DNA of 64,000 nucleotides from assembly GCF_013368755.1 (NCBI RefSeq), contig NC_049561.1, forward strand, positions 6,944,001 through 7,008,000. The letters are read 5' to 3'. Source of the stretch: Talaromyces rugulosus (lineage: Eukaryota; Ascomycota; Eurotiomycetes; Eurotiales; Trichocomaceae). A program made the position numbers and the translations under genes. This document shows positions 1-64,000 of the stretch, piece by piece. The notes below the pieces were generated by a model that saw only the letters and a list, made by a program, of their open reading frames with translations, had not been told where the DNA came from and made no database searches. Numbering within the stretch: position 1 is the stretch's first letter; each line of letters begins with the position of its first letter.

Positions 1-169
1 CAACCTTGACTTGACTTCGTTGTCTTTATTCATTCAGAGCGCCAGGCGCGGTCAATCGTCGCTTATTGTACTTTGACCGCTTGACCATGATTATACGGTG
101 ATATATCAGGGAGATAGAATCTCCCCATGACTTTCGCAACCTATACAACTGAATTCGCCGCCCTTCACC

Positions 170-817
170 ATGTCCGGTCCCCAAACTCTACATAACGCGC
201 TCTTACGCCCGCCCATCATTCAGATTCTGCGCGCTGCAGGCTTCCATTCTACGCGGCCGTCTGTCCTAGACACACTCGCTGATATCACCGGTCGATATTT
301 GCTTCTCCTTGGCTCTGCTGCAGCTGAGCACGCCGCTAACAGCCACCCCGACGACCCTGCGCCAACCCTCGCCGACATAATGCTTGCATTGGAAGATGTA
401 GGCGCGCTACAACCACAGATGAAAGGATTCGAAGAAGACTGGCGCCAGGAAGAAGATATGCGAGGCATCGATGCCCTGCTTTCCTGGTTTCCAGGACTCG
501 TGAACCGCGAGATCCAACGCATCGCCGGATTCATCCCCACTGAGGGCGATGTCGTCGATGCCGATTTAGCCGAAAAGGAGGATTTCCTGACGGCTATGAA
601 AAAGAAACACAGCAAAACAGGCGAGGAATCGCGATACGCAGGAACGGTAATAGGGAAAGACGCTGAGGAGCACCCTGTAATCATCGAGGGCGGCGCCGCG
701 GCAAGCATTGGAGAGTGGGCGTCGCAAATCAAATCGCAAGTGATTTATGCAGAAAGTGTCTCTTCAGCGATCAGCAGTCCGCCGAGTAGTCTTTCTGACG
801 AGGGGATGGATATTTGA
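170..817 (+). CDS. Histone-fold (bromodomain-associated) TAF-like protein
   Basis: Single-exon protein of 215 aa. Residues about 8-80 look like the bromodomain-associated histone fold: a hydrophobic helix LLRPPIIQILRAAGF, then DTLADITGRYLLLLGSAAAEHA, then TLADIMLALEDVGAL. This arrangement is typical of the TAF3/TAF8-type histone fold of TFIID (family knowledge). A nuclear role in RNA polymerase II preinitiation-complex assembly is inferred. The rest is acidic and charged with no recognised domain, and no PHD finger follows, so it resembles fungal Taf3-like proteins rather than animal TAF3. The ATG sits in a good context (ttcaccATGtc) and I see no intron. It could also be a TAF8-like or other histone-fold partner; the fold is surer than the subunit name. 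Confidence 0.72.
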   Translation: MSGPQTLHNALLRPPIIQILRAAGFHSTRPSVLDTLADITGRYLLLLGSAAAEHAANSHPDDPAPTLADIMLALEDVGALQPQMKGFEEDWRQEEDMRGIDALLSWFPGLVNREIQRIAGFIPTEGDVVDADLAEKEDFLTAMKKKHSKTGEESRYAGTVIGKDAEEHPVIIEGGAAASIGEWASQIKSQVIYAESVSSAISSPPSSLSDEGMDI

Positions 818-1457
818 TTCGCTCAGTACAACATCAGGATTCTCGCCCTGTTTCTGACGCCACGCCATCCACAATGAAGCTTCATTCAAGTCACTCATCC
901 GCTGGCTACTTTTGAATAGCAAGGTTCAAACCACCATACTCCGACCCGCGTTCTTGTGAATAAGAATCGCAACTCAACGATTATCGTTCCCACCTTATGT
1001 TCCTCCTATGTTCCTGGCAGAGTGAACCTTGGAGATAATCACAGCCTCCAGTCCAAAATGAGACTGGCTCGTCTTCAACATAAGACACGGCAAACAAGCC
1101 ACCAATCTCAACAATCGCGCATTCTCAAGAGCGTAATCATGGTTGACCCTGGGATACTATTGCTTGCACAGGCACGCACATAGACCTTGGTTAAACGGGC
1201 TTCTTATTTTGTATCCCGTAGCTTTTACGAAAAGCAGGAAATGTTAAATCATATGCAGTTATCTATATAGAACCTGAATTATACTTTTCGTGGAATTATT
1301 TTTCACCTGCAGACGGCGCTCATGTTATCTGTGACATCACTTATCTCCGTATCCCTTCAACTTTCTCCCAACAACCACCACCGCCACAACAAACCCCACC
1401 ATTTGTTCGCCATCTGTTAATTCCTGAAACAAAACAAAATACCCAGTCATAATTAGG
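818..1457. other. Intergenic stretch, no gene seen
   Basis: About 640 bp between the TAF-like gene and palC. It should hold the 3' end of the first gene and the promoter of palC. Short open frames here have no family resemblance. Just before the palC ATG the sequence is rich in CA and CCACCA, as is common in fungal 5' leaders. Confidence 0.6.
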
Positions 1458-3080
1458 ATGGTGTATAATTTCCCTCTCCCGACGACCTCGCATCTCGCAT
1501 ACCACAACTACATCTACTCCAACACGCACCCTTCTCTTCCGCAAGCTGCTTCAACCGCACGACACTCACTCCGCGTCGCACTCAAAGCACACAAACGACT
1601 AACACCCCGCGAGCGCGAAAACAACCTTCAAAATGTCCTCGCCGCGTTGAACGAATACATTCCCTATCTCTTCGCCATACACGATGGCCTGAGCGGGAAA
1701 AGCAGCAGCAGCAACAACAAACGCGGGGATGAGGGGGACGTTGTCGACATCACGCAAAAGGAGGAAATCGCCGTAGAATGGCGGCCGATATTATCCTCCA
1801 ACCTGGCCCTGCTCAGAGCCGGAGGAAGCAACGGCGCACGAGTGCTGCGCGGCCAGGGCATTGACTTTGAGATCGCCTTTGTGATCGGGACGCTGGCATA
1901 CGTGCTCTCGGGTCTGGCACGCGTCGGCGTGTTGCGCACGCTGTATGCGTCCTCGACGCCTTCAGCCGAGCAGCGCACGGCGGCTGTCCAGAACGCGACG
2001 AAGCAATTGCTTCAAGCCAGCGCGGCGCACTCGCTCATCGCTCGGTCTCACACGAGCACAGAAGCCACCCAGAATATCCCGCAACTCAACACAGCCGTGC
2101 AGACTGCACTTGCATCGCTGGCACTCGGCGAGGCAACTCTACTGGCGGTTTTGAAGGATGATGCGTACACTTTTTCCTGTATACAATCCCGCAACCCGGA
2201 CGACAAGGAGTGGATGGTGCGCGCGCCTGAGATTCCCAAAGTCAGGGCTGTGGTTTTTGCACGGCTCTGCCTGCGTGCTGCCGAGTATGCTGAACAGGCG
2301 GCAGCTGGCCTCGGAGCTGCAGTGAGTGGAAAGGGCCGAGGCGAGAAGTCGATGCTTGTCAAGGTGGACGAAGACCTGATAAAGTATGCACAAACGACCG
2401 CCAAGGTTGCCAGGGCAAAGGCCTGTCGGTTCTTCGGCATTGATGCTGAACTATCCGGCAAGACTGGCGAAGGTATTGCGTGGATGAGAGCTGGCAAAGA
2501 CGCGTTGGGGATTCGGAGGGTAGAGGGAGAGGCTACTGGGAAAGGGGGCACGTTGTCAAAGCTGAAGAAAGGCTGGACAGATCGTCGGGACGAGCGCAAG
2601 TTGGAAAAGAGCAATGCAGAAAGTACTGTTGTGCACGGCGGCGAGCTTGGTCGGGGGGATGACGCTGGCTGGGAAGAGGAGGCCCGGGTTATTGAGATAT
2701 TGGAGTCGAAGTGGGTGAAGATGAACGATACGGTGCGTTTATTTTGTTTATCTTTTGCTCGACCTTTTTTTTGGGTTCTCTCTACTAATGAAAATGATAT
2801 GCAGGTCATTACACAGGTTGTACCGCCTTCTGAACCTCTACTTTCTAACATGCCGTCTGGGCGAGATATTCACCGTCCGCCCGGCGCCTACACGCCTCCG
2901 TCGCTGGACGCAGCCCAGCTGGCTCGCATGCGTGCTCCGCCAGACGAAGCCGAGCAAGAATTAGCCAGTCTAGCTGTCGAAGACGATAGCGACGACGGAG
3001 TCAGTCCGTCGAGCGAGAGAGTACCACCGGGGACATTTCCCGGTACGAGTTCTGCAACAGCCGAGAGCGATTACTTTTGA
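1458..3080 (+). CDS. palC: pH-response regulator PalC (BRO1 domain)
   Basis: Two exons, 1458-2732 and 2805-3080, give 516 aa. The 72-bp intron (GTGCGT to GCAG, with a TACTAAT branch site) is a multiple of three and has no stop, so the frame also reads through it. The protein has an N-terminal BRO1-type helical region, with ending motifs close to those of PalC: VPPSEPLLSNMPSGRDIH and an acidic tail ending in DYF. PalC is a cytosolic member of the Pal/Rim alkaline-pH signalling pathway. It links the plasma-membrane sensor complex to ESCRT-III (Vps32) before PacC is cleaved. Length and motif order fit the family. A nearby BRO1 protein such as PalA would be much longer, so PalC is the best call. 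Confidence 0.9.
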   Translation: MVYNFPLPTTSHLAYHNYIYSNTHPSLPQAASTARHSLRVALKAHKRLTPRERENNLQNVLAALNEYIPYLFAIHDGLSGKSSSSNNKRGDEGDVVDITQKEEIAVEWRPILSSNLALLRAGGSNGARVLRGQGIDFEIAFVIGTLAYVLSGLARVGVLRTLYASSTPSAEQRTAAVQNATKQLLQASAAHSLIARSHTSTEATQNIPQLNTAVQTALASLALGEATLLAVLKDDAYTFSCIQSRNPDDKEWMVRAPEIPKVRAVVFARLCLRAAEYAEQAAAGLGAAVSGKGRGEKSMLVKVDEDLIKYAQTTAKVARAKACRFFGIDAELSGKTGEGIAWMRAGKDALGIRRVEGEATGKGGTLSKLKKGWTDRRDERKLEKSNAESTVVHGGELGRGDDAGWEEEARVIEILESKWVKMNDTVRLFCLSFARPFFWVLSTNENDMQVITQVVPPSEPLLSNMPSGRDIHRPPGAYTPPSLDAAQLARMRAPPDEAEQELASLAVEDDSDDGVSPSSERVPPGTFPGTSSATAESDYF

Positions 3081-3373
3081 TTCTTGATACCCTTGTAGAC
3101 AGCTTCTGAGGCTTGATGTCTGAATGAATAAAAATGACAATGTGATATATATGTACAGTACATTGAAAGGGTCTCGGTAGCCTTTCATCTAACACTCATA
3201 CCCTAGACTAGGTCGGAGGTGCGTATGTCCACCTCAGCAGCACGATAGTCCAGTCCAGTCTAGTCTGCCCAAATGCGGTGGCTAATCATGACGCACCCGT
3301 ATTTCCTTGATCGTAGAATGCCACGTCCCGAATCCCGCCCGATGTTTCCCAGCAAATGTCCAATCGACGCCGT

Positions 3374-3754
3374 CTATGACGAATCGGCCTTGCTGAAATA
3401 GTTCTTCTCTTCGAACAGATAGCCCTTGATCTTGCGTTCCTTGAGCAACTCAAAATATCTCTCTACAATTAATCCAATTAGTATCCATACAACCAACAAA
3501 ATTAAAAAAAAAAAAAAGGGAGACATACCGCGAAGTTTCCCACACTTCTCAAAATGATTAACCCCCTCTCGGGCATAGCACTTGCCCAGCTCTTCGCCCA
3601 CCAGCCGTGCCATCATACTGCGCACCCATTGTTCGCGAATAATGGCGTCGCGCGCGTTGTGCACGGCGACGTTGTCCTCAAAGTCGACGCCGTCGTAGGT
3701 TGGCGGCACGGTGGGTTTTTTGGCCAGGAAGGCGGCGGATTCCGGGGTGGGCAT
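3374..3754 (-). CDS. Mitochondrial complex I subunit PDSW / NDUFB10 type (12 kDa)
   Basis: Exons 3529-3754 and 3374-3462 encode 104 aa. The sequence starts MPTPESAAFLAKKPTVPPTY and includes GKCYAREGVNHFEKCGKLRERYFE, with the paired cysteines expected of the PDSW subunit of NADH:ubiquinone oxidoreductase. It is an accessory membrane-arm subunit on the intermembrane-space side. An in-frame ATG 14 codons upstream exists, but the conserved start is MPTPES. The intron (3463-3528, 66 bp) is a multiple of three and free of stops. If retained it would insert a 22-residue, strongly hydrophobic segment; see findings. Nothing in the sequence shows how the gene is regulated. Confidence 0.85.
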   Translation of the reverse strand: MPTPESAAFLAKKPTVPPTYDGVDFEDNVAVHNARDAIIREQWVRSMMARLVGEELGKCYAREGVNHFEKCGKLRGMSPFFFFLILLVVWILIGLIVERYFELLKERKIKGYLFEEKNYFSKADSS

Positions 3755-4295
3755 TTTTGTTTTTTCGTTCTCTCTCTGACAGAGAGAGGGGTTCAATTGA
3801 CGGGGTGTAGAGTGTTTGGTGTTGAATTGAGCGAAAGAGACACGCCGGGATGCTCGAGTGAGGTCGTTTTAGCAAGGTTGAAGACGGTCGAAAGTGAGGT
3901 CGGAAGACGGTGGAATCGGGAGCTTGTGATTGGGCGGTGCTGAAGGCGGTGGGAAGCATCGTCGGGGCAGCGGGAGCGGCCAATCAGGCGTGGTTATTAT
4001 TAATGGATAGGCATATGCAACTGCATTGTTATTTTTTAAAGATTCTTTACATTTCATTGTTTGTTCAGATAAATTCATTCCGAGTATATATGGGTACATG
4101 CAATGCAGGCTACGCTGCGTGATCAGTATCGACAAGTTTAATGACAATCCATCAACGTAATTCTTCGCTACCACCATGCAGTCATGCAGAAAAACCACAA
4201 AAAAAAAGACAACTGGAGAAGAGAACATGTCTAAAATAATAGTAACATTAACATGAAAAATTTTATCATCAAGAATTGAAAATATAATAGCGGCA
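3755..4295. other. Intergenic stretch between PDSW and the GT34 gene
   Basis: About 540 bp. The part next to the PDSW start is its promoter and leader. The part near 4000-4295 is AT-rich and carries the 3' untranslated region of the minus-strand GT34 gene. I see no gene, RNA or repeat. Confidence 0.55.
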
Positions 4296-5988
4296 TCACA
4301 CGTATTGATGATGGTCTTCATATCGTGTTGTTCGCCCACACAACCGGTTGAAGAAATCGGCGGTGGTGTCCTTGAATATCTCCCAAGGATTTCGATTGAG
4401 CCAATTGCTCAACTCGCGGTACCAGTAAATCTCCGTCCAGCAGTCGCGTAACTTGCACCCGGCCAGGTTAATCACGAAATCTCGTCCTTTTTCCTGGTAA
4501 TGGATGCCCTCGGTCTTGTTTCCACACTCGCCCGGCGCAAACGAGTTGAAGCGTCGTTGCGGCACAAAGGCGGTATTGGAGCGGATCCACGGTTGTTTTT
4601 CGTACAGATATTCAATGGCGTCTTGTTCATTGTGCTCCCATTCCATGTGCTTTTGCTCGTACATCACCGGGTCCCACCAGAGATCGAGTAGCCGGTCGGT
4701 CCATTCAGACCGGCGGATCAGAAACGAGCCTAGATTGAACCCGTCGCAGGCTTGTGAAATAATTAAATTAATTGAGGCCGGGTCCGAATCCCCCGTGGGC
4801 GAGAGAGTGACGGGGTCGAGGTACGCATCGGTAGGCGGGTGGGTGATGTTCAGAGGGTTGTAGTGGTTGATGTCGCGGTATGTGTCTGTGTCGGAGCCGA
4901 GATTGTTGAAAATGTGGTTGTTTAGTGAGTAGGAGTACTCCATAATGTAGGTGTTTAAATCCAACCACCAAAACCTAGATTGTCATGTTAGCAACAACCC
5001 AAAGTAGTGTATCCAAAGAACATACCATTCCGCGTTTGGATATTTCTTCATGGCGTCCCGGATGAAATCAACCTTTTCCCAGCTCTCGCGCCATTCGTGG
5101 GCGTATCGCTTCTTGGCGACCATGTTGAGAATTTCCACCTCGTGTCCCCATTTTTTGGCGTATTTCCTCTTGTTCGACAGACTGACTCGCTCGATAGCCC
5201 ATTCGCGCGCTCCCTTCCATTCCATCACTCCGCCTTCGACGTTTGACGCGATCAGCATGACAACCTTTTTTCCTCCTCCAAATGACGACGCCCGGTACGA
5301 CTGGACCAGAGCTGTGCAAGAGTTAGTGACTGGGTGTAGTGGAGAACAGGGAAATAGGAAACCTACCCGACCAAAAACTGAGATATAATATAAATGCGAG
5401 GACCACAAAGGACAGTATTTTCAGCCTCCTCTTATTTGCCATATAAGCAGCCAACGCAACCAGGCGCCCTTTGAGTGTCCCGTCCCCTCTCGGCCATGAT
5501 CGTCCCCGGTTCAGCTTCTCTTGTTCACTGTAGTCGTGCGAAAGGGCAAAGCGAGGCAAACTGGCGGAGATCTTGCGTTTCTGGCGCGAGAAGAAGCCGG
5601 TATTTCTAGTGGAAAACGAGGGATAGCTGCGCACCTGGTCGCTCTTGGCTTTGGCGGCAGCCCACGAGGGGTTCTCAGGCTGGAGGCCAGGCGAGCGAGG
5701 CGCATAACGAGGCGACGAAGAACCACTTCCTGGAGTCAGCCCCGGGCTTGACCACCCTCCTCCGGGCAATGGAGAAGGGGATCGCGACAGGGACATTGGT
5801 GACGCCTGAGGATCCGCGGGCGTGCCGGGGATCGGGGCCAGCGTCGAGGTCGGGTGCGCGAGGCTTCCGGCCACCAGGCCCGAGGTGCTTCCTTGGGCCC
5901 TGCTGGCCTCGGGCGAGTCCTCCTTGACCAGGCGGAGCGGCGATACGCTGGTTGAGGATCGACGACGGTGGTGGAATCCCGTCACCAC
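4296..5988 (-). CDS. mnn10: Alpha-1,6-mannosyltransferase, GT34 Mnn10 type
   Basis: Three exons, 5367-5988, 5026-5311 and 4296-4974, give 528 aa; the introns are 55 and 51 bp. The protein is a type II membrane enzyme: a long Ser/Pro-rich cytosolic N-terminus, one membrane segment at about residues 190-206, then a lumenal GT34 domain. Recognisable elements are VVMLIASNVEGGV, the NAEWFWWLDLNTYIM block carrying the DxD-like metal-binding DLN, INLIISQACDGFNLGSFLIR, and a C-terminal block with WTEIYWYRELSNW. Mnn10-type subunits belong to the Golgi M-Pol II complex, which extends the alpha-1,6-mannan backbone of N-glycans. Start choice is moderately sure, because a second in-frame ATG at MSLSRSPSP could also serve. 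Confidence 0.88.
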
Positions 5989-8465
5989 GGGCGAGGCGGA
6001 ATGCAGCCTGCTCTTTGGCGGATCCAGCGTGCTTTCTTTTTCCCGGCGGAGCGAGATTGTGTATTTTTATCCTCCTCCTCTTCTTCGTTTTGTATTCGTC
6101 GCCGATACGACAGGGTGGAGGATTCTTCGACGGTCGCTCGACAGAAACGGGGTTTGAGTGAGGAGAGAGGAGAGGCGCAAGTCAGCTGCTGAAAGCTTCT
6201 TCCCTTTTCGGTCGAGTCGCAAAAAAGTTTGAAAGCCAAAAGGAGAAAAAAAGTAGCCTCCAATTGCCAAACGCAGCCAAAATTCAGGGTCTTTTTGCAA
6301 CGTCCAGGTGAGGGCAAGGATGACGAACTAAAATCAGTTCATCTCGACATTAGAACAGATCTTGATTAACAGTTTGGTCGGTTCACAATGCACAGTCGAC
6401 TTGTTAGTCGGGCACGCACTAACTAGTTCGTAGCTCGTTCCTACGGGGCGAGGCTGACTGGTCCAAGCGACGTGAGGAGTAATGCCTGAGACACGACGGC
6501 CACGAGCTGCTCGGTACTCGGTACAGGGTAGAGGACGTCCCTCTTGTGACTTATAGTGGTTTCTGTGCTCGGATGTCGCAATTCTGGCTGGCAAATTGTG
6601 TTTCAAGCACCATGGCACAAGGGGCTTTGTGCTTCTCTGCATAGGATGCAGCAAGTCCATTGGCCGGTGTTCTTATTACGAGCCCCACCGGGTGATCCAT
6701 TGACAAAGGTCGGTTATGGAGCCGGGCGCCCTCTGGTAGTGCTGATGCTAGCAGATTGGCGCCTCATTCAGCTGCACTATACTTCCATGTCGGCCACGAG
6801 ACAGACTGCACGGAATCAGAAGAGGGAGACGCACTTTGGAGAATAATAAGAGGATGCAATAAGTTGAATAATAATAAAGGAAGTTGCGTCTGGCCGGCGG
6901 GTCTCGACCCTCCAGGGGTCGCCTGGCGCTAATCCAAATATGGCACTAGCGTTGTCTGTATAGGGAATAGCGGCCGGACTACCGAAGACGAATCAGAAAC
7001 TGTACAGATGTGGGTCTCATCTACCGCTCCTTGCGCAGCCTCATTCGAAGTCCATGTGTATAGATTGAGTCATCAATTGATTGATACGCTGCGAAATCAT
7101 TTCATATTCTTGTAGATGTGTATGTAGTGGCTTACCTTTGGTTCCAGCTATAGATTGATATACAAATTGCATGTGGTCGATGTTAGTATGTTCAAATGTT
7201 TACGATATATATTCCTGTTTACCTGTACAGTTGACCTCAATGTGAATTGATCGCGTTTGAAAATCTACATGTAATGACTTAGTTTATAACTAGTGTTGTA
7301 ATTCATATAGAGTTCAATTCAATGTTTCTCCCAGTAGAATAACTTACATACTTGCTAATGTTTGAAGTTTATACATGTACTACATGGTCGATTGGTGTAG
7401 GCCGCTCCTTCCTAAACAGGCTGGCACTTGAGTCTCAACACGTGCCTGTCTGTGCCCTAACTTCTAAGCCTCGATTTCCAACACGCATTGAAACATATCA
7501 TATGTACTTTGTTAACTCGCGCGACGTTCACCATTTTGGCGCCGTCATATCGACCATTGCTTCTTTTCGTTCATGCCGCCTCCGGTCATGGCCTTTGGCC
7601 TGTATGCTATGGTTTCTCCGCGCCGCGGCGTTACATTGGATATACCGAGACTGTTCATGTCCCTCTCCATTCTTTTGACCCTCCCCCAGCCGCTGTTTTC
7701 TCTGTTTGGTAGTCTTGTGAATGCGCCGGCCCTATCAGCTGTTTGAATGCATTGAGCAGTACTTGCTATCGTCACCTATCCAGAAGCAGGAGCCCAGTGG
7801 ACATCACCTTCAATGCCGTTTTTGTGATTAATTAACTTGATATTATTTTTGATTTTGGCCTGGTCGTGGTGATGCAGGATGGGGTTTGTGTGGAGTTTGA
7901 TAATCCGGTGGCTCTGCTCGCGGTTTAGTAAAGTTACGAATCGGAGTGAACTGATGGAATGCGTTTTTTTTTTTATAAATTAGTTTATTTTGATATTATC
8001 TATATGTTCTTTTTATGTATGCACATAAGCATAGTAGAAGCATAGTTGAGAGTGCCGGGTGGATGCCATCCCGGCCATTCTACGATCCCCCGTGTTCTAT
8101 CAATATTCATTATTTCCCAGCCCTTGCTTGTTCCCTGATTCGAGTTGCATTCGTAGGGATAGAGAATCGAACTTCCAGTTCAGCATGGAAGATCTCTCGG
8201 TGGATCAGGCCTAGTTCACACTTGTCGATAACGTCTTATGGTGTCTCCTGACGAGTTGAAATGTCCAATATTGGCACGTGCGGTGGTTGATCGTGCATAT
8301 TTTGACACGCCCCGAAATCGATAAATGCCATGATCAGGTACATTCCGATGGCGGATGTCGAGACCTTCATGAAAAATCCTTTCCAATCTTGTTGGATAAT
8401 TATTCCCTCCTTCGATAATTCAAGTCCGGGCTGCTGAGGTTTCCTCTCAAGAATCATCCCAGTCA
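5989..8465. other. 2.5 kb without a convincing gene
   Basis: The region upstream of the GT34 gene holds its promoter and leader (to about 6.4 kb). It continues as AT-rich sequence with TGTAGATGTGTATG-like runs between 7.0 and 7.4 kb. A GC-rich island at about 6890-6945 looked tRNA-like at first, but no D-arm or acceptor pairing could be made. Short open frames carry no recognisable domain. The last few hundred bases are the 3' flank of the DUF3431 gene. Confidence 0.5.
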
Positions 8466-9581
8466 TCATAACGGACCGCTAAAAGACCGCTCTTCTCCAT
8501 TCCAGCCTATCTGAGGCCAGCCGTTGGGAAGTGTTGAATAAGGCGGAAAGTCGTATTGTCCTTGACACCCACGCTTCGTACAATTGGGAAGATTGCACAT
8601 CCCATATACCTTGCAGTAGCAGTCTTCCGCCGACGGACAGAATACAGGATCTCTGCCAAAAATAACTATTTACACCCTTAGTACGGACAATCCTTTCACT
8701 TGAAAGGTCAAAAGGTAAATGAATCACTTACTGTGCCATGAATGCTCAAAAAACCGCCCACTCAGTTCATCTTGCAGAGGTGTGTCTATCAACCACTTCC
8801 GGTATCGAATGTAATCCTCTCTCGGTCGTTTTCGGATCGTATCCCTTGTAACTGCGAATTGGGCGCAGCAGCTGACTCCAACATGTGTAGGGACCCGATA
8901 CTCTGGTAGTAATTCCTGGAATGTCTGTAGATAGATCACTCCGGTGCCATCGCTGTTTTGCTGTTGACTAATAGAATCGTCTTTCAATGGATGGTAGGCC
9001 GCTGGGCAACCTAATGCCCAGGCACATCGCAAATTGACATAGCCTTGTGCTTGCAAATATGAAAACTGAAGGTTTCGTAGCAATAAAACTCCGTCATAGT
9101 CCGGGTTGTCGTTGTGCCACTGGAATCTTTCTGCGTGAAGGAAAAGGCTACTGTCTGGAAGGTTATCGTAGCGGTCTATAATGTACCTAAACAAAATCAA
9201 TTTCATACAATTCAAAAAAGGGGGTAGAAAAATTTCACTTTTTTTCTCAAAAAGTTAAACTTACGTCAAATAGACCATCGCTTCATGGCCTTTATTTTGA
9301 GGCACTGTCAACGGCGCCGCGGGGTCGTCCACTACATAAATATTGCTTTTCCAACGAGGAAAATAGACCGGATACCAAGAGGCATTTTCCTTTTTCAAGC
9401 TCGAAATAACGAGCTCCACGCCCTGAGCTGGTTGAGCAGATGATTCGTCGGCATGTGAAAACACCGATGGGACTAAGTTAAAATCGCTGTCATGCAGATG
9501 AAAAATGAGAAATAGAGAAATGAACGTGCTGGCGAGAAGAATAAAGAGAGACTTGACGATCCGCGAAGACAGCCTTGACAT
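8466..9581 (-). CDS. Membrane-anchored DUF3431 protein
   Basis: Exons 9265-9581, 8732-9186 and 8466-8665 give 323 aa. Residues 9-29 form one hydrophobic N-terminal segment, so a type II membrane or secreted orientation is likely. The body has the family's hallmark blocks: the KKENASWYPVYFPRWKSNIY region, VVDDPAAPLTVPQNKGHEA, YDNLPDSSLFLHAERFQWHN, and a cysteine-rich end with CPSAEDCYCKVYGMC, followed by PPYSTLPNGWPQIGW and GEERSFSGPL. The last exon only becomes readable when the acceptor at 8666-8668 is used. A different acceptor 13 bases further downstream gives a frame unlike the family. DUF3431 has no known activity. The family is often compared with glycosyltransferases, but I do not assign a function. 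Confidence 0.85.
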
Positions 9582-10521
9582 TATCTCGTGTGAATGAGTG
9601 AAGAAAGAAGATTCGAAATCACCTGAAAAAAAGACTGGGCTAGGCGTTCCCGAACATTCCGCTGCCTAGCCAGCCCTAAGGCGCTGTCAGCGTACCAAAA
9701 ATAGTAGAAGTTAGGTCAGAAACTAGTGAATTATCCTGCGAGAAAAAGTGGTCTTTCGGTTACCTCCGTCGGATGATCTGCAAGTCCATTCCAACGCGGC
9801 GATCAAGGAAGAGTTATCGCGAAGTATGACTCTTTCATGGAATGTTGCTTTCCCCCGACGCGTCATAATGTTTGTGTCACGCTCCCTTTTTCGGCGCGAC
9901 AGAAAACCAATGTGGTCTGATACATGTCATAATAATCATGCACTGTCATTAATCCTCCGTATTCGTGTTCGAACTATTGCTGTGGCGCAGTTCGCTGTCA
10001 AAGACAGATATGGTTAGGCAAGCGCAAGATCTGACGTCCTGTCTCAGCCTGACCGGCGCTAAACAAATTCCCCTGAATGGTAACGAATCCTCTATAAACC
10101 TTGGAAGCTTTTAAGTTGTCTAGTCGTACGGCCTTTTAAGAATAATCGCATCGGGTTCTAAGCGATTATCTTGCAGCTATTTGCGTTATTTGAAATAATG
10201 GTTTCCATATCCATTTATGTACTAGCCGGGAATCCTGGAATTATATCCGAGCGGTGTAACAAACCGTGGCGAATCCAAGATACGATCAAATGCACTGTAT
10301 CAATTGATATCTTAGTCGATAGGTAGATATTAAGGCGAATTAAAAAAAATAAAAAAATCAGCTCTTTCCAAGGGTTTGTAACGCGAATCACCCTTATTTT
10401 CCCGCCTGGTCTCCTCCGAGATCTAACTCGGCCTTTGTCGATCTGAATGAGCGTGTATGAGCTGCCCCTTCGAACAATGCTGGGAAAAGGAAACTCTCAA
10501 CAAAGCCGAGATAGTAGCCCA
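9582..10521. other. Intergenic stretch, no gene seen
   Basis: About 940 bp. It holds the promoter of the minus-strand DUF3431 gene next to 9582, and the 3' flank of the decayed kinase at the right end. AT content rises after 10.1 kb. No gene, RNA or repeat recognised. Confidence 0.5.
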
Positions 10522-12127
10522 TCAGTCGTTGAGGAACGGGTGCTCCATCAACTCCTGGGCCGTCTTACGCTCCTCGGGCAGCCATGCAAGCATTTGTGTG
10601 ACAAAGGAAAAGAAAGCCTCCCTTTCCTTTGTTTCTAAAGATGGAACCGTGTCTTTTAGGTTTCGAGTCGGTATGAGGTTCTCGTGGAGGAATTTGCCTG
10701 CCCAACACGATCAGCGTGAATGCTCTATTCAAATTACAAACCAGATATACTATTTATAGCTTATCTTCGTCATCAAAGAACGGTCCGCCAAAGTAATCCC
10801 TATTATTTTTGTAGATCCCGCCTCTTTCGTCTGTGATGGCTAGAGCCTACTTAACCTGCGCTATAGAATTCGATATAACGAGCAACTTTTTGGGTGGTGG
10901 GCCAAGAAATGCTATTATCTCCGCAAGATGTGTCTTTGAATTATAATTTCTTTCTGTGTCTTGCATTTGAGTAAATAGCTTTGTGTTTTTAATAATATTC
11001 CAGATCTGTTATAGAATATGAATTAATAGATATATGTATACGTCGTATGTATGTCTTACCATAACTCCTAGATTCCATATGTCCGCACTAAACCTCTAAT
11101 TGTAACCCAGAACGACTTCTTGTGCACGGTAATAGTTAGGCTGTATGGGACGGATGCCAAGTTGAATGGAGCTATCGTGTTTATCTTTACTAAGTAGAGT
11201 CGCTGCGCTAAAATTGGTTATTTGGGGGTATATATTGCCTAGTCTATTTGAATTAAGAGGCCTAAAGTCATTGTGACATCGATAGATACTTCGACCGGTG
11301 TTTGAGTCGGTTTTGCATTGCATAGACTGAGCTGTCTGTTCTGTAACGAATCGGGGAAGAATTCTTTCATTTTTAAAAGTTATGAGTATATTGTCAAGTT
11401 TTAAGTCTAGAGTCGTATCAGTTCATTATTCTTTAAGTAGGTATGTTTCTAATTTCTTGCCAGTGTGGACAATCCTGTATTCAGAGTGCAGGTAATCAAG
11501 ACCAGCTAAGATAATAAGAATATACTCTTTCGTTATTGACAGAGGAAATCTATTGGTCTCAAATCGTTTTTGGTAAAGCCAGAGAGGCTTCTGTGTGGGA
11601 TTGTAGGCTAAGTAGAGATGTTTTCCTATGGGACCTGTCACCTCAAAGCAATCAAGGTAATTGCGTATGACTGGATGACCATGGTGGGACTGGGTTTGCT
11701 GTCTAATGTGCTCTTCAATATCACGCTTATAATGGGAACTGTTAGGATTGTTGTTGTTTATGATTTTTAGGGCGACAAAGCGCTCGGTCTGCCATCGATA
11801 TCTAAGCTATGTCAAAGTCAGCGGCGCGAACTGTAATCACACACTTATAGAAGAAGAGAGGGAGGAGGATGTATACCTTGCTACATCTCGTGCTAACCAT
11901 ACAGTTGAACCCGCCCCCCATCCGATCTTCACCAGCAATTGATAATTATTGGCGAGAATTTCTCCCGGTTTTGCTGGATAATAGTATTTGGGGTTATAAC
12001 TAGGGCCGATCTCCTCATCTACAAGTTCGTGACGAGGGATGGAAGTTGCTGGGACTGATGGCGAGAGCTGGGCTGGTTTCGCGCGGAGGAAAGATATGCG
12101 CTTTATTGCACGGCTCATGGACTGCAT
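10522..12127 (-). pseudogene. Decayed SRPK-like serine/threonine kinase
   Basis: Five exons can be placed: 11877-12127, 11461-11801, 11060-11406, 10765-11005 and 10522-10697. Their total of 1356 nt is divisible by three, so the frame is intact. The translation follows the fungal SRPK-like kinases: YQLLVKIGWGAGSTVWLARD (glycine loop), FVALKII (ATP lysine), LDYLHSE...HTDLKLDN (catalytic loop), RAQEVVLGY, SADIWNLGVMIWNII, GGPFFDDE, and the C-lobe QMLAWLPEERKTAQEL. The gene is broken. A TAG at 11098-11096 and another at 10849-10847 each sit where the family has tryptophan or another residue. The donor of the last intron is ATAAGC instead of GTAAGC (10764). The third exon is joined through a GC-AG intron. 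Both stops fit TG to TA changes, as RIP would produce. Fungal genomes often carry many kinases of this group, some decayed. Confidence 0.85.
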
Positions 12128-13364
12128 TTCCTGGTGAGGAAAAAAATACCCCCTGCAGAGTTACGGCATCAATGGGCCGATGAAGCGAACAGTGAGGAGC
12201 TGGGTTGGTTATAAGTTACATCCCAATTGATGTAAAATAAATAAACAAAGAACATTGAATCATTGATGTCATGCAGTCTTGGCACGCGGTAATAGGCGGA
12301 TCAACTCCACGCCTATCAGAAACATTGAAAGTAGAGATGTAAAAAAATATTAAACGAAGTATTTAATTTGGCTAGATACATGTATAAGAGACACAGGTAA
12401 CTGTACAAGTGATTTGGGAGTGCTCTGGGTAGGTAGAAATTTCCAATATAGCGTAAAATCCTTTATTTCTCCCCTGAACTCAATGACGCATCAACAAAAG
12501 CAAACTCCAATTGAATGTAGATATCTCGTTCTGTGCGTACATATATGAACTTGTTAGCGATCAATGATTGGTTCAAACAAGAATAAATTCGCCCGGCCGG
12601 TTATTGTCTCGTGTTTGGGCTTCTTCGAGCACATTTGTCAATGTCGACGAATGGTTCTCGATCTTCATATACAACGCTAGTGAACTATTCAAGCTGGCTG
12701 GATAAACGGATTCTCCTCAGCGGTAACAATTCTTCTGTTTTGATTACCCGTAAACGATGATCTTTTGACGTGGATAGGGCCGAATTGTGTACAAAAGTGA
12801 CAGTCGTACGCAAAGAATCCTTGGATCGTCAAGGAGTTCCTAGGCATGTCACGGACACGAGGTCACTAATTCAGATGACACGAGTGACGTCTAGATCTCG
12901 CGTCTAAGTTGACAAACTTGCCATGGACGGTGACTCAGAGTCAGTGAACTGGTGAAAACAAATGAGAGGTCAGGAAAGGATGAACCATGTATTATCTTGT
13001 ACGTGAAAATGAAGACATGCCCACAGCTGTGCTTGAGACTGTTCCCATCTGAAGTTGCCCTTGAAAGGAAGAAGAATAAATCACAAGGTCAAGAACGGTT
13101 GTCAAGAGATAAATGCGGGTGTTGCGCGTGTTTGTTATTTCCCCTTTTTGTCACCGCCCAACCTCACTTTTCCCTCTCCCCCACAACAACCTCAGCCTCT
13201 TCCATTCACTGCAGTATGCGGTCATTTTTTCACATGCGTATCATCTCATGATTCTGATGAGACGAAAAGTCGTTTACTCGTATGATCACGTTACACTTTG
13301 ACACCGCCTTACAACACTACCACATCGAAGAAGGAGAGAAGCCAGAAACGTACATCCAAGCAAC
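12128..13364. other. 1.2 kb between kinase pseudogene and RBR gene
   Basis: It contains the former promoter of the kinase and the promoter of the RBR ligase gene. Just upstream of 13365 there is a pyrimidine- and CA-rich leader (CCCTCTCCCCCACAACAAC type). No coding region, RNA gene or clear repeat recognised. Confidence 0.5.
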
Positions 13365-14539
13365 ATGTCGGGATTTGATCTATCATGCCTAGATGAGCAG
13401 TCTGCTCTCATAGCCCTCCAGGTACAAATGGACGACCTCGACGACTTAGACACAAGCAAAACACACAACACTCAACCTGACCAAACGTCAGATGCTGAGA
13501 CGTCCCTTCACCTATACGCAAGAGAGCTCAAACGCCTGAAGAGTACTATTGGCGACAAAATCCTGGCACAGAGCATGGCCAATCATGCTCTTTTGGAAAA
13601 TGCTGATGGTGAGGCCGAGATAAATTCGACTTGTTGCGGAAGGAAGAGACCGCGACCGTTCGCGCTGCAGTGTGAGGTGTGTAGCGAAGAGAAAGAATCC
13701 ACCGAAGTCTTTCGTTTAAATTGCGATCACCTCTACTGTAATGAGTGTTTACAGAAACTCTTCGAAGGGTTAATGACAGACGAATCGCTTTTTCCTCCAC
13801 GCTGCTGTCGAAAGACAATTGATATCGAGAACGCCGGAACGTTCTTGACTCCAGATATTATCAAGAGGTTCAACAACAGAAAAATTGAGATCGAGACACC
13901 CAATAGAATCTACTGCAGCTCGAACCTGTGCTCGTCGTTTATACACCCAGACAATATTACCGCTGATGTCGCTACTTGCCAGAAATGTGGAATCGTCACT
14001 TGTGCCATCTGCAAGACAGAGTCACATGCTGGTGACTGCCCCAACGACCCAGCCATTCAAAGTCTTCGGCACCTCTCTAGTGAAAAAGGATGGCAAAGCT
14101 GCTACAACTGTAACAGAATCATCGAACTGACTACAGGGTGCAATCACATTACGTATGACCCCCTAGCACTGGCCGATAAATCAAACATACTAACTTTGAA
14201 AAAAGTTGCTATTGCCGTGCTGAGTTTTGCTACCAGTGCGGCCATCAATGGCAGACATGTTCGTGCCCACTGTGGGAGGAAGAAAATCTCCTTCTCCGTG
14301 CTGCGGAAGTCGTAGACCAGAATGATGGCGGGAATATCGATCCCCAAGAGCGTGTCCAAAGAATCCTTGCAGCTATTGGCGTTTTACGACAGAACCCTCA
14401 CTGTGAACACGAGGCGTGGGATCAGATCAATGGGCCCCAAAAATGTGATGAGTGCTCGTATCGAATGCCCAAGTTCACCTTTCAATGTCGAGAATGTGGA
14501 ATCCAATTTTGCCAACGATGCAGGAGAAACAGACTCTAG
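13365..14539 (+). CDS. RBR-type (RING-IBR-RING) E3 ubiquitin ligase
   Basis: Exons 13365-14152 and 14206-14539 give 373 aa; the 53-bp intron has a perfect TACTAAC branch site. RING1 starts at CEVCSEEKE and includes the LNCDHLYCNECL block. The IBR follows with YCSSNLCSSFIH and CQKCGIVTCAICKTESHAGDCP. RING2 reads CYNCNRIIELTTGCNHITCYCRAEFCYQCG. The cysteine after HIT matches the catalytic RING2 cysteine of RBR ligases, which accepts ubiquitin from the E2 before passing it to substrate. The codon just before this cysteine is split by the intron, so correct splicing creates the active site. After RING2 another Cys-rich stretch (CDECSYRM..CRECGIQFCQRC) may bind zinc. Fungi have many such RBR proteins of unknown substrate; no specific target can be named. 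Confidence 0.85.
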
Positions 14540-15305
14540 CTCTGTCCGCCTTGAATCCATGACTCATCTGAACTACGTTGAATTGCATTTTAAAGAAGGG
14601 CAAATACTTTACACGTCTCATCTTTGTATGTTTGTTTTTTATTTAAAATGGAATGTCCACTATTCGTGGAACACAATGCTTTAAGAATGAGCGAACGGTA
14701 TGCCTGGGGTACCGTATCGTCAATGCCATAGTCGTCAACGAGTCAGGTAAGAGTGGAAGCAATAATGAAATGGAAAATGCATGCGTATACAGTCAATCCA
14801 AGTATCATACGTCGGAAAATAGTAGCACAGAGCACACTTGTGCCACGGAGACTACAGCGAACTCGGAGAAATAGCAGCAAGCTCGGAGAAATACGCACAG
14901 ACAAGACACCCACCGGGAAAACTCTCGTCCGGATAACGCGGTGACTCGACGATTATGGAGAGCTATTTCCAAGAAACCTTCTATCAACTTCAAAGGCCGT
15001 GTCTGATAGTCTAGTCCTAAGGTGCTTGGTGCATAGCGGCGGTGGAGCATTCGTCTCTCCCCCACGGGGTCCGGGGTGAGTGTTCCCCACTCAATATTGA
15101 ATATACGGGTCTGGGATTTATGCACCCCCATGCTAAGATCTTTGACAGGCATGGTAGTTATCAACGTATCAGCTGGTGGTGTAACGAGTGGGGGTTGACT
15201 TAAAAGGACGGGTATTTCCTTCGGTGTGAGGCCTGTCCATCTGCCTGTCAACTCTTGACTGTTCGCCTGAGCATTAGTACTAGATACTCTTCCTAACTCT
15301 TATGG
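14540..15305. other. Intergenic stretch, no gene seen
   Basis: About 770 bp. Around 14865-14895 a short direct repeat (CTCGGAGAAATA, twice) occurs. Open frames on both strands show no family resemblance. The right end is the promoter of the sugar porter. Confidence 0.5.
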
Positions 15306-16916
15306 TTGAAGAGAGGACAAACAGCCATGTTCGGGTTCGATATAGATTTCGCTCGTCACCGGTGGGCAATCTTTTACTGCTCTGTTTCCGCCATCGGAGC
15401 TCTTGTTTTTGGATATGACAACACCTACTACAGCGGTATCCTGGGGATGCAACAGTTCAAGAACGATTTTGGCGACCATTATGTTAACGGTGAAAAGGCA
15501 TTGGCCACCCAATTTACGTCGGTCACCACCTCGAGCATCTACATTGGTGATATGCTGGGCGCGTTGATATCAGGTCCTTTGAACGACCGCTTTGGCCGCA
15601 AAACGGTCCTATGGATTGCGTCGTTTTTCGTCTTAGCTGGGGGAATTACACAGGTTGCAGACACCAGTTACGAGGCTGTCATTATTGTCGGACGCATCTT
15701 GATTGGTCTAGGTGTCGGAAATTTCACAGTTACTTCTCTTCTCTAGTCAGTCACCCACTTTTTAATTCTGTTGTTTGACGAAAAGAATATTGACAATGTC
15801 AGTATGGGCGAAGTCGCACCTATCGAGATCAGAAGTCCGGCACTGTACATGTATCAGTTCCTTCAATCTTGTTCCCAGCTCGTTGCGTCTGGCGTGACCC
15901 AAGGTACCAACTCAATAAACTCGACACTTTCATATAAACTTCCTATGGGTGGTCTTGTTATATTACCTTTAGTTATGTTTATCATGCTCCCCTTCATTCC
16001 TGAAAGCCCAACATGGTATGTCTCTCGCGGGAAAAGAGACGAGGCGGAGAAGTCCCTTCGAAAAATCCACCAAAATGACACATCTTATGACCCATCAGCC
16101 GACTTGGCACTGCTCGAGCAAGCCAGAGAGTATGAAGAGGAGCAATTACGCGCATCGTCGTGGAAATCGCTCTTACTCGATTCGGTGGAACGGAAGAAAC
16201 TCGTTTGGGCCGCCGGTGGCATGTATGCCCAGCAGATTTGTGGGATTATTTTCTTCTACAATTACGGCGTCGTTTTTGCCGAAGCACTAGGTGTCTCTCA
16301 GCCCTTTACCATAACATTGATCACGATGATCTTGCAGATTTTCGCCGTCGGTGCCTGTGTACTTACAGCCAATAAACTCAGCAGGAGGTCAAATCTTTTG
16401 GTGAGCACAGGAATGATCTTCCTTGGCTTTATCGTGATTGGAGGCATTGGGACACAAAAAGAGCTATCAACGGCGTCCAAGTACGTTGTTGTCGTTTTCT
16501 CATATGTCGTCATTTGTGCGTACAATTTCGGACAAGGTCCTCTCTCCTACGCGGTGACACGAGAGCTTTCTGTCGGCGTTAACCAGAACAAAATCATTTC
16601 TGTCTCGGTGGTCTCGTTGTACTTCTTCCTCTGGCTCATCTCCTTTACCGCGCCATATCTTTACGATAACGCGGGGCTTGGTCCAATGGTGGGGTTTGTC
16701 TACGCCGGAACGACGCTGACGTCTCTTGCTTGGGTCTGGTTTTGTGTCGGGGAAACACAAGGCCGGACGCAAATTGAGATCTCGCTGTTTTTCACCAACC
16801 ACATCCCGGCACGCAAGTGGAAAACGCATGTCTTTCCTGAATTTCAGGCACTGAATAAGGAAAAGAACCAGTTTGAAGGAGAAAAACCGGATGTTCAGCA
16901 CATGGAACAGACTTGA
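15306..16916 (+). CDS. MFS sugar porter (sugar/H+ symporter family)
   Basis: Exons 15306-15745 and 15803-16916 give 517 aa, the usual length for a 12-helix sugar porter. Signatures seen are FGYDNTYYSGILGMQQF in helix 1, the D(R)FGRK loop (NDRFGRKTVLWIA), GRILIGLGVGNFTV, the PESPTWYVSRGKRDEA motif after helix 6, and a C-terminal GETQGRT in place of the usual PETKGRS. It should act in the plasma membrane, taking up a mono- or disaccharide with protons; the substrate cannot be told. The intron donor is GTCAGT, slightly off consensus, but the join restores the conserved YMGEVAPIEIRS block. A second ATG seven codons in is an alternative start. Confidence 0.85.
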
Positions 16917-17329
16917 ATCAAGTTTTATTTGGCAATCTCACATTTTATTAGGAGTATCTAGTATTAGATGTGGCCCGTTTTCTCTCGCTACTAGTAGTAT
17001 TTAGGAAGTTTGCATACGGCAATGTGAATTATGTGAGCTTGGTTGATGTCAAAGGTTCCACTACTTACCGTATAGTGGCCCAGTATAGTAGTACCTTTTC
17101 CCACAGAGTTCAATTCTAAAGGGATAAAAATAAACATAATGTATCATATCCTGTTGATGCCTGAGGCAGAGAACTGCTGTTGACAAGTCCCCACTTATTA
17201 CATAAAACTGACCAATAGGCAGCGTACCACAGACCCTAAAACTCAAAAGCTTAAATCGAAACTCGAATTTTTTCTTTCGGGTTGATTGTGGAGATGACAA
17301 TAGCTTTTGCCTGAATAAAAAAATCCACA
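16917..17329. other. Short intergenic region
   Basis: About 410 bp with the 3' flank of the sugar porter and the promoter of the BTB gene. Nothing else seen. Confidence 0.5.
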
Positions 17330-19029
17330 ATGGCAAGCCCCATTTCCAAAGCGTGAGTTGTTTCCAGAAGTCAAGCTTATAATTGCGACTAAGTAATTTA
17401 AACAGCACCTTTGCGGGTGGCATTACAACCCTTCACATTGGGTCCAAGCAAGTCGTGTTCGATGTGCACTCTAGCCTGCTGAGCGAGCAATCCTCTTACT
17501 TCGCAGATGTCTTGAGTAAACAGCAGCACACAAATAGGGCGCCTATTGAGCTGTTGAATGAGAACCCCAATATCTTCCATCTCCTGGCGAACTGGCTTTA
17601 CCACCAAAGGATAATCAATACCTCATCTCCCCGTTTAGAACCGGATTGGCAGGACCTGATCCATCTATGGCTTCTAGCGGACCGAGTCCAAATGCGGGGC
17701 TTGCAAAGAGATGTTATATCGTGTTTGCGGCAGAAAATCGAGCCGCAGAGTAGTAACAACAACAAGGCAGTGTGTCCGTTGGACATGATAGACTATGCTT
17801 ATAAGCGTACAAGTCCGCATAGTCCACTGCGACGTGTTATTTCTGAAGTCTGGGTGGAGAATGCGAGACACGTGAAAGAGTTAGGCCGACTGGTCACTAA
17901 ATTGCCAACTGGGTTCCTGGAGGATGTGTGTTTTGCCTTTGTGAAGAAAACGCAGGGGGCAGAACAGCATAATGATGAGGTGGAAAGTATTTCGAGGACA
18001 GAAGATGCAAATGAGCATGCAACGGAAAAGAATGGACAGTTTCGAGAGGAAGAAACCACGCCTGCACCACCGAGCCAACCTCCCACAGCAGTCGAGCTTA
18101 ACCAGACGCAATATGAACTCCCTATGGAAACACTAGCTCCAGCAGCTCCAGTGGTGGAAACTTTTGAGCAGAGCAACGATCATCTATTCGAGCCCGACTC
18201 TGCCACTGTCGCTACTAGCTTCCAAGAAGAAGAGCCAGTACCTATTTACCGAGAAACGCCTCCGGATGACAACATATCAATAATTGACCCAACAACCCAG
18301 TCAGTTTCTTCAAAATCAAGCAAGAAAAAGAAAAAGAACAAGAACAATGGGACTCTTCGTGATATTGCAGGGCCAGACTCGTTCCCGCAGCAGGAAAACG
18401 GAACTCCAGACCGGTACATGAACGGCTTCAACGGCAATGGGCCGCACCATTTTCAAGCGAGTCAACAGCGGCAACCAGATTTTGATGACGATGAAGCCCG
18501 GATTCCTCAGCAATGGACCCTTCCGGTGCAGCCCATGAGTGATGTTGGTTCGTTGAGGAATGGCCAGGGTGCTTCAGGTGACTTTTCGTCCAAGAAAAAT
18601 AACAAAAAGAAAAACAAACAACAACAGCATGTTCCAAACAACCAACAAGGCCCTCCTCCAACCGGACCACGAGCAGACAGGAACAGACAGAACGACTTCT
18701 CTCCGCGTACTCAGTCCCCTACTCCGTCATTCTCACATAGCCGTCATAACACCAATGGCAGCCAGTATCAGTACCAGCAGCGCCAACAGCACCAGAACCA
18801 ACACCAGCATCAGCACCAGAACCAGCACCAGCACCAGCACCAGAACCAGCAGCCGCAGCCAAATAGCCGAAAAACCCGCGACAGAGACAACGGCCCGAGA
18901 GAGTCGAGAGAGTCGGTCTATCAAAAAGACAGAAGAAATCAAACGATGGGTTCCAGGCTTGATCCCGCTCTTCAGACATCACAGCCGATGCGAAATGGAA
19001 GATCGGACCAGAAACCTAGGAGAAGATGA
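17330..19029 (+). CDS. BTB/POZ-domain protein with Gln/His-rich tail
   Basis: Exon 1 is only 23 nt (17330-17352). After a 53-bp intron (GTGAGT to ACAG, with a GACTAAG branch) exon 2 runs 17406-19029; together they give 548 aa starting MASPISKATFAGG. Residues about 8-110 are a BTB/POZ domain (LHIGSKQVVFDVHSSLLSEQSSYFADVL, then NIFHLLANWLYHQRI). The middle is acidic and disordered with a Lys-rich patch (KSSKKKKKNKN) and a second one (KKNNKKKNKQQQ). The tail has a run of Q/H/N repeats coded by CAGCACCAGAACCAG-like units at about 18776-18870, and it ends in a basic RSDQKPRRR. Fungal BTB proteins of this layout are uncharacterised. A Cul3-adaptor or scaffold role is possible but not shown by the sequence. 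Confidence 0.8.
18776..18870 (+). repeat. Coding microsatellite for Gln/His/Asn repeats
   Basis: Imperfect repeat of CAG, CAC and AAC triplets inside the BTB gene. It encodes an alternating Q-H-Q-N tract of roughly 30 residues. It is in frame and not interrupted. The opposite strand reads as an artificial Leu/Val run, which is only its shadow. Confidence 0.85.
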
Positions 19030-19992
19030 GGCATTTGAAAGCAGTCAAAAGTCACCTGGTCCTCGGCCATTAATTTTGAAATTTACAGAAATGATTTGTT
19101 TATGTTTGTCTTTTTGGTTTGATGCTTTACGATTGTTTGCTGGCAAGCAACTCTAGTTTACATTTTGTATTTCGATATACAAAAGCTGCACTTTTAATAC
19201 ACGTACTTTCAACCTGTCAATACTCATACTACGTCCCCGCCATTGAGTAGGAGTCGGGATTATCCCCGGCGTCTCCCCGCGGAACCCGCAAGTAACGTTG
19301 CTATTTAGACTATCTTAGGGTTCCATCTGTACCGAGACGATGCCGACATGGCACCTGGAAGTGAACCTCTAAATAATGGATGTCTGTATGTATTCTGGGA
19401 GCGTTGTTTATAAAATTGTATTATCATTAACAGTCTTAGCGCCACGACACAACTACAATTAACCCCGACTATACTGAAGTAGAGGTGTATGAATAACATC
19501 GGAAACATTAACACAAATTTTGGATCGAGGTATATAAGATTTAACATATTGAAAATTCAAAGTTTTATCTGTGCTGTCGTGCCGAATCTATCGGTTTATC
19601 ACTCGATGGCGAGTATAGCCTAACCCTTAGCTGATCAATTACAAGTCATTTAGATAATAGCCTTCGTGAATGATCACACCCAGAGTCGGTCATGCGTAAG
19701 AAGATAGGTCCATTGGGCCAAGTGTCACCTTTCACTGTGTAGATAGTTAAATAGAATGATGTGCACTTAAAATAGAGGATGAAAACTGGGCTGCTATTCT
19801 TGCACGCCCATTCTATTTCACACCAGATTACGAACTCATCAACAACAACTGTCGTCGACAAGGATAGAACCATCTATTTTTTGTGAACTATCCCTCTCGA
19901 CAATTTAAACCTTATAACTATGATGTTCTACCTGTTGTGAAAGGTCCATGAGTGCCAGTAAGCTTTCATTTTCCAGTATATCGATGCTGTAA
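19030..19992. other. Left flank of the uronan cluster
   Basis: About 960 bp between the BTB gene and the MFS permease. It holds the 3' ends of both genes and a dispersed repeat copy (19496-19564). A GC-rich block ATCCCCGGCGTCTCCCCGC at about 19260 resembles one at about 28447. No gene seen. Confidence 0.55.
19496..19564 (+). repeat. Dispersed repeat A, copy 1 (left of uronan cluster)
   Basis: A 69-bp block beginning ACATCGGAAACATTAACAC and ending ATTCAAAGTT. It aligns without gaps to 28528-28596 in the same orientation. Many differences are C/T or G/A transitions, as expected of old copies mutated by RIP. Weaker similarity extends upstream (ACTATACTGAAGTA versus ACTATTTGAAGTA). I cannot tell the parent element. 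Confidence 0.75.
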
Positions 19993-21713
19993 CTAATATA
20001 CATAACGAAAGTTGGGATTTTCGAGATCTGTGAGATCCTCAAATGCCAAATCATGGGATATTTCTCTAGACTGCTGGTTCTTGGTCCGATTCCTACGCAC
20101 AAGAATGACTCTTGTCACGAGAACTAGGCAAACATAAACGGCGTATATGACAATATGTGCCAAAAAGCCATGTAGATACCTGGGGGCGTCAGAATTTTGG
20201 AAGATTTGCGGCGCAATCAGATTGCCAACAGCCCAGCCGATGAAGAGCATGGTCATGGTGAAGCCCTTTTTGGTTTGTCCGGCAATATTACGTGTGATCA
20301 GTGAAATTATCATGTTGCCCTCGGCGAGAAAAAATTGTGTGCAGTAAAAGGCGATAAGCATGCCCCCTGCGTTGGAGGCGGAGGGCGTGACCACGAGGAT
20401 GACAATAGTGCCAACAATGGCTGGCACAGACCACAGCTATTAATTAAGTTAGTTTGTTCTATTTACATCTAGACTCATGCCTACAAGCCTGAATATTATC
20501 CACTTACAATCATAACAAAGCATGTTTGTCCGAATCTCTCGGACGCCCATGCGGACCCTACCATCACTGCAATCGTCCATGCTCCTTGGGCGATGTTGAG
20601 GAGATCCGTCTGCAGCATCGAGAACCCGAATTGTTGAATAATGAGGTTAGAAAATACCCCAAGACCGCCGATTACCAGGTTAGCGACAGCAATGAGCAGG
20701 ACACAGCACCACACAAATGGATCTTTGATGGATTCAATAACCTGGTATTTCTTATAATTTTTGTTCTCAATACCGGTCTCATTGTGGCGGACGCGTTCAA
20801 TCATCAAGGCTTTATCTTCCTCGCTGAAGCACTTGGCCGACATAGGACTGTCCGGCAGAAAGATACCAATGCAGACGGACCAGACGCAGGTTGCGACACC
20901 TAGAACTACATATAGGAGCTGCCAGTTTTTGATCGGTCCATTAGTGAAATGGGAGACACCAAAGGATAAAAGTCCTCCGACCTTAAGTTTGTCAGAAAAA
21001 GGTTTCGTCTTTTCTATGCTAACCAGCAAAAGACATGTGGCATACCATTAATTGCACTCCATACATGCAGTACCAAATCGAATTCAAGAGAGACTGCTCC
21101 TCTCTTCTATACCACATTGTAGTCCTAGGCAAGAGTCAATAAAAGCTTCTTCCAAATGAGAGAGTAATAACAAACAGTAGCATCATGGCCGGTTGAACGC
21201 AACTTTCGAAAAACCCCAACAGAAATCGGACCATCATCAGGGATGCAAACCGGGTTGAAGCGGCCGAGCATGTCACAACGGCTCCCCATATAAAGACGTT
21301 GACCGCAAGAGTCTTCGCCACGGGAAACTTTTGAAGGAGAACATTTTGAGGATATTCACCGACTAGGATGCCAATATATAGAATGGTTCCCAACCATGAA
21401 TACTACAAGAAAATATGTTCAGTAAGCTGTGAAAGGAAGCGTGTTCCAGTGGGAAGGACGATTATCTTACTTGTTGTCCCACAAGGTGTGCGTCTTTCTT
21501 AATTCCCATAATGGAAGCATAATTGAGGATCCCCTTGTCCAGGGATTGGAAGAAGTAAGTGATCACCTGGAAAACAAGGATACGACGACTAATTTTCCAG
21601 AAGAGTTTTCTATCCGTGGATGCATCAATTACAATTCCTTGGTTGGTCGCGTAAGCATTTTCCTTTTCCGTCGCTTCGAGATGGATAGTCGCCAGGTTAT
21701 TTTTCGAGGCCAT
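19993..21713 (-). CDS. MFS permease, anion:cation symporter (Dal5/allantoate) family
   Basis: Five exons (21471-21713, 21176-21402, 21046-21124, 20508-20981, 19993-20436) give 488 aa. The layout fits the ACS family: cytosolic N-terminus, a first helix ISRRILVFQVITYFFQSLDKGILNYAS, GILVGEYPQNVLLQKFPVAK, RFLLGFFESCVQPAM, the long central loop after LPDSP..AKCFSEEDKALMIERVR, and 12 predicted helices. ACS permeases carry organic anions such as allantoate, nicotinate, galactonate or uronates. Sitting beside a polysaccharide lyase and a GH88 hydrolase, it is the obvious importer of the acidic sugar products; that substrate is inferred. All introns have GT-AG ends and the reading frame is intact. Confidence 0.88.
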
Positions 21714-22359
21714 GGTGTAATGAAACAGAGAAATTTGTTAAAATGATCATAATTCGCGATATTCGTAGAGAGTATTTGTAGCCCTAACCATAGCTACCAC
21801 ACGGAGAATCCCCTAATAAGGATCTATTCGACTCGACCATGGTCGCCGGAGAAAGGGCCGGCGATTCGTCCGTGCGAGCCATTTCACACGAAATGTTCCC
21901 GAGCCTAAACATTGAAGCTTTGTTGCAGTCCGTGGTATAGTCCGCGCAATCAATAGTGGCACGGTAATGAAGGGTCCGAATTAGAGCCATCGATATTAGG
22001 ACGACAAAAATGCTAGATATGTTGACGGGATTGTACAAAAACGAAGGAAGGTGATATACTACTCGAATATATTTATATTGAAGACATCTGACAGAAAAAC
22101 ATTACATTCGGTAGTTTCAACATCTGTATAGTACCTCGGTGTTTGTAAATACATCAATTTTACCAGTTTCTGATCAAGTGAAAATTACATTAATCTTAAA
22201 GTCGGCGATAAAAACTCTGAAAGAGCTGGTACTGGGAATTACAATTCAGATTTCAGACCATCAAGTAATAAACCAAAACAGCGCATTACCCTTGTACACT
22301 CTAGAAATTGAAACCAATTAAATCGCCTAAAGTATACATTCGGAATGATGGAATGCTGA
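21714..22359. other. Promoter region of the MFS permease
   Basis: About 645 bp upstream of the minus-strand permease, and also the 3' flank of the lyase gene. Contains AT-rich stretches around 22040-22330. No gene seen. Confidence 0.5.
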
Positions 22360-23627
22360 CTAGGAAATCCGATATAGAAGCGTACCAAACCCGAGGCCAT
22401 CAAAGCCACCGGAAGTAGAGCCATAGTTACCACCGCCGCCTTCAACACCATCAGTGGACTTGGTGTTAATGAAATCCCGATAAGTATCTGTCCATGAAGA
22501 GTTCAGGCCGTTCAATTGACCGTAATGTGCTGACAGTAACTCAAATCCTGGGCGGATGTCCCCCCGAGAATTATTGGAAATAACAGTCTGGTTGCCCTGG
22601 TAGCTATCGTAGGCTGTGTACGGCACGTCATAGCCGACGTTATACTTTGAAACGTACTCGGCCCTATGGGGGCTTAGTTAGTCAAAGATCTCTCGGAGAT
22701 AAGAAAGAATAATCAAGCAGATTTCAGTACTCACGCGTTCAATATTTCATTTCCGTAAGTGGAAAACAGGTCGTTTCCTTGGTTGTATGCTTGCTGGGCA
22801 ATGACCCCCAATAGCATTATATCCAGTGTAGCATGGCCCTGGTCACGTCCAGCTTCCTGGCCTTGTGTTAATAATTTACCGGAGCCATCTTCGGTGTAGT
22901 TGGCAATCGCAAATACGGGCAAAGCGCCATTTGACGGTCCCGTGAGCATGTACCGAACTGCATAATCATACATGGTCTGGTTATCGGTGAAGATACCAAT
23001 TGCCATCAATGAAGCCAGATTGCATTGGTCCCAGTTGGCATAATAGTGATAGTCGTTTTGACCATTGTGGTTTTCCAGAAACAGTGTGTTCATAGAGGCA
23101 AAGACATTTGTCAACATCGTAGCAGTCGCAGTTTTGTTGCTATTATCCCATTTCGAGTAATCCCTCATGAGCTCGGCTGCATTGGCCATCTGGTATCCAT
23201 ACAGTCCTGAGGCCAGGAACTTATCGCTCGTGCCACTGATAGCCGTCAGAGTCGCCGCCCAGGAGCTCAAGATGTTGATAGAAGCCTCGGCGTAGACGGT
23301 ATCGTTGGAGATCTTCCAGCGCACTGCCAGCTGGTAGGCGGCTGCGGCATCTTCAAATAGATGTTGATAATTTTCTGCGTCTACCCCGTTGTAACCACGG
23401 TACACAGTCTTTTGTGGCTTGGGCTGATAAGACGATTGTGCGTAAGAGCTCGCGGTTAATAGACCCCAAGTCGTGTTCCATGGCTTATCCCCATTTGCCA
23501 CGTGGGTATTGATTCGTGCAAAATCTTCTGTAGTATGAAGGGCCCCAGGATGAGTAAAGGCTGCTACGGCTGAAATGAAAAAAAGGAAAGAAATTATGGA
23601 AGACATATTCATCCGCAGAGACTTCAT
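22360..23627 (-). CDS. Secreted alginate-lyase-fold polysaccharide lyase
   Basis: Exons 22735-23627 and 22360-22663 give 398 aa. An N-terminal signal peptide (about residues 1-22, hydrophobic core SIISFLFFISAVAA) is followed by FTHPGALHTTEDFARI. The body matches the Alginate_lyase Pfam-type alpha/alpha toroid: the GDKPWNTTWGLL block, YQLAVRWKISNDTVYAEAS, MANAAELMRDY, HNGQNDYHYYANWDQCNL (likely active-site region with Asn/His/Tyr), GREAGRDQGH-like QEAGRDQGHATLDIM, and the end FDGLGFGTLLY. Such enzymes cleave uronic-acid polymers by beta-elimination and leave an unsaturated sugar at the new end. Alginate, glucuronan or a similar polymer could be the substrate; family numbering (PL5- or PL38-like) cannot be settled by eye. 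ATGs at 23612 and 23606 are possible alternative starts. Confidence 0.85.
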
Positions 23628-24340
23628 ATACTTGAATGGTTCGATTGGCATAAAATGTAAGCAAATAAATGTACTGCGAGTATCAATAATGCAATTGCGC
23701 CAAATAAAGTGATCTTGGGGACTTGCATTTTCGCCGACTATGCGGAACATTTATAGTTATCTTTCAATTTCACTGTAAAGCTATCTCGCTAAATTACGTG
23801 CAATATATTTAACCGAAAAGGTTGGGCTGACGCGGTCTATAGTAGTTTAATTAGAGATCGACGTTGCGCTATGCGTCAGATTGACAATAACAATTTCTGT
23901 CGTACCAAAGCGTGTGAGAACGAACCTTTTTTTTTTTTTTTTTTGGCGTTATGTCAATAAATATCCACCTGTAACCCTGGATAATGAAAAAGCCCTCCTG
24001 TATAACCCTTTCAACCCCATGGAATGCCCCGGAGGGGGTGGTGCTAGGGAAATGCCCACTACTTTGCCCGGCTGTGTGCAATTTGGCTGAACCATGCCAT
24101 ACCATGCATTGAATTCCGGTAGACAGCGTAAGGAAAATTTCCGGTACCTTTTCCGAGAGCGGATCGCGAGCCCTAAGTAATAAGCTGCGACGACGTCGAG
24201 ATAGATATTGTTTTCTCTAAATACGTGGAATTGGGTCTATTTATCTATTTGCCAACACCTCGGTTGTGAAACGCCAAAATTTAAGCCTAGTAATAGTTTC
24301 AGACGCTATGAATGTGAGTCAAATCTCGTTGCCCGGATAG
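23628..24340. promoter_or_regulatory. Divergent promoter between lyase and GH88 genes
   Basis: About 700 bp between the lyase (minus) and the GH88 gene (plus). It includes a poly-T run at about 23926-23944. Two close copies of TTCCGGTA lie at 24114-24121 and 24139-24146, 25 bp apart, followed by CCGAGAGCGG. CGG/CCG triplets of this kind are what Zn2Cys6 regulators usually bind, so this is a candidate control site for both genes. Binding is inferred. Confidence 0.35.
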
Positions 24341-25866
24341 CAAGTAATACAAGCTGAGATATGGTCAAAGGAACCGCCTCAAAAGAAAATAAGGGCTGAA
24401 CCAGAAAATACATCCTTGGAAAAAATTCCTCAGCTTGTCATCGATAGTCTCTATTCAGAGTCAGTGGCTGCGCGACTGTGGAATGTGGCTTGCAGGGCAC
24501 TGGGAGAGGTAATTTGCTCCAATATACCGATTATTGTTGCTGACAGCAATCGCAGAGCGACCCGCCTACATTTTATCCTGAGTATACTGGCAAGGATGGT
24601 GCAACTTACGTATATCGGCACCTAAGCTTTTGGACTTCTGGTTTTTTTCCGGGCTCACTATACCTGTTGCTTGAGCGTCGGAAAAGGTATGGTCATAATG
24701 GCACGCAGCATTCGTATCCAAATTTACTGCAGCTCCACCATCTGTGTCAGTGGTGGTCCATAAACCTATACCAAAATGCAAGCGTAAAGTCTACTCACGA
24801 TCTGGGCTTTATGATTGCACCTTGGGCAACAAAAGCCTGGGAGCTCTACAAGGACGAACAAGCATTCAGCAGTCTTGTCCTTGCAGCTCATTCTCTGGCG
24901 AGTCGGTTCTGCCCAAAGGTCCAATCTATTCGCAGCTGGGATACTTGTAAAACTGAAAAGTACGCTTTCCTCGACACCTCGACGGACTTCCTTGTCATAA
25001 TCGACAACATGATAAATCTCGATATGCTCTTTTGGGTAGCTAAGCAGACTGGTAACCATAATCTTTATGATATTGCAGTAGCGCATGCCCGGACTACCCA
25101 AAAACAGCATATACGACCTGACAAAACCACGTTTCATGTCGTAAACTTCGATCCTGAGAAAGGCTATCCCAAAAAGAAATTTACAAACCAAGGCTACAGT
25201 GATTATAGTTGCTGGGCACGAGGCCAAGCATGGGGAATACTAGGATTTGCGCAAACCTTTCATTGGACCAAGGACAATTCTTTTTTACAAACGTCTCAAG
25301 ATCTCGCAGACCTTTTTATCGAACGTCTACCTGCGGATGGTGTCCCGTACTGGGATTTGGACGCTCCCATCCCGCTTGAATCTCCCCGCGATACCTCAGC
25401 AGCCATGATCGCTGCCTGCGGTATGCTATTGATATTCAAAGCTCTCATGGCCAAAGGAAGGGATAATGAGGCGATGAAATATGTCAGAAGTGCAATGCGT
25501 ATTGCTCGTGGGACATGTGAAAAGTTCATGAACCCTCCTACACTCAGGTTTACTGTCTCCCCACCTGGGCGGACCATTCAGGTGTACGAAGATGGACTTG
25601 CTTCTGAGTACCAGGAGAAGTTGGAACCTGGGTTGCTTACCCTCGATCATGGGATGGATGCTGCTGGCTTATTGTCGATTAAAAAAAATGGCGTAGTGCC
25701 TAAGGAAACACATGCCTCAGAAACAATACTTACTGGGGCTACTATAAACAATTACGAGTTTGCGCCTCGTAGATGGGCTAATCATGGGTTAGTCTATGCG
25801 GACTACTACTTTATGCTTCTGGGTAATATGTTGCTTGAACTTGGACTGGCCGATACAGGCCAATAA
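24341..25866 (+). CDS. GH88 unsaturated glucuronyl/uronyl hydrolase, 5' end unresolved
   Basis: Coding is clear from about 24370 to 24508, and after a 47-bp intron (24509-24555) from 24556 to 25866. It has GH88 hallmarks: RHLSFWTSGFFPGSLYLLLE, HDLGFMIAPW (first key Asp), IIDNMINLDMLFWVA (second key Asp), GYSDYSCWARGQAWGILG, SPRDTSAAMIAACGML and ADYYFMLLGNM. GH88 enzymes hydrate the unsaturated uronic acid left by lyases and so release it; there is no signal peptide, so it acts inside the cell. The 5' end is a problem. The coding frame is open back to a TAG at 24338-24340 but contains no ATG. The nearest ATG (24361) is in another frame. Either a tiny upstream exon or a start-proximal frameshift must be assumed; the start coordinate given is only the limit of the open frame. 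Confidence 0.82.
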
Positions 25867-25968
25867 AATTTCTGACTCGATAAAATTGGTGTTACACAAA
25901 AGATAACCGCACAAAAGGGCGGTTATCAAATCCATGATCAGTGTTTTAGTTGACAGTAGATACATATA

Positions 25969-28291
25969 CTATTGTGAGGCCGAGTACCAAAATTGTGAGA
26001 CGGGCAGTGTTTCTACTGGTCCGGTGCCATAGAAAGGTTGCTCCTGCTCTTTTTCAAGTAACACTGGATCTAGTATATTCGACTCGGTCAAAGTCTGGTA
26101 TTGGAGCTGCAAGGATACAGGGAGAGGAGGGTAGGCGAGGCTAAGTGAGTTACTCAACGAGTCGGTTGGGGATAATCCGCTATAAGTTAATCCTCCGTGG
26201 CCACCATCATGTTGAATTTGGTATAGAAAGTTAGGGCTAACGGCATTTTCTTGTCGATTTAAAATTTCCCGTGGACAATCAATGGATTTCCATGTCTCTG
26301 CGTTGCTATTATGTTCTCCAGAATTAACACCCGATTGAGAGTCTGAGTAGACCGTTTGCTGGATGTCGAGGCTACCACGGGCAGATGCGTGTTTCCTAGC
26401 ATTGACCAGTCGTTTTGCAAATACAGATGCTAGATTTTCACGATCTAGGGTGTGAGGGCCACTCCACCGGCGAGATATCTCCCACAGGTTGGAAACGATT
26501 GTATCGAGTTGGTCGGGGATAGGAACTCTGGTGTATCTGGAATGGGCGAGCAGCACGCGTCCTGCAATGAATAAACAAAAAGAAAACTGCGGATTGGTGA
26601 GAATTGGCGAGTGGTGCAAAAAGTGATGACCAGTAGTTGCGATTTCGGTTGCGGCCTCAATGCATGTGTCCATGGAGACGTTTGAAGGAAGTCTAACCGG
26701 ACTATTCTTCCAATGTGCCGGAGGGTAGGCGATGCTCTGATGCAGCAATATCACAGCCGTGTTGTGTGTGATGTGCGCAAGGGTGAGGTTTGGATCAACC
26801 ACCCCATCATCATTGAGTACTGATGCGGTTCGCCACTTGGGAGGCAGGAATAGTTTCCACTGAACGAGCCGCAGATCAAGCTCTTTGAATCTCATCAACC
26901 AGATCTGAGCATTTTGCGCATCCTGAATGTCTAAAGCATGGTGAACGAAGAAGTTAATAATGAGCGTAAGAGACTCTGTGGCTTCGATGCAGTATGCGAA
27001 TCCTCCAACCGCGTCTTGCTCCGAGTTATCTTTCATGTCCACAAGGGTCGCATTATTACTCCCCGGGAAACAGCTCTTGTCAGTTATGCCAAAAAATGGA
27101 GCGAGCACTTCATTCTCCTTTTCCCATAGAGCACCTTCACATGGGAGGCGACGTCGGACATCCGCACTGGTGAGACTGAGGTTCCATCCGGTGGAAACGC
27201 AACAAAATCGGTCCATCAAAAATACGGCCCAGAAGAGTCTTCGTCGCTCCTCAGCCTGCCACCAAGTCTTCGTGGGTTGCAAGAAAACCATACGCCTGAT
27301 GAGATATTCACCTTTTCCCGTCGCTCTATTCTCTTGGAGCTCTTCGACACTAAGCTGGAGCTGTTCCACTGTCCTGGTCATGCTCCCTACAATCGACCAT
27401 GCCGATGGACCTCGACCACTACCTATCTGTCTTTTGGTAAGAACTCAGTACTCATTACGGCATTTTCCTTCTACATACTGTATCAAAAGCGACGATCACT
27501 AAAGCCTGCAGGTTCTCGACTGAGAACGACTCCATGCTGTTGAGTATCACCTTCTGACGACTAGCAGCGGCCATCTGGACCCTTGCTTCATAGCTGTCGA
27601 CATCCGCACAATCAACCAAGCGAGTACAAGTCGCCACAATGGCATGCAAGATTTGAGTAGCACTCTCCCAACCCTCAGGTGTTTGAATCTGTTGGCGGAA
27701 TTTTTTTACATGTAAAATTGGAATCCAGTGGTGCACGTTGGCGAAGTAAAACTCGACCAGCTCATTCATTAATTCCTGAGGTGGAAGATCATGTTCACTC
27801 AATGCGTAGGTCGACGGTGTGGATTTCGATTGTGGATTGGGTTTTCGACGTTTAATTGGGTATGCATCTTGCTGAGAGCTTGCTTCGCCATCTTGTTCAC
27901 CATAATGCCCTTGTAGGGGAGGAGACTCTTCGTCTTCTGGTGTCATTTGTAGAAATAAATCCTTTACCCGCTGACGATACTGGTCAAGGCTCGAGGTATT
28001 TGCACGACATTCTGCAGACGAGGGGTTCATAGAGTTCCACATCTTTTGCCATAGGAAGCCTTGGCCGATGAACATGCTCTCCAGTGTCTCGACACGGTGT
28101 TGCAATTGCTCAACAGCGCCAGCCCGCAGACCCGGTTTCAGACGGCCGTCGTCGTAGAGACAGTCCACATTGAAGCGCACGCACTGCGCGCATGGCTGTT
28201 CGCGATCGCATTTCGCCTTTTTTCGTCGACAGGACTGGCATGCTGGGATTTTATCCTTGCCATTTTCCGACTGATTTGATTCAGTTGCCAT
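25969..28291 (-). CDS. Zn2Cys6 transcription factor with fungal_trans domain
   Basis: Exons 27479-28291 and 25969-27426 (52-bp intron) give 756 aa. The zinc cluster spans residues about 18-44 with six cysteines (CQSCRRKKAKCDRE, then CAQCVRFNVDC), followed by a linker and a coiled coil (VEQLQHRVETLESM). The central Fungal_trans domain includes ELVEFYFANVHHWIPILH and IGSGRGPSAWSIVGSM, then EERRRLFWAVFLMDRF. Such regulators bind CGG-type sites in DNA, often in sugar catabolism. It ends 103 bp from the GH88 stop, tail to tail, and is the natural pathway-specific regulator of the lyase, GH88 and permease genes. That role is inferred from position. Confidence 0.88.
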
Positions 28292-28527
28292 TGAGGGCGT
28301 CCAGCTGCAAGTGAAAGCTCAATGGAATCGAGCTTTTCATTCCAGCTCATGAGTACCTCTCTGCAGTGAGGCTTGCTTCTCATTTGCGGGGAAGGTCGAC
28401 ACCAGCGCCGAATCACTCATGAATAGTTACGGGCCAAATGCCGGAGAATCCCCGGCTTCCCCGCACTTATGTAGATATTAATTGAATAGGGGTGAACACT
28501 ATTTGAAGTAATCGACCAATTCCCATG

Positions 28528-28596
28528 ACATCGGAAACACTAATACTAATTTTAGATTGAGGTATATACGATTTAATGCATTGATACTTCAAAGTT
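28528..28596 (+). repeat. Dispersed repeat A, copy 2 (right of uronan cluster)
   Basis: Direct partner of 19496-19564, same length and orientation. The preceding GAAGTAATCGACCAATTCCCAT (28505-28526) has a further short match at 31073-31095. That makes a third, partial copy likely. Confidence 0.75.
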
Positions 28597-28962
28597 AGAA
28601 TGTTATGAACTTTGGCTCAGTTAATCGCAAACTAGGATATGTCAACTAATAATGTAGTCTAATCTAGACCTTAGTATTCTCCTCTAACTCGCCCCGTTGC
28701 GCTCCATTGTCGCTAAATGCCTCGCGAAATCGCCATATAAAGATATCCTTTGTCATTTTCTAAGTGTGAGATGCAGCCGGGCGTATATCCAACCGTCACT
28801 TGCTTGCAAACGAATAGGGTGCTTGTAAGACCGAACCAATAAAAGGCTTCCAAACAAACATATTTAAACTCTCTCCTGTTCCGGATGTCCGTACGTATTA
28901 TTCTACTTCTCGTTTATCCGCATCACATGAAAATAACGAAAACATCGGATCCCCGAAAAACC

Positions 28963-28979
28963 ACCCTTCCGGGAAGGGT
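28963..28979. promoter_or_regulatory. Hyphenated palindrome ACCCTTCC-G-GGAAGGGT
   Basis: Two 8-bp inverted arms around a single G, in the intergenic region about 670 bp upstream of the Zn2Cys6 regulator start and about 240 bp from the 3' end of the mucin-like gene. Operator-like in shape; no binding protein can be named. Confidence 0.3.
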
Positions 28980-29217
28980 TCAATGTTGCGGTTTCCCACT
29001 GCATTACGTTACTAGATAATTCTTGTCAGAAGAATCAATAACTCACAGCCAATGAATGTAGTAGTTAGCTAGTGTTAGCTCTCCCTATGGACCTCTAAAA
29101 AGTGTATCGCGGTTATACAATGATGAGAGTATTATATTCTATTGTGCTGTCTCACGGATAGCTGATTTTTGTGTTCCATATACAGTATACATCTTTTCAT
29201 GTCATCCAATGGGCTAC

Positions 29218-30513
29218 CTACTTTGAGTTGTCATGGCCTCTGTGGCTTTCGTCACCAGCATCCATCTCATGTGCCACCACTCCCAGGTCTGTGGCACTCA
29301 TCTCATACTGAGGCACCGTCCCGATAAATTCATACCGAGCTGTATCCCCGGAAAGTTCAGCGGGAACTGCACTCGCACGGTAATACATGTCCGAAGGCTC
29401 AGTCAATTGCGGGGCTTGAGAAGGAGAAAGTTGTTTCTTAGCCCTCCGCCGATACCAAAACCATCCCAATCCTGCTGCGATAAAGACTACCACACACGGG
29501 ACGACGATTGCGGTGGCAATTACTGTTGTTTTGTGATTATCACTTCCTGAAGATGTGCCTGTTGTAGTTGGTAGTGAAGTTGGTAGTGAAGTTGACGATA
29601 ATGACGACGGCGATGGTGGTAGTGAAGAAGTGGCGGGGAGGTCGGTCGCTTGAAAATTGAGTTGGATCATAGTTGCAAGCATAGAAAGGGTTGTAACAGT
29701 AGATGTTAATGTCACGAGTGATGAGATGAGTGTTCCAGTACTCGAAAACGTGGTAAATGTGGGGAGAGTGAACTGCGTTATTGACGCTGAAGCACTATTC
29801 GTGGCATTTACGCAGGTAACCAGTGACTGAGTTGTCGTGGGTAGTACTTTTTGGCACCACTGACTAGAAACAAGGGTTTCACATTGGTATCCTCTAATCA
29901 TTTTTGTACCAGTTAGACTAATCAAAGCCACTCTCCCCCAGCTCGTGCTGTGGGGTGGAAAAGGATAAAGGGGGAGAAAGAAAGCAAGCAAGTTCTACCT
30001 TGGACAACATCCTACCACTGTTTCATCAGCAGTTGCAGGGTAAACAAAGTCGAAACTTTGGAAAGGAGACAAGACAGATTTGATTCCATTAGCCCCCGCT
30101 TGTGCCGCACAGGCTGTTGTATATCCAGCAGGACATGCGATACCAGGGGAGTAGTAGCCTGTATATTGATAGCTCGTGGTTATAATCATCGAAGGGCCGG
30201 TTAACTGTCCGACGATGGTGGATTTTTCCACTGGGGGTAGACAGTTGTCATCCTGGGTGTAAGTAATATCCCCACTGACAGTTCCACAAGCCTGACCTAT
30301 AACGGGATCATAGATTCCAGCAGTGTCATATGCCCAATACGCCTGACTGCACTGAGCGGGTGCAGTGAACGTCGTAGTTAATGGACCTAGAAGGAATGTT
30401 GGAGTTGATGCGGCGGTGATTATTGTTCGTGAAGTTGTAGGAATTGACGTAGTTCTTGCTGAGTGTGTTGTAGAGGACATGGGGACATCCGCCATAGTTG
30501 TCGTGCCAGACAT
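29218..30513 (-). CDS. Mucin-like single-pass membrane protein
   Basis: Exons 29999-30513 and 29218-29893 (105-bp intron) give 396 aa. The N-terminus is Thr/Ser-rich (MSGTTTMADVPMSSTTHSA). A cysteine-containing region follows, ending in VVGCCPRGYQCET, a pattern seen in many fungal cell-surface proteins. After a long Ser/Thr/Pro stretch comes one membrane helix (TTVIATAIVVPCVVVFIAAGLGWFW) with a YRRRAKK stop-transfer, then a cytosolic tail. This layout (Ser/Thr-rich exterior, one helix, short tail) is like fungal wall-stress sensors and related surface proteins, but no WSC domain is seen. An upstream in-frame ATG at 30609 would add 32 residues. Function unknown. Confidence 0.7.
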
Positions 30514-31375
30514 TCTCTCATTATTTCTCTTTTCTCCCTTTAAATTCTGCGATCTTTCTCGTCTAATGATTGCTGCTCTTTTTGAAGATGGCAGTAGCAC
30601 ACTTGTCAATTTTTGACGCCCCCAGGTGGCCGTCTCTGCCGGCCTACGGTCTTGATTTTGGCCGAGTTGTATTCGAGGACTTTTGGCGAACGGCTCCGAA
30701 GGGAACGTCAGACTTTTATAACCACCACACCAAAAAGGAGATTGCGTTATCCGCTTGACAGGGATACTGCATCACATGATATGTAACCTACGGGGGTGTC
30801 AAAGCTAGTCCAGAGGTAGTTAGTATGATCGAGGGATGTTTCTCGTATATTTTCCTGTGAACGAGTGGTACTGTACTATTCTACTTTCTGCATAGTGTAT
30901 TATAGCCGTCATTTGTGGTGCGAGGTTGCAAAGCAATTGATCAAGCCTAGTAAATAAACTAATACTAAAATAAATAACATTTGAAACCAAAATATTGAAC
31001 TTCTAATAGCAGAGTAAGGACCTCTTTTGTGTAGTACACATGTAACCTTTGCTATGATTGACAATTAAATAAGGAAGTAATTGGCCAATTCCCATTTCAA
31101 TTCCCTCCCACGAACTGGGTATGAGAAACCCATATCAAAAATAAAATAAAATCATTCTTGCTATAGGTAGTTTACAGCAATTATTTAGTGCTTTTATCAA
31201 CTATCTTATCGGCGTTCCTGCAGGAACTGCCGAGCTGGCCCAATCGGAGCAACCCCGCATGGCTATTGTTTCCTCCCCGGCGCATCTCCGATCCAACATT
31301 GAACTTTTTCCTCTCCTGTTCGGTTCGTGGTGATTGATATTGTTGCCGTGCTGTCTCCCTCTTTGCACGCTCAAA
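30514..31375. other. Divergent promoter of mucin-like and sugar-porter genes
   Basis: About 860 bp. The AT-rich middle (30950-31160) includes a partial dispersed-repeat match at 31073-31095 (GAAGTAATTGGCCAATTCCCAT type). No gene seen. Confidence 0.5.
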
Positions 31376-33071
31376 ATGGGCCTCTCCCCCTCTGTCTTTC
31401 GTATCTTGGTAAGAGCCTTGACGCCTGCAATTGAGAACGCACTGTTGATCCCTTCCTCCAGGTCGTCGGCTTCGTTGCGCTCGGCAGCACAACCTATGGC
31501 TACAGCTCCAGCATCATCGCAACCACCCTCGGCCAGCCGTCTTTTCTGTCCTATTTCGAGCTCGACTCCCGATCCAATGCGACCCAGCTAGAAGGCGCCA
31601 TCAATGGCCTGTTTCAGGCTGGTGGTCTCGTCGGATGCCTGTCATGCATTGGCACGGCAGATTGGCTTGGTCGCAAACAGTCCATTCTGATCGCGTCGCT
31701 GGTGACCATCGTTGGTGGAGCGCTGCAGGCTGGTAGCGTACATATTGCCATGTATCTGGTCTTCCGCTTCGTCACCGGGATTGGTGTTGGTGAATATCTG
31801 TTTTCTTCTCTTCGAGCTATGGGCTCAAGCTGATCGTCTTTGCCTCCAGGCGCTCTCGTCGCGTTGGTGCCGTTATACCAGTCGGAAATTTCGCCGCCAA
31901 AGATCCGTGGTTTTCTCGTTGGAATACACGGCGTGATGCTCTGTATCGGATATGCTCTCGCTAGCTGGGTCGGCCTAGGATTTTATTTTGTCAACGCCTC
32001 AGGATCGCAGTGGCGTCTTCCTCTGGCTATACAGTGTCTCCCGCCGCTCATTCTAGCGTCCGGAATTTTTATGCTTCCTGAATCGCCGCGGTGGCTAATC
32101 GACAACGATCGTACCGAGGATGCACTGAAGGCCTTTGAATCCATTCATGCCGAATCTGACCAGTCCATCGCGAATGATCACGGTGCTGTTGTGGCCGAGT
32201 TCAACCTTCTCCAAGCTTTGATCGTACATGAGAGAGAAGAGAAGCACACCTTTTCCGATATGTTCAGATATCCCGCCATGCGTAAGAGATGCTTGATTGG
32301 GTTTTTCGTTCTCTTCGCTTGCCAAGGAACCGCCACTTTGGTTATCAATAGTAAGCTCGTCTTTGATGTTTTAACCAAGGTCTATTCTAATCTAGCTTGC
32401 AGATTATGGCCCTTCTCTTTACGCATCTCTGGGCTTTGAACCCGTCTCTCAACTGGTTATCCAAGGCGGCTGGATCACAGTGTGCCCCATAGGTAACCTG
32501 GTCAACTCACTCATCGTCGACAAAGTTGGCCGCACCCGTTTGCTGATGGCAGGCTTTGTCGGGACTGTTTCCGCGCTTGTCGGAGAGTGCATCACTTTGA
32601 GCATCTATCAAAGATCGGGCTCTCGCTCTGCAGCTAGCGCCGCCGTGTTTTTCCTCTTCTTCCATATTGCCTGTTTTTCCGTCACCTGCGATGCGACTTC
32701 ATACATATACGCGTCGGAGATATTTCCGACACCGGTGCGTGCCAAGGGGCTTGCTATTTCCGTTTCAGGGCTTTTCGTCGCTACAATTATATTTTTGCAG
32801 TGTGCGCCAACGGCTTTTGCGGAGATTGGGTGGAAGTATTACACTGTATTCATTTCGTGCACGGTGGTGAGCTTTTTTATTGTTTGGTTTTGTTGCCCCG
32901 AGGTATGTATTATTATTTTCCTTATCCTTTTATTCGCTTGATTAACATGGATTGTAGACTAGTCAACGTTCTCTTGAGAGTATCCCCGAGCTGTTTGGGG
33001 ACTCTGTCGAACCGGCAAACATCAAACATGTCGTCGAGGTCGATGAAGTTTCTGCTTCTGGCAAGAAATAG
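31376..33071 (+). CDS. MFS sugar porter
   Basis: Five exons (31376-31408, 31462-31789, 31850-32350, 32403-32902, 32958-33071) give 491 aa. Signatures: YGYSSSIIATTLGQPSF in helix 1, TADWLGRKQSILIA, RFVTGIGVGALVALVPLYQSE, FMLPESPRWLIDNDRTEDA, VDKVGRTRL, and SEIFPTPVRAKGLAIS. The first exon is only 33 nt. The C-terminus has PETSQRSLESIPELFGD where the usual PETKG(L/R)SLEEI motif lies. A plasma-membrane sugar/H+ symporter is expected; substrate unknown. It lies next to a short-chain dehydrogenase and a regulator, so it may belong to a small catabolic set. Confidence 0.87.
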
Positions 33072-33321
33072 TCATCACATATGACGCGGCCATCCTACTT
33101 ACTGAATCTAGGCGCCGAGGGAGGCATATAAAGAGGAAGATAGGTGGATGTTATATGTACTAGGGATGTAAATAAATCTAACAAGTAATTGTAATTCAGA
33201 AACATCTGTACGCATTGACGCAAATACCAGTGATACATACATGTAGTTTATATTTGGTAACAATGGTGTTTTAAACTAGTTGGAATGTACTAGCTGTATT
33301 TCAATCCCACAAGTAGGCCAA

Positions 33322-34464
33322 TTAGTATTCAAACTTCTCGCCCAAAATCTCCTCGCTCAGCTTCCAAAGCTTCTCTGCTTCCACCTCATCTCTCCCCCAA
33401 CTACCAACCTCCTCGGGGAGGAGCACTCGACTATTGTCAAGATAAGCCCCATTATCATCTGCATAAAGTTAGAAACTTGCATCCTCTGGTATAAATATTT
33501 TCTAACCTTTTAGAGAAATAGAGTCGTGGAACGAGGCAAAAACGTGGGTAGCAACCCCTTGCTCAAGTGTCTTGTAGTTGAATCCGCCCCAGAATTCCCG
33601 ATGTCCTTGCTGACGATCGATTTCCTCTATTTCCAACATCATCAGTACTGTCTTAATTCCCTATTTGAGTAGACTTACGAAGATCACCGAAATCCGTTTG
33701 CGACAAGGAGCTTGCAAGATTTGTTGAAATTGTGCCCGGGTGAAGACTCAAGGATATGATTCCTCTTTTGCCAAGTTTAGATGCCAGAGATTTGGAGAAT
33801 AGCATATTGGCAGTCTTGGTTTGCCCATAGGCGATCCACGGATTGTAAACTTTCCCGTTCTGCGTAACCAACTGTCAGAAGCAAAGCTATAATCTAACGC
33901 CGTGGTAATAATCAAACATACGTCAAAATTCCAATCATTGAACCTTATAGGCGACAACCGATATCCATTGCTGGAAACGTTCACTATGCGCGAGACTTGC
34001 TTCCTATCGGTGGAACTGGCTATTTTATTCACTATCAGATTCGTGAACAAGAAATGCCCGATGTGATTAGTAGCGAACTGGCTCTCAATGCCATCCTCGG
34101 TCAGTTCGAAAGGAGGTGCCATGATCCCCGAATTGTTCACCAGCACATCGATGTGCTCCTGATACCCATTCACGTCTCGGGCTGCTTCTCTGACTTGCCG
34201 CTGGGAGCTAAGATCGAGCTTCAAGATGCGAGTCGACACGGTAGGCGCCACAGCATAGATGTCTTCTGCTGTTTTTTCTATCTTTCCGACATTTCTACCG
34301 GCAAGAATTAGCAGTCGAGGTGCGTGTTCCGCGATGGTCAGTGCCAACACAGCGCCGAGGCCGCCGGGTGACACGCCTGTGATGAGAACAACCTTGTCCT
34401 TGATCGACGCGGCACAATCGGTAGCGACCTCGGCGCCTGTAGTTTCGAACTGGTATTTGGCCAT
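33322..34464 (-). CDS. Short-chain dehydrogenase/reductase
   Basis: Four exons (33922-34464, 33679-33859, 33507-33626, 33322-33458) give 326 aa. A Rossmann fold begins at VVLITGVSPGGLGAVLA (cofactor loop TGxxxGGxG near residues 29-37). The LVNNSGIMAPP block, the catalytic Ser region (IVNVSSNGY) and the YGQTK active-site pair (Tyr/Lys) are all present; HPGTISTNL follows. This is the retinol-dehydrogenase/WW-oxidoreductase-like group of SDRs, usually NADP-dependent. The substrate cannot be told. It shares a 437-bp divergent promoter with the AT-hook regulator at 34902. Confidence 0.87.
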
Positions 34465-34901
34465 TGTTCACTGGATTTCAAAGTCAAGTCAAGAGAGTAT
34501 GAAAGTTTCCGTTTGTCTGGTATTAACGAATGGTTAAAATGAAGAGCTCAGTGCAGTATTTATACCCGAGATTTCTTCATATCCATGGATTAATAATGAG
34601 CATCGCCTCATCGTAAACACGATCACCTGCCTCCACGTACTACTTTAACAATATCTTGACGAGACGATCATTTCCTGTTTGGGCCGAATTTATACCACAC
34701 CCCTTTCCTAATACGGCTAGACTAGTATATGGGGCTGTTAGTGTCGCCGGAGTTAAAGATTAAAGTACGACGTTCACACGACGTTCTCTTCGATCAGATT
34801 CCAATTTTTTTTGTCGGATTGCCAAAAACAGCCTTTTTTTCCAGACACTGTTTTCCTATTTTGGCATTTCTCATCTATTCATTCAGCTTGCTGCCCTACT
34901 C
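34465..34901. promoter_or_regulatory. Divergent promoter of SDR and AT-hook regulator
   Basis: 437 bp between two genes pointing away from each other. Both would be served by this block, which suggests shared control. No recognisable operator was found. Confidence 0.4.
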
Positions 34902-36587
34902 ATGAATCAACCCCCGAGCGAAGTCATCTTCTCGCTTGCCCCGCTAGCCGGGGATAAGAGCAGCGAATCGTGCGTGTTTCAATATGACCACGGGGCGATC
35001 AAATTGAGAGCCCCGAAAAAAAGAGGTAGACCAAGAGGATGTATGACATGGTTCGAGTGTGTCCAAACTGTGCCGTTCTGAGCTGACTATAATACAGCAA
35101 CCAAGAAAACGCAGAGTAGCAGTAGCAGCAATGAGAGTGGCGACATCCAAAGTGACTACGACTTTGTCAATGTCACGACTGAGCAAAAGCACGTCGACCA
35201 AGATGCGCGCGTGAAAATTAGGAAACGCGTCATGGTAAACCATATGCGTCTCAAGCGTGTGGAACGGCAGAAACATAACGAGCACTCTCGCTTGCCTGTG
35301 ACTCGGATGAACAGCTTCGACCCCTTTGATGTATCCCCATTTCATCTCGAGCCGTATATGCATGATCTTCTGAAATTCTGTCCGTTATGGTCCCCACCAT
35401 TGACCTCCAATATTTAATCACTAACGCAATGAAGATATAACAACGGGCTGGAAATCGTTTTATTCCATTGAAAAATACGCCGATTTCAACCCTACGGCCG
35501 ACTACTGGCTACCGATGGCGTTTCAAGACGGCGCTTTTCTACACACATTACTAGGCTGCGCAGACTCTCGGGGCCCAAACCGGCCGAGATCAATCAGACA
35601 TTTGAATGCAGCCATCTCGATAGTCAACCGACGGATTACCAATATCCGGTCCGTGACAGACGAGACGCTTCTCGTAGTTGCCACGGTTGCGATAATCGAG
35701 GTATGTCTGTATAATCCAGTAACCCATTTTTGTGTTTGGTTTGTCTCTAACGGGGGTAGAAATCACGCGGTGCTCATGATCGTTGGCAGGCACATATGGA
35801 GGGACTCCGTAACCTAGTTAACCTACGTGGTGGTCTCACCTGTTTAGAATCGAAGCCTCTGCTCATGGGAAAATTATACCGGTGAGCTATGAACTGCAAG
35901 TACTATAAATTGACTTACTCATCTATCAATAGAGCCGATCTCTGCGGATCCATCGACGCAGTCCAAACCCCGTACTTCTCCGGTCGTTACATCCCCGTTC
36001 CTTCTGCAACCACCAACACCGGGGTCCATACCAAGGGCTTTCAACGCCTTGAAAAAAATATCACCCTCGATGAGACACTGAAGTACTGTATAAATTCGCT
36101 TGCAGATGCGGTGCAATCCATGAAACGTCTAAAGAGCAAGAAGGGTGGCTGCGCGGAGGCTGCCCAGATCCGGTTTTGGTTTACAGCGACTCAATACACG
36201 CTCCTCTCAGTTGATTACCAGAATAGTCAAACCTCCCTTCAGATTTGTGGACTAGCTTTGATTCTCTTTTCGACATGTCTGACTAGCGAACAAAATACGC
36301 AGCTGCCCGTGTGCGACATGCTTATTGCGAAACTACAGGGTCTTTGGGAAGAAGGAAGCTTCCGTCCACTGGGGGCTGATTTCACATTATGGACTATATT
36401 CTTGGCGTTTTGTACCGTGTCTGATGATCGGCTTAGAGAGTGGTGTCTTTCAGCCTTGCGGACAACTGCTAATGATATGGGGGTTCGTTCTTGGGAAGAG
36501 ATTTCACAGGTCTTGGAGACATTCTTGTGGGATTCCGACTTGTTTGACTATAAGTATCTGGACATCTGGAATGATACGCGGGGTTAA
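34902..36587 (+). CDS. AT-hook fungal transcription-factor-domain protein without zinc cluster
   Basis: Five exons (34902-35040, 35098-35379, 35435-35700, 35760-35881, 35933-36587) give 487 aa. Residues about 39-46 (KKRGRPRG) are an AT-hook, the short motif that binds the minor groove of AT-rich DNA. It is followed by a Ser-rich linker and by DYDFVNVT...RKRVMVNHMRLKR, the start of an uncharacterised fungal family. The rest matches the fungal-specific regulatory domain (DYWLPMAFQDGAFLHTLLG, GLRNLVNLRGGL). No Zn2Cys6 cluster is seen. The AT-hook is completed across the first splice junction. For the third intron two acceptors are in frame; the one at 35757-35759 keeps the family's AHDRWQAHM block. 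Nuclear regulator is the likely role. Confidence 0.78.
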
Positions 36588-37338
36588 AGGAAGTTCTACC
36601 GTTGTTAATTCCACTATCTTAAACCATTCTCAGCACCGGCTTGATTTCATTCTTTGAACGAGATATAGGGTGCAGGTTGGCCATTTCATAACGACCAGGC
36701 CTTCAAAAACCGAACAAAACCTTATTGCTACGTTTTATTCGACCTATTTTGTTGGCTAGGATCTTGGTTATCCAGACGATTTATCCATGGATGTGATCCC
36801 GGGGGTGATATGGCTAACAAACCACACACTTGCTCGCCAAAACAACACAGCTACACTTTTTGATTCAGGTAGCTATTACGATTGTGCCACTCATCATATC
36901 TATGTGATTCCCGCCGTCACCCTATTCCAGGGAAATTGCGCGAGAGAATTTTAAACCATCAGTCATTACCCGACAATCAGGATTAAGTGTTTAGAGATTG
37001 TCAAACCTATGAAGATCGGTGACAGCCTTTTGAGGCTGCCGAACGTCAATTAAACCATTTGGCAAGAGAAGGAGGCCATTCTTGCAATTGGGCCGGGAAC
37101 CATTAATCCTAATATTCCAAGTTATGAGAACAAAATGATCTGGTCAATATTATACGTGACTATTCTTAACCAGCGATTCCAGCACTGACATAATAGCAAT
37201 TCCATCGAACATTAATTCAAATACTCCGAGTCCTTGCGGACGGCCTTGATGTATTACAAAATAAATCTCTGTATAGCAGAGGTGAATAACAGTAAAATAA
37301 CCACCCCAACTCCAACTAGTAAAAGGAAAACAATATTA
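36588..37338. other. Tail-to-tail intergenic region
   Basis: About 750 bp between two convergent regulator genes. Only 3' flanks expected. Nothing seen. Confidence 0.5.
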
Positions 37339-39187
37339 TTACTTCATTATATCCAGGCCTAAGGAATCCATGTTAAAATCAGACCAGAGTGAAACGGTTG
37401 GGTTCTCTTTAGCAAGAGCGTTGACATTCTTTAAATATTGAAGCGCATCAAGAATCTCCTGTAGCTGTATGCCAATGCTAGGGTCACTTTCCCGGTCGCG
37501 TGAATTTAAAAATTCGGCACAGATGCATAGTGGTATGGGAGTGAAAGGGTGGACCTGAGCTTTGTCAGAATGGTGACCAGCACGGAAAGAATAACATGTA
37601 TCTATTACCTTGAAGTAGCTCAGATGAGTGAGGGCCTTTGCCAATTCGACAATCTCTTTCGCCGCTAGCCGGGCTCTTTGCTCATATTCGAGAAGGAGGC
37701 CGGCGTACTCTTCGCGATCCCAGGCAATAGACTCAATAATCTTCTGCATGCATAAGATGGTAGCCTGAGCGATCATCTTGGTAAACAGCAGCATTGGATC
37801 CATATGTTCAAGCTGAAAGGGATAAGTCAATGAGAGTATTGAGATCCTTGTCGAGAGTGCAGTGTCGATCCATTCATGCCGACTCCAAAATTCTTGTGGG
37901 TTCGTTCCGTACATACCGTCGACCATGGACAGATGCTGATGGGACAGACTTCGACCACAAATTGTGGCTAGAATAATGCATTCTGAAAACGACGATTGAG
38001 GCGCCAGGTTAAAGTCACCGCCTGCGAGCGAGTCGGACAGAAACCCCATTACCATAGGCTGTCCACTCTGGAACTCAGCTTCGGGAATAGGTAGTCTTGT
38101 AAGGATTTGTTCGGTCAGGGTGATAGGCCATCCCTTGCGGATGTTGGCGAATCGATCAAGTGTATATGCCATCCAAAAGGTCCGGCGCTTCTCTTCAACT
38201 TCGACCCACTCGGGCTCCATGATCTGGCTTGCAATTTCCGACGGACTATCGAGCTCATATAATCTCATGAGCTGGACCAGTCGTATAACCCGTCCGGCAC
38301 TCATCCAGCCTTTGCGGTAGGTTGTTCTTGTGAATTGGTAGATGGCGAGTAGTAGCCATGCTTGAGCTTCCTCAATGTCGAACAAATCCACTTCGTTATC
38401 TCGTGACTCGAGCGCCTCGAGCCGTTTTCTCGTTTCTGTATATAAGGAATCTCGAATGCTCTGGCAGTGGGTCGACAGCGACGCAGCCAGTGTCCACATG
38501 GCATGCTGCAGACAACCGCGCGAATCGGATTTTGTGGGCAATTTGGCCCATGCAAAGTATCGAGTTCGTTGAATAATCGGGACAAGTGGGTGGACTCTTT
38601 CAAAGTAAAGTTGATCTCTGTCTCGGTCAGTGTCTTGTTCTACAAAAGCAGAAAGCACAGTAAATTACACAAAACATACAGGTCGGCCCTCACTAGCTCT
38701 GGGATACCGTGGTTTTGATATTCGATTGGAGAAGGCAAAGAGCCGCGTCGCATATCAATCATCTTTTGCTGGTCCTGTCCGTTCTCTCCGTCTGAGCTAC
38801 CTGCCCGCTGGATTTCTTCAACAGGCGATAGCGACCCATCACTGACTGGCAGAGAAATCCCTCCTTGTTGTTCCATAATACATCGTTCAAGGGTAGCTAC
38901 GTCTTGTCAGTAAGTCTTGTCATATTTCCTGCATCATCTGCATATCACCTACCTATTCTACCTTTCAAAGCTTTGAGGTGTCCCTTTTTAGGGCCTCTCG
39001 CCGGACGCACTGTGGTTGTCGTGCATACTACGCCCGACTCGATACAATTACCACACTGGGGCTGTCTATCGCAGCGCAGCTTTCGTCTCCGGCATTCCTC
39101 ACATGCTGAGCCGGGTCGTTGGCGTGAAGCGGTGTTCGTACTCGTCGATTTGGCGGCACCGGTATTTGCTTGCTTTTCTTCAGACAT
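37339..39187 (-). CDS. Zn2Cys6 transcription factor
   Basis: Exons 38953-39187, 38680-38896 and 37339-38617 give 576 aa. The zinc cluster is at residues about 29-55 ([14 protein letters not shown], then [11 protein letters not shown]), followed by a coiled coil ([18 protein letters not shown]) and a Fungal_trans region beginning at [17 protein letters not shown], then [20 protein letters not shown]. The last intron uses an acceptor inside GAGACAG|AGATC; a nearer TAG acceptor gives the wrong frame. The start at MSEEKQ was preferred; an in-frame ATG at 39232 would add 15 residues. The closing [10 protein letters not shown] is shared by many fungal regulators of this type. Target genes unknown; the neighbouring SDR and sugar porter are candidates. 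Confidence 0.83.
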
Positions 39188-42100
39188 TTGCAAGGGCAAG
39201 ACCAAGTCAATAATAGAGCGTGTTTCAATCATTCCACCTCGATATAGAATGCACTGAACTGAACTCGGCTGGAAGTAAACGATAAGATAGAAAAGCTAGA
39301 TTTCGCGAAATAAAAGGAAAGAAGAACATGGAGCTTGATGAATGTATCGATGTCTTTTTTGGTACCGAGTATTTATTAGTTGATATGAAACCAGGAGCCT
39401 ATTATTTCTATAGGATCCAAGTCTACTTTCCTAAACGGAATTGGCAATTACGTCCAAGCTTTTTTTCTGCTCAGCTCAATACTCACGCGCCATCGTAGAA
39501 TGGAGAAAGTGCTCCACTTCTGGAGATCGTGAGCAATAGCCATCGGAATCTTTATTATTGACTCTGAAAAGTCTCGGCCTACTGCGGGTACGGCGTAGTA
39601 CAGTGGAGTACGGTGGAGGTGGAGTACGGCGAAGATCGCATGTTATTGACATGTTTTCTTTCTTTTTTTTCCTTCTAATTTCGCCTTCGTTTCTTTTGAG
39701 TATATCGCGTCTAAAATGTTGGGTCTCCGATAATAGTCTATTTCTTTACATTGAACTCGGTGGGGGAAATCGCGTTGATTCGACCCAATACCGGCGATTT
39801 TCTTTTATTTTTTGAAGATAGAAAAAAGAGTCAGCACATTAACGCGATGATGGAAAATGGAAATTGTCACCAATGAAATCGCTAAGAAACTTACCAGACA
39901 GGCGTAAGAATTTGACCAAAGTCATCATGGAGTTGTCTAGGTGTACTGAGACAAGGACCAAGAAAGCCAGCTGCATGCTGGACAGGTCCAATGTCCATGC
40001 CTATACCAGCCTAGTACTCACCATTATGCTCCGATGCATGTGATTTTATGTGTATATAGTATGATTGACTGGCTTTCATCTGTAGTTGGGAGAGCCAGCT
40101 TTCCAAACTAGCCACACACACCCCCACCTGCAGTAGCTATGTGGTTACACGACCGCCAACCATGCAATGAGTATCACTAACGCATCCAGCTCGTGGGCCA
40201 ATGCGATCTCGACCGATCATTCCAATGAAAGGATAGGCGGGGAGGATAAAGAGAGGCAGAAAGTATGGAGGAAAATGACAAGGATTTCAAGTACCCAAGA
40301 CAAGCCACTTTGTTTCTGTATGCGTCGTCTTGCAGCAGATAATGCAGGAGATGTTCATACGTCAGGACATCCCAATCGATGGGATGACGAACTAGGATAA
40401 AGATGAGTCAGTGCTCGTAGGCCACCCCTCCCGGCTATTAGTAGCCTGCTCCGAACATTGTCCAGATCATATCGGACGTAAAAATGGTGCCTTAAGACCG
40501 AGTGGCTGGTTCCTGACGCGAGCCAGCCACGCCACATTTTAAGCCACTCAGTATTCATTCTACAGATTCTCGAAAAGGCCTCATTTTTGACTCTGATAGA
40601 CGACCGAAGTTATATCAGAGCAAGTGACCTCACTTCCAAGGAACACAGAAGACAACTACTAGGGCAAGAGGACTACTTCTGCGTCAGCCTCCTGATCTAC
40701 CAGTGTCTATTATTCATTTATTGAGAGATCTACAGCTAACCTCAGTGTCGTCCTCCCCACTTTGCATTCCACCTGCATTAGCTATAGTATGAACCTTCGT
40801 AGCCTGTGCCTTGTCTGTTCTGGCCCTTTGACTAACACACGTTATTCCAAGCGCGCTAGATGCATTGACATTATCACCATACAGGTAAGCAATAAAATGA
40901 CAGATAAGTAGCGCCCGAGGCTCTTTACCAACGCATACGGCGGATCTACCATGCACCTTGTTTTTTCAAGCAACGTGAATACCCCGTATAGAGATACGAT
41001 ATAATTGGCCTGAGAATCGCGCGGGCGGCATATTTCGTTATGCCCGGTGCTCCACGTTGAATGTCCTTGTGAAGATGTTTTTTTTTTCTTTTCTTTTCTT
41101 TCTTTTTTCATTCTTTTGGGAAATATTTGAGCACTTCCATTGGCGAGGGAACAAAAATCCCTGGGTCTATCCGGTGCGCCGGCATAGGGTGGAGGGGTGA
41201 CTTGACTGAATGGTGGCACGTACAGGAACTCGTGTAACTCAGACAGAGTCATATCCACCAAAGCAGCCGAGAATACAATATGTATGCCCGCCGTGTCCTG
41301 ACAGTGCTGGCACCCCCGGAGACCGGCTGCATGCAACAAGGACCACAGCGCCAGTCAGATGATCATCCGAGCCCTGGAGCGGAGCCTGCTGTGTATCCTC
41401 AGCCAGCCAACCCGTTCTGAATAAAACGTGGATCGTCAGGGTTGGTAATGGAAATGTGTAATAATAACGGAGGTTAGAATAGATAAAACAACAATATAAG
41501 AAGCAAAGAGGAAATCGGGGATAGCAATCTGGTGGCGACCGAGTCACTTACACTATTGACCCCGAATACGGGGCGATCAATCCGCTGGCTCCGAAATATT
41601 GAATGGCCACAAAAAAAAACCCCCAAAAACAAGCCCCGCTTGGCTCTTACTCGTCACCCACATACATCAGACAGCCACTAAAAGTAACGGTAAAATAGAA
41701 AAAGAAAAGTGACGAAAAAATACAGTGACAAAACACCAGCGGTCGATTACTGTGCGACGCGGGAGCACCGTAGCGCTGGGTCTCTTGCATCGATCGGCAA
41801 TCACAAAGCCCAAATGCAAATATCAGAATGCCGGGATATTGACAACAATCACCATGACCATGACTCTCATCTTTGTACCTAATCAAGCCACGCGGCTTTT
41901 CTCTTTCAATTCAATGGCTGGAGGTGCATCCTCCCTTATGCAAAGTAACTTGAACCTTCCCGTATCGAGTGAATTGGGGAAAACACTCGGGCATTGTGTG
42001 ACAAATTACCAGTGCTATATGTATTAATAGCAGGTGACTACTAACCAAAGCTTACATGAATCTCCCCACCGGTTTGCCAAACCCATTCATCACTCTATCC

Positions 42101-42993
42101 ACAAAGGCTGCAACTGTTGGCTGTTGGGTGTAGGGTTGCAGGCCCAGATGCCAGTATCAGCAATAATCTCTTCTGCAGGCAAGGAACTTCAATTCCGTCG
42201 ACTGGTAGATATATCCTACTTACATCTGTGAATAGAATGTCTTTTTATCTAACCCAAGTTGATACAAAGTGTGCTACACCATTATTGGGCCACGCACATA
42301 GATAAACAATACATGACTAAAATCAGACTAAACTTTCTGTTGGCGCCTGTGTATACCATATATTTGTCATCTTGGTCTATGCCATTGGTCACGCCACCAG
42401 ATCGTCGATCAGCCAAGCGCCATCCATGTCTCATCATTGTCGAGAAGTCGCGACTGAACCAGTGAGTGAAAATCTTATCTACTTCCATGTTGACTTTGTT
42501 CCTCTGCTTCTGTTAACAAAGTTATCTGCGATTTGTACTTTATTGACCGGCACGATGAACCTGTCGTTGTAATATACGCCATACAATGAGCCACAGGTCG
42601 CGCCTTGGTCACCAATCAACGACGCTGAATCACCACCAACTAGGAAGTCGTCATCAGTTGATAATCGCCCCGAGATCAGAGAGAGGAAGCCCCACTCACC
42701 ATGGCATAAAGGAGGGTTCAAACAATGAAATTGTTGAGTCATGTACGAATCCACATGCAGATGTCAACTTACATGGCAGTATTCGAATGTAAGCACCATG
42801 TTTGCATGTAATGACTGGCAATACTGTACGTAATCTTAAGACAGGCCGTCACAGTTGGAAAATAGAATAGAGCAACGTTTGAAGTACAGCGCGTGCACTT
42901 TTTTAGAAATATTTGTACATGAAAAAGTCGCCATTAAAATATAAATATATAACATTGGAATTTACAATGGGTCGAAGATCAAGGAACCATTGG
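39188..42993. other. 3.8 kb with almost no genes
   Basis: Upstream of the Zn2Cys6 gene a GTACGG-rich imperfect repeat lies at about 39587-39632. A pyrimidine tract (TTTTCTTTTCTTTC type) is at about 41077-41117. One small frame at 42479-42754 may be a peptidase relic (own entry). Otherwise short open frames on both strands show no family resemblance. Long promoter, silent spacer or lost genes are all possible. Confidence 0.45.
42479..42754 (-). pseudogene. Possible relic of a trypsin-like peptidase C-terminus
   Basis: The minus strand reads GGDSASLIGDQGATCGSLYG, then YNDRFIVPVNKVQIADNF. This resembles the GDSGS active-site serine region of trypsin-like peptidases in fungal proteins (GDSGS, then GLVFG, then a Pro-Val repeat). 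Gly is replaced by Ala after the active serine. A GTGAGT donor and a CCTAG acceptor (about 42643-42704) allow a splice to an exon ending NPPLCH. No full domain or good start could be built upstream, so I treat it as a fragment. Low confidence. Confidence 0.22.
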
Positions 42994-45900
42994 TTACTTT
43001 TCTTCCTTCTTGCTCTGCGTCTTGGTTATGGTTATCGCATCCTGGTCAGGAACCTCCTTAACTCTCTCTCCCTTTGGCACTCGGGCCAGCCAGTACAAGA
43101 AAACAGCAGCGAGAATGTTGAAGGCGCAAAACGCGAACAGAATGCCAACATCGCGCCACCGATCCTTGAAATAGATGCTCATACCTGCTAAAAAGTCATC
43201 GGTATACGCCAGCGGACAGAATTCACAGTTGGTTGTCGCGTTCTCATTGAGAAGCTTCCCGCCTGCGTAGGACATGTAGTTCTGCATAAATGCTTCGCAT
43301 GTTTGACCAGGGTTTGGGGGGCTGAATTTGAGGATTTCGTTGGAAGCGCAGTGGATCTCTGCACCGGACAGACCGACTGAAAGCACAGAGCCCACAAGAT
43401 AGGTAAATGGTGACACCCGGTACATGAATATCCAAAAGCCAGGGAGTGCAGTTGGGCCAACGAGAACACTTGCAACCAGTTAGCAATTTGCAAAAAGATA
43501 AACTGCGAAAAAAAAAAAAAAAAAAAAAAAAAAAGAAGGAACATACCCGCAAAACACAAGACACAGTGAAAACAGCAGCTGCGAGATCTGTCCAGCTGCG
43601 GCAGGATCCTCCATGCCTGCAATAATCATGATTGTGAATGTCGAAGTATAGAGCATGAAAAGAAGCAGCAACAGGAACATCGTTCCACCTCTAGCAATCA
43701 CGCTGTGTGTCGGTTCGGCGTTGTTGAAAAGCCCTATCGGGTAGTACCAGGCAAAGTAGGCAGGAACAGCCATCAATGCATTCCACGGAATCTCCACGCA
43801 AATAGATGCTAGGATAAATGCTTTCCATGAGTATGCTTTGCTGGGTCGTTCGCGAACCTCGTACAAGGATCGCTGCATCGCAAAATAGGGCATCATTTGC
43901 GTCGACAAGTTGGGGAAGATTGTAAGAAACATGAAGATCGCAAATGTTTGGTTTTCGAGGCCTTGGATCGAAGTGCCAACTCGCCAGAAAGAAAACCCAA
44001 TAAACAAAGTCTTTTCATAATTAGTATAGGCAACAAAAAAATACAGTCAAGCAAACCAGGGGGGAAATACTAACCGGGACAATACACAAGCAGAATTTAG
44101 CGTAGATATACGAAGGGGTGCGCCAGAACTGCTGAAAGTTTCGATGCAAAATGACAAAGAACTGGTACCACATAGGCATAGCGAACTCAGTCCAGCCGGC
44201 ACTGCCTTCTGGTCGAGGCTGGGTCGACAGTTGTGTTTTCATACCAGCGAGTTCTTCCCGCACGGCGATACGCTCAGAGCTGTCTTTCCATACTTCTGCC
44301 CAATCCTGGTCAGCCTTGGAGCCTGGAGCGGCGCCGATGACCTCAAGCATCCATTCTGCTGGGTTGGCGGATTTGGGGCATTTTGATGAACCATGCCTCT
44401 CGAAATAAGATATCAGCTCGCCCATATTGTCTCCCAATTCACCGAAATAGACTGTTCGTCCACCCTTGGCCAAGAACAAAAGACGGTCGAACTCCTGCAT
44501 GAGCACAGCAGACGGTTGGTGAATGGTACACAGAATGGCCTGTCCGTGGTTGGCAAGCTTGCGCATCAACTGACAGATACTCCAAGCAGTCTGACTATCA
44601 AGACCAGATGTCGGCTCATCAAAGAACAACAGCAAATCAGGCTTGGCGGCGATTTCAACTCCAATAGTCAATCGCTTGCGTTGTTCCACATTGAGACCCT
44701 CACCTAGAACACCCACGACGGCTTCGGCATATTCCTCCATACCAAGCATCTTGATAACCTCTTCGACGTACGCGTATTTTTCTGCGGTAGAAACCGCCTT
44801 TGGTTGGCGGAGAAGGGCACTGAACCGGAGAGCTTCTCGGACGGTCGATGTCTCGAGGTGAAGATCTTGTTGTTGTACATATCCAGTCTTGCGTTGAAAC
44901 GAAGAATCGCGCTGGCGGCCATCAACAAGCATTTGACCGGTAACAACACCAACAGTGACGCGATTCGCCAGCACATCCAGAAGACTGGTCTTACCGGCAC
45001 CTGTAACACCCATCAATGCAGTCAGAGTCCCAGGTTTGACCCATCCATCCACATGGTCCAAAATCCGACGTGGTTCGCCCTTGATTTTAATATCAAAGCA
45101 TACATCTTGCCAATGAAAAATCGAGGTTTGTTTGAGAATAGCGGCGGTTGAGTCGTGTCCGTCCTGTTCGACAACAGCTTGGGTGGTCTCCTCTGAAGCT
45201 TCGGGGTCTTGGTCATTCTTTTTCCCCTTGACAAAAGCCGGAATCTTTCCACGCGGAAACACCAACACTTCGCCCTTGGAGGGTCTCGCAGTGATGACTT
45301 CTGTAGCCCAGACGGCAAGCGCTAGAAAAAAGAAGAAGAATCCAATTAAGATGCCAAAATTGCGCCAGAGATGGGTGTGGGAGTATTGATATGTCGATGC
45401 CAGGTAAGCATCTCCAGAAACGGTAGGGTTCCCAGGAACGGCACCATTAGCACTACAAATCACGGACTGTGGTGGCAGATTTGAATATTCCGAGGCACCG
45501 GTAGGGACAAATTGAGAACAAGGCCACTCGCGCCCACTGAATTCGTTAAGCATCAGACTCTCGAATGCGTAGGCGATAGGGTTAATGTAGTTAATCCAGC
45601 GGAACCACGGGTGCATGTCTCGAATGGGAATCGTAAACCCAGTGTAGATCATCAGAGCAAGCATGAAGATACCGGCGGGTACCATTGCCTGTGCCTGGGT
45701 ACGTGACATGGAGCCAATGAATCTGAACAGATTTGACATGACCAGGGTAGTTGTGAAGGAAAACAGCAAGAATGTGAAGAACGCGCCTGGTGTAGGACGG
45801 AGGCCGGCCATCCAGTACAGAATCAAGTTAAAGACAATGGCTGTTATAATCTTTGCAGGTAAGTCAACCAACATCGAACTCAAGCCTTCGGCAGATGGAT

Positions 45901-47699
45901 GATACAAGGCGTATTTCTTGTGCTTTTCGACAACTGGACGTTGTGTCCAAAGTGTCTGGATCTCCAGGACGCTTGCGAACGCATTCATAAGAATGGCGAA
46001 GAACATCAAGGACGAGCGCTGGTAGAAGCTGGATGTGTTTACTTTCAGCTGATAGAACATGCTGGAAATAATGAGTGACATGAGGATGTTTCCGATAACT
46101 CCGGCCAAAGTATTGCTCATGTCACCCTGCATACGTTTGATTCCCCGCCAAAAGCAAAGCTTGATCTGCATGCCATAGCTTAGGGTATATGGAGATGAGG
46201 CGCGAGCTCCCTTGGCCTTTTCCAATTGCCGTGAATCAGTGAATTCTTTGTATTTTTTGCCTCCCAAGGGATGTTCGGCTACAAATGTTTCGATTTGCTC
46301 CATAAGGACCCTTCGGTCCGAACTCTCTTTCCAGCGAGCTGCGAACTCGTCGGGGGTATTAGGGACCCGTCCTTCGAACCCTTCACGAACTTCGCGTTCG
46401 GCCGGGCTAGTCAGGGAGGTAAGGAAGTCAGCTGTGGTCTGTCGTGGGGGGCAGTAGAAGCCCATCTCGACAAAAAAGCGCTTAGCATCGTCTGCTCGGC
46501 CAAAGTAAATTTGGCGCCCCTCGTACAAGACGATAGCTTTGTCAAAGATCTACCATTGTCAGTTTTCTTGCAGATTGTCAAGGATTCACGGGGAGGCTCC
46601 TACATCATAGATAGCCTGTCCAGCTTGATAAATGGCCACGACTGCCGTCGAGCCGGTATATTTAGTCGAAGTCCTCATAGTGCGAACAAACTCGAGAGCA
46701 GTAGCACTGTCGAGACCACGAGTACTGTTGTCCCAGCACTGCAAAGGGCTACCGCAAAGCGTTGTTTCGGCAATACTGGTACGCTTGCGTTCGCCACCAG
46801 ACACGCCGCGGATGAACTCATTTCCAACCTGGGTATTCTTGGTGTGCGAGAGACCCAATATAGCCATGACCACATCACGCATATGGGCGGCGTACTGGTC
46901 TCGACTGACACCCGGGAGCCGGTTTTCGGGGGCACGAGCTCGCGCGGCAAAGAGCAAGGTATCCCCGGCGGTCATCTGAGGGAAATGAATTTCTTGCTCG
47001 GCTTGGTATATAACCTCGCCACGGAACCGGGAGTGCATTTCTTCATACGAAACACCTTCATACTGGATATCTGTTCCATCATCGAGCCAGAGACCGTGAG
47101 TCTCTCCACACAAGGTGCGCAGAAATGTTGAACAGCCACTATAAATCCGGTCAGTATTGTCGGCCGGCATTCAATTCCAGGAAAACTACCCACCTTCCAG
47201 GTCGTCCGAGCACAACCAGCATCTCGCCGCTTTTCACCAAACCCTCAAAGTCCCGTAGAATATCAATGCGCATATTCTTCCGCAGTCCCAGCAAGCCCCT
47301 CACATAACCGAATGCTTTTAGCCAGGTGTTGAAGACATCCGCCTGGTAATCAGCGGCAGTTCCGTAGCCATATGCGTTCAAATTCCGGAAAGTAACGCCG
47401 GCGGTACGGCGGGGATATCTCTCGGGGTCACGCGAGGTGATATGCAGCATGTTCTTGACCCATTTTGTCTGGTTGAATTGGCCAGATGACGGATCCAACT
47501 CAGGATCGGCAGAGGCATCGAGGAACGGATTGACCGGCTCGCCATCGTTCGCGGTGTTCTGGCGCGAGGTTTCAGATATCTGGCGCGCCAAGTCGGTGAT
47601 TTCCTTTCGTTCCTTTGGCTTCATTTCCTCCACAGAGCCACCTTCGGTCGACTCGCCGGACTCCACCTCATCATGCTTTTTCTCTTGGGCGTGGTCCAT
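42994..47699 (-). CDS. Full-size PDR/ABCG multidrug transporter (CDR type)
   Basis: Five exons (47194-47699, 46604-47138, 44075-46549, 43547-44010, 42994-43468) give 1484 aa, the normal length. Domain order is NBD1-TMD1-NBD2-TMD2. NBD1 has Walker A GRPGSGCST (about 165-173, made at the first splice junction), VSGGERKR signature (281-288) and CWDNSTRGLD. NBD2 has GVTGAGKTS at about 860, LNVEQRKRLTIGVE at about 964 and FDEPTSGLDSQTAW. As usual in PDR pumps, NBD1 carries a Cys in Walker A and an Asn after Walker B Asp, and NBD2 a degenerate signature. Such pumps export azoles, toxins and lipids at the plasma membrane. Intron 4 contains a 27-base T tract and a decoy acceptor; see findings. Which CDR/Atr homologue it is cannot be told by eye. 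Confidence 0.93.
43508..43534 (-). repeat. 27-base homopolymer inside ABC transporter intron 4
   Basis: A run of 27 A on the plus strand, so T on the transcribed strand, lies between the GTATGT donor and a CGCAG. It forms an unusually long polypyrimidine tract. Its length is likely to vary between strains and in sequencing. Confidence 0.9.
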
Positions 47700-48460
47700 G
47701 GCATATACCGTTGCTCACAGTAACGCGGAGCTATTCTCGAAATTGCACGGATCAACAAACCCACAGGATCCCCAGAAAACGTGGCAAAGGCAACGATTTT
47801 CCGTTCAGATCGGTATGTGACAGAGTCTATTTCAACGCTGAAACGGGGATGCCATGCGGGATGAGTTGCGAGATGAACAGGGAGAGAAGAGAGCAGAAGA
47901 AGAAAAAATGTACATTATTTTCCCTTATAATAATAATAAAGATCTCCTAGCTTCATCACGATTTGGCTCAGTAGTTACCAGGCCCACTGAGGGGGGCGAA
48001 AAGCAAGCACCGCAGCCATGTCTCGACTCTCCATGACCCAGCAGCCTCGCTAGCGTACTCCGTAGTAAGCGACGTTATGTATCAGCCCTTAGCTTTGCCG
48101 AGGCGCCAAGCGAGCATAAGGCTTGAGTGGATGTTCATAACGGGCATAATAACGGGCAAGCTGGACCAGTCATGGCAGGGAGACGAAGCGACGATGGGTT
48201 AAACGAGGAAAACGAGACGCGAGGAGGCTTGACCCGTATAGGAAGCCGGACGAGCCAATTGCTATACGGTGTTTACGGCGACCGACTCGTAGCGCTTGCT
48301 TGGCGATTGGCCAGAGTATGATTGCAATTACCGAATCGGGCTAGTCTATATATTCAAATTGCATACAAGAAGTACATAAACCTGTATAAACATTACTCAG
48401 TATGTTAATACTGGTCTGGCCTTTCCCGATTCCATATGTATTTTATATTGACATTTCCCA

Positions 48461-48657
48461 CGAGTGTCAAACATGTAAGATACTTCTAGATAGCATCCGG
48501 GTTGTACTTCCCAAAATGGCAATTCCTAGGGCTATACTCAGCCAATCACCGCCACTTCTATACGCTCTCGGTACGACACATATTCGGCCATGGAATCCGC
48601 GGGTTCCGAATCTTCCATGTGTAAATTATACATGTCGTGCATACATTATTAATATAT
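48461..48657 (+). repeat. Dispersed repeat B, copy 1
   Basis: Begins CGAGTGTCAAACATGTA and includes CATCCGGGTTG, CCCAAAATGGCAATT, TATACGCTCTCGGTAC, GGAATCCGCGGGTTCCGAAT and GCATACATTATTA. The same blocks occur in the same order and orientation at 55149-55314, with small insertions and transitions between copies. Neither copy has coding capacity or visible terminal repeats. It may be a decayed non-autonomous element or solo LTR. Confidence 0.8.
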
Positions 48658-49189
48658 TTAGAATTAAAAGTTGAACTACGTATTCTGACAGTCAGAGTAC
48701 CTAGTGTCGACATATCGGCCTCAGGCCAACCAGCGGTCACGCGGAAGCAAACAAAGAAAACAGTTTTTTATTAGCGAACCACACGCAAATCCTGTACTTA
48801 TCCTTACATATAGCTAATTCAGATATTTACCATCAAGCAAAGCCATCTCATGCGTTCTAGAGAGCCTCAAGATATAAGCTGCTTCGTCCAGTTCGACACC
48901 TAGTTCAACTTTAAAATAAGATTGGCGTACTTATCGTACTCTCTAGCTCTAAATTAATATATTAAAATCTTTAACTGATATTTTTTTCTCCGTATTCAAT
49001 TCCTAGGCCGGAAAGGCCTGGGCTTCTCGGTACAATCCCATTTATATGGTGGATTGTATGAGAAGATGATGGGGATCTAAACTAAAGGCCTTGCGGTAGG
49101 AAATATAGGCAGGCTGGTAGGCCTGGGTAGCAAAAGCCGGTAGAATCTACAAGTACCCATGGTTCCCTAACAATAAGAAAAGATATAGA

Positions 49190-49650
49190 AAAGAGCTTGG
49201 TAGTATTTAGATCATATTCAGAATTGAAATTACATAATAAATAGCTTTATCACTAGGAAATTATATAGGAAAAAGCTTGGCGGAGTTGCAATTAAGTTCG
49301 CAGGGTGGCTTGGAAATGGTTGTTTCAATGAGATAAAGAGGAATAACAGCTTGGTTGTTAATAAATTGTATGGTACAATACTTAAGAGTGTTCAAATTGT
49401 GTTCAGAATCGATAGAAAAATCAGATTAGAATAAAAGATAGTTTGCTCGCTAAGTAATTGTATAGAAAATGGTTGCGATCAAGTTTGTAGAGCAGCTCGA
49501 AAATAGTTGTTTAATAAAATGGAAAGGAATAATAGCTTAATAATTACTAATAAATGGTATAGTAAAATGCTCTCTCAGGGTGTTCAGGATTAGTTCAATA
49601 TTGAGTGAGGAATCAAGACTAGCTTATTCCTGAAAGATTGCATAGAAAAG
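49190..49650 (+). repeat. Degenerate tandem array, unit about 185-192 bp
   Basis: Blocks recur at near-constant spacing. GGAAATGGTTGTTTCAATGAG (49312) is matched by CGAAAATAGTTGTTTAATAAA about 185 bp later. GTGTTC at 49388 is matched at 49580. ATTCAGAATT (49217) is matched by GTTCAGAATC about 185 bp later. Differences are mostly C/T and G/A. Two full and one or two partial units are visible. Confidence 0.6.
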
Positions 49651-49787
49651 AGTTTAAAGGTATTTATAAGAATTTATAAGGAAATATAAGTTCGGGCTTA
49701 TACCCAGGTCAGGTTAAAGAGGGGTGGGCGTATAATGTTTTTTCAGAAATAGCCTTTTTTAAGAAGTTTTTGAATTGCAGCAGTACA

Positions 49788-49985
49788 AAATCACCCAACA
49801 GTCGATCATTTTTATCTGTATTGCTGCTATTGGTTGATGTAGTCGACTGTATGACAACGTCGCAGTACGTAATTGCGGAAAAAAAGTGCAAGGTCACCAA
49901 CAGTCGATCACTTTTATTTCCATTGTTGCTATTGGTTGACTGTCCATCAATGTCTCAGTGCGTAAATGCAAGAAAGGAAAGTGCC
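49788..49985 (+). repeat. Tandem duplication of a CCAAT-containing promoter block
   Basis: Two copies of roughly 100 bp. Each starts TCACC(C)AACAGTCGATCA, continues with TTTTAT, then TTGCTATTGGTTGA (reverse CCAAT box) and ends with CAGT(A/G)CGTAA. Copy 1 begins at about 49788 and copy 2 at about 49890. It ends about 140 bp upstream of the secreted-protein ATG. Confidence 0.7.
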
Positions 49986-50041
49986 TTCGAAAATAGTAAC
50001 AGGGACTTCACATTAAGACCAATTATACTGCAAACTGAGCA

Positions 50042-50047
50042 TATAAA
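50042..50047 (+). promoter_or_regulatory. TATA box of the secreted-protein gene
   Basis: TATAAA about 80 bp upstream of the ATG at 50123, downstream of the duplicated CCAAT block. Spacing is typical of a strongly regulated fungal promoter. Confidence 0.5.
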
Positions 50048-50122
50048 TCAACACATCCCTTTCATATTATTTTACTCTGTTGACATCTGGACATTACAAT
50101 CAATAATATCAATTGATCCACG

Positions 50123-50653
50123 ATGCATTCCCCAACCGCCTCCCTTATCACCCTCGCCGCTCTCACCACTGCTGTTGCCGGCAAAAGTATCGGACTACGC
50201 GCTGAAGGCACCAATTCCACTGTCGGCCAGTATTTACTCCGGACAGGAGGGAACGCAGGCACCATATATATAAACCTCTTGCCCAACTCAACCAACAACC
50301 CCAACAAGGTCGAAATCGACAACAGCACCAATCTATGGATCAACGGAGACGGTGGCCGCTATGCGCTTAACCTTGACATGGGGTCAATACCACAATATGG
50401 ACCCTCGAATTTGTCTAGTTACTCTTACTCGTACGATGGTGGTGGTGAACCTATCCCGGACCCGACGCCTGGGTTTTCTTGGGGTAGTATTGGTACACTA
50501 AACGCTTCGCACAAGTCTTTTCATGGATGGGTTTCGTGTAATGACGCTGGAGATGATGATCTGCAGGGGAATTCTTTTATGTGGGCTACGGCGCCAATTC
50601 AGAATCTGCCATCTCCGTGTAAGCAGATTGATTTGGTTAAATTCGAGTTTTGA
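50123..50653 (+). CDS. Small secreted protein of unknown function
   Basis: Single exon, 176 aa. A signal peptide (SLITLAALTTAVAG) is cut near residue 20. The mature part is Asn/Gly/Ser/Tyr-rich with several N-glycosylation sites (NST, NSTN, NLS, NAS) and only two cysteines (VSCNDAG and SPCKQ), which could form one disulphide. It ends DLVKFEF. It looks like a fungal extracellular beta-rich protein, but I recognise no family. The promoter has a TATA box and a duplicated CCAAT block, so strong or condition-dependent expression is plausible. Confidence 0.65.
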   Translation: MHSPTASLITLAALTTAVAGKSIGLRAEGTNSTVGQYLLRTGGNAGTIYINLLPNSTNNPNKVEIDNSTNLWINGDGGRYALNLDMGSIPQYGPSNLSSYSYSYDGGGEPIPDPTPGFSWGSIGTLNASHKSFHGWVSCNDAGDDDLQGNSFMWATAPIQNLPSPCKQIDLVKFEF

Positions 50654-51062
50654 AGGATTTTTGCGATCGAGGGTTCATTAAATTGTACATATCTTATCAA
50701 CAATGCCAGTATTCTACTATTGACCACTATTCTATTCCTAAACGGGATCCGGTAATTTATTTTCACAAAAAGTATGATGTCCACTGAAGCTTACATTATC
50801 GGAAGATTCGGCTTTACTTCAGAATTGCCCTGTGCTCGAGACCTTTAACACTTTCAAGGTTTTAGATAATATTGAATTGATACTATCAACTTCCTAGAGG
50901 GAGAGGGGGACAGGAACTCTCGTATTGCATAGACCTTGTCAGCTTTATGTGCTGCAGAGATCACAGTGCTATCGATAGTATCATGAGAATGTGTAGTGGA
51001 GTGGTTGTGTCAAGATCATAATTGCTTCTATAGACGTCAGACCATCGCTACTTTGGAGTTTA
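50654..51062. other. Tail-to-tail intergenic region
   Basis: About 410 bp with the 3' flanks of the secreted-protein and D-aminopeptidase genes. Nothing seen. Confidence 0.5.
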
Positions 51063-52670
51063 TTACTGTTTGAGAAACTGCAGCCCTCTGGCCAGCCAAC
51101 AGCCAATAGTCACACCGGCCACCTTTCCATCGTCATTCCGACGAACGATGATCGTCCAGTCACCCGGAGGCGTCGAATCCATTGCCCTGGGGCATGCAAG
51201 AGCCCATAAATCCTCTCCGAGTGAACGCATCATATGTACAGGTCCCTGCCCCAGAAAGCCATCAAAAGTGCCATATAACATGTCGCCCGAGCCGCTGCAG
51301 TGAAAGTCGGAATCTATCTCAGCGCAGTGGTAATCACCTTCAAGCTCAGAAAAATTAGAAGCGGGCTTCACGCTGGCAACACGCTGGGCATGAAGAGTCC
51401 GGTTGTCATGAGGGACGTGGAGATGAAGGGTGGTTCCGTCCAGACTTGCTACCATACCATCCGACTGAGCCTTGTACGCTTCCACCACTCGCATTTTTTG
51501 AGGTTTACGATGGTACTTGACGAGGAGCTCCCCTACACCACCCTGGCCCACAGTGATCGCTAGTCCGGTGTCAGAGTCTAGATAGACTCCAGTCCAGTCT
51601 GGCCCTGGACTGACAACCTCATTTTTGGCTTCAGGCACGCCCATCACTCGCTTTAAGATATAGTCACTAACTGCCCCGGCATCACCGTGCTCTTGGTTAA
51701 GTAAGACTACAATGGATACCCGTGGCTCCGGTGCATACGACCGGGACAGCCGGTATCCACGGAGCGCACCTCCGTGCCTGACAGTCAGTACGCCTCCAAC
51801 TAGTTGGCGGGCTAGGCCAAAACCGTAGTTGGCAGGGGTACCATCGTTATATTTCTGTTGCTCGGAATTGGTTCCATACCAGCTTTGTGAATCGTCGCGG
51901 CTGCGATCCACAAACTGCTCGTAGGCGATCATATCGGCTAGAGAAGCGACGATACCGGCATCGCCGGCCCATTCAATACGGTTGACACCAGGATAGAAAC
52001 CTAAGGCCTCGTCTCCCTCGTAGCCAACGCAGGGAGGCGGGTGCTCCGCAGTATTTGCGCACAGTCTTGCCGTCTCCATCCCCGCAGGTGTGAAGATTCG
52101 CTGTACGAGCAGTTCTGCCAGCGGCTGTCCTGTGATCTGTTCGATACAGCGAGCAATGATAAAGAAATTTGTATTCGCGTACGAGTACTCGGTTCCCGGC
52201 TGGAAATGGAAAGATTTCATCCTGGCCAGCATCTTGGGGCCGTGATCAGCGACTGAGAAGTGGCCCTCAGGCTTCGCGCCCCAAAGGACGGTCAAGGCCC
52301 AGTAGTCGCGAATACCCGATTGATTGTTGCAGAGATGGCGCATCGTCAAGCCAGTATCTTGAAGCAAGTTGGGATCGAGCAGTTGACCGAGCTGGCCTGC
52401 TAGCTGCTCGGCAGGCTCATCGCCGCGCGCTCTCATGGCTGGTGTTGGATTGCGTTCCAGGTCCGTCAACAGCCCGCACAGCATCTGCTTCGTGATGGAA
52501 CAGATCGGTAGTAGGGTGTCGGCGGTCATTGGAATTCGACGGTGCAAATCAGCATATCCCCAACACTGTTGGCCGGCCAGTTTGCCATCCCTTAAGACGG
52601 CGACAGCACCTCCTGGGCCCCGAAAACGAGACGGAACATCTGCGAGAATGTCGAGGATTGAAGCTGTCAT
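51063..52670 (-). CDS. dap: D-aminopeptidase, serine peptidase family S12 (bacterial DAP type)
   Basis: Single exon, 535 aa. The N-terminal penicillin-binding/beta-lactamase fold has all three family motifs: SITK at 58-61 (nucleophile Ser58 and Lys61), YAN at 164-166, and HGG at 299-301. Other blocks match the Ochrobactrum D-aminopeptidase closely: GPGGAVAVLRDG, the NNQSGIRDYWALTVLWGA stretch, RIEWAGDAGIVASLADMIA, and the end TIGCWLARGLQFLK. The C-terminal 200 residues correspond to the two barrel domains that shape the DAP active site, so this is not a plain beta-lactamase-like esterase. DAP removes N-terminal D-residues (D-Ala, Gly) from peptides. No signal peptide, so cytosolic. Lack of introns plus a bacterial architecture suggest horizontal transfer. 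Confidence 0.87.
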   Translation of the reverse strand: MTASILDILADVPSRFRGPGGAVAVLRDGKLAGQQCWGYADLHRRIPMTADTLLPICSITKQMLCGLLTDLERNPTPAMRARGDEPAEQLAGQLGQLLDPNLLQDTGLTMRHLCNNQSGIRDYWALTVLWGAKPEGHFSVADHGPKMLARMKSFHFQPGTEYSYANTNFFIIARCIEQITGQPLAELLVQRIFTPAGMETARLCANTAEHPPPCVGYEGDEALGFYPGVNRIEWAGDAGIVASLADMIAYEQFVDRSRDDSQSWYGTNSEQQKYNDGTPANYGFGLARQLVGGVLTVRHGGALRGYRLSRSYAPEPRVSIVVLLNQEHGDAGAVSDYILKRVMGVPEAKNEVVSPGPDWTGVYLDSDTGLAITVGQGGVGELLVKYHRKPQKMRVVEAYKAQSDGMVASLDGTTLHLHVPHDNRTLHAQRVASVKPASNFSELEGDYHCAEIDSDFHCSGSGDMLYGTFDGFLGQGPVHMMRSLGEDLWALACPRAMDSTPPGDWTIIVRRNDDGKVAGVTIGCWLARGLQFLKQ

Positions 52671-53633
52671 TTTGCTTCTTGTTTTAAAAGTGTCTGTGTG
52701 TAATTATTTTACCGAGCGTTGGTGAAGAAGAAACACAGCATAACACACTCCAAAATGATTTATCACTGAAGATAGCCACGAGTAGGATTGAGCACTTTAA
52801 TCATCGCGGCCCATTTTGTTTATCACACCCCGCTTCCTCGCAAAGTGATGTGATTGGCAGAGCAAGTCTCCATGGCAGATGGTCGGAAGAAGGCGTCTGT
52901 TAAATTATTGACCGAGTGGCAGAGACAAGTGTGAGAATACAAAGGCATTCTTGAAATCATGGACAATTTCATATCGCATAAAGTGAAGCATTTGTTCTAC
53001 TTGTAAAACAAAACAAAAAATATATAACAAATACGGGTCTCCACAGGTTGGGGCCGGTTTCAGGCATGAGACCATCTAGGCACCGCCCTAGATATAATGC
53101 TATGGATATATAGCTAGTATTGGCAATTAGAACTATGAGAAAGAGTCTGGTGTATATGTTTGACTCCCAGGAACATCCATTTCATGGAGCTGGGTGGTTA
53201 TGTCATTGTGGTCACGATATACCTAAAATTAATTGCTCTTATGATTCAGTATGTAGATGGACGGACTAAGAATGAATGATTCGCCGTAAACGATTCAGGA
53301 TTATAGATGTTAAATATCTTGTATCTAATAATGATATACTAAATTTAGAACAATGAATACGTACTGTACGTATTGCGAAACCATTGATTGAAATTATTCG
53401 AGTTTGGGGGCCGAAACAGCACGGGCTTCAGCCCACATGAACAATACCGAGTCCCCGGCGGCACATAAGGCCTAAAGCAGAAGTGATTATCCCCAAAACG
53501 ACACAAGTGACAATCCGACAATGTGGAGCGAACATATATAAAGAACCCCGATTGCCTGGGGCAAGTGCGTTTGATAACAACTACACTCAATTCAAAGACA
53601 AACGAAACCGATTCCAGTCTATATAATTTCACC
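52671..53633. other. Divergent promoter region
   Basis: About 960 bp between the D-aminopeptidase (minus) and the LURP-like gene (plus). AT-rich around 53000-53350. A TATA box sits at 53535-53542 (own entry). No gene seen. Confidence 0.5.
53535..53542 (+). promoter_or_regulatory. TATA box of the LURP/tubby-like gene
   Basis: TATATAAA about 92 bp upstream of the ATG at 53634, which itself has an ideal context (tttcaccATGG). Confidence 0.55.
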
Positions 53634-54410
53634 ATGGCCGCTGCTAATTTGGACGGCGCCTCGACAAACACCCTCCCCGGGGAGCCCTTTAAGCCCGTTC
53701 TTGGAGGTGACCACGACCATGTTACACTCTCGATGAACTTTGCCTGGCGCAAGTTTAAGTCCAGCATCTCTGATGAGCGCAACCCTGAGAAGCCTCTTTA
53801 TATCATCTCCTACAAGATTTTCCCTAAGCTGCGCCTAATCTTCCGCAGAGCATCGGGGGATGATGGCTCCGATGGCTCCGCAGAAGATGATAACTCTGCA
53901 GATGAGAGTATCATCGGTACTGGGACCGTGAATAACGTGAGCATTGACTCCAGCTACACATGTCACGGCCGCAAGGATAAACTCGTGGCCCAGAAGCGTT
54001 TTCACACTTTATACACCCATCGCTCTGCGGCTCTGTCCGTTGATGGGAAGCCCCAAGTCGTGACTTGGTCTGGTGATTGCGGTCTGAAGCGGTGGGACTT
54101 TGTTTGTGTTGATGAGAACCAAACGCCCCTGGCCAAATTCACTGCAAATTTGTGGGGCGTGAAAAAACTCGGCAAGGTGGAGTTGATGGGTCCTCGAGCG
54201 GAGGACCCTGCATTCAGAGATGAGATGGTTATTACGGGCATCCTGGTCGGCTATACTATGATCTGGCGTGCCAATAATATCTTCCAATTGTTCGGATCCC
54301 TTTTCGGCAAGCCAGGCAAGGATAGGGAGTATCCAGTGCAAGAGGGTCCTGCCCCTAAAAACGACGACACTTTGACTGCCAAGGAAAGCTATCCACCTAA
54401 GCAAGCATAA
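53634..54410 (+). CDS. Possible LURP1/tubby-C-like fungal protein
   Basis: Single exon, 258 aa. The order of short beta-rich blocks (VTLSMNFAWRKFKSSISDE, PEKPLYIISYKIF, TGTVNNVSIDSSYTCHG, LKRWDFVCVDENQTPLAKF, GKVELMGPRA) resembles fungal proteins with a tubby C-terminal/LURP-like barrel. Near the C-terminus ITGILVGYTMIWRANNIFQLFGSLFG looks like a buried or membrane-touching helix, as in tubby and scramblase folds. No signal peptide. The reading frame continues upstream of the ATG, but the ATG at 53634 has the best context. Function unknown; the fold assignment is inferred. Confidence 0.55.
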   Translation: MAAANLDGASTNTLPGEPFKPVLGGDHDHVTLSMNFAWRKFKSSISDERNPEKPLYIISYKIFPKLRLIFRRASGDDGSDGSAEDDNSADESIIGTGTVNNVSIDSSYTCHGRKDKLVAQKRFHTLYTHRSAALSVDGKPQVVTWSGDCGLKRWDFVCVDENQTPLAKFTANLWGVKKLGKVELMGPRAEDPAFRDEMVITGILVGYTMIWRANNIFQLFGSLFGKPGKDREYPVQEGPAPKNDDTLTAKESYPPKQA

Positions 54411-55616
54411 GGGTGATGTATGTGGGTTGGTTCATTGGTTCAATTGTTATAATACTTTCCCTTGGTATCACTGCAATCAATCCAAGTCATTCGAGAACGC
54501 AGATCAGTCACCATACCAATAGCACGCGCGGCTAAGCTCTTGTTTCTTCCTTCGACGCACCGTGAATGCCAGGTACACGCTGGGAAGGGGCTCATTCCCG
54601 TCATTTGGAACATGAAGAAGTTGTATCTAAGACTAGCAAGAGACTTGACAGCTCGCCGGCCACGGAACTGGTGGGGAAAAGAACATTGCAACGTTTTGAT
54701 ATTAGGAGTCGGTTGGCTCTCAATTTCGAATTAAAACTGCATGACTTGAGGTGGGCGCGGGGTAAGGGGACTATATTGAAGTATGGAGTAGGGATTGGGG
54801 TATATCTGAACCTAAGCCCATCTATCAACGTGGCTGGCATTTTCGTCATGGACCAATATATATGCCACTTAACTAGAGTTGGGCTTTCCGCTAAGCATAT
54901 TAAGAATTCATAGAGTTATTATATATTAAAATTAATAATATTTAATACTTTTAATAGATTATAATTATATAAAATTTAGAAGTAATTAATTAGATTGATA
55001 GAAGGTTAAGATATATTTTTTCTATACTTTAATTGAGAAATCCTTTAACCTGTTTTAGATACTGCCTGGAGAAACCCTGATGTGGAATAGTTAGGAGATG
55101 GGTGTTGAGCGATCTGCAGAACCTGTCTATTTTCCAGTTCCTTTCTCACGAGTGTCAAACATGTAGAGACAACATCCGGGTTGCATTTCCCAAAATGGCA
55201 ATTATTAGGGGTATGTTCAAAGCCAATCACCTATACGCTCTCGGTACTCGGGGATGGAATCCGCGGGTTCCGAATCTTCCATGTGTCAATTGTGCATACA
55301 TTATTATTAATATTCCGAGTCGGAGAATAACATTAGAAACCGCCGCGGCCCTAGTCTTCTAGTTAGCTTCCAAAAGCCTCTTCCATGGTGCGGGACTCCG
55401 GAATCCGAGCGAGACTTGTCATCTGTCAAGGTAACCCTTGAACTTGTACATGTAGGTTCTCATTTGGCTACATATAGCTTATCCAGTTTTACATATACAC
55501 CATATTTGAAGAGTCTTGTAATTTACCATAAATTGTTTCATTGTATTCAATGTTCGCTTGGCTCATAAAGTCATCAACGCTAAACTCCTGTTCTATGCTG
55601 GTTTATCTATCCCATA
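54411..55616. other. 1.2 kb intergenic region with repeat
   Basis: Contains a very AT-rich stretch (54915-55035) and dispersed repeat B copy 2 (55149-55314). The right end is the 3' flank of the MFS drug transporter. No gene seen. Confidence 0.55.
55149..55314 (+). repeat. Dispersed repeat B, copy 2
   Basis: Partner of 48461-48657 in the same orientation, about 30 bp shorter through internal deletions. It keeps the GGAATCCGCGGGTTCCGAAT block unchanged. Confidence 0.8.
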
Positions 55617-57981
55617 TCATCGCTGTCTTATGGAAATCCATTCCATTCCAAGCGCCCCCAATATCGATATCGCCGCGACAACTGCCGCGACGAGAAATGT
55701 ACTATCAATTGCTGCGTTATAAGCGTGAAGAATCGTGTTCATGTGGTCACTGGCCACCACATTTCCCAGCTCCGTTGCTCCTGCATTAAGGATTGCATTT
55801 GCACTCAGCCCCGGGATGTTGGCGGCCTTTATGCCGCTAGAGAGCTTATTATCAAAGACACTCTGGGCGACTGCAAGAAACACTGCGCCGCCGAGCGTTT
55901 GCGCAAAAGTCATAATGGCAGTGCCCATTGGAACAGCGCTACCGTTACCGGTGCTGTTGTGGCTTTTGCTACTGCTACTGCTGTTTCTGCTGCCGCTTCC
56001 CCTGATGGCAGCTTGGATTGCAACCATGCTCTGCTGTATACCGCAGCCGACGCCAATTCCGAAGATAATTTGGTAGCCGATGTATTGAGCAGAGCTGGAA
56101 TTTTTGTTTAGTGTACTTAGGAGGCCGCCGCCAACAGACATGAGGATTGATGCAAGAATCATAAAGGGTGTATAATAGCCGATGACCGTGACGAGGTATG
56201 CAATGATCACCGTCGTGAGCACCATACTGACGATGAGTGGATAGATCATGACGCCCGAGTCTTTGGCGGAAGCGTTCCTGATGGCTTGCAGCCACAGAGG
56301 CACCTATCCACGTTAGTGTCTTCTTTCTAGAATAATGGAACGAGATATACGTACATAGTACGTCGTAACGACAACCGCAGCCCCGAAACAAAACGTAAAA
56401 ACAAAGCCAGCACTGACGTTTCGACTCCTGATCACTCGTGGCGGAATCGTGGCAAGCTCTTGCTTCCAGGTCTGGACAAAGACAAACCCAACCAGAGTAA
56501 TTCCGCAGATGATAAATAAAACAATGACCTGGACTGAGCCCCAAGAGTACCTAGCGCCACCCCATTGGAGAGCGAGTAAAAGGCTGACGATAGCGGGGAT
56601 CAGCAAAGCAGTTCCTTCGATATCGAGAAATCGTAAGCTGGTTCTGAAACTGATCTGTCGTGAAGAAGGGAGTTGAACTGGCTTATAGAACACTAGGAGC
56701 AAGATACAAGCAACCAAGCCAAAAGGGAGGTTGATGTAGAAACACCAGCGCCAGGAGACGTAGTCTGTAAAGGCACCGCCAATGCTTGTGCAAGTTAGTT
56801 TTTTTTTTCACTGGTAAGTGTAGGCGGGAAACATACATTGGCCCACTAAGGCATGCAACACCCGACACGGAAGCAAGCCCTGCCATGTATATTGGTCTCT
56901 GGTTGAACCGGACCAATTGCCTTATAATCAAAATAGAACCAGACAAAAGCCCAGCTGCACCTAGGCCAGCGATGGCCCGGCCAATTATTAAAGCCAAGGA
57001 ACTTGGTGCAATGGCGCATATGAACGATCCAACCTGGAAGATGCAGAGGGCAGTCAGGTACACCCACTTGATGCTGTGCAAATGGTACAACTTTCCATAT
57101 ATAAGTTGTACCGAACAGTTTGCAAGCAAATAAGCTGCCCCGTACCACTCGATATCGTTGAGGGAATTAAACTGGTCTGTTATCCGGGGGATTGCAGTGG
57201 CTATCATCGTGTTGTCCTAGGTGTGTTGTCAGCAAATGGAATATTGGTTGTAGATTCGAGGGTGAGTAAATACCCAGCCAGTACAGAATGTGGTCAGAGC
57301 CAGTGCAAACATGATCAAATTGACTTTCCACGCGGGGGGGTGCTTGTATGGCACTTTCTCTTCCGTCTTCATGTCGACCGAGGGAAGCTTTGGGGTTCTC
57401 GAATATGATGTTATCTCGAAGCTTTCTTCGCTGGACATGCTGTCGTGGTAGCAATGCCTGGGTTGCGAGGGCAACGCTTGAGTTGTGTCTGCTTGTACTT
57501 TTGGCTCTATTCGCTGCTGTGGCTGCGGCTGCGGCTGCGGCTGTTGTTGATGCTGTTGTTGTTTTGGTTGTTCTTGTTCTTGTGACATCCTCTCATCCAC
57601 GCTATAAATTTCCCCTTCTATTTGCAACTGCGGAATATCCTGTCTGATCTCATCGTATATCTCAGGATGTGAATACGAGTTGACGAAATCCGAACTCGTG
57701 AGTGATTTGAAATTGGCCTGCATTCCCTCAATCGGCGAGTAACACTGGGTTGATCCGCCCCATTGAACCTGGGGCGCCGAAGGCCTCCTCGTGGTACTCG
57801 TGGTCGGCCATCTCCTCAGTCGAGGGCCGAATCTATCAACAGGCGATTCGGCCGTAATCTGATAGTCCGGCTCCTCTGGGATCCTCAGGCGGTTTCCTCG
57901 TTTTGAATTGGATTTTGATAGTACGTGGGCCCCCGGCGACGATTCGTCCCAGAGCAATACCGAGTCGGGCCTGCTGATCAT
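55617..57981 (-). CDS. MFS drug transporter, DHA14 type, with long N-terminus
   Basis: Four exons (57274-57981, 56837-57216, 56355-56784, 55617-56303) give 734 aa. After about 225 residues of Ser/Gln/Pro-rich disordered sequence, with a Q/P/H run, come 14 helices. The start motif reads TGWDNTMIATAIPRITDQFNS, followed by IEWYGAAYLLANCSVQLIYGK, GRAIAGLGAAGLLSG (motif C region), GAFTDYVSWRWCFYINLPFG, VPLWLQAIRNASAKDSGVM and GIGVGCGIQQSMVAIQA. Family members export toxins, mycotoxins and drugs by proton antiport. Usual family N-termini are 30-100 residues; here it is far longer. The loop before the last helices carries a Ser/Asn run (RNSSSSSKSHNST). An ATG is present at 57981; nothing in frame upstream is an ATG. 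Confidence 0.88.
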
Positions 57982-59715
57982 TGTTTTTCTCGTTGTTGGC
58001 CTGCACAACGTTCTATTCCGTAACGCGTATCATAAAAAGTCGATGCAAGGAAAGAAGAATTTAGCGGAACAGTAGCCTTATATTCAACATGTGGCCGGCC
58101 CACATGTTGACAGAGTAGGGTCCATGTTGTGGCCCCGTATGTTCGTCCATCATACACACAGTATGCGACAGTAGTAGTAATTCGGTCACTACTGATCATT
58201 TGTCCCCATTAAGCTTCTGACGATCACTTGTCCGTGTCACTCCGTGAAGAACGTTCCAAAAAAAGACCAGCAAGTATTACATGTGGTTGGATCGCTCCAT
58301 GGCGTCCCCGACGGATGCAGGGGCCAAAAGCTTCACACTGTTCTTCTTTTGGGACGAGTCCGAGCTGGCTGGTTGGTGGCTGAGTGTCATATCTGTGTCT
58401 AATTTCGGACTTCTGCTGGTCATCATTTGCCGGAAATGGCTTCGGATATATTACATCTATTGATGGCTTGGATATTCTAACATATTCTCTACAAACTTGT
58501 AAAGCCTCCCTTCCGCAAGCTTGATCATCAAGTATGTACTGCGTGTGCGAGTTTCTAGTTTTAGCAGTCTAGCCATACTAATTCACGGGAAGTAAAAATA
58601 GCTCCGGGGCCAAAATGGGATATTTGATAGATCATAGAAGTACGTACATCAATAATAATTATTAACCACCACCTATCAGCCCATTGATCAGCTGACTCGG
58701 CGATCGCTACGGATGTGGGAAAGAAGAGAGAAAATAAAGAAGAAAAAACACGTGCAAAAATCAGCGTCGCAATACTGTATTATCTCTATAGCGGAGAATT
58801 GCTTGGAGTAATACTACTAGTAGCGGTATCGCTCGGCGCCGGAGTTGTTGGGATCATCAGTCAGACGGCACATAGTACGAAAGTATTAGAATAAATAATA
58901 TTAGGGTTCGCAATTTAGTATTAGGTTATACAAAGAATCGTGGGTATTGTTTTTCTAACGTTGCAATTTTGAAAGAAATTTTTTTTATAGAATCGTACGT
59001 AAATGGTACATATACATATATTGATGCACAACCTGCCTCGCAAATCTATACTTCCCCAGACAAATTCCGCAACCAGTTCCGAAGCGGAGCATGCCTTCAC
59101 ATACCGAGTACGTATTGGTAGTCCGTACTGCTCATTTAATATTAATTATTATTATTGCAAAGACAGTGCACGTTGACGCTTCCCCACCGCGTCCCGCTAG
59201 ACTGGGCCCTAGAGGCCCGGAAGGAATTCTGTAGCTATTTTGAGAAAAGATATTTGGGTCGTATCTGCCGCGGCTGAAGAACAAGCGTTCTTCACAGGAA
59301 TTCGTAGTTAGCGGCTGGAGCAATGTTGAATGTGATCGACAGATCCAGCATTTCAATGTTAGAAGTTGAAGATTCTAGGGGAAAAAAGTATACGCGTGTG
59401 AAATAAAGCAATTAATCTGTCCGATTTCTCACTAACGCTACCAAAAAAAGTATTCAACCCACGCGATAACGCCAAACCCAAACAAACGCCGTACTAAGAT
59501 ATATAAGTCCGCTACTTGCGGAAATGCGTTGGGCGAATGTGTCCGTCCATGATTTATTTCCTGCTGTACGCCCCGCTAAATAGAAACAGCCCAAGGCTGC
59601 AATAACATCTAAGTACCCATATGCAAAACCATTCGTCGAAATAATCAATAAACTTTAGCTCTCTTTCCTCTGGTCAAGAGTCTTTTTTTTTCTTTCAAAA
59701 ATTCAGTTTCCATGG
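57982..59715. other. 1.7 kb without a convincing gene
   Basis: Left part is the promoter of the MFS drug transporter. A frame of 64 codons at 59454-59648 on the minus strand has two hydrophobic segments but no family and no leader, so I do not call it. The right end is the 3' flank of the Borealin-like gene. Confidence 0.45.
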
Positions 59716-60918
59716 CTAGGCTCGCTTTCTTAGCACCCGACCAGTATTGCTGGTGGGAGTTTCGGCTGCTCTTTTAGCCGTTGCTGCTGTTCGCTTTGCG
59801 GTGGCTGCAGCTGTAGGGCCTTGACTGCGGGCCACAGTGGTTCGTTTTGCTGCAGCGCTTGACGTCGTCGCAGTGGCACGCTTGGCTGTTGCAGTGCGCG
59901 TAGGTCGGACTATGGTTGTACCCGAAGACATGTTAGACGATGTTGTGCTGGTGCTTGTATGTCGGTCCTGTTGTCGTGTTGTAGGTCGCGCCGGGGACTT
60001 GGTGGCAATCGGTTTGGCGGATTTGGTCGTAGTCTTCCGCGTTTGTGTTGTTGTCTTTGTCTTCCTTCCAACTGCCGGTGAAGTTTTCTTGGTTTCCGGA
60101 CGCGTTGTCCGAGCACGTGCATCTTCAATCATAGCTTTCAACGGACTCGATGGCTTTAAAGGCGAGACAGGGCGCGATAGGTATGACGCTTTGGTAGGTG
60201 ATGTTATAAGTGGCGACTGTTTATATGTGCGAGAGTTGGAGGATTTTGGCGAAAGAACTTTTGACTCGGCATCGCGAAGGACTTGTGACACAGAGCGCGG
60301 CTGGCCAGCAGCACTCGGATTGCCTCGTTTCTTTGGGTTGTCAAGAGCAAGATGGGTCTCTGGAAGGGGCGCATTCTCTTTATCTGAATAACTGCCGACG
60401 TTGCTCGTCTGCCTGGTATGACGAGGGGGCGATTTAATGGCTGCGAGATTCGGATACTCGATGTCTCTGGAGACAACAGTTGTGTTCGCGCTTCTCGTGG
60501 ACTTTGCGGGAGCAGCTGACTTTTTCGGGGACAGGGCTACTTGCGAGTACTTCTCGAGAAGCGCGCCCATCGTAGTTTTGCGCAATGATACAGGGATGCG
60601 ATTTACGCGTCTTTCAATTCGGGACCTCAGGTCCTGTGCTTGTAGTGCGTATTGAGCACGTAGTTTTCGTGCGCGTTCCGTAACTAGGCGCGGTCAGCTG
60701 CTATCAACCAAGGGATACGGGTAGGTTGGCTCTCAACGGCCACGAGAACAAGACGTACTTTCTAATTGAAGATTGTCAATAAGTGTCTGTTTCTGGCTCT
60801 GGGTAATTCTCAGTTTCTTGGCCGGCGGACTGCCTGTTGGCGTTGTGATTTGGGTTTCATCCCGGGGGTCGCGGTCCGGCTCTGTCGACTTGCGCTTTCT
60901 CGATACTGTAGCAGTCAT
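59716..60918 (-). CDS. Borealin N-terminal (Nbl1) domain protein of the chromosomal passenger complex
   Basis: Exons 60759-60918 and 59716-60683 (75-bp intron) give 375 aa. After a basic N-terminus (SRKRKSTEPDRD) the Borealin/Nbl1 helix is plain: TQSQKQTLIDNLQLEITERA, then KLRAQYALQAQDLRSRIERR and VNRIPVSLRKTTMGALLEKY. It is created across the splice junction (LE-ITERA). The rest is a long Lys/Ser/Thr/Ala-rich basic tail with many SP/TP sites. Nbl1/Borealin binds INCENP/Sli15 and Survivin/Bir1 and brings Aurora B to centromeres. The tail is typical of filamentous-fungal members and may bind DNA or microtubules. The ATG at 60918 is preferred; the frame extends upstream without similarity. Confidence 0.8.
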
Positions 60919-61367
60919 TGTGGGCGGGTTTGGGATGCTCGATCCTTTCGAAATAAGCGACGTGTATAGAACAGTAATAAAAATGTCGATAGAGGTGTGC
61001 TGGGGCAAATAAAGCGCGGTGTTGGGGCAAAGTCGCGTCAAATATGCGGTTGTGCGGACAGCGCGTTCGGGATGGTCGAAGATGATGTAGCGAAAGGCGG
61101 GAGTAAACAACAGGCGGCGCTATTCCTAAGGCGGCTAGTGCCGTTGCGGGCGGTGGCCTTGGCGGAGCCGAGCTCTAAGCATACGCCAGCAGGACCAACC
61201 TAGCCTCACATCATCACTCATCATCACCATCAGAGCTTCGTTGACTTTTGTTTCCAACACTCGCCGCTTTCTCGATTCTTCAAGCTCTTACTAATCCTCC
61301 CTTGCCTTTCACAAGCCCGTGCCTTTACCCGCCATCATCCAGAGCTCAGCTCGGATCAGCCGTCAAG
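60919..61367. promoter_or_regulatory. Divergent promoter of Borealin-like and Rpn10 genes
   Basis: 449 bp between two genes pointing away from each other. No clear TATA box. A search for a PACE (GGTGGCAAA) proteasome element found nothing convincing. Confidence 0.4.
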
Positions 61368-62363
61368 ATGGGGTTGGAAGCAACCATGATTATGTCGGTA
61401 TCCATCTGTCAACAACCTCCTTAAGATTGTGTGCTGACCTTTACCCAGCGTTGATAACAGCGAACCTAGCAGGAATGGCGACTATACGTAAGCTTTTGTG
61501 TGCTCTGCTGACAAGCTTATCTTGCTAAAACCGTCCAAGTGCCACCCGATGGCAAGCCCAGATCGATGCTGTCGGCGTAATACACAACACGAAGATGCGA
61601 GCGCACCCTCAATCTGCCGTCGGTCTCATGAGCATGGGTGGGAATGGACCCGAAGTTCTCTCGACTTTCACAACCGACTTTGGTAAGATCCTGTCGGGAC
61701 TACACCGAACGAAGATTCACGGCAAACCTCACCTCGCATCGACTATACAGGTCGCTGGCGTATGTTACTCTATCTCTCTCTGTTCTATGATGGATTTGGA
61801 TTGCTGATGTTGGATACTAGCTGGCCCTGAAGCATCGCTCTGAGAAATCCCAAAGGCAACGGATTATCGTCTTCTCGTGCGCACCGGTCACCGAAGACGA
61901 GAAGGCACTTGTGAAGCTGGCAAAGAGGATGAAAAAGAACAATGTCTCTATTGACATAATCGCATTCGGAGATTTGGATTCAGACACGACCAAGAAACTA
62001 GAGGCGTTCGTTGAAAACGTGAAGGGAGGCGATGGCTCAAACCTGGCCATCATTCCACCAGGCCCCAATCTGCTTAGCGAAGAACTGCAGGTCACACCCA
62101 TTCTAGGCGGCGAGCCTGGTGGTGCCGGTGGCGGTGAAGCTGCAGAAGGTGAAGGATTCGGCTTTGAGGATGCTGCGGAGAATGATCCCGAGCTGGCCTT
62201 TGCTCTGCGGTTATCGCTCGAGGAAGAGAAGAACAGACAGGAGAAGGAGAAGCGGGAGCGCGAGGAGCAAGAAGGCAAGGCCTCGTTGGAGAACATTCCG
62301 GAAGAGGCCAAAGATGGTGGGGAGTCGTCCAACGAAAAGGACGACAAAATGGATACGGCATGA
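61368..62363 (+). CDS. rpn10: 26S proteasome regulatory subunit Rpn10
   Basis: Four exons (61368-61393, 61449-61487, 61540-61759, 61821-62363) give 275 aa. The first two exons are only 26 and 39 nt; the join gives LEATMIIVDNSEPSRNGDYT, the start of the VWA domain. The VWA continues with HPQSAVGLMSMGGNGPEVL and ends near PILGGE. One ubiquitin-interacting motif lies at about 216-234 (NDPELAFALRLSLEEEKNR). A charged Lys/Glu tail follows. Rpn10 sits at the base-lid junction of the 19S particle and captures polyubiquitin chains. Length and single UIM match fungal orthologues. The donor of intron 1 is GTCGGT, weaker than usual. Confidence 0.93.
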
Positions 62364-62569
62364 TGTGTAAATTCCATTTTGTGATCGCATGGCCGGTGTT
62401 TTAGCCATAATCTACTGCCCTCCCCTTTTTTCCCTTCTTATTGCCTGTATGCCTACGACCTTGGGCGTGAAGTGTAACACTATCAGTTTCCCATGATATA
62501 ACAGGAGCAGCATGTGAAGAATCTTCAGTTATCATTAATTCATTTCCATACGTGAGTATCTCTATATAT

Positions 62570-63202
62570 TCATGCCCGTCCTCGAAGCCACGTGCCCAGA
62601 TGTCGGTCGAAAGCATCACATCGAACAGGCATTTCTAGTTGGTAGAATGGGTTTTTCATCACATAGTCTGCGTATAGATCGTATATTTTCTTCAGGACTG
62701 TATCGATGTTGGTCATCAAAGGATCGGTGAAGAGGAGAAACTTGGTGCCCGTCAACGTCTGGAAGCAACTCAGGCGAAAGCGATCGGTTTCTAGCACCTC
62801 AATGCCGGACTTGGCCAGGCCAGGGTTCGGGAGGTAGCCATTCGATGAGGTATTCGGCGCGGGCGTCGATGTGCCCGACGAGTTACTGGGCGCAGCAGAT
62901 ATCTGAGGGGTGATTGTGCGGGTGATGGCATGGACACTTTTTGTTCGCGGCAAGTCAGAATAGAGCCAGCAGTAACGAGGTTCGTAAATCGTAAAGCTCA
63001 CCCGTGAAATGTGCCGGCGAGGACTAGGTAGTCATTTGTAGAGAGCCGTTGCAGGCCGGCCTGGAATTCTCGGTGATAGATCAGACCGCCAGCTTTGTTG
63101 ATGATGATGAGCGAAAAAACGGCCCTGGAAATCGACAGTCAGTCTGGCGGGCTTGGGCATTAACCAATATCACAATGGTAAACAGGGAGGGAGGTCACAC
63201 AT
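62570..63202 (-). CDS. trs23: TRAPP complex subunit Trs23 (TRAPPC4/sybindin)
   Basis: Exons 63201-63202, 63002-63124 and 62570-62936 give 163 aa. The sybindin longin fold reads [38 protein letters not shown], a Ser/Thr/Pro-rich insert, then [40 protein letters not shown] and [17 protein letters not shown]. Trs23 is a core subunit of TRAPP, the GEF for Ypt1 in ER-Golgi traffic. No ATG exists in the second exon. The best model uses AT at 63202-63201, a 76-bp GTGTGA-to-CAG intron, and the first G of exon 2, so the start codon itself is split. If this is wrong, the start lies further upstream. Confidence 0.83.
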
Positions 63203-64000
63203 GACTGGCAACGAGGCGTCTGCACAGAGAACAGTTGGTTGTCGTTGAGGGTTTATCGCGGCATCCGGCGCTCCTTCCCGAATTGCTGGACTCGACCTGG
63301 TCTCGGTCGCACCTGCCGCCGGAGCAAGACTAGTGAAGCAACCTCCGTTTCGTTTCGGTTTCCTAGATCAATCACTTCTTCCTCTTCTTATTTTTCGTAT
63401 TCTTCGTTTCTGCTGCTCTTCGCATCACAACGCTACTCCTGCATCCAGTTTGACGCCCGCGCTTTGTTGGCGGCTTCACCCAGGCGCGAAATAATGGGGA
63501 CGGCCCAATGGGATTCGCCCGCCACCCTCCTGTGCTAACCGTACTGAAGCTAGTGACGCCGTCTCAGCACTCACTAGTACCTACCACAGCAGAACTACGA
63601 CATGTATACGTCTTCTGCTGGCACACCTGGGTTTCTTTGTTCTCAGAAACCCCTGTTGGAATATGCATACGCCTTGGCTGAAGAATCACACTGACTATTG
63701 GGGGCAAAAGAGCAAAATTTGGACCATTTTCATCACGCATCCAATCCCAATCTGGATGGTACCTCCGGCCACACTGCAGGGGGGATGCCATCGCTGTTTC
63801 CAAATTCGGTAGTGGCAGATCTCAGTCTACAAGCTCAATCTCAGCTGAACCACATGGCTGGACTAGCCTCCAACATGACAACAACTGGGGCCCTTGCGAT
63901 TGAGTCATTCGAGATTAAAGGACGGCGTTAATGCATGCTGTTCTACCACTCAGCCCCCCTTTTGCCCGGGCCCAGGGCGAACTGTTGTTGCTCGAGTTGG
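63203..64000. other. Right end of the window
   Basis: The promoter of trs23 occupies the left part. On the plus strand 63600-63930 carries coding-like sequence (GGMPSLFPNSVVADLSLQA, then TTTGALAIESFEIKGRR) without a usable start or recognised domain. It may be the 5' end of a gene that continues beyond the window, but I could not build a model. Confidence 0.3.

What the first reader, a model, noticed from the sequence alone, without database searches (positions are those of the whole stretch)
19993..28291. Four-gene uronan utilisation cluster in a fungus
An ACS-family permease, a secreted alginate-lyase-fold lyase, an intracellular GH88 hydrolase and a Zn2Cys6 regulator lie side by side with no other genes between. 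From family knowledge, lyase products carry an unsaturated uronic end that GH88 removes, and ACS permeases carry organic anions. This is the logic of a bacterial polysaccharide utilisation locus built from fungal parts. The polymer (alginate, glucuronan, another uronan) is not known.
Basis: partly seen in the sequence, partly recalled or inferred. Interest (0 to 1): 0.75.

Follow-up and report, generated by a model that had tools for sequence, protein, structure and literature searches.

The report
Fungal uronic-acid polymer digestion cluster
A mould carries a small gene set (secreted cutter, importer, internal finisher and its own switch) that looks built to eat an acidic sugar polymer, and the cutter belongs to an untested enzyme group shared by fungi and soil bacteria.

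Summary
In Talaromyces rugulosus (GH88 identical to TRUGW13939_02379) four intact genes lie side by side: ACS-type permease, secreted PF05426 lyase, intracellular GH88, Zn2Cys6 regulator. GH88 keeps both catalytic aspartates.

GH88 and regulator share a contig in 34 of 42 named species listed for both (about 2 expected). The same genome has a second cluster: PL7 lyase (closest PDB entry a glucuronan lyase), regulator paralog, the one other locus that the GH88 protein finds, a sugar porter and DUF2264. The permease's nearest paralog sits beside a GH105-type gene. The lyase is a looser partner: same contig as GH88 in 7 of 17 species.

Corrections: the lyase is not shown to be an alginate lyase or PL38. 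Its profiles find no solved lyase, while a true PL38 control does. The best 80 bacterial relatives are 42-51% identical; 13 lie near, and one is fused to, a GH28/GH49-like enzyme. Substrate unproven: glucuronan-like, or a uronate-containing heteropolymer.

The parts
19993..21713 (-). ACS-type (2.A.1.14-like) MFS permease, 488 aa, exons 21713-21471, 21402-21176, 21124-21046, 20981-20508, 20436-19993 (likeliest of several possible splice sets)
   Evidence: gene model; MFS_1 E 1.4e-34; TIGR00893 E 7.5e-57; nearest of the 48 other own-genome matches listed for its 183-aa exon lies beside a GH105-type gene on C5
22360..23627 (-). Secreted PF05426 lyase, 398 aa, exons 23627-22735 and 22663-22360
   Evidence: model pLDDT 90.8 with PL5/PL17/PL38-type fold; only PF05426 match found in the genome
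23628..24307 (.). Shared divergent promoter region of lyase and GH88 (680 bp)
   Evidence: gene models; function inferred
24308..25866 (+). Intracellular GH88 unsaturated glucuronyl hydrolase, 484 aa, exons 24308-24313, 24371-24508, 24556-25866; catalytic Asp codons start at 24799 and 25003
   Evidence: identical to public protein P0121; PDB matches and catalytic Asp alignment; motif conservation and Asp positions
25969..28291 (-). Zn2Cys6 regulator, 756 aa, exons 28291-27479 and 27426-25969
   Evidence: a paralog lies next to the other GH88 locus
21847..21872 (.). Two overlapping CGG-N8-CCG sites upstream of the permease, candidate operator
   Evidence: suggestive only, many spacings were looked at
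24142..24155 (.). CGG-N8-CCG site in the lyase/GH88 promoter, candidate operator
   Evidence: suggestive only
28430..28443 (.). CGG-N8-CCG site upstream of the regulator, candidate operator
   Evidence: suggestive only

Best explanation
It is a dedicated catabolic gene cluster for a uronic-acid-containing polysaccharide, most likely a glucuronan-like or other GlcA-containing polymer. The secreted lyase cuts the polymer outside the cell by beta-elimination and leaves fragments with a 4,5-unsaturated uronic end (inferred from fold and family). The ACS-type permease imports these anionic fragments (inferred). GH88 inside the cell removes the unsaturated end residue (inferred from close similarity to characterised unsaturated glucuronyl hydrolases with both catalytic aspartates kept). 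The Zn2Cys6 protein next to GH88 switches the set on when substrate is present (inferred from conserved GH88-regulator linkage and from a paralogous cluster of the same design). GH88 plus regulator is the old, stable core; the depolymerase and the transporter are exchangeable: PF05426 lyase and ACS permease here, PL7 lyase and sugar porter on C4.
For: Four intact adjacent genes. GH88 similarity E 7.6e-44 to unsaturated glucuronyl hydrolases with both catalytic Asp aligned. GH88 and regulator on the same contig in 34 of 42 named species, about 2.0 expected; restricted to GH88 contigs under 1 Mb, 26 of 31 against 0.27. Lyase-GH88-regulator with consecutive tags in P. malachiteum. Second own-genome cluster on C4: PL7 closest to PDB 7nde 'Glucuronan lyase' E 6.6e-70, regulator paralog, the one other locus found with the GH88 protein, sugar porter, DUF2264 whose solved relatives include beta-D-glucuronic acid dehydratase. 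Nearest permease paralog beside a GH105-type PF07470 gene; chance about 0.001. In bacteria the same lyase family lies within about 10 kb of GH88 in 4 of 80 loci.
Against: No expression or enzyme data. Lyase linkage is loose: same contig as GH88 in 7 of 17 species and as the regulator in 8 of 21. The nearest relative, T. proteolyticus, shows lyase (86%) and regulator (85%) on one contig, but no T. proteolyticus GH88 among the 120 GH88 rows listed. The C4 regulator is the nearest paralog only when its exon matches are summed (284 bits); as a single match C2:6517473-6519155 scores more (197 bits). The lyase's catalytic pair is not conserved with PL38 in a weak profile alignment. No shared operator was established.
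Confidence: 0.62

Rival explanations
1. The substrate is homopolymeric beta-1,4-glucuronan, and this cluster is a second glucuronan module beside the PL7 one on C4, with the PF05426 enzyme acting as another glucuronan lyase.
For: Paralogous C4 cluster with a PL7 closest to a glucuronan lyase; a further PL7 and a PL20 in the genome; [quoted passage not shown] A review says that the lyase system of Trichoderma parareesei degrades glucuronan fully (PMC10512326, passage); that this system includes PL7 and PL20 enzymes is recalled.
Against: The lyase is not detectably PL38, the PF05426 family in which glucuronan lyases are known. Some bacterial relatives sit with a GH49/GH28-like hydrolase and with GH97, which a homopolymer of beta-GlcA would not need.
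Confidence: 0.3
2. The substrate is a heteropolysaccharide with uronic acid and alpha-glucosidic or alpha-galacturonosidic links (for example a bacterial or fungal exopolysaccharide), cut by the lyase together with a GH49/GH28-like hydrolase in organisms that have one.
Against: No GH28-like relative was found in T. rugulosus, in a search without a positive control; 9 of the 13 loci are Streptomyces, so they are not independent.
Confidence: 0.3
3. It is a pectin side-chain (rhamnogalacturonan) module, as fungal GH88 is filed in the surveys seen.
For: GH88 is listed under pectin in PMC4522099 and PMC11122143 (passages); weak NCBIfam match of the GH28-like protein to rhamnogalacturonidase, 19.8 bits against a cut-off of 500.
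Against: In A. niger the GH88 gene An01g01340 is near zero and not induced by gaaX deletion or gaaR overexpression (TPM 0.163 reference, 0.219 delta-gaaX, 0.212 OEgaaR; PMC5847190 passages); orthology to the window gene was not checked, and PMC5701360 lists it as AraR-regulated from literature (passage). None of the four window genes is a pectinase.
Confidence: 0.15
4. The four genes are neighbours by chance.
For: Lyase and GH88 lie on different contigs in 10 of 17 species; no operator shown.
Against: GH88-regulator linkage 34 of 42; paralogous cluster and permease/GH105 pair; consecutive tags in Penicillium.
Confidence: 0.06

Closest known systems
Trichoderma parareesei glucuronan lyase system (Pilgaard 2022; not held; seen only as a citation and through passages of a review)
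   Same: Ascomycete set of uronan-degrading lyases; T. rugulosus also holds PL7 and PL20 genes
   Different: In what was seen it is described as a set of lyases, not as a gene cluster with GH88, permease and regulator; the window lyase is not detectably PL38
Bacterial alginate or GAG polysaccharide utilisation loci (recalled)
   Same: Lyase plus unsaturated uronyl hydrolase plus importer plus regulator side by side
   Different: MFS permease and Zn2Cys6 regulator instead of SusC/SusD-type uptake and bacterial regulators; genes with introns
PL38 lyases (BoPL38, Aly38A, CUL-I, TpPL38A, RiPL38; PMC13027841, passage)
   Same: Pfam PF05426 and the alginate-lyase helical toroid fold
   Different: No sequence match of either profile to BoPL38, while a true PL38 control reaches 2.3e-41; hhalign probability 71.8 only
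Unsaturated glucuronyl hydrolases, GH88 (2zzr, 1vd5)
   Same: E 7.6e-44 and 4.4e-40, both catalytic Asp kept
   Different: Fungal branch; below the PF07470 cut-off
Fungal CAZyme gene clusters in Trichoderma (PMC10512326, passage)
   Same: Linked CAZyme genes in a fungal genome
   Different: Here with a regulator gene conserved beside one enzyme

Membership tests
GH88 (unsaturated glucuronyl hydrolase) | Sequence similarity to characterised members | tested here: met
   E 7.6e-44 to 2zzr, 4.4e-40 to 1vd5
GH88 (unsaturated glucuronyl hydrolase) | Two catalytic aspartates | tested here: met
   HDLGF and IIDN align with the positions that read Asn in variant rows of the S. agalactiae enzyme (the catalytic role is recalled); motifs found in 114 and 120 of the 120 listed homologs
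GH88 (unsaturated glucuronyl hydrolase) | Score above the Pfam PF07470 gathering cut-off (a threshold of Pfam, not a defining feature of GH88) | tested here: not met
   19.0 bits against 26.6
GH88 (unsaturated glucuronyl hydrolase) | Releases unsaturated uronic acid | not testable with these tools
   needs an assay
PF05426 / alginate-lyase-fold superfamily | Pfam match and fold | tested here: met
PL38 | Sequence similarity to characterised PL38 | tested here: not met
   A1 and A2 profiles find no lyase in the PDB at E up to 1 and 10; control PL38 L098 finds BoPL38 (8bdq) at 2.3e-41 and 3nfv at 5.9e-69; pairwise 25% over 152 aa E 0.001; hhalign 71.8. TpPL38A itself was not available to compare, and fungal genomes do get PL38 calls (PMC9281073, passage), so the fungal side of PL38 was not tested
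ACS permease family (2.A.1.14) | Best match to an ACS model over the full length | tested here: inconclusive
   TIGR00893 (2A0114) E 7.5e-57, 193 bits against a cut-off of 395; best of the 10 models listed
Zn2Cys6 regulators | Zn_clus and Fungal_trans domains | tested here: met
   PF00172 E 4.5e-10, PF04082 E 2.2e-14 on the two ORFs
Polysaccharide utilisation cluster | Contiguity of complementary genes | tested here: met
Polysaccharide utilisation cluster | Conserved linkage in relatives | tested here: inconclusive
   GH88-regulator 34 of 42; lyase-GH88 7 of 17; lyase-regulator 8 of 21; permease not tested
Polysaccharide utilisation cluster | Co-regulation by substrate | not testable with these tools
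   needs RNA-seq

The most novel reading that the evidence does not exclude
The lyase is a member of an uncharacterised polysaccharide lyase family, with Asn-Trp-Asp where PL5/PL38 have the Asn-His pair, shared between fungi and soil bacteria by an old inter-kingdom transfer. It works with a GH49/GH28-like hydrolase or with GH88 on an as yet unnamed uronate-containing polymer, and fungi run it from a GH88-plus-regulator core that swaps depolymerases.
Probability: 0.35. Interest if true: 0.68.

Novelty: new variant of a known kind. Interest (0 to 1): 0.52.

Why it matters
Fungal GH88 is filed under pectin in the surveys seen. Here it is tied to its own regulator across several classes of Ascomycota and to two different uronan-type lyases in one genome, which makes its real substrate and regulon directly testable. 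If the lyase is a new family, it opens an unstudied polymer sink shared by soil fungi and bacteria, and gives enzymes for acidic polysaccharides.

Tried and rejected
PL38 assignment was the first idea and was dropped: profiles of 50 fungal and fungal-like and of 35 fungal plus bacterial lyases found no solved lyase, and a bacterial PL38 used as control did. A shared operator was looked for by listing CGG/CCG pairs in nine stretches. CGG-N8-CCG occurs 17 times in the window against 9.9 expected; 4 shuffles of 100 reached that. Four of the 17 lie in the three cluster promoters; Poisson 0.002 before any correction for the many spacings looked at, and another site (19255) lies 3' of the permease, two more inside the lyase and GH88 coding stretches, so it stays a suggestion. 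PL8 (PF02278) was not found in the genome, but nothing rang in the controls either. The other PL7 and the PL20 gene have no regulator, GH88 or permease relative within the fetched 18 kb and 10 kb around them. The DUF2264, PL7 and permease (one exon) queries found nothing in the 80 bacterial loci; GH105 and sugar porter queries found one locus each. First clustering of bacterial neighbours gave little, because many called ORFs in GC-rich loci are spurious. Fungal synteny could not be read from DNA, as no fungal collection is held; contig lengths and locus tags were used instead. Limits of that count: only 120 of 1532, 7926 and 773 hits were listed; rows without a species name were dropped (among them three contig lengths are shared by the lyase and GH88 lists, of 39 and 32 lengths); two rows of one species may come from different strains; 'same contig' is not adjacency for chromosome-size contigs. 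Ten literature searches found no report of this cluster: (open-licence library only; I saw listings and abstract starts, and passages of nine papers). Pilgaard 2022 is not held.
Full report
What is there. The window lies at 6,944,001-7,008,000 of contig C1 (C1 is 7,273,914 bases long). The GH88 gene encodes exactly the public protein TRUGW13939_02379 of Talaromyces rugulosus, whose contig has that same length, so the organism is T. rugulosus, a Eurotiales mould. Four intact genes lie between 19993 and 28291: permease (-), lyase (-), GH88 (+), regulator (-). Lyase and GH88 are divergent and share 680 bp of promoter; GH88 and regulator are convergent, 102 bp apart. To the left is a BTB-domain gene; to the right an unscanned ORF pair, 29218-30771.

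Is the neighbourhood meaningful? Contig lengths of the 120 listed homologs for each of three genes were compared. GH88 and regulator are on one contig in 34 of 42 named species listed for both (2.0 expected if placed at random in 35 Mb; for GH88 contigs under 1 Mb, 26 of 31 against 0.27). Their locus tags differ by one in P. lagena, P. malachiteum, P. herquei, P. taxi, P. longicatenatum and A. hancockii, by three in Neonectria ditissima and Fusarium decemcellulare, and by twenty in A. nanangensis. Lyase and GH88 share a contig in 7 of 17 species (1.7 expected), lyase and regulator in 8 of 21 (2.0 expected). Lyase and GH88 tags are adjacent in P. malachiteum and P. waksmanii, 2 apart in P. pulvis and 6 in P. 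samsonianum, and far apart in P. longicatenatum, P. canescens, N. ditissima and F. decemcellulare. So GH88 plus regulator is the stable core and the lyase a frequent but not fixed partner. In T. proteolyticus lyase and regulator share a contig, but no GH88 of that species was among the 120 rows.

Two internal replicates. On C4 the same genome has PL7 (+), a regulator paralog (+), the one other locus that the GH88 protein finds (-), a sugar porter (-) and DUF2264 (+) between 2,928,579 and 2,938,880. Summed over its exon matches this regulator is the nearest paralog of the window's (284 bits); as a single match C2:6517473-6519155 scores more (197 bits, 30% identity). The PL7 is closest to PDB 7nde, named glucuronan lyase, E 6.6e-70. 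DUF2264 matches beta-D-glucuronic acid dehydratase at E 2e-17 and a beta-galactosidase at 7.8e-17. On C5 the nearest match to the permease's 183-aa exon, of 48 others listed, belongs to a gene that lies divergently beside a GH105-type PF07470 gene. The chance that the best permease paralog falls within 5 kb of one of four other PF07470/GH88 loci is about 0.001; for the regulator and the one other GH88 locus about 0.0003, if the summed score is taken. PF07470 itself also matches at C1:5054292 and C2:6321408, not studied.

Is the lyase PL38? A Bacteroides PF05426 protein that finds BoPL38 at 2.3e-41 and 3nfv at 5.9e-69 served as control. The window family's profiles find neither. Pairwise similarity is 25% over 152 residues and hhalign gives 71.8% probability. 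Read by eye in that weak alignment, the Asn-His of PL38 corresponds to Asn198-Trp199 here and a Tyr to His265. Asn198, Trp199, Arg261 and His265 are present in 50 of 50 rows of A1, Asp200 in 47 of 50; in A2 all five are in 35 of 35. This is a hint of another catalytic set, not proof. No name in the 120 lyase rows gives a PL number, while many GH88 rows are named by family; names are cut short and most annotation is automatic. Against this reading: fungal genomes do receive PL38 calls (Sporothrix, PMC9281073, passage), and TpPL38A of Trichoderma was not available for comparison.

Substrate. For glucuronan: the paralogous cluster. For a mixed polymer: the GH49/GH28-like gene, GH97 (5 of 80) and a GH127 relative (3 of 80, the query loci counted) near bacterial relatives. 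Against pectin: A. niger GH88 An01g01340 stays near zero under gaaR overexpression (PMC5847190, passages), though it is listed as AraR-regulated from literature in PMC5701360 (passage); whether it is the ortholog of the window gene was not checked. I commit to a GlcA-containing polymer and leave the exact one open.

Verdict. A real fungal uronan-type utilisation cluster, not reported in the searches named under Tried and rejected, with a conserved GH88-regulator core and a lyase of a group that looks uncharacterised.

Noticed in passing
G000:C4:2928579-2938880 (L010, L011): Second, paralogous cluster in the same genome: PL7 closest to a glucuronan lyase, Zn2Cys6 regulator, GH88, sugar porter, DUF2264.
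   Followed up: partly
G000:C5, L013:6579-9968: ACS permease paralog divergent from a GH105-type PF07470 gene, a possible import-and-cleave pair.
   Followed up: partly
L044:6197-9577: Single bacterial polypeptide (Paraflavisolibacter caeni) with GH28-like, PF05426 lyase and DUF1349 parts.
   Followed up: partly
L079:4973-6499 and 12 other loci: GH28-like family whose predicted structure matches GH49 isopullulanase over its full length, near the lyase in Streptomyces, Massilia and Bacteroidota.
   Followed up: partly
P0284 (Aspergillus bertholletiae): Public protein that joins a GH28-like enzyme to the cluster's regulator; probably two neighbouring genes merged by annotation.
   Followed up: partly
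window 22360-23627 and 25969-28291: No T. rugulosus protein for the lyase or the regulator was among the 120 rows listed for each, although the GH88 one was; the public gene models may be missing or different.
   Followed up: no
window 15747-16916 and 31435-32941: Two sugar-porter-like genes flank the cluster at some distance; the first matches Sugar_tr, the second was not scanned.
   Followed up: no
Outside T. proteolyticus, GH88 and regulator are closest to Aspergillus (70%, 66%) and the lyase to Penicillium (up to 82%), while T. islandicus GH88 is only 59%: the cluster may be a mosaic or transferred within Eurotiales. No tree was made for GH88 or regulator.
   Followed up: no
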